Source: Candidatus Berkelbacteria bacterium | Lineage (GTDB): Bacteria; Patescibacteriota; UBA1384; XYA2-FULL-43-10; CAINNR01 | DNA: 43,368 bases | Reading direction: 5' to 3' | NCBI GenBank assembly: GCA_026397205.1 | Contig: JAPLVH010000004.1 | Location: 1 to 43,368 of the forward strand | In this document: positions 1 through 43,368 of the stretch, one piece after another | How positions within the stretch are numbered: position 1 is the stretch's first letter | Layout: each line of letters begins with the position of its first letter | The notes under the pieces: model-generated | Told to the model about the DNA's origin: nothing | Database searches by the model: none | The model's input: the letters and a program-made list of their open reading frames with translations, nothing else | Made by a program: the position numbers and the translations under genes

Positions 1-66
1 CGAAAAGTCAAAGAAAAAGACAAAAACCCAAAAGAAAAACAAGAAACCAACAAAAAAATCACTTGA
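1..66 (+). CDS. C-terminal tail of a CDS truncated by the window start (reads RKVKEKDKNPKEKQETNKKIT*)
   Basis: Open frame 1 from base 1 to TGA at 64-66; Lys/Glu-rich tail followed by a hairpin plus T-run. Confidence 0.4.
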   Translation, partial: RKVKEKDKNPKEKQETNKKIT

Positions 67-80
67 AAAGTGAGGTTTTT
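60..80 (+). terminator. Putative intrinsic terminator
   Basis: CACTTGAAAAGTGAGGTTTTT: short stem plus T-run directly after the truncated CDS. Confidence 0.4.
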
Positions 81-153
81 AATTTAGAAGACCATTTTTT
101 TCAAAAATTAATCAATTTAGAGGTTTGGCGACAGCGCCAAGGAAGGCAACCCG

Positions 154-558
154 ATGTTGGAAATCAGATTGATGTATTTGCGAGCGATTGGAAAATCTGA
201 CAAAACTAATGTTTTGCGGCATGATTTGCTAAAACTTCGAGTTATCCCAATATTTACAACACAGGGCTGGACTCCATCTTTTACTTGGAGAACTCTGGGG
301 GATGATATTGAAAGTGCCGGTTGGATAATTCTCGACGGTTCTGAATATGCCAAGTATTTTCTTGACACAATTTCGGATGATTACAAAGGTCAGATTATCG
401 TAATTGCTGACGGAGAATTTGAACACGAGAAAGCAAATTTCGTTCTGCAGCGCGAAGAGTTTGTTTGTTGTAATGTTGCTATTACAATTCACCGTTGCGA
501 AGCGGAAAAAGTCAGAACGGCTGCTATCTCTCACGACTTTGCAACGCATGACAATTAA
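154..558 (+). CDS. Hypothetical protein (134 aa)
   Basis: ORF followed by a strong terminator; no family recognised. Confidence 0.45.
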   Translation: MLEIRLMYLRAIGKSDKTNVLRHDLLKLRVIPIFTTQGWTPSFTWRTLGDDIESAGWIILDGSEYAKYFLDTISDDYKGQIIVIADGEFEHEKANFVLQREEFVCCNVAITIHRCEAEKVRTAAISHDFATHDN

Positions 559-570
559 ATTACCCTTATT

Positions 571-597
571 CCCGCTTTTCCGGCGGGTTTTTTCTTT
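571..597 (+). terminator. Intrinsic terminator
   Basis: CCCGCTTTTCCGGCGGGTTTTTTCTTT. Confidence 0.75.
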
Positions 598-694
598 GTA
601 AAATCGGCAAATTTGCGGTAGAATAAGAAGAGGGAAAGATAACGATTGCCGCGTCGCTCGCTGGTTGGCGGGCTCCTCGTAATGACAAAAAAAT

Positions 695-2122
695 ATGAAT
701 TTAGAAAAATTTAGGGGGAAAAAAATTGCCCTCATTGGTTTTGGGATTGAGAATATCTCTTTGGCCAAGTTATTCCTCAAACATGGAATTGATTTTACAA
801 TTCTCGATCGTGCCGATGATAAATTCGGAAATTCCGTTGGTCAAAAATTAATTGACGAGTATCATTTGAAATTCATCGCCGGCGAAAACTATTTGTCTGA
901 TCTATCAAAATATGATTTTGCCTTTCGCTCGCCAGGGGTTCGATTCCTCACCCCAGAAATCCAAGCGGCTAAGTCGTCAGGCACGGAAATCACCTCATCA
1001 ACAAAACTGTTTTTTGATATTTGTCCCTGCCCAATAATCGGCGTCACCGGAACCAAGGGGAAGGGAACAACAGCTTCTCTAATATCGAAGATATTAAAGA
1101 AGAAATCAAAAATCAAAAATCAAAAATCAAAATTGTGGAAGGTTTATTTGGTTGGCAATATTGGTGTTGCGCCGTTTGATGTTGCGGAGGAAATTACCAA
1201 AGACGACATCGTTGTTTTTGAACTTTCGAGTTTTCAGCTTCAGGACGCAGAAATTTCGCCACATATTGCCGTTGTTGTTAATTTGTCCGATGATCATTTG
1301 GATTATCACCAATCGCTTGAAGAATATCGTTTGGCAAAATATTCGATTTTAAAATATCAAAATGCCGGCGATTTTGCCGTTTTAAATTTTGATTATCCGG
1401 AGTCAAGAAAATTAGAAAATATCGGCAAAGGAAAAAAGTTTTTCTTTTCCGCCGAAAATAAGATCGAAAATGGCGCTTATGTCAATCAATCAGGCGAAGT
1501 TATTTCGACTTTCTCCGGCGAGGAGAAAATTTGTGATTTGTCGGAGATAAATCTAATCGGTCGGCATAATTTGGAAAACATTGCCGCCGCCACAATCGTC
1601 GCCAAGATATTAAATGTCGAAACCGAAATAATCCGCCAAGCGGTTTTAGATTTCAAGGGCTTGCCACATCGTTTGGAATTTGTCAGAGAAATTAACGGCG
1701 TTGAATATTACAATGATTCCTTTTCGACCAATCCGACGCCGACAATCGCGGCGGTCAAATCTTTTTCGGTGCCGATCACTTTAATTCTCGGTGGTTCGTC
1801 AAAGGGCGCCGATTTTTCCCAGTTGGCAGAGGAGATCAAAAAATCACCAGTCAAAAATATTATCACTATTGGTGCCGAAGGACCAAAAATTGCCGAGGCG
1901 ATAAAGTCAACAAAAAACGACGCCAAAATTACCACCGGCGCTGATAATATCAATAAAATCGTCAAGCAAGCGGAGGAAGTGTCGCCGTTGGGATCAGTCA
2001 TCCTTTTTTCCCCGGCTTGTGCCAGTTTCGACATGTTTAAAAATTACAAAGAACGAGGAGAGAAGTTCAAAAATTCAGTAAATCAAAATGCAAATATCAA
2101 AAATCAAAATGACAAAGAATAA
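695..2122 (+). CDS. murD: UDP-N-acetylmuramoylalanine--D-glutamate ligase
   Basis: GVTGTKGKGTTASLISKIL ATP-binding motif, NLSDDHLDYH, and LILGGSSKGADFSQL; mur cluster context. Confidence 0.93.
   Translation: MNLEKFRGKKIALIGFGIENISLAKLFLKHGIDFTILDRADDKFGNSVGQKLIDEYHLKFIAGENYLSDLSKYDFAFRSPGVRFLTPEIQAAKSSGTEITSSTKLFFDICPCPIIGVTGTKGKGTTASLISKILKKKSKIKNQKSKLWKVYLVGNIGVAPFDVAEEITKDDIVVFELSSFQLQDAEISPHIAVVVNLSDDHLDYHQSLEEYRLAKYSILKYQNAGDFAVLNFDYPESRKLENIGKGKKFFFSAENKIENGAYVNQSGEVISTFSGEEKICDLSEINLIGRHNLENIAAATIVAKILNVETEIIRQAVLDFKGLPHRLEFVREINGVEYYNDSFSTNPTPTIAAVKSFSVPITLILGGSSKGADFSQLAEEIKKSPVKNIITIGAEGPKIAEAIKSTKNDAKITTGADNINKIVKQAEEVSPLGSVILFSPACASFDMFKNYKERGEKFKNSVNQNANIKNQNDKE
1105..1132 (+). 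repeat. Four tandem ATCAAAA heptamers inside murD
   Basis: ATCAAAA x4, translated as part of KKKSKIKNQKSKLW. Confidence 0.9.
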
Positions 2123-2195
2123 AGATAAAAAGGACAATCCAGCCATGGAATGGCTACCATAATTTTGATTTTTGCATTTTGATCTTTGATTTTTC
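2081..2195. repeat. Covarying-core intergenic element, copy A (core 2137-2158)
   Basis: ATCC-AGCCAT-GGA-ATGGCT-ACC core with CAAATATCAAAAATCAAAATGAC / ATTTTGATTTTTGCATTTTGATC arms. Confidence 0.75.
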
Positions 2196-2198
2196 GCT

Positions 2199-3293
2199 AT
2201 GAATTCATCCTACAAAAACCGAAAATCGGCTGATTACTTTTTGGCTTTTTTGGTTTTTGGTTTGATCGCTTTTGGTCTGGTGATGATATATTCGGTTTCG
2301 AAATATTTATCGCTTCAAATCACAAATCAAGCGTCAGACAAATATTTTCTGATTCGCCAGTTGATTTCTCTCGGAATTGGAGTTGTAATTTGGCTGGTGT
2401 TTCAGGCAATTGATTATCGCTTATGGCAAAAAAATACAACTAAAATGTTAATTGTGACCCTTGTTTTGTTGTCCAGTGTTTTTCTTTTTCGTTCCGATTC
2501 CAACCGCTGGTTAAATCTTTTCGGTTTCGGTTTTCAGCCGTCGGAATTGGCAAAACTCTCAATGATTTTCTACCTCGCCGGTTGGTTTTCTGGCAAAATG
2601 AAAAGTCAAGAAATCAATGAATCATTTGTCCCATTTTTATTTTTTATCGGCGCAATTTCACTTTTAATGCTTTTGCAAAAAGATCTGGGAACGCTGTCAA
2701 TTATTATTGTCATCGCCGGCGCAATGTATTTCGCAGCTGGAGCAAAAATTTCCAACCTGTTTGTTGGTGGCGGACTTCTCGTTTTTTTGGTTTGGCTGGC
2801 GGTAAAAATTGAGCCGTATCGAATACAGCGATTAACTTCATTTTTAAATCCGGGAGCCAACGCCAGTTCCGCCGGCTACCAAATTCACAACGCCTTGATT
2901 GCCATCGGTTCCGGTGGTTGGTGGGGACTTGGTTTTGGCCAGAGTCGGCAAAAATATTTATATCTGCCGGAGGCGCAAACCGATGCGATTTTTCCGATTA
3001 TCGGTGAAGAGCTGGGATTTCTCCGAGCAAGTGCTATTATAATAGTATATGCGATTATCGCTTATCGCGGATTTTCCATCGCCAGGCGGGCACCTGATGA
3101 TTTTTCCCGTCTTGTGGCGATCGGAGTCACCACCTGGATTATCTGGCAAACCTTTGTCAATCTGGCGGCGATGATGGGCGTTCTGCCACTAACTGGTGTG
3201 CCGTTGCCGTTCATCAGTTATGGCGGAACTTCGCTAATTGCTTTTTTGGCGGCGGTTGGAGTTTTACTAAATATTTCAAAACAAACGGTATAA
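2199..3293 (+). CDS. ftsW: FtsW/RodA/SpoVE family SEDS protein
   Basis: Multi-TM; QPSELAKLSMIFYLAGW, QKDLGT, PEAQTDAIFPIIGEELGF, GVPLPFISYGGTS signatures. Confidence 0.93.
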   Translation: MNSSYKNRKSADYFLAFLVFGLIAFGLVMIYSVSKYLSLQITNQASDKYFLIRQLISLGIGVVIWLVFQAIDYRLWQKNTTKMLIVTLVLLSSVFLFRSDSNRWLNLFGFGFQPSELAKLSMIFYLAGWFSGKMKSQEINESFVPFLFFIGAISLLMLLQKDLGTLSIIIVIAGAMYFAAGAKISNLFVGGGLLVFLVWLAVKIEPYRIQRLTSFLNPGANASSAGYQIHNALIAIGSGGWWGLGFGQSRQKYLYLPEAQTDAIFPIIGEELGFLRASAIIIVYAIIAYRGFSIARRAPDDFSRLVAIGVTTWIIWQTFVNLAAMMGVLPLTGVPLPFISYGGTSLIAFLAAVGVLLNISKQTV

Positions 3294-3352
3294 ACAAATC
3301 AAAGATCAAAAGTCAAAAATCAAAATGACAAATCAAAAAAGTTAAAATATCA

Positions 3353-4468
3353 ATGGCAAAAAGAAAAACAATTTTCTTAGTTGGGGCTGACACCGGTGGA
3401 CACGTCGTGCCGATTTTTGCTTTGGCAAAAGATTTTTTAGAGAAAAGCGATTATCAAGTCGTTGTCATCGGCGTTGGCTCAAAAATTGAAAAAGAATTTT
3501 ACGCGAAAATTCCGGAGGCAATATACATCAAAATCGTCGCTGGAAAATTTGGAAAGAATTTTTTTTCAAATATTCTTTCGGTTTTGAAAATGGTTGTCGG
3601 GTTTGTCCAATCAAAATTTCTGGTGTTGAAATACCAGCCGGAATTCATTTTTCTCAAAGGAAATTATGCGACAATTCCGATTGCTTCGGCCGGCCGACTT
3701 TTTGGAATTCCGGTTTATTGCCACGAATCAGATGCGGTCATCGGCCGAAGCAATCAAATAATTTCCCGCTTCGCCGTGAAAATATTTTTTAGCTACCCGA
3801 TGGAGATTTACGGTTACAAAAAAGAAAATGGAATTTATTCCGGCGCAATTTTGCGCCAAGAGTTTGAAAATGCTGGTGAAAAAAAGTATGATAAAATCAT
3901 ACAAAACCAGAAATTAAGCACGATTTTAGTCGTTGGTGGCAGTCAGGGCGCCCATTCGATAAATCAGGCGGTTTTTGAAATACTGCCAGCATTAGTTAAC
4001 AAATTCCGAATTATCCATCAAACCGGTCGTTTTGATTTCGAATCGGCAAAAAAAATCGAAGAAAATTTGTCGGCGGAAATCAGGGAACGCTATCAGCCGA
4101 AATTATTTATCGAGAAAATTGACGAGGTAATTTCATCGGCCGATCTAATAATTTCTCGCGCCAGTTCAGCAATTTTCGAGTTTGCCGCTTTTCAAAAACC
4201 GCTGATTCTGATACCATATCCTCATGCTTACAACCACCAAATGGCAAACGGCAAATATTTCGAAAAACTTGGCGCCGCCGTTGTCATCGCTGACCACGAT
4301 TTGCCCGGAAAAAAGTTGATCGAAGAAATCAATAAATTATTTTCCGATCAGAAAAAATTGAAAGAACTGGCGGAAAATTTACAAAAATCGGCAAAAACTG
4401 ATGGGCGAAAGATCGTATTTGAAGAGTTGATGCAAAAATCAAATATCAAAAATCAAAATGACAGATAA
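3353..4468 (+). CDS. murG: UDP-GlcNAc:undecaprenyl-pyrophosphoryl-MurNAc-pentapeptide transferase
   Basis: GADTGGHVVPIFALAK, CHESDAVIGRSNQI, VVGGSQGAHSIN, ISRASSAIFEFAAFQKPLILIPYPHAYNHQ. Confidence 0.92.
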   Translation: MAKRKTIFLVGADTGGHVVPIFALAKDFLEKSDYQVVVIGVGSKIEKEFYAKIPEAIYIKIVAGKFGKNFFSNILSVLKMVVGFVQSKFLVLKYQPEFIFLKGNYATIPIASAGRLFGIPVYCHESDAVIGRSNQIISRFAVKIFFSYPMEIYGYKKENGIYSGAILRQEFENAGEKKYDKIIQNQKLSTILVVGGSQGAHSINQAVFEILPALVNKFRIIHQTGRFDFESAKKIEENLSAEIRERYQPKLFIEKIDEVISSADLIISRASSAIFEFAAFQKPLILIPYPHAYNHQMANGKYFEKLGAAVVIADHDLPGKKLIEEINKLFSDQKKLKELAENLQKSAKTDGRKIVFEELMQKSNIKNQNDR

Positions 4469-4545
4469 AAAAGATTCAAAGAAAAAATCCAGCCACGGAG
4501 TGGCTACCAACATTTTGACTTTTGACTTTTGATCTTTAATTTAAT
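4435..4545. repeat. Covarying-core intergenic element, copy B (core 4487-4508)
   Basis: ATCC-AGCCAC-GGA-GTGGCT-ACC core with AAATATCAAAAATCAAAATGACA / CATTTTGACTTTTGACTTTTGATC arms. Confidence 0.75.
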
Positions 4546-4548
4546 TTT

Positions 4549-5820
4549 ATGTGGTATCATTTTGTCGGAATTGGCGGTGTTTCAATGCGAGCGATCGCTG
4601 CGATTTTAGAATCGCGCGGCGGAAAAGTCACCGGCTCCGATTTGAAAACCGGTGGTCACTCGGCGGAAAATATCAAAGATGGAATTGACGCTCTGGTATA
4701 TACTTCGGCGGTGACAGAAAATTCTCCCGGCTGGGTGGAGGTTGAGGAAGCTCGTCGTCGCGGAATCAAACTAATAAAACGCGGTGAAATGCTGGCGAAA
4801 ATCGTCGGAAAAAATAAAGTCATCGCAATTTCCGGAACTCACGGCAAAACGACTACGACGGCGATGATCGGACTAACTCTAAAAAACGCCGGATTTGATC
4901 CCTTAATAATCGTTGGCGAAGAGGTGCCGGAACTTAGTGGCGCTGTTAGCTTTGGCAAAGGCAAATGGGCGGTGATCGAGGCCTGCGAATACGACAAAAA
5001 TTTTCTTCACTTGCACGCCGACATAATAGTTGTCACCAATGTCGAGGAGGAACATTTAGATCACTACCCCGGCGGACTGCCGGAAATTATTGAGACATTT
5101 GCCCAGTTTGTGTCACAGATGAAATCTGGTGGAAAATTGATTTACTGTGTCGATGATGAAAATGCCAGCATTGTGGCTGAGTTGGCAAAAGAAAAAAATC
5201 CTCAAATCGAAATAATCGGCTACGGCATGAATCAGCCGAAGGATTTTGAGCAACTTGATTTTCCCTTAGCGATTCCCGGTGATCATAATCGGCGAAATGC
5301 CTTGGCGACACTCTCTGTGGCAAAAATTTTGGGAATCGAAAAATCCAGTGTCGAAGCGGCAATTTCTGATTTTCGTGGCGCCAAACGACGATTTGAAATA
5401 AAGGGCGAAAAAAATGGTGTGTTGGTAATTGACGATTACGGTCATCATCCGACGGAAATCGTCGCACTACTCGCCGGGGTCAAAGAAAAATATCCAGAAA
5501 AAAAATTTACGGCGATTTTTTGGCCGCACCAATTTCGGCGAACAAAATCGCTTCTGCCGAAATTTCCGGCTGCCTTCAAAATCGCCGACAAGGTTATCAT
5601 CAAGGAGATTTTTCTCGTCCCCGGTCGTGACGAGAAGCTGGAAGTTAGCGGTCGAGACATCGTCAATTTGATAAATCAGGAAACTTCCGGTAAAGCCGAA
5701 TTTATTGATGACGACAACAAAATTTTAGCCTATTTGCGAAATAATTTATCAGACAAAGATGTTTTAGTCACGGTTGGAATTCCGCCGGTTTACAAAATCG
5801 CCGAAAAATTTCTTAAGTGA
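4549..5820 (+). CDS. murC: UDP-N-acetylmuramate--L-alanine ligase
   Basis: FVGIGGVSMRAIA, ISGTHGKTTTTAMIG, NVEEEHLDHYPGG, IDDYGHHPTEI. Confidence 0.93.
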   Translation: MWYHFVGIGGVSMRAIAAILESRGGKVTGSDLKTGGHSAENIKDGIDALVYTSAVTENSPGWVEVEEARRRGIKLIKRGEMLAKIVGKNKVIAISGTHGKTTTTAMIGLTLKNAGFDPLIIVGEEVPELSGAVSFGKGKWAVIEACEYDKNFLHLHADIIVVTNVEEEHLDHYPGGLPEIIETFAQFVSQMKSGGKLIYCVDDENASIVAELAKEKNPQIEIIGYGMNQPKDFEQLDFPLAIPGDHNRRNALATLSVAKILGIEKSSVEAAISDFRGAKRRFEIKGEKNGVLVIDDYGHHPTEIVALLAGVKEKYPEKKFTAIFWPHQFRRTKSLLPKFPAAFKIADKVIIKEIFLVPGRDEKLEVSGRDIVNLINQETSGKAEFIDDDNKILAYLRNNLSDKDVLVTVGIPPVYKIAEKFLK

Positions 5821-5847
5821 CTTAAGTCGCTTAAGATACTTAAGCTG
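5812..5847. repeat. Four tandem 9-mers CTTAAGNNN spanning the murC stop codon
   Basis: CTTAAGTGA CTTAAGTCG CTTAAGATA CTTAAGCTG, exact 9-nt period. Confidence 0.9.
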
Positions 5848-5852
5848 AAAAA

Positions 5853-6803
5853 ATGATTATTGATCAAGAACTTCGCGAACAATTTGGTGACCGGCTCGAA
5901 GAGAATGTTCTACTTCGTGATTTCACCTCGATCGGTGTCGGCGGGATTGCCGACGGCTTTTTTCGTGCCGAGAGGGTTGACGACCTGGTTGAGATCGTTT
6001 CCTTTTTGTCGCGGCGAGAAATTCCCTATTTTATCTTGGGCGGTGGTTATAACATCGTCGTCTCCGATGTCGGATTCCCCGGCGTCGTGATCAAGAATGA
6101 AGTTCGGGACATTGTTTTTTCCGCCGGCAGTGCCGAAGTTATCGCCTCGTCTGGTGTCGAAATCGCCCGGCTTTTAATGGATTGCGCTTCGCGCGATTTC
6201 GGCGGATTGGAGTTTCTGTTCGGAATTCCTGGGACGATCGGTGGCGCGGTTTACGGAAATGCCGGCGCTTTCGGTCACGCGATTGGTGACTTTGTGAAAT
6301 CAGTGACAATTTTGCTCCCTGGAAACAAGGATCGCGAAACAAAAATTATTCGTCACTCCGGTCGTTGGCTGGAATTTCAAAATCGCTCATCAAAAATCAA
6401 AGAATTTTCTCGCTTGCATCCAAACGAAAACAAACCGGTAATTTTGTCGGTAAAACTCCAGTTGGCGCAAAGCAAAAAGGGGGTGATTTTGGCCAAGATG
6501 CAGGAAAATTTTCGGCAAAAAAAAATCAGCCAGCCGCTTGAGGCAAAAAGCGCCGGCTGTTTTTTCCTCAATCCCGGTGAACAAAAGGAACAGTCAGCCG
6601 GCTATTTACTTGACGGCGCCAAAGCAAAAAAACTTCATATTGCTGATGCTGTTGTCTCAAAAAAGCACGCAAATTTCGTCATCAACAAAAATAAAGCTAC
6701 AGCCGAAGATATCCGTCGGCTGGCAAATCTGATGAAAGATCTCGTTCGGGCCAAATTTCGAACTAATTTGGAGGAGGAGATTGAGTATGTGGGAAAGTGG
6801 TGA
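5853..6803 (+). CDS. murB: UDP-N-acetylenolpyruvoylglucosamine reductase
   Basis: ILGGGYNIVVSD, GLEFLFGIPGTIGGAVYGNAGAFG, SAGCFFLNP. Confidence 0.93.
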   Translation: MIIDQELREQFGDRLEENVLLRDFTSIGVGGIADGFFRAERVDDLVEIVSFLSRREIPYFILGGGYNIVVSDVGFPGVVIKNEVRDIVFSAGSAEVIASSGVEIARLLMDCASRDFGGLEFLFGIPGTIGGAVYGNAGAFGHAIGDFVKSVTILLPGNKDRETKIIRHSGRWLEFQNRSSKIKEFSRLHPNENKPVILSVKLQLAQSKKGVILAKMQENFRQKKISQPLEAKSAGCFFLNPGEQKEQSAGYLLDGAKAKKLHIADAVVSKKHANFVINKNKATAEDIRRLANLMKDLVRAKFRTNLEEEIEYVGKW

Positions 6804-6804
6804 A

Positions 6805-6928
6805 ATCTAGCGTAAAACTGAAAGCGAAAAGTGTAAAACTGTGGTCGGCACTCCGTGCCGGGATCGATTTGGAAGTTTTAAATTTTAAGTTATCGCTTTG
6901 CGTTTTTCGCTTTACGCTTTAAGTTTTT
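6805..6928. repeat. Covarying-core intergenic element, copy C (core 6843-6864)
   Basis: GGT-CGGCAC-TCC-GTGCCG-GGAT with AGCGTAAAACTGAAAGCGAAAAGTGTAAAAC / CGCTTTGCGTTTTTCGCTTTACGCTT arms. Confidence 0.75.
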
Positions 6929-6931
6929 GTT

Positions 6932-7750
6932 ATGCTTCCCAAAGAAAAATACTCATATTCCAAATATCGCAACCAAAAATCCCAACCGGCTGGTCGGGCG
7001 CGGGTTTTTGTCGGACCGAAAATAAAATTCTCCTTCAATCCGATCATCAATTTACCAGCAAAATTTTTGGGCAATCTTTTTATTTTTATTTTAATTTTAG
7101 CAGCGGCATGGACAGTATTTTACTCGAAATATTTTCAAATCAAAGATGTCGTTGTCGAAGGAAATAATCTAATTCCAGCCGAACAAATCTCGACGCAAAT
7201 AAAAACCGGCGGCAACATTTTTCGCTTTAACATCTCTGCCGCGAAGGCAAAAATTTTAGCTAGCGAGCCGGCGATTGCCGATGTTGAAATTTATCGAGGT
7301 CTCCCCGATACCTTAAAAGTCATAGTTTTGGAACATAAGCCGACTTTAGTTTGGCAGAGCCAGAGCCGATATTTTCTGCTTGACGAATCCGGCGTTGCCA
7401 GCAAAGAAATTTCTGCCAATGATTTTGCTGATTTAGTTCATGTATTCGATCAAAAAAATTTGCCGGTCAAAGTCGGAGATAAAATTGTCGCCCCGAGTTT
7501 TATTAATTTTGCTGACAAAATTAATTTGACTTTTTTCGATCAAACCAATATCCACCCCACCGGCTTTCAAGTGCCGGAAACCACTTTAGATTTATATGTT
7601 ACAACCGACGCCGGATTTTATATTAAATTTGACACAACTCGGTCATTTGACACACAAATCGAGAACCTAAAAAAAATTCTCATCGCCTTCCGCCCAAACA
7701 TTCACGAATATGTTGATGTTCGGATAAACGGTTGGGGATACTATAAATAG
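6932..7750 (+). CDS. ftsQ: FtsQ-type division protein (POTRA domain)
   Basis: N-terminal TM followed by FQIKDVVVEGNNLIPAEQI POTRA-like segment; downstream of murB. Confidence 0.75.
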   Translation: MLPKEKYSYSKYRNQKSQPAGRARVFVGPKIKFSFNPIINLPAKFLGNLFIFILILAAAWTVFYSKYFQIKDVVVEGNNLIPAEQISTQIKTGGNIFRFNISAAKAKILASEPAIADVEIYRGLPDTLKVIVLEHKPTLVWQSQSRYFLLDESGVASKEISANDFADLVHVFDQKNLPVKVGDKIVAPSFINFADKINLTFFDQTNIHPTGFQVPETTLDLYVTTDAGFYIKFDTTRSFDTQIENLKKILIAFRPNIHEYVDVRINGWGYYK

Positions 7751-7800
7751 TGGCTGTCATCCTGAGCGAAGTCGAAGGATCTTTTGAATTTTTTTTCACC

Positions 7801-7830
7801 AAAACAAAAACCGCCGCGGATGCGGCGGGC
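7801..7830 (-). terminator. Intrinsic terminator for the 7847-7978 minus-strand gene
   Basis: On minus: GCCCGCCGCATCCGCGGCGGTTTTTGTTTT. Confidence 0.8.
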
Positions 7831-7846
7831 GAAGTAAGTTGTTGAG

Positions 7847-7978
7847 TTAGTGAGCGATCCATTGGAGATTGTCAACAGGCGGATCGCTGGCGAGGAATTC
7901 CTTGGAAAATGTTCCGGAAAAGTGAAGTGCCAGCATCAATCCAATGGTGACGGCGGCACCAAGTAGCCAGTTTCTCAT
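7847..7978 (-). CDS. Small single-TM protein (43 aa, MRNWLLGAAVTIGLMLALHFSG...)
   Basis: CGGAGGGATACAAATG RBS/start, upstream consensus-like promoter, downstream terminator. The listed ORF is longer but this start fits the RBS. Confidence 0.65.
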   Translation of the reverse strand: MRNWLLGAAVTIGLMLALHFSGTFSKEFLASDPPVDNLQWIAH

Positions 7979-8006
7979 TTGTATCCCTCCGAGATTTGAT
8001 AAAGTC

Positions 8007-8035
8007 ATTTTAGCATATACTAGCCAAAAAGTCAA
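8007..8035 (-). promoter_or_regulatory. Sigma70-type promoter TTGACT-N17-TAAAAT
   Basis: Minus strand TTGACTTTTTGGCTAGTATATGCTAAAAT. Confidence 0.75.
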
Positions 8036-8065
8036 TACTAGAAATGAAAATTAGTATTTTTTCCC

Positions 8066-8100
8066 AACAAAAACCACCAACCGATATGGCTGGTGATGGT
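8066..8100 (-). terminator. Intrinsic terminator for the 8127-8498 gene
   Basis: Minus: ACCATCACCAGCCATATCGGTTGGTGGTTTTTGTTGGG. Confidence 0.75.
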
Positions 8101-8126
8101 TCTTGTTTGGGCGGTTGTGGTTAAGG

Positions 8127-8498
8127 TCATTCGACCTTTTGCCACGGACCGTCCATTGTGACAATCTTCCCACGGATTGGTGCATCTGTCGTGACAAACC
8201 ATCGGTGATCAGATGAATCGTGCACCACCCACGGGCCGACACCCGCATATGGGACGCCGTTTGGGTATACAGTCAGGCCGAGAGCTGGTAAGTAATCATC
8301 GGCTTGTTTCCCAATCAGCTCTTGTCCCCAAAGTTTCTGGTCGAGAGCGGCGATGCGGGTGGTGTCAGAGGCGATGGCAATCTTGGTCTGGGCTCTATCC
8401 TTTTTCACTGCAGGATTGGCCCAGAAAATGAGAAACGCGGCGAAACCGACAAACACAAACGATGACACAACAATATATGTTCTGATGCTTCGCGGCAT
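8127..8498 (-). CDS. Membrane-anchored hypothetical protein (123 aa)
   Basis: N-terminal TM, own promoter and terminator. Confidence 0.75.
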   Translation of the reverse strand: MPRSIRTYIVVSSFVFVGFAAFLIFWANPAVKKDRAQTKIAIASDTTRIAALDQKLWGQELIGKQADDYLPALGLTVYPNGVPYAGVGPWVVHDSSDHRWFVTTDAPIRGKIVTMDGPWQKVE

Positions 8499-8540
8499 GA
8501 TTCATCAACCTCCATCTCAAGCTTTCAGTTTGACTTTTAC

Positions 8541-8569
8541 ATTATATCATACATTTTTTATAATGTCAA
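8541..8569 (-). promoter_or_regulatory. Perfect-consensus promoter TTGACA-N17-TATAAT
   Basis: Minus strand TTGACATTATAAAAAATGTATGATATAAT; its -35 overlaps the recJ start codon region on the other strand. Confidence 0.85.
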
Positions 8570-10254
8570 TGCATAAAAAAACTTGGGAAGTCAAGCCAAA
8601 AAAGTATGATGATGTCATACTTCAGCTTTTATATAATCGCGGAATTATTGGTGAAGTTGTTGACGAAGAAAAAATTCAAAAGTTTTTGAATCCGAATTTT
8701 GAAACCGATTTTCATAATCCGAAACTTTTGCCGGATTTTGGAAAGGCGATCGATCGTTTGAAAATCGCAGTCGAAAAAAAGGAGAAAGTCGGAATTTTTG
8801 CCGATTACGATGCAGACGGAATTCCTGGTGCCGCACTTTTATATAAAACATTTTTTGCCTTGGGAATCAAACCGGAAATTTTTATTCCGACGCGGAGCGA
8901 CGGCTACGGATTTAACGAGTCAGGAATTGACTATTTGATTGATCGCGGTTGTAAAATAATCATCAGTGTTGACCTAGGAATTCGCGATTTTTCCGGTGCC
9001 AATTACATTAAATCAAAAAAAATTGACTTAATAATTACCGATCACCACCTACCGGATGAAAAATTACCGAAAGCGTTGGCGGTCGTAAATCCAAAAATCA
9101 AATCGTCGAAATATCCATTTTCTGACTTGGCCGGCGGTGGTGTCGCTTACAAAATTGTTCAAGGACTAGCGGAAATATACCCGAAAATTCTGACTGAGAA
9201 ATTTCTCAAATGGAATTTGGATTTGCCGGCAATTTCAACAATGACCGATGTCGTTCCACTGAAAGGTGAAAACCGTTTGATTGCCAAATTTGGGCTAAAA
9301 GTTTTGGCCAAAAGCCGAAATGCCGGTATTGCCGAAATTTGCCGCCGAGCGGGAATTGATTTGTCAAAATTAAATTCTTACTCCGTTGGCTTTCAAATCG
9401 GCCCGCGAATAAATGCGCCCGGACGAATTGATCAGGCGACCGGTTCGTTTGAGATTCTGATTTCTGGCGATGAAAAAGAAGTTGCGAAACTCGCTACGGA
9501 GCTCGAGGAAAAAAATTTAACACGACAAAACTCGATGGAGAAAATTTTTCAAGAAGCGTCAAGAAAAATTGACAAAGAAAATCTGATCAAAAATAAAATC
9601 ATAATTTTGGCAAATCCAAAATGGCCAAAAGGTGTCATTGGTCCGGTTGCCAGCCGATTAGTCGAAAAATATCTGCGACCGGTAATTTTGTTTAAAGAGG
9701 AAAGTGAGAGCTTTTCCGGTTCGGTCAGAAGTATAAACGGCTTTAATATTGTCGAAGTGCTGGAATCAATTAAAAAATATCTCTTGAGTTTTGGCGGACA
9801 TGCCGGAGCCGCCGGTATTCGAGTGACTAAAAAAAATTATCATACTTTTTATGATAAAATCATACTTTTTGCCAAGCGAGTTATTTCCGATGAAATGTTG
9901 CAACCAAAATTAAAAATCGATTTGGAACTATCATCAAATAAAATTTCTGTCAATCAATTTAAGGAAATCGAAAAACTTGAGCCGTTTGGAATGGGAAATC
10001 CGCGACCGGTTTTTTTAACCCCCGACTTAATTTTACGATCACACCGATTTGTCGGCAAGGAAAACAAACATTTACAACTTCGGTTTTTTGATGGGAAAAA
10101 GGAAATAAAAGGAATAGTTTTTAGTCATGAAAAAGACAGCGTCGAATTAAATGCCGGCGAAAAATATGATATAGTTTACACAACCTCACTTAATTTTTGG
10201 AACGGCAAGTGGTGGCCAGATGTTCAAATCATGGATTTGAAAATTTCTAATTAA
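8563..10254 (+). CDS. recJ: Single-stranded-DNA-specific exonuclease RecJ
   Basis: DYDADGIPGAALLYK, ITDHHLP, GFQIGPRINAPGRID, SFGGHAGAAG. Start placed at MSMHKKTW rather than at the ORF-track start 8353. Confidence 0.92.
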   Translation: MSMHKKTWEVKPKKYDDVILQLLYNRGIIGEVVDEEKIQKFLNPNFETDFHNPKLLPDFGKAIDRLKIAVEKKEKVGIFADYDADGIPGAALLYKTFFALGIKPEIFIPTRSDGYGFNESGIDYLIDRGCKIIISVDLGIRDFSGANYIKSKKIDLIITDHHLPDEKLPKALAVVNPKIKSSKYPFSDLAGGGVAYKIVQGLAEIYPKILTEKFLKWNLDLPAISTMTDVVPLKGENRLIAKFGLKVLAKSRNAGIAEICRRAGIDLSKLNSYSVGFQIGPRINAPGRIDQATGSFEILISGDEKEVAKLATELEEKNLTRQNSMEKIFQEASRKIDKENLIKNKIIILANPKWPKGVIGPVASRLVEKYLRPVILFKEESESFSGSVRSINGFNIVEVLESIKKYLLSFGGHAGAAGIRVTKKNYHTFYDKIILFAKRVISDEMLQPKLKIDLELSSNKISVNQFKEIEKLEPFGMGNPRPVFLTPDLILRSHRFVGKENKHLQLRFFDGKKEIKGIVFSHEKDSVELNAGEKYDIVYTTSLNFWNGKWWPDVQIMDLKISN

Positions 10255-10400
10255 CCTAATTGCTCTAATTATTCTAAACAAATCCCAATGACTCAAATCC
10301 CAATTTTAAGACATTGGTGCCTGGAGCTTTTTTAGGTCAATTAGAATAATTAGAACAATTAGAATAATTTATCGCTTGACAACAAGATAGTAGTAATATT

Positions 10401-11687
10401 ATGAAAAAACCTAATGGAAAATCAGTGTTTGTTTGTTCGAATTGTGGCAATGAATCTCCGACTTGGGCCGGAAAATGTTCGGCTTGTGGAGAATGGAATT
10501 CGCTGAAAGAATTTTCGCCGGCAGTAGAAAAATCAAGTGCTGGAGCGAAAATCTTATTGTCAAAACTTTCTGATTTTACAAACAAAAAATCTTTTCGGAC
10601 ACAATCAAAATATTCGGAAATTGATCGGGTTTTTGGCGGCGGAATTGTAGAGGGCGCGGTGATGCTGGTCGGCGGTGAGCCAGGAATCGGAAAGTCAACT
10701 TTGGTTTTGCAGCTAATAGAAAAAATGGCGCCGGCGATTTATCTTTCCGGCGAAGAATCGCCGGCGCAAATCAAATTGCGCGCTGACCGGCTGAAATTAA
10801 AAACGGAAAATATTTTTATTACCGACGGCGCTGATATTTCCGGCTTGGAAAATATTTTAGATGAAATTAAGCCGAAAATTTTGGTTGTTGATTCGATTCA
10901 AACGGTCTACGACTCGCGAATTTCCGGTTCGGCCGGAAGCCAGATGCAAGTCAAGGAATCCGGTTTGGTTTTGCAACAGTTGGCGAAAAAATATAATGTC
11001 GCCGTCATCATCATTGGCCATGTGACAAAGGAGGGTTTGGTTGCTGGACCGCGAACACTGGAGCATCTGGTTGATGTTGTGGTTTATTTGGAAGGCGAAC
11101 GGAATCGCGACGCCCGGATTTTGCGAACGGTGAAAAATCGTTTCGGGACGACTGATGAAATCGCCGTTCTTGTGATGTCGGAAACCGGACTTAAGGAAAT
11201 TACCAATCCCGGAGCGATATTTTTGTCGGAAACCGAAAATGCTCCCGGCAGTGCTATCTGCGTTTTGCTCGAAGGAACGCGACCGCTGTTGGTCGAAATT
11301 CAGGCGCTAACGACTCCGACATCATTCGGCTATCCGCGTCGAACTTCCTCCGGATTTGATTTAAATCGTTTAAACATTTTAGTCGGTGTTTTGATTAAAC
11401 GAGCCGGATTAAATCTCGGGGGTCAGGATATTTATTTGAATGTCGTCGGTGGAATTTCCGCCAACGAACCGGCGGCCGACCTGGCGGTTTGTTTGGCGAT
11501 TGCGTCATCAATGAAAAACAAAACTTTGCCGAAAATGTCGGCGTTTTTTGCTGAGGTTGGTTTAACCGGAGAGCTTCGAAATGTTGCCGGTGCAGATAAA
11601 CGAAAAAAAGAAGCCAAAAATCTCGGTTATACACCGTTAACAAATTTCAAAAACGTCCGCGAAGCAATTGACAAAACTTTGGTCTAG
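10401..11687 (+). CDS. radA: DNA repair protein RadA/Sms
   Basis: N-terminal zinc finger CSNCGNESPTWAGKCSACGEWNS, GGEPGIGKSTL Walker A, KNRFGTTDEIAVL, Lon-like C-terminus. Confidence 0.95.
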   Translation: MKKPNGKSVFVCSNCGNESPTWAGKCSACGEWNSLKEFSPAVEKSSAGAKILLSKLSDFTNKKSFRTQSKYSEIDRVFGGGIVEGAVMLVGGEPGIGKSTLVLQLIEKMAPAIYLSGEESPAQIKLRADRLKLKTENIFITDGADISGLENILDEIKPKILVVDSIQTVYDSRISGSAGSQMQVKESGLVLQQLAKKYNVAVIIIGHVTKEGLVAGPRTLEHLVDVVVYLEGERNRDARILRTVKNRFGTTDEIAVLVMSETGLKEITNPGAIFLSETENAPGSAICVLLEGTRPLLVEIQALTTPTSFGYPRRTSSGFDLNRLNILVGVLIKRAGLNLGGQDIYLNVVGGISANEPAADLAVCLAIASSMKNKTLPKMSAFFAEVGLTGELRNVAGADKRKKEAKNLGYTPLTNFKNVREAIDKTLV

Positions 11688-11732
11688 TATTACACTTTTT
11701 ACACTACACGGAATAATATTTAAAATAAAAAA

Positions 11733-11770
11733 GTTACAAGATTTTAAATACGTATTTAAAATCTTGTAAC
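11733..11770. repeat. 38-bp perfect palindrome (P1), AATACGTATT centre, upstream of PaaX/Cas2-like gene 1
   Basis: GTTACAAGATTTTAAATACGTATTTAAAATCTTGTAAC; ends 21 nt before the ATG. Confidence 0.95.
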
Positions 11771-11791
11771 AAATTTTAGCACCAACAAAGT

Positions 11792-12364
11792 ATGAAAAAA
11801 AGTACAAAAAGAAAAATTGTAAGAAAATTTGGTGAAATTACAATTGATCTTTTGGAATTAATTGCAAACATTCCGGTTGGGATTATTGGTGGTTTTGTTG
11901 ATCACCACGGTGTTTACAGTTATGTCCAAAGGGACGACAACATTCTCGATAATTTTTTCATTCGGCTTCGTTCCCTACAGGAACGAGGTTATATTGAAAT
12001 AAAAAGTGATGGTAAAAACAAAAGTGTTCGATTGACAAATAAGGGCAAAATAAAGGTTTTAGAAGGTAAAAAATCAAAAATCAGAGATGGAAAATGGCGA
12101 ATTTTATCATTTGACGTACCGCGCGAAAAAAATAAACTTCGCGATCAATTTCGTCGGTCGATCAAAAGAATCGGTTTTAAACAAGTGCAACAAAGTTTAT
12201 GGGTTTCGCCATTTATTAATGCTGATGAGATTGACTTAATAATAGACGAATTAAAAATTCGTGAATATGTTGCTTATTTTATTATTGACAAAACTGACAT
12301 CGAGGAGCATTTGGAAATCATGTTTGAAAAGGAATTTCGAACTCCTAAACCCGAGAGATGGTGA
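11792..12364 (+). CDS. PaaX-like protein: N-terminal helical/winged-helix segment plus C-terminal Cas2-like ferredoxin fold
   Basis: GKWRILSFDVPREKNKLRDQFRRSIKRIGFKQVQQSLWVSPF resembles PaaX central/Cas2-like domains; paralogue at 19123-19686. Confidence 0.7.
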   Translation: MKKSTKRKIVRKFGEITIDLLELIANIPVGIIGGFVDHHGVYSYVQRDDNILDNFFIRLRSLQERGYIEIKSDGKNKSVRLTNKGKIKVLEGKKSKIRDGKWRILSFDVPREKNKLRDQFRRSIKRIGFKQVQQSLWVSPFINADEIDLIIDELKIREYVAYFIIDKTDIEEHLEIMFEKEFRTPKPERW

Positions 12365-12374
12365 TCTGATTGAT

Positions 12375-12430
12375 AAAAAATTTACTTAGGGATTTTCAAT
12401 ACGTATTGAAAATCCCTAAGTAAATTTTTT
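12375..12430. repeat. 56-bp perfect palindrome (P2), AATACGTATT centre, downstream of PaaX/Cas2-like gene 1
   Basis: AAAAAATTTACTTAGGGATTTTCAATACGTATTGAAAATCCCTAAGTAAATTTTTT. Confidence 0.95.
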
Positions 12431-12459
12431 TGGAACGAAGCGCCGGCTGGTTAGCTCAT

Positions 12460-12926
12460 TCATTTCTTCAAATTGTCCAAAATTTCTTTTGCGTTGCCTT
12501 CAACATGAACCCATCCAGTAGGATTTAATCTAATTCTTTTGTACCAACTTAGAGGGTATTCCACACGACCGTCGGCGATTCCCTGAATGTCGACGATTTG
12601 ATATTTTTCAATCGCTATTTCGAGTATTTTAATAAATAATTTTTTTCGATGTTTTGTCTTTGGTGACGGTTGTCAACAAAAAGATCGGTTTCGTAAAGAT
12701 TGTTTCCCATCCAGCAAGGTTCGATTGAACCAACAAAACCGCCGACGATATTTTTGTCATCTTCAGCCAAAATGAAAATGTTTGGCTGTTTCTTAAATCG
12801 ATCTTCTAAATATTTTTTGGCGGAAGTAGCATCCCAATTTTCATCTGGGTTTGCGGCATTAAAAGAACTGGCGTAAATTTCGCCTAGCTTTGATAGATCA
12901 CCTTTATTTACGTTTCTAATTATCAT
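12460..12926 (-). pseudogene. GNAT-family N-acetyltransferase interrupted by a frameshift at an A7 run
   Basis: Intact-looking N-terminal part (12615-12926); in a shifted frame the sequence continues ...LIKILEIAIEKYQIVDIQGIADGRVEYPLSWYKRIRLNPTGWVHVEGNAKEILDNLKK* to 12460; junction near the 7-T run at 12630-12636. Confidence 0.65.
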
Positions 12927-15733
12927 GTGCCGGTTTTGAATGAATAATCGGAGGAGGAAGTAAGCGAGCCGTTGTTGTCGACGGAAACGACGCGGAAGTG
13001 ATAAGTTGTGTTCGGTAAAAGCGAGGAAATTGCAATCGAGTGATTTGTCGCCAGGCCGTTATTTTTGTCCGACGAGCCGACGTAATCATTATAATTTCCG
13101 TGCGTTATTGTGTCGTAGAAAACTTGGCCAGTCGCGCCGGTGGAAGTTGTCCAAGAAATTGTCGCTGTCGTCGCGCCGATCCCTGAAGTGCCAACAGCGG
13201 AAATTGACAAATTATTTTGTAGGGCAAAGAAAGAAATCTCTGCGCTTGCCGTTTGCCCGTAATTGTCGGTTGCTTTGGCGCCCAGAACATGCCGGCCGGT
13301 CGAAAGCGCGTCAAAATTGTAATTCAAACTAAACGGCGAACTACTGGAAGAGCCGATGCCGGTGCCATCAATCGAATATTCAACTTTGGAAATATTGCCG
13401 GGATTATTCAGCGTTACGGAAATTGTTTGTGTGCCGGAAACGGTGTTATTTTCCCCAGGATAATTGAAAGCGATTGTTGTTGCTGGAGCAATATTATTGA
13501 TGTCACAGCTTCCAGTTGGAGTCGGATTATAAAGCCCAGCGCCGATTGCCCAGTCGCGAACCGGTCCTTCCCAAAGTGGGTTGGTCGGCATTTCTGAATG
13601 AATAATTGAAAAAACTTTGGTTTCGGTCACCGAGTTCGGTGCGTTGTCCGGTGCCGGTAATCCGTTGGCGCGACAAACCCTAACAGGAACATTAACATCG
13701 TCGTGGTCGGTCGGCACTTGCCAGCTGGCAAAAATATCGGTTGTTGTTTCCTTTGAGTACTGCGTCGGAAGTTTATTTGACCACTTCTCAACGGTTACCG
13801 TTTGAATCCCAGCCGGTGCGACAAACTGCTCAACTGGTTTGCCGGCTGTTTCTGCCGCCATAAATTGATGAAAGATTGGCGCGGCAACAACAACGCCGTC
13901 AGCACCGGAGGACATCGGGTGATTGTCATCATTTCCGACCCAAACGCCGACAGCCAAAGACGGAGTGTAACCGAGCGTCCAGGCGTCGCGGAAGTCGGTT
14001 GTCGTTCCGGTCTTTGCTCCAACCGGTCGGTCGGCAAAATAAAGCGGTGTTCTTGTACCGAAAACCATCGCCCGGGAGTTATTATCTGACATGATATTTT
14101 GCAACTCATAGGCAATTTGCGGATCAACTGCCTGCTTGCCTTTGTCGTCGTCCGGTTTGTATTCGAAAATAGTTTTATTGCTCCTGTCAACGACTTTGAG
14201 CATCGTTTCAATGTCGTGATGATTTCCATTGTTGGCGAAAGTCGCAAAGCCGTTGGTGTGTTCTAAAAGCGAAACTTCGCCGACGCCAAGTCCAAGCGAT
14301 AACCCGTATCTAGACCTTTGGGTTAAACTAGAGATTCCCATGTCAGAGGCAGTGGTTAGGACATTATCAATTCCTGAAAGCGCCGTGGTTTTAACCGCCG
14401 GAATATTCAAGGAGTTATCCAATGCCAGCCGTGCCGTCACCGGACCATGAGATTTGCCATCGTAATTATGGGGAGTATAGCCGCCACCGAAATCGGTTGT
14501 GAAGTCATATAGAATTTTGCTTGGCGAAAAATCTTTCTGTTTATAGGCGGTGGCGTAAACATAGGGCTTAAAAGATGATCCCGGTTGGCGCAAAGCAGTC
14601 GCGACATTAAAATTACCCTGATTTTTAGTATCGAAGAAATCTCGGGAACCGACCATCGCCAGGACCTCACCGGCTTTCGGATCAATTGAAACCAGAGCGC
14701 CGTTTGAGCCACCGTATTTTTGAACTTTTGCCATACCATCATCAACCGCTTTTTCCGCCACCTTTTGGGCGTTGTAATCCAATGTTGTGTAAATAGACAA
14801 ACCCTCTTTTTCCACCGCTTCGGTGCCGAATTTTGCGTCGGCAAGTTCCAAAACATAAAGTGAAAAATGTGGCGCCAGGATTGACATTTTTCGTGGTTGA
14901 ACTGTTGTGCCGACAGTTGTCGCATCCTCCTTTTTCGCCGCATCGGCCTGATCCTTGGTGATATATTTCATGCCGACCATCTGGTCGAGGACATAATTTC
15001 GGCGGATAATCAGCCGGTCTGTGTGAAGACCATAAGGTGAATAGTAAGTCGGGGCTTGGGGAATCGCCGCCAATGTTGCCGCTTGGGCCAGATCCAGATC
15101 CTTGGCTGATTTATTGTAGTACATTTGTGCCGCCGCTTCGACACCGGCCGCCTGGCCGCCATAGGGAATTTCATTCAAATACATGGTTAAAATTTGATCT
15201 TTTGAATACATAAACTCGAGTTCGATTGACAGGATCACCTCCTTAATTTTTCGGCTGATCGTTCGGTTAGAATAGAGCAGGGCGTTTTTGACATACTGCT
15301 GAGTGATTGTCGAGCCGCCCTGAGTGCCGGAGCCGATGTGAAAAATATCGTGAAAAGCCGCCCGGGCGATTCCCTTAAAATTGATGCCGTAATTTTGGTA
15401 GAACGATTGATCTTCGGTTGCGACTGTCGCGTCCTTGATATTTTGCGGGATTTGATTTGATTCAACCAAAGTTCGTTTCAAGTCGCCGGTTTCGTAGAGC
15501 AGAGTTCCGTTTCGATCAAATATTTTTGTTGATTGTGATGGTTGAGTGGCGGCGATTTTTGCCGGTGTCGGCAGATCCTTGGCATACCAAGCAAAAAGCA
15601 GTGCGGTAACAAAAACGAAGCCGAGAGCAATGTAGGCCAAAACTCGGATGATTTTCTTTTTATTCCACTTTTTCAAATTCTTTCGGCGCAATGTCTGTTT
15701 CAGATTGACCGGATTTAGGAAGCCAAGTTTCAT
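12923..15733 (-). CDS. Class A penicillin-binding protein (transglycosylase/transpeptidase) with C-terminal Ig/Fn3-like region
   Basis: ATEDQSFYQNYGINFKGIARA, GGSTITQQYVKN, RQPGSSFKPYVYA, GAKTGTTTDFRDAW; C-terminus TTATISWTTSTGATGQVFYDT...NTTYHFRVVSVDNNG. Confidence 0.93.
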   Translation of the reverse strand: MKLGFLNPVNLKQTLRRKNLKKWNKKKIIRVLAYIALGFVFVTALLFAWYAKDLPTPAKIAATQPSQSTKIFDRNGTLLYETGDLKRTLVESNQIPQNIKDATVATEDQSFYQNYGINFKGIARAAFHDIFHIGSGTQGGSTITQQYVKNALLYSNRTISRKIKEVILSIELEFMYSKDQILTMYLNEIPYGGQAAGVEAAAQMYYNKSAKDLDLAQAATLAAIPQAPTYYSPYGLHTDRLIIRRNYVLDQMVGMKYITKDQADAAKKEDATTVGTTVQPRKMSILAPHFSLYVLELADAKFGTEAVEKEGLSIYTTLDYNAQKVAEKAVDDGMAKVQKYGGSNGALVSIDPKAGEVLAMVGSRDFFDTKNQGNFNVATALRQPGSSFKPYVYATAYKQKDFSPSKILYDFTTDFGGGYTPHNYDGKSHGPVTARLALDNSLNIPAVKTTALSGIDNVLTTASDMGISSLTQRSRYGLSLGLGVGEVSLLEHTNGFATFANNGNHHDIETMLKVVDRSNKTIFEYKPDDDKGKQAVDPQIAYELQNIMSDNNSRAMVFGTRTPLYFADRPVGAKTGTTTDFRDAWTLGYTPSLAVGVWVGNDDNHPMSSGADGVVVAAPIFHQFMAAETAGKPVEQFVAPAGIQTVTVEKWSNKLPTQYSKETTTDIFASWQVPTDHDDVNVPVRVCRANGLPAPDNAPNSVTETKVFSIIHSEMPTNPLWEGPVRDWAIGAGLYNPTPTGSCDINNIAPATTIAFNYPGENNTVSGTQTISVTLNNPGNISKVEYSIDGTGIGSSSSSPFSLNYNFDALSTGRHVLGAKATDNYGQTASAEISFFALQNNLSISAVGTSGIGATTATISWTTSTGATGQVFYDTITHGNYNDYVGSSDKNNGLATNHSIAISSLLPNTTYHFRVVSVDNNGSLTSSSDYSFKTGT

Positions 15734-15986
15734 AACATATCCTTACCAATTTACGAATAAATCTAAAATCGAAATTACTAATAAGAAATGCATTTTTAGA
15801 TTCGTTTTATTCGTAATTTCGTTCTTGGTGTTATCGGTAAATTAGTAAGGTCTTATTTACATTGTAGAACTTTTGAAATATGATGTAAATATAAATAAGT
15901 CAAAAATCAAAATTCAAAAGTCAAAAGTGAAAACAGGGGACGAGAAAAAGTTTTATTCAAATTTAAAATATTATCAAGAGGTGAAG

Positions 15987-17186
15987 ATGAACAAAGTAAA
16001 AATTCAAGAAGTTTTAAGTCGATCAATTGACACGATTTATCCCAGCCGACAGGATTTGGAGAAACTTTTGGAGTCGGGAAAGAAATTGCGGATTTATATG
16101 GGAATTGATCCGACGGCAACTTATGTTCATCTCGGCCACGCGACCAATTACATTATTTTAAAAAGATTTCATGAACTTGGTCACAAAATAATTGTTGTCG
16201 TCGGTGATTTTACCGCCATGATTGGCGATCCGAGTGATAAAAAATCGTTTCGAAAACGGTTGACAAAAAAAGAAGTCGCCGAGAATTTGAAAACCTACAA
16301 AGATCAAATCGGCAAAATTCTTGATTTCTCCGACAAGAAAAATCCGATCGAATTCCGCTTCAATTCACAATGGTTGTCAAAACTGAAATTCGAAGATATT
16401 ATCAACATTGCATCTCATTTTACTGTCCAGCAAATGATCGAACGCGACACATTTGAAAAACGAATCAAGGAAAGGAAACCGCTTTTTGTCAGCGAATTTT
16501 TCTATCCGCTGATGCAAGGTTACGATTCGGTGGTACTGGACGCCGATGTTGAAGTTGGCGGAACCGATCAAACTTTCAATATGTTGGCTGGTCGCAGTTT
16601 GGTCAAATCATATTTGGACAAGGAAAAAATCGTTGTTTCAACAACACTTTTGGAAAATCCATTGACCGGCGAAAAATTGATGAGCAAATCTTTAGGGACT
16701 GGGATTGCTTTGAACGAAAAACCGAATGAAATGTTTGGTAAAGCTATGTCATTGCCGGACGAAGCAATCATTCAAGTTTTTATTGACTGCACTTATTTGT
16801 CGATGACGCAAATTGACCAATATCGTGGTGAAATGTCGGAGGGAAAAAATCCCAGGGATATCAAATTGATTTTGGCGCGGAAAATCGTCAGTCAATTTCA
16901 CGGTCAACACGAAGCGGAAAAAGCCGAAGCCAATTTTATCCAAATTTTTCAGAAGAAAGAGTTGCCGGATGAAATTCGGGAATTCAAACTTGACGGAACT
17001 TTTAATTTGCCGCAACTTTTGGTCGAAGTCGAGTCGGCCGATTCGATGTCTGATGCCCGGCGGTTGATAAAAGCCGGCGCGGTTGAAGTTGATGGCGCAA
17101 AAATCACCGATGTCAGCGCCAAAATTTCAACTCACAAAGACATGATTATTAAAGTTGGGAAGAGAAGATTTGCAAAGATAAAATGA
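15987..17186 (+). CDS. tyrS: Tyrosyl-tRNA synthetase
   Basis: GIDPTATYVHLGHA (HIGH-like), EVGGTDQTFNMLAGR, KLMSKSLG (KMSKS), C-terminal S4-like region; start chosen after AGAGGTGAAG. Confidence 0.9.
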   Translation: MNKVKIQEVLSRSIDTIYPSRQDLEKLLESGKKLRIYMGIDPTATYVHLGHATNYIILKRFHELGHKIIVVVGDFTAMIGDPSDKKSFRKRLTKKEVAENLKTYKDQIGKILDFSDKKNPIEFRFNSQWLSKLKFEDIINIASHFTVQQMIERDTFEKRIKERKPLFVSEFFYPLMQGYDSVVLDADVEVGGTDQTFNMLAGRSLVKSYLDKEKIVVSTTLLENPLTGEKLMSKSLGTGIALNEKPNEMFGKAMSLPDEAIIQVFIDCTYLSMTQIDQYRGEMSEGKNPRDIKLILARKIVSQFHGQHEAEKAEANFIQIFQKKELPDEIREFKLDGTFNLPQLLVEVESADSMSDARRLIKAGAVEVDGAKITDVSAKISTHKDMIIKVGKRRFAKIK

Positions 17187-17292
17187 AGAGTTAAGATCTC
17201 AGAATTAAGAATTATGGAAGGGGATTTTGTTCTAAAAAAATTCTCAATTCTAAATTAAATTCTGAGATCTGAATTCTTAATTCTTAATTTGC
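17186..17292. repeat. Intergenic imperfect inverted repeat (ATTAAGAATT/ATCTCAGAATT family), copy 1
   Basis: TTAAGATCTCAGAATTAAGAATTATGGAAG ... AATTCTGAGATCTGAATTCTTAATTCTTAATT; sister copy at 40686-40795. Confidence 0.75.
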
Positions 17293-17300
17293 CTGGTGAG

Positions 17301-18995
17301 ATGCATGAGAAATTAAAACAAATTCTTATTAGTGCGATCGGAAAAGCTGGCTATAAAGTTCCGGCTGGTTTTGATTTTGGGCCTGCGGAAAACGAAAAGT
17401 TTGGGGATTTTTCGACCAACGCGGCGCTGATCATCGGCAAAAAAGCCGGCGAAACTCCGAAAGATGTTGCGGAAAAAATCGTCGCCAATATTAAAGATAA
17501 AAATATCAAAAACACCGAAATTGCCGGTCCGGGATTTATTAATTTTCACATGTGTCCGGAATTTTTTTGGCAAGAGTTATCAGAAATCCTAAAATCAGGA
17601 CAGGAATTTGGTCGTGGGGATAAGAATCATCGTCAAAAAATTCTCGTCGAATTCATCTCGGCCAATCCAACTGGCCCACTTCACATCGGCAATGCTCGCG
17701 GTGGCCCGATCGGTGAGACACTGTCAAATGTTTTGTCTTGGCTTGGACACGAGGTCGGTCGGGAATTTTATGTCAACGATGCTGGCAGCCAGATTGCTAA
17801 GTTTGGCAAAACCCTCGCTTACTATTATATAGTCAAAACCGACCCGAATTTTCGCTTTCCGGAGGACGGTTATCCCGGCGATTATCCGAAAGAAGTTTCC
17901 GAGGATATTCAAAAAGAACACGCGGTGGAAATCGAAGCGCTAAAAGATGAACTGTTGCCGGAGTTCTTCATTAAACACGGTCTAGAGTTGACGACGCGCC
18001 GAATCAAGGATGATATTGAACTTCTCGGCATCAAATTTGACAATTTCGTTTATGAGAGCGACTTTTTGTCGTCGGGAAAAAGCCAAGCGATTGTCAATCA
18101 ACTAAAAGAAATCGGAAAGACGACAGACAAAGAGGGTGCGGTTTGGTTTACCGCTGACGAATCCGCCAGCCGGCGGATTGACGGCGACGACAAAGAAAAT
18201 GTTTTGGTTCGTTCGGACGCCGAAAAGTCGTTGACCTATTTCGCTAGTGACATCGCTTATCACAAAGACAAGTTTGATCGCGACTTTAAAAAATTAATTG
18301 ACATCTGGGGACCGAATCATCACGGTCACATCGCCAGGTTGAAATCAGCAATGGCGGCGTTGGGATATGACCCGAAAAATTTGGAAATTATGCTTTACCA
18401 GAATGTCAAATTAAAAAAAGACGGCGAGGTCAAGCAGATGGGCAAGCGGCTGGGAAATTTTATTAACATTGCCGATCTGGTTAATAAACTCAAAGTTCCG
18501 GCAGATGTTTTCAAGTTTATGATCATTTCTCACTCGTCGTCATCAATTCTTGATTTTGATTTGGACCTAGCGCTAGAGCAGTCGGAAAAAAACCCGGTTT
18601 ACTATTTGCAATACGCTTACGCTCGAATTTGTAGTATTTTGCGCAAGGCCGACAAAAAAGTTGTTGAAGAGTTGGAAAAAATTGCCAGGGGAGAGGTGAG
18701 TGCTGGGATGTCAGAGTTTACCAATTTGACCGACAAAAAAGAGATTTATTTGATTCTTAAGCTAGCGGAATTTCCCGAGGTGCTGAAAAAAATCGAAAGC
18801 GATTTTCAAATTCAGGCGCTCCCCCATTTCGCGACAAAAATTGCCGGGGGATACCACGATTTTTATAGTTCAAATATTGTTTTGTCCGATGATAAAAAAC
18901 TCACCCGCTCTCGCCTTTTGTTAATTTTAGCAACTCGAAATGTTCTAAAAATTTGTTTGACTTTGATGGGGATCTCGGCACCGGAGAAAATGTAA
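17301..18995 (+). CDS. argS: Arginyl-tRNA synthetase
   Basis: SANPTGPLHIGNARGGPIGETLSNVL, YVNDAGSQI, QMGKRLGNFI; start ATG after GGTGAG. Confidence 0.93.
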   Translation: MHEKLKQILISAIGKAGYKVPAGFDFGPAENEKFGDFSTNAALIIGKKAGETPKDVAEKIVANIKDKNIKNTEIAGPGFINFHMCPEFFWQELSEILKSGQEFGRGDKNHRQKILVEFISANPTGPLHIGNARGGPIGETLSNVLSWLGHEVGREFYVNDAGSQIAKFGKTLAYYYIVKTDPNFRFPEDGYPGDYPKEVSEDIQKEHAVEIEALKDELLPEFFIKHGLELTTRRIKDDIELLGIKFDNFVYESDFLSSGKSQAIVNQLKEIGKTTDKEGAVWFTADESASRRIDGDDKENVLVRSDAEKSLTYFASDIAYHKDKFDRDFKKLIDIWGPNHHGHIARLKSAMAALGYDPKNLEIMLYQNVKLKKDGEVKQMGKRLGNFINIADLVNKLKVPADVFKFMIISHSSSSILDFDLDLALEQSEKNPVYYLQYAYARICSILRKADKKVVEELEKIARGEVSAGMSEFTNLTDKKEIYLILKLAEFPEVLKKIESDFQIQALPHFATKIAGGYHDFYSSNIVLSDDKKLTRSRLLLILATRNVLKICLTLMGISAPEKM

Positions 18996-19069
18996 CAGCG
19001 TCGAATGAGGCCGAGTTTTGTATCGGCGTGAACCGAATGAATTATATTCGCAGCACAAATATAAATTAA

Positions 19070-19105
19070 ACTGGGATTATTCAATACGTATTGAATATCT
19101 CCAGT
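19070..19105. repeat. 36-bp palindrome with 3 mismatched pairs (P3), AATACGTATT centre, upstream of PaaX/Cas2-like gene 2
   Basis: ACTGGGATTATTCAATACGTATTGAATATCTCCAGT; ends 17 nt before the ATG. Confidence 0.92.
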
Positions 19106-19122
19106 AAAGTTGGGTAAAAAGG

Positions 19123-19686
19123 ATGAAGAAAAAAACGAAACAAAAAATAAAAAGAAAGTTGGGAGAAATTTCGATCAATTTATTGGAGCTGATTGCCAAT
19201 GTTCCAGTCGCGATCGCTGGCGGTTTTTTGGATCCATACTCGGTATATCGAAGTGCGCCGAGAAACAGCAATATTCTGGATGATTTTTTTGATCGGCTTC
19301 GAACATTAAACGAAGGCGGATATATCGAAATTGTTAAAGACGGTAAACGTAAAAGTATTCGCTTAACCAATAAAGGCAAAATTAAATTGCTTGAAGGGAA
19401 AAAATCTGAGCAGACAGATGGTAAATGGCGAATTTTATCATTTGATGTCCCTAGGGCAAAGAATAAGCTTCGCGACCAATTTCGTCGTTCGATCAAGAGA
19501 ATCGGTTTCAAGCAAGTTCAGCAAAGTTTGTGGGTATCACCATTTATAAATGCCGACGAAATTGATTTAATAATCGATGAGCTAAAAATTAGAGAATATG
19601 TTGCGTATTTTATTATCGCTAAAACCGATATTGCCGAGCATTTGGAAGTGATGTTTGCCAATGAATTTCGAAATATCAATTTTTAA
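19123..19686 (+). CDS. PaaX/Cas2-like protein, paralogue of 11792-12364
   Basis: C-terminal half nearly identical in protein sequence to gene 1; N-terminal third more divergent. Confidence 0.7.
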   Translation: MKKKTKQKIKRKLGEISINLLELIANVPVAIAGGFLDPYSVYRSAPRNSNILDDFFDRLRTLNEGGYIEIVKDGKRKSIRLTNKGKIKLLEGKKSEQTDGKWRILSFDVPRAKNKLRDQFRRSIKRIGFKQVQQSLWVSPFINADEIDLIIDELKIREYVAYFIIAKTDIAEHLEVMFANEFRNINF

Positions 19687-19724
19687 TCTTAGGTAATTGT
19701 AACAACTCGTCTTAAGAAAAATTT

Positions 19725-19760
19725 ACTGGAGATATTCAATACGTATTGAATATCTCCAGT
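19725..19760. repeat. 36-bp perfect palindrome (P4), AATACGTATT centre, downstream of PaaX/Cas2-like gene 2
   Basis: ACTGGAGATATTCAATACGTATTGAATATCTCCAGT. Confidence 0.95.
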
Positions 19761-19943
19761 TTATTATTTGTGACAAAATATTTGAAAAAGTATTTTCTGG
19801 AGCGGAGAATTTAATCACTAAAGAAAAACTTTCCCAGAAATACTTGACTACTACTACTACTATGTAAGACAGAAACTAGATTTGCAAATTTCTAATTTCT
19901 AATTACAAATGTCAAATAAGAAATTAATTAATTGAAAGGAAAA

Positions 19944-20234
19944 ATGGGAGAGAAAATTGGGCCGAGTGAGGAAGATTTGCAAATTCGTGAAGGTGAACCG
20001 GAGGGTCGGGTGGATGATGTTGATTTAGCTAATGATCGCGCTAATTTATCAGAATCTTATCGTGAAAAGAGGAATGTTTACTTAAAAGGTCATGAGCAAT
20101 ATCGAGAGGCGCACTCAGAACATCAAACTTCAATGGACACAGTCAAGAAAATCGACGACGAAGGTGGATTTGGCAAAATGGCTAAAATGGCGGAAGAGGG
20201 TGAACTAGACAATGAATTGACCGATAAAAAATAA
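19944..20234 (+). CDS. Small acidic hypothetical protein (96 aa)
   Basis: GAAAGGAAAAATG start region; downstream hairpin. Confidence 0.6.
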   Translation: MGEKIGPSEEDLQIREGEPEGRVDDVDLANDRANLSESYREKRNVYLKGHEQYREAHSEHQTSMDTVKKIDDEGGFGKMAKMAEEGELDNELTDKK

Positions 20235-20255
20235 CTATCATATAACCAGAGAATC

Positions 20256-20287
20256 AAGAAAACCAGCTTTAATGGCTGATTTTCTTT
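20256..20287 (+). terminator. Putative terminator hairpin
   Basis: AAGAAAACCAGCTTTAATGGCTGATTTTCTTT. Confidence 0.6.
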
Positions 20288-20397
20288 GCCAAATTAATAA
20301 ATTGTAGATTTCTCCTCGAGTCGAAATGACCCAACTTCGCCCCGATATTCTTCGGGACTTCGCTGGGCAAGCTGAAAAGATTGCTTCGTTCCTCGCA

Positions 20398-20579
20398 ATG
20401 ACAAAACAATTTAGTTCTCACTTAGTCGTTCGAACAATAAACTATTGTGGATTCCCGACCAAGTCGGGAATGACCCCAACTTCGCCCGCCCTGGGCGGGC
20501 TTCGCTGGGCAAGCATGGATTGCCGCGTCCCTCGTAATGACAAAACAATTTAGTTCTCACTTAGTCGTTCGAACAATAA
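20398..20579. repeat. Pair of 43-bp exact direct repeats (20398-20440, 20537-20579) inside a mosaic of genome-type interspersed repeats
   Basis: ATGACAAAACAATTTAGTTCTCACTTAGTCGTTCGAACAATAA twice; between them GATTCCCGACCAAGTCGGGAATGACCCC and GATTGCCGCGTCCCTCGTAATGAC-type modules. Confidence 0.85.
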
Positions 20580-20650
20580 GATTTATTGGTAATTTCGTTC
20601 TCTGAATTATTCGCCCACAGGGTCAGCTTTGCAAGATAAATTGGTAAGGA

Positions 20651-22813
20651 CTAAATTGTTTCTTCAAAAACCTTACTCCCGGAAATCAACCAGAGTTTGC
20701 CGAGTTTGCCGTTGACTGCGAAATCAGAGAGTGGCAAAGATGAATCGGCGACGAATTGTTTCAAATAATTTCCACTTTTGGAAAATTCTAAAACTCGATT
20801 TGCTGTTTTGTCCAAAATAAAGATCGCACTCGAATCGGCGCTGGCGTAAATTTTTGCTGGGCTGGAAATTGTTGCGTCCGGCGTCGGAATCGCACCAAGG
20901 GCAAAAGTCGTATCAACTGCGCCTTTTCTAATTCGTAACACTTTTCCGTCGGAAGTCAAAACATAAATGTCGCCGTCGATTGAAATGCCGACGGCATTTT
21001 TAATACTGTCATTTGCTTTTGCTAAAACCGAAGTTCCGGCGGAATAGGTCGAATCAGACAAAGTGTGTTTCCAAATTTTGCCACTGCCAGAATCCAAAAG
21101 ATAAATGTTGGTCGAGAAAACCGCGATCGCCGTCGCATCTTCCCAAGTTGCGCCACTGGCCAGCGAAACATCAGCCAAGGAGTTGTCCGAAGTCGAAAAT
21201 TTGACAACTTTTTTCGCCTCAACATAAAGATAAAAAATTCCGGCCGAGGTTGAAAAATCAGGCGACTTGATTTTGCCGTCAGCGCTTCCAAGTGTTGCCA
21301 GTTTGCTGACATTTTTAGTTCTAGTGTCGTAGCTTCGAACCCAGCCATCACCAGCAAAGGTATATATCACAGCGCCGACGGCGTAGGAAATTTCATCGCT
21401 CGAAGTTAGCGTCAAACTCGGCGCCTGACCGGCGGAAATCCGCGTCGCTAAATTCATCTCATCCAACTTTGCCTGAATTTGATTTTCCAAATTGATCGCC
21501 TCGTCGTGAATCGCGGCCGAGCTTTCGGCATTTTTCGCCATACCGAAAGCGTCAACCAGCTCCTGCTTACCGGTTGATTTTTTTAAGCCAATGTCGGTTA
21601 GCGCTTGCTGATAAGTCGAACGGGCGGAATCCAAACTGGTAAGTCCTTGACTTTGATCAACAACGGAAACATTATGCCGGTTATTAATTAAAATTTTGAT
21701 AAAACCGACTGCCAACAAAATTACAATTAAAGTGATATATAAATATCGGCGCTTTTCCGGTTTGATCATTTCCTTGAACCAAAAACCGAGATTGGTGAAA
21801 AAACTACCGCGACGATTTTTTTTGCCGGAAAAATAATTGACTCGCGGCGCGCCAAATTTATTCGATACCGGTTTGATTGCCGCGCCACCGAATTCGCGAG
21901 CCCGACTGCCGACTTTTTTTGCGCTGGAGGAGAGTTTTGGCGAAATATTTCTCGCCCAAAACTCGGCCAGTTTTTTGCCGCTGGCAACGGTCGCTCGGCC
22001 GGAAACTTTTGCCCCAGCTTTGACGCCGCGATAAATTACTTTTGAATAATGTAAAAGCGGTGAGTCGGGGATATCATCCAAAATAATAATTTCCGGGCGA
22101 TCGTCAATCCGCCGGTTGGCGGATCCATCATCAGTTTTTGTGTCATCAGCTAGAGTGCCAGAAAAATTTATCACAATTGAGTTAATGTCCTTGACTTTTG
22201 AGCGACGGAGAATTTTCACCATTTCGGCGATGGCGATTCTGTGATCGCCGGAGTTGACCAGATCGCGAATTTTGTCCAGAGTCAGCCGGGAATACAAATT
22301 AGAATTTCCGATGACGATTTTATCGTCGGCGTCAACATTGCCATCAATCAAACTGACAAAAGTTTTTAGCGGATGAACCTCGTCGGCGGAGATCGGTTTT
22401 TCCGTGATGTGGCTGATTTTGTTGCCGCGGAAAAGATAGCCGGAAATTTTGCCGGTTTGAGAGAATACCAGCTCATCGCCGTCAACAACGCCGACAATCG
22501 CATTCAATTTCCCGATCCACTCGTGTTCGCCGGATTGCGAGAGATCGCCGAGGGCAAGATTGATATTTTTTATTGTCTCCTCAAAATCATCAGTGGGATT
22601 TTTTTTATCATCTGAAAGACCGGAAGTTAGCGCGTCCAAAATTGTATCGCGAATTTTTTCGCCGGCAACCCAGGGTGATTCAATTTCAATTAGATAGAAA
22701 AACCTCGCCGGAGTATTTTCCGGTTCTATTGTGCCGATGAACAGGAAACCGTCCTTGTGTTTCCCTTTCGTGGCGACTTGCCCGATTTGCGCAACAAGGT
22801 TTTTAGCAGACAT
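20651..22813 (-). CDS. Membrane protein with N-terminal PP2C-like domain, central TM and C-terminal beta-propeller-like region (720 aa)
   Basis: N-terminus ...FLFIGTIEPENTPARFFYLIEIESPWVAGEKIRDTILDALTSG...; TM YLYITLIVILLAVGFIKILI; repetitive C-terminal blade-like strands. Confidence 0.7.
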   Translation of the reverse strand: MSAKNLVAQIGQVATKGKHKDGFLFIGTIEPENTPARFFYLIEIESPWVAGEKIRDTILDALTSGLSDDKKNPTDDFEETIKNINLALGDLSQSGEHEWIGKLNAIVGVVDGDELVFSQTGKISGYLFRGNKISHITEKPISADEVHPLKTFVSLIDGNVDADDKIVIGNSNLYSRLTLDKIRDLVNSGDHRIAIAEMVKILRRSKVKDINSIVINFSGTLADDTKTDDGSANRRIDDRPEIIILDDIPDSPLLHYSKVIYRGVKAGAKVSGRATVASGKKLAEFWARNISPKLSSSAKKVGSRAREFGGAAIKPVSNKFGAPRVNYFSGKKNRRGSFFTNLGFWFKEMIKPEKRRYLYITLIVILLAVGFIKILINNRHNVSVVDQSQGLTSLDSARSTYQQALTDIGLKKSTGKQELVDAFGMAKNAESSAAIHDEAINLENQIQAKLDEMNLATRISAGQAPSLTLTSSDEISYAVGAVIYTFAGDGWVRSYDTRTKNVSKLATLGSADGKIKSPDFSTSAGIFYLYVEAKKVVKFSTSDNSLADVSLASGATWEDATAIAVFSTNIYLLDSGSGKIWKHTLSDSTYSAGTSVLAKANDSIKNAVGISIDGDIYVLTSDGKVLRIRKGAVDTTFALGAIPTPDATISSPAKIYASADSSAIFILDKTANRVLEFSKSGNYLKQFVADSSLPLSDFAVNGKLGKLWLISGSKVFEETI

Positions 22814-22842
22814 CTTTATATTTATATTTTAGCACTTTTTTT

Positions 22843-22877
22843 TGGTCGGGGCGATCCGCCCGAGGCGGACGACCTTC
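22843..22877 (-). repeat. tRNA-Pro 3'-half-like copy with T-arm replaced by TCCGCC-NNN-GGCGGA hairpin
   Basis: TGGTCGGGGCGATCCGCCCGAGGCGGACGACCTTC vs the same-length TGGTCGGAGAGAGAGGATTCGAACCTCCGATCTTC in the true tRNA. Confidence 0.5.
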
Positions 22878-22886
22878 CACTGTCGC

Positions 22887-22964
22887 TGGTCGGAGAGAGA
22901 GGATTCGAACCTCCGATCTTCGGACCCCCAGCCCGACGCATTAACCAAACTATGCTACTCTCCG
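22887..22964 (-). tRNA. tRNA-Pro (GGG)
   Basis: CGGAGAG/CTCTCCG acceptor stem, encoded CCA, TTCGAAT T-loop, anticodon loop CTGGGGG. Confidence 0.92.
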
Positions 22965-23104
22965 CTGATTTAATCGTATCAATTTGATAGAGTTTGTAAA
23001 GATTAGATGACCATTCTCATATTCTGCAGAATTAGAGAATAGCTGTCAAATCAAAAAATTCCGAAATTGATCCGGAATATCACAAAAGAAGAAAAACAAT
23101 TGTA

Positions 23105-23263
23105 TTACTTGATTTTTTTTACCGATGTCCTCAGGCAACGAGTACACAAAACAACGCCGTTAACTTTTTGCAAATTCGGCAAAAACTTGCGCTTGGAGTG
23201 GCGTTGTGAATGGGAAACATAGTTCCCGGAAATTTTCTTTTTTTCGCAAACGGAGCAAATCAT
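23105..23263 (-). CDS. rpmB: Ribosomal protein bL28 (52 aa)
   Basis: Translates MICSVCEKKKISGNYVSHSQRHSKRKFLPNLQKVNGVVLCTRCLRTSVKKIK*; absent from the ORF track because of size. Confidence 0.92.
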   Translation of the reverse strand: MICSVCEKKKISGNYVSHSQRHSKRKFLPNLQKVNGVVLCTRCLRTSVKKIK

Positions 23264-23269
23264 AATAGA

Positions 23270-23365
23270 TCAAAAATTAAATATCAAAAATCAAAATGAC
23301 AAATTAAATCTCAAAAAGACCCCAGCACAGAGTGCTGACCTACATTTTGATCTTTGTCTAGCTTT
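23270..23365. repeat. Covarying-core intergenic element, copy D (core 23319-23340)
   Basis: ACCC-CAGCAC-AGA-GTGCTG-ACC core with ATCAAAAATCAAAATGACA / ACATTTTGATCTTTG arms. Confidence 0.75.
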
Positions 23366-23553
23366 AGCTGACCCTGCGGGCACTTTGTTTTTTGCATTTG
23401 AAATGCTACAATACTTTTATACTTTATCAAACTTTTCCAGGTTTTACAAGTGTTCCATCACTGACTTTTGTTTCACTGACTTATTGTGATGCTGGTCGCA
23501 TTATTCGTTTTTAGCCATTAGGAATATTCGTTATCCGTTCTTGAAAGATTACT

Positions 23554-24201
23554 ATGTTCATACTAAATTTTTTCAACCAGCCACTTTTCGGGCTCATCGC
23601 AATTATTGGGCTGTTGATTGCAATTACGGTTCATGAATTTGCCCATGCTTGGATGGCGAATCGCCTTGGTGACCCGACGGCAAAATTGATGGGGCGATTG
23701 ACTTTAAATCCGCTGAAACATTTGGATCCGGTCGGAACTTTGTTTTTATTGGTCGCCGGTTTTGGCTGGGGTAAACCGGTGCCGTATAATCCGAGCAATT
23801 TGAAATCCGACGGCGACGAAATCAAAGTTGCTTTGGCCGGCGTTTCTGCAAACTTTATCCTGGCGTTAATTCTCGGCATTCCGCTACGAATTATTACTTT
23901 GATGCACATTCCGACCGACTCAAATATCATTTATCAAATTTTAGAATTTCTACTGGAAATGAATTTGCTTCTGATCGCTTTCAACATCATTCCGATTCCG
24001 CCGCTTGACGGCTCAAAATTAATTTTCCCTTTCATCAGTTTCGAAGCTCGTCAAACTTACGAGCGAATCGGTCCGATCCTGCTCTTCGGACTAATAATTT
24101 TAACCGCCTTTTCTGGCACTTCAATCCTCGTCCAGTTTATGGATCCAATCATCCGCTTTCTCTCCTTCGTCGTCAAAGGAACATATACCTCTATCTTTTA
24201 G
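23554..24201 (+). CDS. Site-2 protease (M50 family) metalloprotease
   Basis: HEFAHAWMANRLGDPTAKLMGRLTLNPLKHLDPVGT; NIIPIPPLDGSK. Confidence 0.92.
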   Translation: MFILNFFNQPLFGLIAIIGLLIAITVHEFAHAWMANRLGDPTAKLMGRLTLNPLKHLDPVGTLFLLVAGFGWGKPVPYNPSNLKSDGDEIKVALAGVSANFILALILGIPLRIITLMHIPTDSNIIYQILEFLLEMNLLLIAFNIIPIPPLDGSKLIFPFISFEARQTYERIGPILLFGLIILTAFSGTSILVQFMDPIIRFLSFVVKGTYTSIF

Positions 24202-24968
24202 GGGACGGTTCTCTTTTGAGCACGCTTTTTGCAACTTTCTCAATGTTTGGTATAATTATTTTATGCCAAGGCAACCACGATTGCTTCTTTCAAAAAGTTT
24301 TTATCACATCATGACTCGTGGAAATAATCGAAACGAGATTTTTAAGTCCCAAACGGACTATTTTTATTACTTGAAACTTCTTCGTCGTTTCAAGGACGAA
24401 CTTGATTTTGATCTCTATCACTACTGCTTGATGCCGAACCATGTCCATCTACTTATCCAAACGAAAAAATCAAATGATTTTTCCTTGTTCATGAAAAAAA
24501 TCAATCTGGCATATTTTCACCACTTTCGTCAGGAATACGGTTGGGTTGGACATTTTTGGCAGGATCGTTTCAAAAGTCAGCCGGTTGGCAAAGATAATTA
24601 TTTTATCCAGTGTGGAAAATATATTGAGCTAAATCCGGTGCGAAAAGGGCTGACAAAAAAGCCGGAAGAGTGGCGTTTTTCAAGCTATAATTTTTATGTT
24701 GATGGCGCTAAAAATAATTTGTTGACCGAAGATTTCTTGTATCGGGATATTGGCAAAAATACTGAGGAGAGAAAGAAAAAATATCGCGGAATGGTTATCA
24801 GTGAAATTGTTTTAGACGATTACAAGAAAAATGTTTGGGGATCTCCAAATCAAAGATACAACGAGAAGCACAAGGAAAATCAGTATTTTACCAGGCATAA
24901 TCGAGATAAAAGTTGATATTGATTTATGCAGTTGTGCGAAAGTCGTATTCAAAAGAGAACCGTCCCCT
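24199..24968. mobile_element. RAYT-type element bounded by perfect 21-bp inverted repeats
   Basis: TAGGGGACGGTTCTCTTTTGA at 24199-24219 and its exact reverse complement at 24948-24968, enclosing a Y1 transposase gene. Confidence 0.9.
24263..24916 (+). CDS. REP-associated tyrosine transposase (Y1_Tnp/RAYT family)
   Basis: YHIMTRGNNRNEIF, YHYCLMPNHVHLLIQT (HxH), HFWQDRFKSQPV, CGKYIELNPVRKGLTKKPEEWRFSSY. Confidence 0.93.
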   Translation: MPRQPRLLLSKSFYHIMTRGNNRNEIFKSQTDYFYYLKLLRRFKDELDFDLYHYCLMPNHVHLLIQTKKSNDFSLFMKKINLAYFHHFRQEYGWVGHFWQDRFKSQPVGKDNYFIQCGKYIELNPVRKGLTKKPEEWRFSSYNFYVDGAKNNLLTEDFLYRDIGKNTEERKKKYRGMVISEIVLDDYKKNVWGSPNQRYNEKHKENQYFTRHNRDKS

Positions 24969-25023
24969 AGAGCGATAGCGGAATCAAAAGAAGTTTTAAT
25001 TTTGAAATATGGTTTGGAAAAGG

Positions 25024-25060
25024 AAAAAGAGCCACGGTGACCTTTCGGTCGTTGTGACTC
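25024..25060 (-). terminator. Intrinsic terminator for the 25158-25946 gene
   Basis: Minus: GAGTCACAACGACCGAAAGGTCACCGTGGCTCTTTTT. Confidence 0.75.
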
Positions 25061-25157
25061 TTTGGCTTTCCTTACGAATGTCTCTGGATCCCGATGTGTT
25101 GGGGTCCGGTGTTTCTCGCGTGAGTGAGACATTCTCACGGAGGCGCCGAAGCGCGGG

Positions 25158-25946
25158 TTAGATGGCGAGATCCTTGATCTCGACACCAAAGGCAGATAGG
25201 ATGTCATCCGTCCGAGTGCCAAGCTGATCAACGAAGGTGTCCTGCTTCTCGAGCGGGATCAGCGCATCCTCGACTTCAGTCATCGCTTCGTAGACCGGAG
25301 CCGTGTCCGGCCTCTGGTTACGGTTGCTGGTCAGCTCTTTGTACGCAGCCAGCAACTTGTCGGCTGCTTCCTTGACTCGCGTGTTGCTTTGCGCTGGGTC
25401 GAGTCCCTTCCACTTCTTGCCGAGCTCGACGATCGCGTCGGCGAAGCGGTCGGCCGCATGGGTTGTCTGGTTCTTGGCAACTTCCGTCGCCGAAGGCGGC
25501 GGAACGATGACGTTTCGCTCGTCATCCCAGTAGATCCAGATCCCGTTCCAGATTCGTCCCCGAACCCTGTTGATCTCGTTCTCCATCTTAATGATCCCAA
25601 TGACCAACTTGCTGCCCTTGCCGTAGAGCTTCTTGTTGGGGCCTTGAGGGACACTCATCAGCTGACATATTTTGAACCCCATCTGGCCACGATCGCCGAC
25701 GGCCGGGATTCCGGAACCCATCGCGTCCACTGCGGCCTCGAACTCGTCCTCGCCGGTGTTGCCATCAGTTGGCGGATTGGTACCACCGCCGAAGTTGTCC
25801 GGGACGGCAAGCACTTCGAGGACGTGGAACGAAATCTTGGTATCTTCAGGTTCGAAGTGATCAATCTGAACCAAGACGTCCGCTATTGGCGGCTTCTCAG
25901 CTGCGAGACCGTTGCTTTTGAGGCCATCTGCCAGCGTGTTTCCCAT
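25158..25946 (-). CDS. Hypothetical protein (262 aa), relatively G+C-rich
   Basis: ORF with consensus promoter, RBS (AAGGAATG) and terminator; no family recognised. Confidence 0.75.
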   Translation of the reverse strand: MGNTLADGLKSNGLAAEKPPIADVLVQIDHFEPEDTKISFHVLEVLAVPDNFGGGTNPPTDGNTGEDEFEAAVDAMGSGIPAVGDRGQMGFKICQLMSVPQGPNKKLYGKGSKLVIGIIKMENEINRVRGRIWNGIWIYWDDERNVIVPPPSATEVAKNQTTHAADRFADAIVELGKKWKGLDPAQSNTRVKEAADKLLAAYKELTSNRNQRPDTAPVYEAMTEVEDALIPLEKQDTFVDQLGTRTDDILSAFGVEIKDLAI

Positions 25947-26014
25947 TTCACATCATTCCTTCTACTTCAGATTTGTTTTTGGTACGTTGATTGATATTTC
26001 AATCTAACAAAGAC

Positions 26015-26043
26015 ATTATAGCATATAATAAAAAAAATGTCAA
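26015..26043 (-). promoter_or_regulatory. Perfect-consensus promoter TTGACA-N17-TATAAT overlapping an upstream terminator
   Basis: Minus: TTGACATTTTTTTTATTATATGCTATAAT. Confidence 0.85.
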
Positions 26044-26062
26044 TACTTTTTGTATTGACATT
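26029..26062 (-). terminator. Intrinsic terminator for the MBL-fold gene
   Basis: AATGTCAATAC-TTTTT-GTATTGACATT stem-loop with T8 on the minus strand. Confidence 0.85.
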
Positions 26063-26071
26063 GTGAAGTTA

Positions 26072-27424
26072 TTAAAACTTAATTGATTGTCCGTCGCCGA
26101 CCATAACGGTCTGAATTCCTGAACCGACGAATCTATCACAAAATGCTTGACGGCTGAAATCGGGCGAGTGCTGTGGAATCAATACTCGTGGTACAAGAAC
26201 ATCTCCCATCTCTTTTAGCCCGTCTCCTTTTTCGTGTCCGGAGACATGCAACTCTGGGTTTGTCTCTGAAGTTATAACTTCTGCACCAAACGAACGGATC
26301 TTTCTGACCATTGTGGCAATTCTTGTTTTATTGTTTGGGATAATCTTTGCTGCCAAAACAAACACTTTGTCTGGCCCAATGGTCAGATACCGATTATCTC
26401 CGTTAATTGCTCGGTCTATGGCTGATCCGGATTCATACTGGCTTCCGGTAACCACCCCTACAGGCTTTCCGGTACATCCGCTCTGTCTTTGGTGATCAAT
26501 GATCCCGAATGCGTCAAAGAAAAAACGCATCGATGAACCAAGGCAATAAACCGGACGGTTAGCGACTTGGTTGGCGATCATTGTAAGGTCTGCCGCGAAT
26601 TCGGTTTCAGACGCGAAGTTTAGGACAACGAATTCTCTATCGCGATATTTTTCGGCCGTCAGTAAATCAGCGAACGCCGCTTCCATCGTGACGACTGACG
26701 GTGTGTAACCATCTTCAGTGGCATAAGTTGAATCAAGCAGAGCAACATCGAGGCCAGTGTCTTTTATCGTTGCGATTTCGGTCAGTGTTTTCTTTGTCCG
26801 CGCTTTTTCCGACCAGTTACTTCTTAACCACTTGCAGTCGGGAATATACGCGACATCTTTTCCACAAGCAGACGTCACAAAACAAACACATTCGGGAATC
26901 GAATGAATTGTCGGATATGCACGGACTGTGAAATCGCCAATCTGCTGGACATTGTCTAACAACCGAAAGTCGAAAAATCTTTTTAGTTCGGCAGACATCT
27001 GTCGCTCCGCTACCAGAAGTGTTGTAGCTGTGCCGTAAACCGGAATTTGATAGTTCAATGAATCTGGATCATCTGATATTAGTTTTGCCAATGCTGGTAG
27101 CCCTTTCACATGATCTAAATGTCCATGAGAAAGTCCAATTCCGGCAAGTTTCCTTTTTTTCAGATTAACTGCTCGAAAATCTGGGACTCTTGTTGATTCT
27201 TCATCCGATTCATCAATGATGCCTCCACAGTCAAACATTAGTTGCTGACCGTCTGGCAGGGTCTCGAGCCAACAATTAGGACCTATAAATCTTTTTTTCT
27301 CTGATTGTCCACCTAGAGCTGTTAGTTTTATTCCAGCCGGTCTATTTGGTTTTAATGCTCGTGCCACCGCAATTGAATTACGATGGTCCATGTCAAAAGA
27401 CGTTTGTCTAATCAACTCTATCAC
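26072..27424 (-). CDS. Metallo-beta-lactamase fold hydrolase, RNase J-like
   Basis: LSHGHLDH metal motif, LETLPDGQQLMFDCGG, C-terminal HVSGH...LIPQHSP. Confidence 0.8.
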   Translation of the reverse strand: MIELIRQTSFDMDHRNSIAVARALKPNRPAGIKLTALGGQSEKKRFIGPNCWLETLPDGQQLMFDCGGIIDESDEESTRVPDFRAVNLKKRKLAGIGLSHGHLDHVKGLPALAKLISDDPDSLNYQIPVYGTATTLLVAERQMSAELKRFFDFRLLDNVQQIGDFTVRAYPTIHSIPECVCFVTSACGKDVAYIPDCKWLRSNWSEKARTKKTLTEIATIKDTGLDVALLDSTYATEDGYTPSVVTMEAAFADLLTAEKYRDREFVVLNFASETEFAADLTMIANQVANRPVYCLGSSMRFFFDAFGIIDHQRQSGCTGKPVGVVTGSQYESGSAIDRAINGDNRYLTIGPDKVFVLAAKIIPNNKTRIATMVRKIRSFGAEVITSETNPELHVSGHEKGDGLKEMGDVLVPRVLIPQHSPDFSRQAFCDRFVGSGIQTVMVGDGQSIKF

Positions 27425-27480
27425 TTCCTTTTTTTATTTGTACTCGAATATCTATTAGTATAGAGATACTCGTCTGTTGA

Positions 27481-27509
27481 ATTATAGCGCAATGTAAAGA
27501 GTTTGTCAA
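27481..27509 (-). promoter_or_regulatory. Perfect-consensus promoter TTGACA-N17-TATAAT
   Basis: Minus: TTGACAAACTCTTTACATTGCGCTATAAT. Confidence 0.85.
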
Positions 27510-27576
27510 TAGGTTGCGGGAGAAAAAAAATTGAACTAAAAAATCTCTTGTGTTTAAGAGAAATCGAAAAAATATT

Positions 27577-28992
27577 TTAATATTCTGAGATCAAAGAATT
27601 CGGTTGATTTTCGTCATCTTTTGGAAATTTGTTTTGGGTTTGCGAGATTGATGTTTCGCCTAAAACTGCTTTAACATCACATTTTGTTTTATCTACCCAA
27701 GACGGAACAGGTTCGCCTTGAAATAAATCAAAAAACTCTGCTAAAAATGTTGTTGCGTAGGCGCCCTTACCTAGTGAAAAAGAAATAACATAACCAACTG
27801 GGAGCTCGTATATTTTATGAATTTCCGGGAAAATTTTAGTTGGGTTTTGCCGAATCTTGGTCATTGTCATTGTTGGGAAAGCCGGTTGTTGAAAGATCAA
27901 AGTTTTGAGCTCTTCTTCAGAAACCACTTTTTTATAGAGTTCCAGAACTTTCGAAACGTCGGCCAATATTGGCAATGATTCTGGTATTTGTTCGCCGGAT
28001 TTTGCGTACAGCGAAAGCAATTTATTAAAACAAAAACTTCCATAAGCATAAACAAACATTTTTGATTGGTCTTCGATTGTTTTCAATCCTAATAGATATT
28101 TTCCATCGTTTTTTTGAAGTGATTCGAGTAAAGTTAATTCGTAATAAAATACAGACGGGAACTTCGAAAATACTTCGGTCATTTTTTCCCAATTACCCCA
28201 AGATTTTCCGGCTTCGGTTCGAATATTGCAAATTATTCGATTTTCGCACAGAGTAGTCGAGGTCAAAAATGTTTTAACGGCCTGCTCGTAATTCCCTTGC
28301 AAAATTAATCGACCAAGCTCGGTGTTTATTAGTCGCGATCCAAAACGTTGAAGCGAAAAGAAATTATAAAAACCTTCGGATTTTATTTTTTTTAATTTCG
28401 AAACCAATTTTTCAGTATCAATTTTGTCGGTGCGAATTAAAATTGAAAATTTGTTTCCTTTTAAGTTTCCGATTTCTCTGACACCTTTTCGTTGATGGAT
28501 ATTTTTCAAAAAAATATTTGGAATAACAATTTCCTGAATTTTCTCTGGTGCGGTTCCGCTGATAGTTATTGTCTGTGCGGTTATTGCTCGACTGTCTTTG
28601 AACCCGGCATAGTGAATGTCACTGGGATTTATGTCGAGTGTCAAAGAAATTTTTTCTACCGCTTCAAGCGTTCCAATTCCTCGTTTCACCATGTCAGCAT
28701 CAACTTGTGGCCGGGAGTTGCTAATTTCTTCGGGCAAATTTATCTCTTCCGGAGAAATATCAATAATTCGACTATCATTGGCGATTTCTTCGACAATAAA
28801 ATCTTCCGGGAAAAGTTTAATAAAACCGTCGGAAATTTTGCCAGGATTATAATCAATCCCAATTTTTGACAAAAATTCAGCTGTAAATTGTGCCGGTTTT
28901 TCTGCCAAAATCAAATTCGGATCGGTTTTTGCGATCTCTGCAAGTTTTTCTTGGTCCAAAGCTTTTTGATTGAAACTTCTGTCGGCTATCAT
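27577..28992 (-). CDS. truD: TruD-family tRNA pseudouridine synthase
   Basis: HYAGFKDSRAITAQTITISG, KNIHQRKGVREIGNLKGNKFSILIR, NFFSLQRFGSRLINTELGR. Confidence 0.88.
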   Translation of the reverse strand: MIADRSFNQKALDQEKLAEIAKTDPNLILAEKPAQFTAEFLSKIGIDYNPGKISDGFIKLFPEDFIVEEIANDSRIIDISPEEINLPEEISNSRPQVDADMVKRGIGTLEAVEKISLTLDINPSDIHYAGFKDSRAITAQTITISGTAPEKIQEIVIPNIFLKNIHQRKGVREIGNLKGNKFSILIRTDKIDTEKLVSKLKKIKSEGFYNFFSLQRFGSRLINTELGRLILQGNYEQAVKTFLTSTTLCENRIICNIRTEAGKSWGNWEKMTEVFSKFPSVFYYELTLLESLQKNDGKYLLGLKTIEDQSKMFVYAYGSFCFNKLLSLYAKSGEQIPESLPILADVSKVLELYKKVVSEEELKTLIFQQPAFPTMTMTKIRQNPTKIFPEIHKIYELPVGYVISFSLGKGAYATTFLAEFFDLFQGEPVPSWVDKTKCDVKAVLGETSISQTQNKFPKDDENQPNSLISEY

Positions 28993-29035
28993 AATCTAAT
29001 TTTATCATATTGTCGTTTTTTTATCTTCTAAATAG

Positions 29036-29062
29036 CAAAAGGGCGCGACTGCGGTCGCGCCC
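29036..29062 (-). terminator. Intrinsic terminator for the 29086-29700 gene
   Basis: Minus: GGGCGCGACCGCAGTCGCGCCCTTTTGC. Confidence 0.8.
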
Positions 29063-29085
29063 GTGATACCCCTTCTCGTTGGCTG

Positions 29086-29700
29086 TCACTTGTACTGTTG
29101 TGGTTTCTGGAGCTCGAGGGTGGAGCCAAGCATCGGCCGTTCGTCGTCCTCGCTTCCGGATGTGAAGTTGAGCTGAGCTTCCGTTGCGGCCGGAAGATCC
29201 GGCTCGTGCGGCGAGCTAACAACGATGTTGGCGAACTCGGTGCCGGGGTTCGCGTAGTCGGGGTTGACCCAGATGTTGCGAATTGACATCGAGTGCTTGC
29301 CGAAGATTCTGAACAGCTCGGAGAGCACATCTGCCGGGACGATGCCGTCGGTGCCGGGCAGAGGAGTTCCGAAGCGGATCTCGAGCTTGTCGCCCCGCTC
29401 GGAGCTGACGAACCTCGCCCAGACCTTCGTGCCACTCTTGGCCGCCGGGATGAGGACGTCTCCGATCTTGAGCGTTTTTCGGCGCAAGCCGGTGAGTTCC
29501 ATGCCGGTATGCACTACTCCACCGGCTTTGATTGTTTCGGCACCAACCGCAATCGCGCGAATTTCGCGGTTGAGGTTCTGAACCTTGCGGTCCGCCGTTG
29601 CCGGAACGACATCGCGAGTCTTCAGGATGTCGTGCTCAACATTGCTGTGGCCCAACGGCAAGAAGCATGTGATTAGTGTGACCGGGACTTTTCGTTCCAT
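29086..29700 (-). CDS. Hypothetical protein (204 aa), strongly G+C-rich
   Basis: ORF with consensus promoter and terminator; no family recognised. Confidence 0.7.
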   Translation of the reverse strand: MERKVPVTLITCFLPLGHSNVEHDILKTRDVVPATADRKVQNLNREIRAIAVGAETIKAGGVVHTGMELTGLRRKTLKIGDVLIPAAKSGTKVWARFVSSERGDKLEIRFGTPLPGTDGIVPADVLSELFRIFGKHSMSIRNIWVNPDYANPGTEFANIVVSSPHEPDLPAATEAQLNFTSGSEDDERPMLGSTLELQKPQQYK

Positions 29701-29744
29701 GGCAGTTTCCCTCTTGCAGCGAAGTGGTGTGACTGTGTAATGAA

Positions 29745-29773
29745 ATTATAGCATACAATTTATATTTTGTCAA
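29745..29773 (-). promoter_or_regulatory. Perfect-consensus promoter TTGACA-N17-TATAAT
   Basis: Minus: TTGACAAAATATAAATTGTATGCTATAAT. Confidence 0.85.
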
Positions 29774-29998
29774 TAACAAAAAATCGGGGAATGTTTAAGC
29801 GCCGAATGTTTACGGCGGGTCGACATCCTACCCGACTTCTTGAATATATTGTAGCAAATTGGCGGAGATTTTGTCAAGTCCGCCAAAATAAATGTAAGCC
29901 CACGGATTTTGACGCGGAATTAACACGGCCAAACGAAATCAAAAAAAAGATCCTGAAACAAGTTCAGGATGACAAACCAAAATTTCTAATGCTAATTT

Positions 29999-30316
29999 TT
30001 ATTCCGGCAGTTTTTCGCCGCTGGCCAAAATCAGATCGTTGCGCTTTTTTAGTTCCGAGTGGAAGCAATCTTCGCAAAGAATGTCATCGCTTTTCGGCTC
30101 GAAAGGGACTTCGGCTTTTTTCTTGCAGATTTTGCAGGTGATCCAGTGTTGCGGATGTTTTTCATTTAGTTGAGCTTTGTAAACGGCCGAGCAACTTTTG
30201 CAGCGCTTGGGAATATTTTTCAAACCTTTGTCAATAAAAAACTTCTGCTCACCTTCAGTCCAGATGAATTTATCGCCACAATCTTTGCAAACCAGAACTT
30301 TGTCCGTTAATTCCAT
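29999..30316 (-). CDS. Zinc-ribbon protein (105 aa, multiple CxxC)
   Basis: VCKDCGDKF...RCKSC...WITCKICKKKAEVPFEPKSDDILCEDCF. Confidence 0.75.
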   Translation of the reverse strand: MELTDKVLVCKDCGDKFIWTEGEQKFFIDKGLKNIPKRCKSCSAVYKAQLNEKHPQHWITCKICKKKAEVPFEPKSDDILCEDCFHSELKKRNDLILASGEKLPE

Positions 30317-30454
30317 GTTATATATATAGTATAATGCCCAAGGGCGGTTGTCAAATTGGCGGGGATTTGATACAACTTGAATGTAAGCACGCGGAAAAGA
30401 AACACGGAATTAACACGGCAAGAAAAAATCAAAGATCAAAAATCAAATATCAAA

Positions 30455-31150
30455 ATGACAGATCAAAAATCAAAAATATCGGAAAAAAATACTGGCTCGT
30501 CGTTCATTTTTTACGGTGGCGATCAGGAGGAATTATATCGCGAGGCGATCCTGTTTGCCGACTCGCAGAAAATCTCGAAATTTGATATTGTAGAAGTGCA
30601 GCCGGAAGCGCCGGAAAAAACATCCAAATTTGAAATTCGAATCAAGCAAATTCGCGAACTCATATCCGGTTTATCGCGAACGCCGAGTCAGGGCAAAAAA
30701 AAGTTGGCGATAATTCATGATGCCGACAAAATGAATGAACAGGCCCAGAACGCGCTGCTTAAAACTTTGGAGGAGCCGGCGAAAAGCGTTGTGATTATTC
30801 TTTTGTCGTCGAATCTCAAATTGTTGCCGACGATAATTTCCCGTTGTCAAATTGTCAAATTTGCCGCTGACAAAGACCAAATCGAAAGTAATTATTTTGC
30901 CGAACTTGGGTTAATCAAAAACGGAAATATCAAACAATTTTTCGCCTTGGCGGAAAAAATGACTAAGGATGAAAATTTGCCGGAGATTTTAGAGTCGTGG
31001 CTTGGAGAATTTAGCCGGAGGATGATTAAGTATCCGTCAGTAGAAATTGTTGACAAGATAAAAATAGTTTTCGAAGCGAAAGATCGGCTGGAGAAATCAA
31101 CAAATAAGAAATTAATCATCGAGAATATGCTGATAAAAATCATCGGATAA
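30455..31150 (+). CDS. holB: DNA polymerase III delta'-like / AAA clamp-loader subunit
   Basis: KKLAIIHDADKMNEQAQNALLKTLEEPAKSVVIILLSSNLKLLPTIISRCQIVKF; start taken at MTDQKS. Confidence 0.8.
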   Translation: MTDQKSKISEKNTGSSFIFYGGDQEELYREAILFADSQKISKFDIVEVQPEAPEKTSKFEIRIKQIRELISGLSRTPSQGKKKLAIIHDADKMNEQAQNALLKTLEEPAKSVVIILLSSNLKLLPTIISRCQIVKFAADKDQIESNYFAELGLIKNGNIKQFFALAEKMTKDENLPEILESWLGEFSRRMIKYPSVEIVDKIKIVFEAKDRLEKSTNKKLIIENMLIKIIG

Positions 31151-31173
31151 CCAAGGATGACAAAGGGAAATTA

Positions 31174-31207
31174 GGGGAGATAAGGGGAGATTAAGGGAGT
31201 TTAGGGG
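31174..31207 (+). repeat. G-run repeat matching the G-quadruplex consensus
   Basis: GGGGAGATAAGGGGAGATTAAGGGAGTTTAGGGG, loops 6/7/6. Confidence 0.7.
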
Positions 31208-31220
31208 TTAGTGGAGTATT

Positions 31221-32015
31221 ATGAATAAAATTACAATTAAAATAAAAAGCACCGGGCAGGTGATGGAACTTGATGCCGGGCGACTGGATTTTAATCCGGG
31301 CGACTGGATTTTGGTTGAAACGCCGGCTTGCAAAGAGATCGCGATTGTTGCCCAGGACGGTCAAAAAAGTGAAGAGGAAAGTGAGGGACAGGAAATTCCC
31401 GAAGCCGAGGTTGAAATTATCCGTAAACTTGGCGAAAAAGATTTGGCCGAATATCAAAATCTGAAAAAAATTGCCCAAGAGATGATTTTAGAGTGCCAGA
31501 AAAAAGTCGAGTATCACGGTTTGCCGATGGAGATTATTGACGCCGAACTCTCCTTCGACGAGAAGAAATTAACCTTTTACTTTTCCGCCGCCGGTCGAGT
31601 TGACTTTCGGATTTTGGTCTCCGATTTAGCCTCGACTTTTCGCCGCCTGATTCGTCTGCAACAGGTTGGCGTTCGTGATGAAGCGGCGTTTTGCGGTGGC
31701 CACGGCCGTTGTGGGCAGGAGCTCTGTTGCCGGCGGTTTAAGAAAGATGATTTGGATTCGATTACTATTGATATGGCGCAAATTCAGGGCTTGGCGACGA
31801 TGGGATCAAACCGGATTACCGGCTGTTGTGGCAAGCTGATGTGCTGTTTGGCCTATGAAAATGACGAGTATAAAAAAACCCTGGCGCGTCTGCCAAAAAT
31901 CGGTGAGAAATTAAAAACCAAAAACGGCGTCGGTGAAATTGTCGGCCAAAATCTTTTTAAGGGCAGTGTTACCGTTGAATTTGAGGATAAAACCAAACTG
32001 GAGCAACAGTGTTAG
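31221..32015 (+). CDS. PSP1 domain protein (RicT/YaaT-like)
   Basis: FRRLIRLQQVGVRDEAAFCGGHGRCGQELCCRRF...QGLATMGSNRITGCCGKLMCCLAYE. Confidence 0.9.
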   Translation: MNKITIKIKSTGQVMELDAGRLDFNPGDWILVETPACKEIAIVAQDGQKSEEESEGQEIPEAEVEIIRKLGEKDLAEYQNLKKIAQEMILECQKKVEYHGLPMEIIDAELSFDEKKLTFYFSAAGRVDFRILVSDLASTFRRLIRLQQVGVRDEAAFCGGHGRCGQELCCRRFKKDDLDSITIDMAQIQGLATMGSNRITGCCGKLMCCLAYENDEYKKTLARLPKIGEKLKTKNGVGEIVGQNLFKGSVTVEFEDKTKLEQQC

Positions 32016-32716
32016 AAATTGCGATTTTAATTTGTTTTGCGGCGATTTTTATCATCCTGACTTTTCGCTTTCCGAAAACGGCGAAGAAAGATTTTGTCGT
32101 TGAAAGTCGGTCGCTGGATGATAAGGACTTGATTGAGGCGCGAAAAATATTGGCGGCAAAAGACGAAGTTCCAAGCGTCATGGAAATCGAAAATCAGCCG
32201 GTTGATGAGTTGGATCGCTACGACAAAGAGCTTAGCGAACTTTTGAAGTCGGCGCGGGAGAAAATTGCTGACGGTAAATATGCAACCGCAGAAAATTTGC
32301 TGATTGATGCCGTCTGCCGTGATAAAAAATGTTCTTGGGCTTACGAACAGCTTGGAGTGATTTATTTAGCGATGGAAAAAAATATCTCCGACGCTGCCGA
32401 GTCATTCCAAATGGCGATTAAACTTGCGCCAGAGGGCCCGGTTTCCTGGTTCGGGCTGGGAAAAATTTACTTTTCGGAAAATAAATTTAACAAATCGATT
32501 GAGGCCTTGCAAAGGGCGGTCAATTTGGATCGAAGCAACGCCGAATATCAAGCGACTTTGGGCAAGGCCTATTTGGAAGTTCGGCAGTACGGCAAAGCGG
32601 CAAAAGCGCTGAAAAGGGCATCGTCGTTGGATATTTCCAATTTGGAATATAAAAATTTAGCTTCGGTTGCCGAAGACAAGCATCGCGAACACTCCCGAGC
32701 ATCAAAGTTGAGTTGA
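32009..32716 (+). CDS. TM-anchored TPR protein
   Basis: N-terminal TM, then TPR-like repeats (AYEQLGVIYLAMEKNISDAAESFQMAIKLAPEGPVSWFGLGKIYF...). Confidence 0.8.
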   Translation: MLEIAILICFAAIFIILTFRFPKTAKKDFVVESRSLDDKDLIEARKILAAKDEVPSVMEIENQPVDELDRYDKELSELLKSAREKIADGKYATAENLLIDAVCRDKKCSWAYEQLGVIYLAMEKNISDAAESFQMAIKLAPEGPVSWFGLGKIYFSENKFNKSIEALQRAVNLDRSNAEYQATLGKAYLEVRQYGKAAKALKRASSLDISNLEYKNLASVAEDKHREHSRASKLS

Positions 32717-32953
32717 TTTTTTATAGATGATGTTTTGTGATTATAATTTTAGTAAAAATGAAACGATCGTTAAAGTTTTACTAAAATGGTGCCAAATAGT
32801 ATTTACCAGAGCGAGAAATTTTTTTGGCAAAAAATATCGGAATACTTTGTAATAAAAAACCTGAACTTTTGTCTTACTTCGCTAAAGCCCAATGGGTCAC
32901 CTTCGGAAGACTTCGCGGGACATCCCGCATAGCCTTTTCGGGGCGATGTGAGA

Positions 32954-33028
32954 TGGCAGGGGTACGAGGAGTCGGACCTCGATCTACGGTTTTGGAGACC
33001 GTCATAATAACCGCTATACGATACCCCT
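32954..33028 (-). tRNA. tRNA-Trp (CCA)
   Basis: AGGGGTA/TACCCCT acceptor, anticodon loop CTCCAAA, encoded CCA. Confidence 0.92.
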
Positions 33029-33072
33029 AAAAAAAATTATAATTTAAAAGTCAAAACTCAAAAGTTCAAACT

Positions 33073-33234
33073 TTATTTCGTTTCTTTGTGAAGCGTATTT
33101 TTTTTGCACTTCTTGCAGTATTTTTTTAACGAAAGTCGCTCTTTTTGAAGTTTGGTGTTTTTTTCCGTCTGATAATTTCGCGACTTACAAACTTCACACT
33201 CAAGTGTTACAATCACCCGCGCATCTTTGGCCAT
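33073..33234 (-). CDS. rpmG: Ribosomal protein bL33 (53 aa)
   Basis: Translates [53 protein letters not shown]. Confidence 0.93.
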
Positions 33235-33259
33235 AAAAATCCTTTCTATAATAAATTAA

Positions 33260-33336
33260 TGGAGCCAATGGAGGGAGTCGAACCCACGACCTTCGCTTTA
33301 CAAAAGCGTTGCTCTGACCAACTGAGCTACATTGGC
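33260..33336 (-). tRNA. tRNA-Thr (TGT)
   Basis: GCCAATG/CATTGGC acceptor, anticodon loop TTTGTAA, encoded CCA. Confidence 0.93.
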
Positions 33337-33415
33337 AAAGATAATGTCCAACTTCGCTCAAGCTTCGCATAGGATGGCTCGCTAAGCGAAGCCGCATTTT
33401 AATGGCGGCGAAGTT

Positions 33416-33501
33416 TGGTGCTGGGAGTAGGATTCGAACCTACGAAGGCGTGAGCCGTTAGATTTACAGTCTAATGCGTTTGACCACTTCGCTATCCCAG
33501 C
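33416..33501 (-). tRNA. tRNA-Tyr (GTA)
   Basis: GCTGGGA/TCCCAGC acceptor, long variable arm, anticodon loop CTGTAAA, encoded CCA. Confidence 0.92.
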
Positions 33502-33514
33502 GAGGATAATTAAA

Positions 33515-33620
33515 AGTGAAAAGTGAAAAGTTTAAAATATTGGTCGGCACTTCGTGCCGGGATTTTTATTTGAAATTTTGAATTATAATTTTTAACTTTA
33601 AACTTTAAATTTTAAACTGT
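33515..33620. repeat. Covarying-core intergenic element, copy E (core 33542-33563)
   Basis: GGT-CGGCAC-TTC-GTGCCG-GGAT with GTGAAAAGTTTAAAAT / ATTTTTAACTTTAAACTTTAAATT arms. Confidence 0.75.
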
Positions 33621-33621
33621 C

Positions 33622-33664
33622 TGGAGCCGATGATCCGCCACTGGCGGATGACCTCATTCTTACC
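33622..33664 (-). repeat. tRNA-Thr 3'-half-like copy with T-arm replaced by a TCCGCC-NNN-GGCGGA hairpin
   Basis: 9 + 16 nt identical to the flanks of the T-arm in the adjacent tRNA-Thr(GGT), with an 18-nt same-length replacement. Confidence 0.85.
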
Positions 33665-33679
33665 CGTTCGCCGATTGCC

Positions 33680-33755
33680 TGGAGCCGACAACCGGAATCG
33701 GACCGGTGACCTCATTCTTACCAAGAATGCGCTCTGCCAACTGAGCTATGTCGGC
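33680..33755 (-). tRNA. tRNA-Thr (GGT)
   Basis: GCCGACA/TGTCGGC acceptor, anticodon loop TTGGTAA, encoded CCA. Confidence 0.93.
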
Positions 33756-33838
33756 AATCCCATGGAAAAACATTAATCTAGAAATAATAATATCACCTTG
33801 CGTCATTTTTTTCAAGAATTTTTTGTTATAATAAAATT

Positions 33839-34258
33839 ATGAAACTAATTTCCGAGAGTTTTGTTGATGGTGGCGAGATGCCACCGGAGTTTTCTTGCCA
33901 AGGCGATGGTCGGCGTCCGGATTTATCTTGGTCGGAAATCCCGGCCGGAACGAAAGGTCTGGCGATCTCCGTCGTTGATCCCGACGCGCCGGGCGGTGAT
34001 TTTGTTCACTGGCTGGTGGCAAACATTCCGGCATCGGTCGGGAAAATATCAGCTGGTGACCAAATCGGTCAAGAAATGCCTAATTCAACCGGTCAAAATC
34101 AGTATATCCCGCCATGTCCGCCGAGCGGTCGGCACCGCTATATTTTCACTTTATATGCGCTTGACAGCGAAAATATCTCTGGCGAGGATTTTTTTGCCGA
34201 AATCGAAAATCATCTAATCGAGAAATCAACTTTAACCGGATTGTATCAGAAGTCCTAA
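33839..34258 (+). CDS. YbhB/YbcL-type phosphatidylethanolamine-binding-like protein
   Basis: ISVVDPDAPGGDFVHWLVANIPA; YIPPCPPSGRHRYIFTLYALD. Confidence 0.9.
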   Translation: MKLISESFVDGGEMPPEFSCQGDGRRPDLSWSEIPAGTKGLAISVVDPDAPGGDFVHWLVANIPASVGKISAGDQIGQEMPNSTGQNQYIPPCPPSGRHRYIFTLYALDSENISGEDFFAEIENHLIEKSTLTGLYQKS

Positions 34259-34276
34259 TTTTTGTGATATAATTAA

Positions 34277-34310
34277 GGGAGATTAAGGGAATTTAGGGGA
34301 GATTAAGGGG
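34277..34310 (+). repeat. G-run repeat matching the G-quadruplex consensus
   Basis: GGGAGATTAAGGGAATTTAGGGGAGATTAAGGGG, loops 7/6/7; related G-runs continue to about 34360. Confidence 0.7.
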
Positions 34311-34407
34311 AAAACCGAAATCCAATATAAGGGAATTTTAGGGGAAATCCAAAATCCGAAATAAGGGATATCAAGGGGAAAATCCAAATCCAAAATAAGT
34401 GAGGGAA

Positions 34408-37400
34408 ATGGGAGTAATTGATATTTTTGGCAAAATTCGTCGCCGACGTATTTTTTACGCCGTAGTTTTTGGCGTCATTTTTGTCGCAATCGGCATTGGT
34501 GTCGGTTACAACATTTACAAAACGGCGAAAAAAATCAAAGCTGGTATTACGATCTCCTCAAGTGGCCAGTCAGTGACTTTTGGTAGCGGTTATTATACAG
34601 TTGACGGCAGCGGCGGTGTTTATCAAAAAACCGGTAGCCCGATCGCCACAACGCCGGACGAAATTTATCCCTTCGTTTCCTACCTGAGTTCTCCGTTTCT
34701 GGTTTTCGGCAGTCAGTTAAATATCTCCGGCAAGAACATTACTATTGCCTCTGGTGCGACGGTTTTAATCGAGGGAACGCAGAATTTAAACTCTCTTGAT
34801 GTCCAAACCGGCGGGTTGATCTCTCAGCCGCAACCGGACCGCAACGGCTACATCAACCGCTACCAATATTCTGATCAGGAGTGGGCAATGGTTTTTCAGG
34901 GTTATCTTAAAGTTGATGCCGGCCAAAAACGGAAGCTGGTTTGTCCGAGCGATTATTACACCAACCCGACAACGACCAGAGGCAACGGTTGCTCGATCTC
35001 TTATTCGCCGACTTATGACGGCTCGAAAAAAATTAGCGACCTGACTGACTGGATCTCGCTGGATCAAATCTGGCAGACCGGAGCGGCGGTGTTTAATGTC
35101 GCCAGATATACCGATCCCGGCGCCAATTTTATAAACAATACGACCGCCTCGACTCAATATTATCCGATCAAATTTGAATTTAAGAACGATAATCGCGACA
35201 ATCGGCTTGAACCGTACCAAGTTATTTTGCGCGACGACGCCAACGCTCTGGTCGGCTCGGCCGATGGTGTTGATGAATCGTTAATTTACGGCATCAACTC
35301 CGGTGGCTTGGTTGACGCGACCAAGTCGGCGGCGATGAACTTTCAATATTATCTCGCCAATCAGTATCTGCCGACACCAGCGTCGCCAACTCTCGGCTGG
35401 ATTCTTGAAGATTTATCAAATGCTTATCAAACATTCTCCCTGGACAATATAAATCTCTTGACTTTTTTTACCGGCAGTTACGGCCAAAAAGTCAACAATG
35501 TTTTTGATTTAGAGTTTGACGACCGAAATGCATATGATCCAACAGTCGCTTCCACTCCGTTTGCCAAAGGAACTTCAGGCGCTGTTTATGACGAAGAGGT
35601 CTACAAAACTTATACTGCCAGCGCCAAAGTTATCAATCCAAATATGGCATTGGGTCCGTCGGCGCGCTTTATTCCGGCCGGTTTGACGCTGAATGTCAGT
35701 GGCGAAGTGATAATGTCCGGCGGTAATATTGATCTTTCCGGCAAAGGTTATGCCGGTTATAACATGGAATTGCGAAGTGAAAATGACGACGCTGCGCTTT
35801 TGACCGTCCGTGGCGGTGGCGACCCAAGTGTTTCCGGCAATTCCGGGGGATTGTCGTCGAACAACATTCCCCAGTCAGCGGCTCACGCTGGAAACGGCGG
35901 CGGTGGCAAGTATAAAAATAATGTTGTCATCGCTGATAATTCCAGTATTTACGATCTGAAAAATATTGCGACAACACTCGGTTCCGGCGGCGGCGGCGCG
36001 TCGCAAGCGGCGGCGATTCCGTCGCACGGCGGAAACGGCGGCGGCTATGTTTTTGTTCGGGCCAATATTTTGCGTTTTATAACCAACATCGGCGGCATAA
36101 TCGCCGACGGCGGTACTGGATATCAGATCGCCGGTGGTTGGGGCGGTTCAAGCGGCGGTTCAGGTGGGACGATCGCTATTTCGGCGGTCAACGCCTATTA
36201 TCCGACAATTTACTCGCACTATTTTCAGTCGCAAGGTGGCGTCGGTTTTCAAACAAGTTCAAGTAATTTGCCCTCCGGCGGCGGCGGCGGTTATGTCCGA
36301 CTGGCATTTTCTAATTTTTATCAAAATGGCACAGCGACGGCGTCAACAACCACGGCGATAAATTCAGTCAGCATTAACGGCGGGTTGCCAAGTATTGCCA
36401 CCGGTTTTAACGGATTAGTCGGACAGTACTGGATTGATTTTTCGCCGGTTATTGATATGACTTTTCCGTCTCCCGTTGAGTCGCTGACAATTTCTCGCGC
36501 CTCCGGCGATAATCCGGTTAGTGGCAGCCAAGTTTTGCCCGGCGACACCGTTAATGTTAATTTAAATATCTCCGGCATTCTTGACCCGACGGCCCGGACG
36601 CTTCAGCCGGTTGACATCGTTTTGGTTTTGGATTCCACCGGTACGATGCGCAAAGCCAGAAAACTTGATTATATGAAAAAAGCAGCGATAAGTTTTATCA
36701 ACAGCGCAATTGTTGTCAACGACACTTATCACAACATGATTAATATCGCTGTCGTGAATTTTGATGGATATTACGGTTCCGGCAGTGACACTGAGGGTTC
36801 GCAAGTCATCGGTCAGTTGACTGACGACTCAGACGCTTTATCCGGTTACCAATTTTTAATAAACCTTTTAAGGCCCGGTGGCGGCACACCAGCCGGGTCG
36901 GGACTAAATAATGCGATTAATCTTCTGACCGGTTCTGGCTCAAGAGCCGATGCTCAAAAGTTTGTTGTTTTTGTCACCGACGGAATGGAGAATCTGCCGC
37001 AGTGCATTACCGGGCCGTATGACCGTTCAGGGTGTTACGATAGTATCAGCAATTTTGAAGCCACGGGCAAACCGGCTCAAGGATATCCCCTGGCCAGAAT
37101 GAAAGCCGACGGTATCGGTATGATATCGGTCGGGCTAACTATCGGTCCCGTCCAAGACAACATAAATTACACAAAATATCTGACCGATATCTCCAATTAT
37201 GTTCGGCCGCCAAGCTACGACAAACAGGATTATTACGGCGTCAACGATATTCCGAATTTAATCGACACTTTTCAGCAGATTTTTCAAAACCTGACCAACT
37301 TTCCGGCCGGAGCGGCGATGACGATCAAAAAAACCCTGCCGCCGGGCGCAACATTAAGCGGCACTTTGCCGGTGATGACAATTTCCGGCGACAAAACAGG

Positions 37401-38751
37401 CAAAAAAATTCTGCCGATAAAAACTCTCGATTCACAAAACCGAATTGTTCTGACTTGGAATATTGGATCGAAAGATTATCTACCGGTTACCGTTATGCTG
37501 ATCGCCGATCAACATTTCATTGTCACAATTCCATTTAATTCTGGGAGCATCGGTTCCGGTCAGTTTTACGACTCGGACCAGAACAAGGATTGTCTCTCGG
37601 CCAACGCCAGCGACGCCGTGCCGGTTTATGATCAAAACGGAAATCCGATTATCAGTTCGGCGCTCAACTATCAACCGGCGGGAAATTTCTCCGTCGCCGC
37701 CGGTTCGGCAAATCCCCAGCCGCTGGCGACCAACTGCCTGCAATTTTTTTCCAACACCATCACCGGCGATGTTTACGGTGTTGGCGGTATTTTGCCGTCC
37801 TTCGGTCAGCTCGGTAAACACTTATATCAGTCGTCCGGAAATATTGGCAGTGATTCGACGGCCTATTACAAAGCGCCGAATTATCAATTTAATTCCGCCG
37901 CTCAGGCCTTTTGGGATGCCGGTAATGCCGACAAAAACGTCGCAATGAACGCGACGATAAACCGGCTGGAAAAAGACGCCAAACCGGCGGCACCGACAGT
38001 CGTCAGCGCCGGAAACTGGGCGTCAAATCCATTTTACGGCGTTTGCGGCGTTTCCAGCTCCTGCGGAGTTGAAAATAGTCAATATCCCGAAGGTCGCGTT
38101 TGGCTCTCAACCGGCGGAATAAATATTTCCGGCTCGCTGAATTATTTCGGCAAAGCGACAATCATTATCGAAAACGGCGATCTGACAATTGACGCTGACC
38201 TTTCGCCGCAAACTTCGGCATCAAATCTCGGTTTTATCGTCCGAAACGGCAATGTGTTGGTCAAAAATTCTTCAACTGCCACCCGCCAAGTTAAGGCCTC
38301 AATCTTCGTCCCGAACGGCGCGATCACCGTTGACGGAAACAAAATAAACTTGACCGGCTCCTTTGTCGCCAATAAATTTTATGTCACCGTTACCCCAAGT
38401 CCTTGTCCGCCCTACGGCGATGTTAATGATGACGGCTCGATCACCAAAGCCGATGCCAATTTGATTTTGGGATACGCAATCGGAGCCGCTACTCCCACCC
38501 CCGAGCAAAAAATCAGAGCTGATGTCAATGGCGATGGTTCTATTACAATGACCGATTCAACTTCCGTCCTAATTGTAGCCGATAACGAATCGCGTGATGA
38601 TTATAGCCAAACTTTTAAAATTTGCCACGGAACGAGAAGCAATTTGGTTCCCGGTGGCACCAACATCAATTTCATTGAAAATACGCCGGCGGAAAATTCC
38701 TGGCCGCCGGGCTTTCGCGAATTGGATTTGCCGACGGTCGTCAACCGATGA
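34408..38751 (+). CDS. Large surface protein: N-terminal TM, Gly-rich repeats, VWA domain, C-terminal dockerin-like EF-hand repeats
   Basis: TM FYAVVFGVIFVAIGIGVGYNIY; GGGGASQAAAIPSHGGNGGG; PVDIVLVLDSTGTMRKARKLDYMK (MIDAS-like); YGDVNDDGSITKADANLILG...RADVNGDGSITMTDSTSVL. Confidence 0.85.
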   Translation: MGVIDIFGKIRRRRIFYAVVFGVIFVAIGIGVGYNIYKTAKKIKAGITISSSGQSVTFGSGYYTVDGSGGVYQKTGSPIATTPDEIYPFVSYLSSPFLVFGSQLNISGKNITIASGATVLIEGTQNLNSLDVQTGGLISQPQPDRNGYINRYQYSDQEWAMVFQGYLKVDAGQKRKLVCPSDYYTNPTTTRGNGCSISYSPTYDGSKKISDLTDWISLDQIWQTGAAVFNVARYTDPGANFINNTTASTQYYPIKFEFKNDNRDNRLEPYQVILRDDANALVGSADGVDESLIYGINSGGLVDATKSAAMNFQYYLANQYLPTPASPTLGWILEDLSNAYQTFSLDNINLLTFFTGSYGQKVNNVFDLEFDDRNAYDPTVASTPFAKGTSGAVYDEEVYKTYTASAKVINPNMALGPSARFIPAGLTLNVSGEVIMSGGNIDLSGKGYAGYNMELRSENDDAALLTVRGGGDPSVSGNSGGLSSNNIPQSAAHAGNGGGGKYKNNVVIADNSSIYDLKNIATTLGSGGGGASQAAAIPSHGGNGGGYVFVRANILRFITNIGGIIADGGTGYQIAGGWGGSSGGSGGTIAISAVNAYYPTIYSHYFQSQGGVGFQTSSSNLPSGGGGGYVRLAFSNFYQNGTATASTTTAINSVSINGGLPSIATGFNGLVGQYWIDFSPVIDMTFPSPVESLTISRASGDNPVSGSQVLPGDTVNVNLNISGILDPTARTLQPVDIVLVLDSTGTMRKARKLDYMKKAAISFINSAIVVNDTYHNMINIAVVNFDGYYGSGSDTEGSQVIGQLTDDSDALSGYQFLINLLRPGGGTPAGSGLNNAINLLTGSGSRADAQKFVVFVTDGMENLPQCITGPYDRSGCYDSISNFEATGKPAQGYPLARMKADGIGMISVGLTIGPVQDNINYTKYLTDISNYVRPPSYDKQDYYGVNDIPNLIDTFQQIFQNLTNFPAGAAMTIKKTLPPGATLSGTLPVMTISGDKTGKKILPIKTLDSQNRIVLTWNIGSKDYLPVTVMLIADQHFIVTIPFNSGSIGSGQFYDSDQNKDCLSANASDAVPVYDQNGNPIISSALNYQPAGNFSVAAGSANPQPLATNCLQFFSNTITGDVYGVGGILPSFGQLGKHLYQSSGNIGSDSTAYYKAPNYQFNSAAQAFWDAGNADKNVAMNATINRLEKDAKPAAPTVVSAGNWASNPFYGVCGVSSSCGVENSQYPEGRVWLSTGGINISGSLNYFGKATIIIENGDLTIDADLSPQTSASNLGFIVRNGNVLVKNSSTATRQVKASIFVPNGAITVDGNKINLTGSFVANKFYVTVTPSPCPPYGDVNDDGSITKADANLILGYAIGAATPTPEQKIRADVNGDGSITMTDSTSVLIVADNESRDDYSQTFKICHGTRSNLVPGGTNINFIENTPAENSWPPGFRELDLPTVVNR

Positions 38752-38759
38752 TATAATTA

Positions 38760-38885
38760 AATCAAAGATCAAAAATCAAAGATCAAAATTTTGGTCGGCA
38801 CTCCGTGCCGGGATTTATCTGGAATGATTTTTGCATTTTTATTTATCATTTTGATTTTTAATATTTGCTTTTTGATTTTTCCTTG
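38760..38885. repeat. Covarying-core intergenic element, copy F (core 38793-38814)
   Basis: GGT-CGGCAC-TCC-GTGCCG-GGAT with ATCAAAGATCAAAAATC / ATTTTGATTTTTAATATTTGC arms. Confidence 0.75.
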
Positions 38886-38930
38886 TTATACTATATATAA
38901 GCTACATTTTTGCTAGATTCTAGGAGGGAA

Positions 38931-39530
38931 ATGCCGGAGGAGTACGGAATTAAAACCGACGAGCCGACACTCGATATCACTCCGAAGTCGGACAACACCA
39001 AGTCGGCGTCAAAGATTTTTTATTTGACGATGGTTTTGGTTGTTGTCGCCCTCGGTCTTTTTGTCTATTTCAAATTTCACGGCGACTCGGTTGCTAATGA
39101 CAAGCAGGCGAATTTGAATTCGCTAACCGATGAACTCAATTCAAGCCAGAACAAAAAAGTACTTGATCAGGTCAATCAGATAAATTCGGCGGCAACGGTT
39201 TTGCAGAGTGCTTCGGCGAGCAAATATCTGTTCAAAAATTTTATTGACGAGTTGACGAAAAAAATTACCAACGATACAAAATTGAACAATCTGGCGATTG
39301 ACTCCAGCGGCAAGGTGACTTTTGACGGCAACGCCGGCTCGTATCGCTCGGTTGCCGATTTGGCACTGTCGCTTCAATCATCAAAAAAATTGAAAAATGT
39401 TCAGATTAGCGCCCTGTCAATGTCAGCCGTCGCCGGCAGTAATTTGGTGACTTTTTCGATGACTGCCGATATCGCCGACTGGAAAACGGCAACAACAGCA
39501 TTATCAAATAGTGGGTCGAGTAATGACTAA
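38931..39530 (+). CDS. PilN-like type IV pilus assembly protein
   Basis: Single N-terminal TM plus periplasmic domain; AGGAGGG RBS; precedes PilO-like and pilB. Confidence 0.65.
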   Translation: MPEEYGIKTDEPTLDITPKSDNTKSASKIFYLTMVLVVVALGLFVYFKFHGDSVANDKQANLNSLTDELNSSQNKKVLDQVNQINSAATVLQSASASKYLFKNFIDELTKKITNDTKLNNLAIDSSGKVTFDGNAGSYRSVADLALSLQSSKKLKNVQISALSMSAVAGSNLVTFSMTADIADWKTATTALSNSGSSND

Positions 39531-40074
39531 AAATGACAGAAATTTAGTTTTGCCAATTCTGACTTTGCTTTTTGCCTTTGTCGGTTTTATAATCGTCTAC
39601 AAATTTTTGATGCCGGGAATTGCCGAAAACAGCGCCAAAAGCGTCGCCCATGATGCCGACATCGCCTTGGCGCAAGGAAAGCTCGATTCGCTTTCAACCG
39701 CCAACACAAAAATTAATAATTTGTCCGATCTGGTCTCCTCACTTTTGGTCGCCGTGCCGGCCTCGATTGATTCGCCGAATTTAATTGCCGAGGTCGAAAC
39801 GATCGCCGCTGAAAATCAGGTTGGTCTGTCAAGCATTTCACCGCCAACCGAAGCGATATCAGCCAGTCAAAGCGCTGTCGGCGGGCAAAAAACCTTATCA
39901 GTCACCGTTGCCACCGCTGGCACCTTTGTCAGTCAGGAAAATTTCATCTCTGGCATCGAGTCAAGCATCCGCTTCTCCCGAATCACTAGCGTGACGATGA
40001 CGTCGTCATCTTCGGGACAAATCGCCACCTCAATTACTTTTCAAGTTTATCGCCGCCCGGCAACATCAAATTAA
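39523..40074 (+). CDS. PilO-like type IV pilus assembly protein
   Basis: Overlaps the preceding gene (ATGACTAA); TM, coiled-coil, periplasmic domain. Confidence 0.65.
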   Translation: MTKNDRNLVLPILTLLFAFVGFIIVYKFLMPGIAENSAKSVAHDADIALAQGKLDSLSTANTKINNLSDLVSSLLVAVPASIDSPNLIAEVETIAAENQVGLSSISPPTEAISASQSAVGGQKTLSVTVATAGTFVSQENFISGIESSIRFSRITSVTMTSSSSGQIATSITFQVYRRPATSN

Positions 40075-40082
40075 GGAGTATT

Positions 40083-40400
40083 ATGGTTGATAAAAACGAC
40101 CAATTGTTAAAAAAAATTGAGAAAAGATTGGCTGACCATGACAAGAAATCTGGGACCACCGAAGAATGGCTTGTGGGTTTCAAAAAAAGAGTCGCTAAAA
40201 TGAAAGCAGATTTATCAGAGAATGACGAGCATTTTGAACGAAATTCCCGGAATATGTTTGAATTAGAACGAAGAATCGGAAAATTGTCTGACTATTTGGG
40301 CAAACCATTCGAAGATCGAATAAAAATGATTTTAGCAAATCCGGGTAATCCAGCTAATTATATGCCAATTTTGAAAACCAAAGCGATTAAAATCGCGTAG
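40083..40400 (+). CDS. Hypothetical charged/coiled-coil protein (105 aa)
   Basis: ORF with upstream AAGGAG; within the pilus block. Confidence 0.65.
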   Translation: MVDKNDQLLKKIEKRLADHDKKSGTTEEWLVGFKKRVAKMKADLSENDEHFERNSRNMFELERRIGKLSDYLGKPFEDRIKMILANPGNPANYMPILKTKAIKIA

Positions 40401-40415
40401 AAATTTAGGAGTTTT

Positions 40416-40688
40416 ATGGCACAGGAGCAGGAACAAAATAGATCATATTTCATCGGCTCGATTGTAATTTTAATTTTAACGGTCGGAGCTTTTATTTGGC
40501 TTATTATCGCTTTTCCCCGACCGGACTCCTCGAGTTATCGCTCAACCGCCAATCTGACGCCGGTAAACATTGATCGCCTGGAATCGCAGGTCAAACCGCT
40601 CCTTTCCGGCCTAACCAACAACTCCGGCATTCCGATCGCCGAGCCGGTTTCCAAAGAAGGCCGGGCAGATCCGTTCGCTAGTCTATAA
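40416..40688 (+). CDS. Small single-TM protein (90 aa), possible pilus-associated component
   Basis: RBS TTAGGAG; TM IGSIVILILTVGAFIWLIIAF; operon context. Confidence 0.6.
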   Translation: MAQEQEQNRSYFIGSIVILILTVGAFIWLIIAFPRPDSSSYRSTANLTPVNIDRLESQVKPLLSGLTNNSGIPIAEPVSKEGRADPFASL

Positions 40689-40795
40689 AAAATTAAGAAT
40701 TAAGATCTCAGAATTAAGAATTGTGGAAGTGGAATTTTAAGAATACTAAATTCTAAATTAGATTCTGAATTCTTAATTCTGAATTCATAATTCTA
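40686..40795. repeat. Intergenic imperfect inverted repeat, copy 2 of the 17186-17292 family
   Basis: TTAAGATCTCAGAATTAAGAATTGTGGAAG ... AATTCTAAATTAGATTCTGAATTCTTAATTCTGAATT. Confidence 0.75.
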
Positions 40796-40800
40796 TTTTT

Positions 40801-43215
40801 GTGGCAAGTCAAAAAAAAAATTTTACTCCGCAAACTTCTCTTATTGGCGATTTGACCCAAGCGCTGTCGTCGCAATCAATAATTGATGTTTTTGTAATTC
40901 AAGGGTTGGTAACGCCGGCTGATGCCGAAAAGATTAAAGCGAAATACAAAAACAATCTGGCGATCGAGCGTTTTTTGTTGTCAAATAAATTATTGTCGCG
41001 CGAAGCGATAAACAAGGCCTACTCGATAATCCTCAAATTACCGTTTATTTCGCTTGCCGGTTTGGCAATTCCTGACGAAATCAAAAATTTGATTCCGGCA
41101 AATGTCGAGAGGAAGTTTTTTCTCGTCCCATTCGCCAAGAAAAATAACCTCGTCAGCGTCGCGATCGGCGCTCCGGGCGAAATTTTTCTTGCCGGCAATC
41201 GAAATTTGTCAGATTTGAATCTTGACGGCAAAAATAGCATTGAACTTTTCATTTCAACGCCGGAGGATATCGCCGCCGTTCTGGCGCAAAAATCCGCCGG
41301 GGATTTGCGCTTGTCGCAGGGAAGTTTACCGGTGATATTTTTGCGCAACCGAAATTTCGAAATGAAAAATTTGAAACTTCTGCCCCTCGATTTCATAATT
41401 AAAAACCGAGTTGCGATCTTTGACCAAGTTTCGGAGAAGGTTTTCCGTTTGGCCGAGGAGGATCCGGAGAGTTCGAAAACGAAAAAGATCGTCGAATTCC
41501 TAAAATCAAACAACAAAATTGATTTTGAGGAGTTTTCGACCTCCTCCGCCGATATTGATTACATCATTTCTCTTTACAGCCGAGAGCAGCAGCCGCCGAC
41601 ATCATCAACAGAATCCGAGCCGGAAGACAATCGGGAGCCGGGAACTTTGTCGGAGATTTTCGGTTCGCTGTCAAAAGGTAATCAGCCGGAGATTACGATC
41701 GAAAAATTGTCCTCAAAAGAGACCACTCCGTTGCTGGAAATGCCAAAACCAAAGCCTAAGTCAGTGGAAATTATCTCCGATGATTCGCCATCCGGCGAAC
41801 AACCCGAGACGACCGAGGAGAGGACGCGAGCGGAAATTTCAGCGGCGCGAAAAGACGACGAAGAGGAGCGCGACATCGGCCGGCTTTTGGGCGCCGATAT
41901 CAAGGATCTGCCGACACTGGAAAATATCATCAAAGAAAATTCAATTCCGAAACTGGTCGCCGCTACCATTAGTTACGCTTTGTATCTTGGCTCCTCCGAC
42001 ATCCACATTGAGCCGGAGACCAAACGGCTACGGATCCGTTTTCGAATTGACGGCGTTCTAAAAGATATTTTTGAGCTACCAATCGAATTTCTGTCGCAAG
42101 TCGTTTCTCGGGTAAAAATTCTTGGGCTGATGAAATTGGACGAAACCCGAATTCCCCAAGATGGCCGTTTTTCGGTCAACTTTCGCGGCCGGGAAGTTGA
42201 TGTCCGCGTCTCGATGTTGCCGACGGTTTTCGGCGAAAAAGTCGTTTTGCGTATCCTCGATAAATCGCAGGGAATTTTATCGCTCGAGGATCTCGGATTT
42301 GTCGGTTCAAGTTTCAAAATAATTATGGAGGAGATTCGCCGACCGTATGGCATTATTCTCGCCACCGGCCCGACCGGTTCGGGAAAATCAACAACGCTTT
42401 ACGCCATCCTCAATCGTATCAATCAGCCTGGCGTTAATGTCGTCACACTTGAGGATCCGGTTGAATATGAAATTCCCGGCGTCAACCAGTGCCAGATCAA
42501 ACCGAAAATCGGCTTCACTTTTGCCGAAGGGCTTAGAAGTGTTTTGCGCCAGGATCCGAATATTATTATGGTCGGCGAAGTTCGCGACTCCGACACAGCG
42601 GCGATGGCGACTCACGCCGCGCTGACCGGACATTTAGTTTTAACCACACTTCATACTAATGACGCCGCAACTGCCCTGCCGCGATTTATCAATATGGGAA
42701 TCGAGCCCTATCTAATCACCTCGTCAGTAAATTTGATAATTGCTCAGCGACTAATTCGCCGAGTTTGCGTCAAATGTCGGGAGAAAACCGAAATTCCGCC
42801 GGCATTAAAAGCGGCGATCGAAAAAGAGTTAGTAATGATTCCGAAAGTTGACGAACTTGATTTGGCAAGGGCAAAAAAACCCGTCCAGTTTTACAAAGGT
42901 CGTGGTTGCGCCGAGTGCTCCGATGGCTTTCGGGGTCGAATTGGAATTTATGAACTTCTGCGGATGAACGAAGAGATCGAAAATCTCGCCGTCTCCAAAC
43001 GGCCGGCGGCGGAAATCAAAGAGTCGGCGATCAAAAGTGGTATGCTGTCAATGCGCCAAGACGGAATTTTGAAAGCTCTCGACGGGCTAACGACAATTGA
43101 CGAAGTGATGCTGGCAACCGGCGAATTCGAAGTCGGCGGAAATTTATTGACAGAAAATCAACCGGCGGAAAATTCAACAACTGAAAAAATATCAGCCGAA
43201 AAACCGGCAGTTTAA
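40801..43215 (+). CDS. pilB: Type IV pilus assembly ATPase PilB (GspE/T2SSE family)
   Basis: ATGPTGSGKSTTLYAILNRIN Walker A, TLEDPVEYEIPGVNQCQI, VGEVRDSDTAAMATHAALTGHLVLTTLHTNDA, CVKCREK...CAECSDGFRGRIGIYELL. Confidence 0.93.
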   Translation: MASQKKNFTPQTSLIGDLTQALSSQSIIDVFVIQGLVTPADAEKIKAKYKNNLAIERFLLSNKLLSREAINKAYSIILKLPFISLAGLAIPDEIKNLIPANVERKFFLVPFAKKNNLVSVAIGAPGEIFLAGNRNLSDLNLDGKNSIELFISTPEDIAAVLAQKSAGDLRLSQGSLPVIFLRNRNFEMKNLKLLPLDFIIKNRVAIFDQVSEKVFRLAEEDPESSKTKKIVEFLKSNNKIDFEEFSTSSADIDYIISLYSREQQPPTSSTESEPEDNREPGTLSEIFGSLSKGNQPEITIEKLSSKETTPLLEMPKPKPKSVEIISDDSPSGEQPETTEERTRAEISAARKDDEEERDIGRLLGADIKDLPTLENIIKENSIPKLVAATISYALYLGSSDIHIEPETKRLRIRFRIDGVLKDIFELPIEFLSQVVSRVKILGLMKLDETRIPQDGRFSVNFRGREVDVRVSMLPTVFGEKVVLRILDKSQGILSLEDLGFVGSSFKIIMEEIRRPYGIILATGPTGSGKSTTLYAILNRINQPGVNVVTLEDPVEYEIPGVNQCQIKPKIGFTFAEGLRSVLRQDPNIIMVGEVRDSDTAAMATHAALTGHLVLTTLHTNDAATALPRFINMGIEPYLITSSVNLIIAQRLIRRVCVKCREKTEIPPALKAAIEKELVMIPKVDELDLARAKKPVQFYKGRGCAECSDGFRGRIGIYELLRMNEEIENLAVSKRPAAEIKESAIKSGMLSMRQDGILKALDGLTTIDEVMLATGEFEVGGNLLTENQPAENSTTEKISAEKPAV

Positions 43216-43282
43216 TCGCATACTATTGGGTAAAGTCTAAATAGAGACACCTAGAAAGCAAAAAATGTGCTATTCTGGGTGT

Positions 43283-43368
43283 ATGAAAAATGTTTGTCGT
43301 CGTTGTGGTGAAACTAAAACTTGGAAGTTGAAAAGTGGTCGTTTGCGTTGTTCGTCTTGCGGAACAAC
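43283..43368 (+). CDS. N-terminus of an IS1595/ISXO2-like transposase, truncated by the window end
   Basis: MKNVCRRCGETKTWKLKSGRLRCSSCGT zinc-ribbon start. Confidence 0.6.
   Translation, partial: MKNVCRRCGETKTWKLKSGRLRCSSCGT

Follow-up and report, generated by a model that had tools for sequence, protein, structure and literature searches.

A Cas2-like gene between two ~38-bp palindromes of its own, with scattered copies of them that vary between relatives: an apparent self-spreading repeat system not previously described

What is a single small gene doing between two long, perfect palindromes? The locus lies in a 43,368-nt contig of a Candidatus Berkelbacteria bacterium (hereafter the window, meaning the whole stretch that was analysed), part of an 821,591-bp genome (G000) which we scanned whole for near-perfect palindromes; its host belongs to the Patescibacteria, a large group of very small bacteria, most of them uncultivated, with very reduced genomes. 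A first-pass annotation had placed a 573-bp gene between perfect palindromes of 38 and 56 bp, both centred on AATACGTATT, and its coordinates are confirmed here (Table 1). We refer to each palindrome as a dyad, and to the gene with its two dyads as a module. The left dyad of module 1 lies 21 nt upstream of the start codon, with a possible -35 box (GTTACA, by consensus scan) at its left end, and the right dyad follows the stop codon by 10 nt and scores, besides, as a bidirectional terminator-like hairpin. We rejected a known RNA element as the identity of the dyads, as an Rfam search of the window returned four tRNAs and nothing else.

Table 1. Features of the two modules in the window.
Feature	Position	Strand	Description
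Module 1 left dyad	11733-11770		perfect, loopless 38-bp palindrome with 19-nt arms, GTTACAAGATTTTAAATAC/GTATTTAAAATCTTGTAAC
Module 1 gene	11792-12364	+	573-bp ORF, 190-aa winged-helix + Cas2-like (PaaX_M) protein P0001
Module 1 right dyad	12375-12430		perfect, loopless 56-bp palindrome with 28-nt arms
Module 2 left dyad	19070-19105		ACTGGGATTATTCAATACGTATTGAATATCTCCAGT; 20-bp core perfect, outer arm with mismatches
Module 2 gene	19123-19686	+	187-aa winged-helix + Cas2-like protein P0002
Module 2 right dyad	19725-19760		perfect 36-bp palindrome

The window holds a second, sister module (19070-19760), with a protein 79% identical to that of module 1; P0001 and P0002 are sisters in the tree, with support of 0.999, and an alignment of the two modules spans dyad to dyad and ends there. 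Two solo dyads, G000:C14:10716-10751 and C24:155-190, are identical to the right dyad of module 2. AATACGTATT is found four times in the window, against 0.03 expected from dinucleotide shuffles, and seven times genome-wide, against none for a reversed-pattern control; all seven sites are centres of longer palindromes, and three of them are distant from any module.

The protein had been described as PaaX/Cas2-like, and profile and structure comparisons bear this out. P0001 matches the Pfam PaaX_M profile (PF20803, the central Cas2-like domain) with E=1.6e-19, and this profile is matched by all 76 aligned members; 49 of the 76 homologues also match the CRISPR Cas2 model PF09827 at E<=0.01, and scores against the Cas2 model TIGR01573 (23.3 and 21.4 bits) fall just below its cut-off of 24.5. 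The match to full-length PaaX (TIGR02277) reaches 31 bits against a cut-off of 264.55 and covers profile positions 44-155 of 279, and the proteins stop after PaaX_M, lacking the PaaX C-terminal domain. An AlphaFold (AF2) model of P0001 (pLDDT 87.4) comprises a winged helix at the N terminus plus a ferredoxin-like domain; its closest PDB fold is E. coli PaaX (8a39, E=7e-4), with Cas2 structures next. The Asp of ILSFDVP, to which the first-pass annotation had drawn attention, is invariant in the 76 aligned homologues, among which D108 and S135 are invariant and P110, R117, Q133 and D99 almost so. No HUH Y1 domain was found in the protein, whose matches are to PaaX_M, Cas2 and winged-helix types only, and no known transposase catalytic domain (DDE, HUH, or serine/tyrosine recombinase) was matched in Pfam, NCBIfam or PHROGs. 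No relatives of the protein were found in viral contigs, phages or plasmids, and a phage or plasmid gene was rejected for that reason.

PaaX is the repressor of the phenylacetate operon and is known to repress its own gene (PMC9493321). The module proteins share its winged helix followed by a Cas2-like central domain, and the span of the dyad equals that of its operator, but they lack its C-terminal effector domain, there are no adjacent paa genes in the window, the dyads stand on both sides of the gene, and there are many copies per genome. With the Cas2/VapD ribonuclease fold they have in common a ferredoxin-like domain, a beta-1 Asp, a following Arg and a Q-x-S-[WF] motif; in contrast, they carry an N-terminal DNA-binding domain, the genome is without Cas1, and the modules have no antitoxin partner. 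Could they be a remnant or relative of CRISPR adaptation, with Cas2 duplicating palindromic repeats? The matches to PF09827 would suit such an origin, as would the resemblance of matched repeats around one insert to repeat-spacer-repeat, but the insert is the gene itself and not foreign spacers, the repeats are found in both direct and inverted order, and Cas1 was found in none of 10 genomes, including G000, in line with the earlier report of neither Cas1 nor a CRISPR array. For lack of Cas1 we rejected CRISPR adaptation, and we give this origin next to no credence.

The architecture is not confined to this genome. Among 98 homologues from Patescibacteria (the first set), palindrome density rises from 0.064/kb elsewhere to 1.35/kb on the upstream side of the gene and 2.21/kb on the downstream side (20-35x), and in the majority of elements the left and right repeats are the same, mostly direct and sometimes inverted. 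In a second set of 77 loci (from Parcubacteria, Moranbacteria, Doudnabacteria, Berkelbacteria, Gottesmanbacteria, other Patescibacteria, or entries named just 'bacterium') the densities are 1.49 upstream and 1.52 downstream versus 0.125 elsewhere, and left and right repeats are matched above the 99% null in 64 of 76 elements; flanking enrichment over both sets is 12- to 35-fold. Thirty control loci (94.9 kb) from eight genomes in which no P0001 match was found contain no such palindromes, where the rate in G000 would predict ~7.7. Every module has a repeat sequence of its own, and protein identity is correlated with half-site identity (Mantel 0.18, 0/1000 permutations). PaaX_M was found in 90 of 287 sampled Patescibacteria genomes, some with ~12 copies. 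The proposal that homologues would be flanked by palindromes sharing a TACGTA centre holds phylum-wide for the palindromes on both sides but not for the centre, which is TACGTA in 4 of 77 strong cases, CGATCG in 44 and CGGCCG in nine; by the refuting condition set in the first-pass annotation, read literally, the TACGTA motif is local, and the architecture is general. Targeted searches of open-licence papers found no account of an association between a Cas2-like gene and flanking palindromes.

Within G000, we counted 67 long near-perfect palindromes (score >=13, loop 0-2), against none in second-order Markov shuffles. The genome carries nine homologous genes, and matched or related dyads are present on both sides in all eight modules with both flanks sequenced, the dyad sequence being specific to each gene or to close sister genes. 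Most of the 67 palindromes group in families, nearly all of them linked to one gene or sister pair; a few are ordinary terminators or lie outside any family. Solo copies of the module dyad families number at least 33, and families have 1-13 solos each; family C is the dyad family of the window modules, family B dyads have the form GTGTGAAAA-NNNN-GCTCCAGC-NNNN-TTTTCACAC, and family A (TCCCTCACTTTGATACGC...) is the most abundant solo family, with 13 copies, for which no cognate gene was found in the G000 assembly. The commonest solo palindrome, TCCCTCACTTTGATACGCTAGCGTATCAAAGTGAGGGA (e.g., C6:22311-22348 and C8:44629-44666), has longer imperfect ends, mostly GRTT...AAYC. Solos sit in intergenic gaps, with 13 of 30 in gaps between convergent genes versus 82 of 500 intergenic gaps (p=0.0008).

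Three other features of G000 involve palindromes or contig ends. A 170-aa gene at G000:C8:2811-3438 (L015 709-1336), whose sequence may resemble GrpB/UPF0157, lies cargo-like between two dyads of the neighbouring module's family. A perfect 80-bp palindrome exactly at a contig end (G000:C15:1-80) could reflect misassembly of a hairpin, and the contig ends of C10, C22 and C25 share a short reading frame (..ILYTFSRLFDEINH..HHFERELATAP) that is probably an unresolved repeat.

A comparable arrangement is known from the REP/RAYT system (TnpA-REP, REPtron), in which a gene is flanked by its own palindrome family, intergenic solos are dispersed, there are several families per genome, and the distribution is patchy (PMC6006769). 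The modules are alike in each of these respects, although their protein has a winged helix and a Cas2-like fold whereas RAYT is an HUH-Y1 nuclease, their dyads are longer, often perfect and almost loopless, a GT[AG]G guide was not noticed, and they appear to duplicate whole, unlike REPtrons, for which transposition as a unit is said not to occur. IS200/IS605 elements are likewise small one-gene elements with palindromic ends, but the module protein is without an HUH domain, and a module has one symmetric dyad at its two ends, in either orientation. The module system works like a REPtron yet stands outside the HUH group, and is kin to PaaX and Cas2 by domain without the defining features of either.

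The architecture, the cognate matching, the dispersal of solos and the presence/absence turnover described below can be read directly from the genome sequences. Our best reading of them, to which we assign a probability of roughly 50%, is a REP/RAYT-like repeat system with a PaaX-type binding protein of Cas2 fold that represses itself via the upstream dyad, and with cognate dyads that spread. A module would be a small REPtron-like unit, with one winged-helix + Cas2-like gene and a cognate ~38-bp dyad on each side. The Cas2-like ferredoxin domain would be the dimer interface, and the two winged helices would touch the dyad's outer arms at 12-19 bp from its centre, as in E. coli PaaX. The upstream dyad overlaps or directly adjoins the promoter, and protein bound there would repress its own gene. 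Modules would duplicate whole and the dyad alone would be copied to other intergenic sites, and because of this copying each protein would have its own solo-dyad family, like RAYT with REP. As the sole component common to all modules, the cognate Cas2-like protein would be the likeliest factor in the spread. From geometry, fold and homology it is fairly likely that the protein binds as a dimer and represses its own gene; its part in driving or directing the spread of dyads is what we infer.

The strongest hint as to binding mode is an analogy in half-site spacing. We pooled 111 dyads by centre, the first three positions being complementary by construction; the pooled dyad is ~38 bp long and combines a complementary core with outer arms at 12-19 nt from the centre. 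Its complementarity peaks in the core and at 14-18 nt, falls almost to background at 7-8 nt and has vanished by ~20 nt. The E. coli PaaX operator is the ~39-bp dyad TGATTC-N27-GAATCA (PMC9493321), and the pooled half-sites sit at the same distance from the centre. Since complementarity is confined to the core and these arms, perfect symmetry is not required in the family; perfection, which the first-pass annotation had treated as a feature, is common in G000, but 85 of the 111 dyads are imperfect. A TATAAT-like (-10-like) box, read by eye, lies ~3-20 nt past many upstream dyads and is followed by the start codon, and TTGACA is present inside several second-set dyads; at L282, L326, L328, L339 and L349 it is in the right arm of the dyad, and therefore an upstream dyad copy could supply the -35 box. 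This layout of dyad, -10 box and TTGACA is as expected for an operator controlling its own gene and, with the PaaX-like geometry, makes the earlier suggestion of an autoregulated DNA-binding module a likely one by analogy.

The same geometry is open to another reading, that of an autorepressor with a regulon and nothing mobile, in which the flanking dyads are the gene's own operators, the solos are target operators or insulators, and genomes differ through gene loss and ordinary turnover of the regulon. A dyad with the size and arm spacing of the EcoPaaX operator, -10-like boxes just past many upstream dyads, membership of the PaaX_M family with its wHTH fold, and partial synteny all agree with it, but matched dyads are also present 3' of the stop codon, the enrichment of solos in convergent gaps is unexpected for operators, identical 36-38-bp solos are hard to reconcile with independent site evolution, and modules occur in bursts within single genomes. 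We consider it a possible explanation, and a doubtful one.

Alternatively, the palindromes could act as folded single strands (lagging-strand ssDNA, or RNA at transcript ends) that are cut or protected by the Cas2-like domain. Their arms do co-vary, with family B 100% paired (15 both-side changes versus 4.7 in shuffles) and family C 96.6% paired, and the placement of solos between convergent genes and the invariance of Asp and Ser in the Cas2-like fold would also accord with such a role. These joint arm changes in perfect G000 dyads point to hairpin selection or to quasi-palindrome correction, which during replication could also yield perfect arms. Most family dyads are imperfect, however, with a non-complementary zone 7-8 nt from the centre, and many have no adjacent terminator T-run. 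Because the numbers of G-T versus A-C mismatches on the sense strand (17 versus 11) reveal no significant bias, there is no RNA signature, and we rejected RNA hairpin selection; ordinary terminators were rejected as well, T-runs being missing at many dyads and many dyads being 5' of genes. A hairpin system seems to us unlikely.

Comparisons between relatives are consistent with the spreading proposed in our best reading. G078 and G112 are a complete same-genus pair of separate species, with ~75% DNA identity. A module at G078:575656 is missing from G112, where the orthologous flanks are 34 bp apart, and at least four palindromes that are not part of an intact module likewise occur in one genome of the pair but not at the orthologous position of the other; several solos, too, are missing from G112. 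At G078:C1:9018-9396 a decayed homologue with two internal stops is followed by a perfect 34-bp dyad, and the palindrome is missing from the corresponding position in G112. G002 has modules at both window loci (beside radA and argS), in the orientation opposite to the window modules, and its same-genus relative G003 has none at either, its single homologue lying elsewhere. Empty sites do exist in relatives, as they do for insertion sequences, and this variation in modules and solo dyads between same-genus genomes fits a mobile unit. To that extent the earlier notion of a mobile unit stands; nuclease activity and palindrome processing are not directly supported. Genome comparisons showed no transposition event or excision product directly, and inspection of the flanks by eye showed no consistent target-site duplication; the G078/G112 junctions are too diverged, and because the DNA of this pair is only ~75% identical, exact insertion junctions are unreadable.

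Some modules are at syntenic places across genera, and four of nine slots are shared, with a chance of ~2e-5 assuming 500 slots. In the tree, shared-locus modules are mostly non-orthologous, with the G002 loci filled from subfamilies other than those of P0001/P0002, which suggests preferred sites or gene conversion; G002 also has a six-copy private clade of modules.

The window contains a single-copy Y1 (HUH) transposase gene (24263-24916), the sole Y1_Tnp of G000, with 35-nt terminal inverted repeats at 24199-24233 and 24935-24969 (TAGGGGACGGTTCTCTTTTGA...). Given its presence here, passive REPs could have been moved by this HUH (Y1/RAYT) enzyme, with Cas2-like genes hitch-hiking. The terminal repeats of the Y1 gene are unrelated to the dyads, however, the dyads track the Cas2-like protein sequence, and Y1_Tnp is absent from G078 and G112, both of which carry modules and the former also solos. 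Movement by the local Y1 transposase was rejected on account of the differing ends and the two module-bearing genomes without Y1, and we think the hitch-hiking explanation highly improbable.

Several points count against our best reading of a REP/RAYT-like repeat system. A regulator with site turnover would give part of the same pattern, syntenic modules across genera behave as stable genes do, the top solo family, A, has no cognate gene, and the Cas2 domain is not known to carry out strand transfer by itself. We can offer only tentatively the further proposal that a Cas2-fold protein alone, without Cas1, HUH or DDE, recognises palindromic ends and copies or moves its own gene and solos, which would be a new kind of mobile or repeat-spreading element.

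Despite their reduced genomes, about one-third of the sampled Patescibacteria keep PaaX_M genes, and the examined modules come with dyads of their own. Should the protein move dyads, this would be an undescribed role for Cas2-fold proteins, with a bearing on the Cas2-Cas1 partnership at palindromic CRISPR repeats; and if it is true that a Cas2-fold protein alone spreads repeats, the modules may be a model of a Cas2-like role before Cas1. If the protein only represses, the modules would still represent a self-proliferating regulator family with portable operators, which would help explain the PaaX- and Cas2-like genes found in these bacteria.
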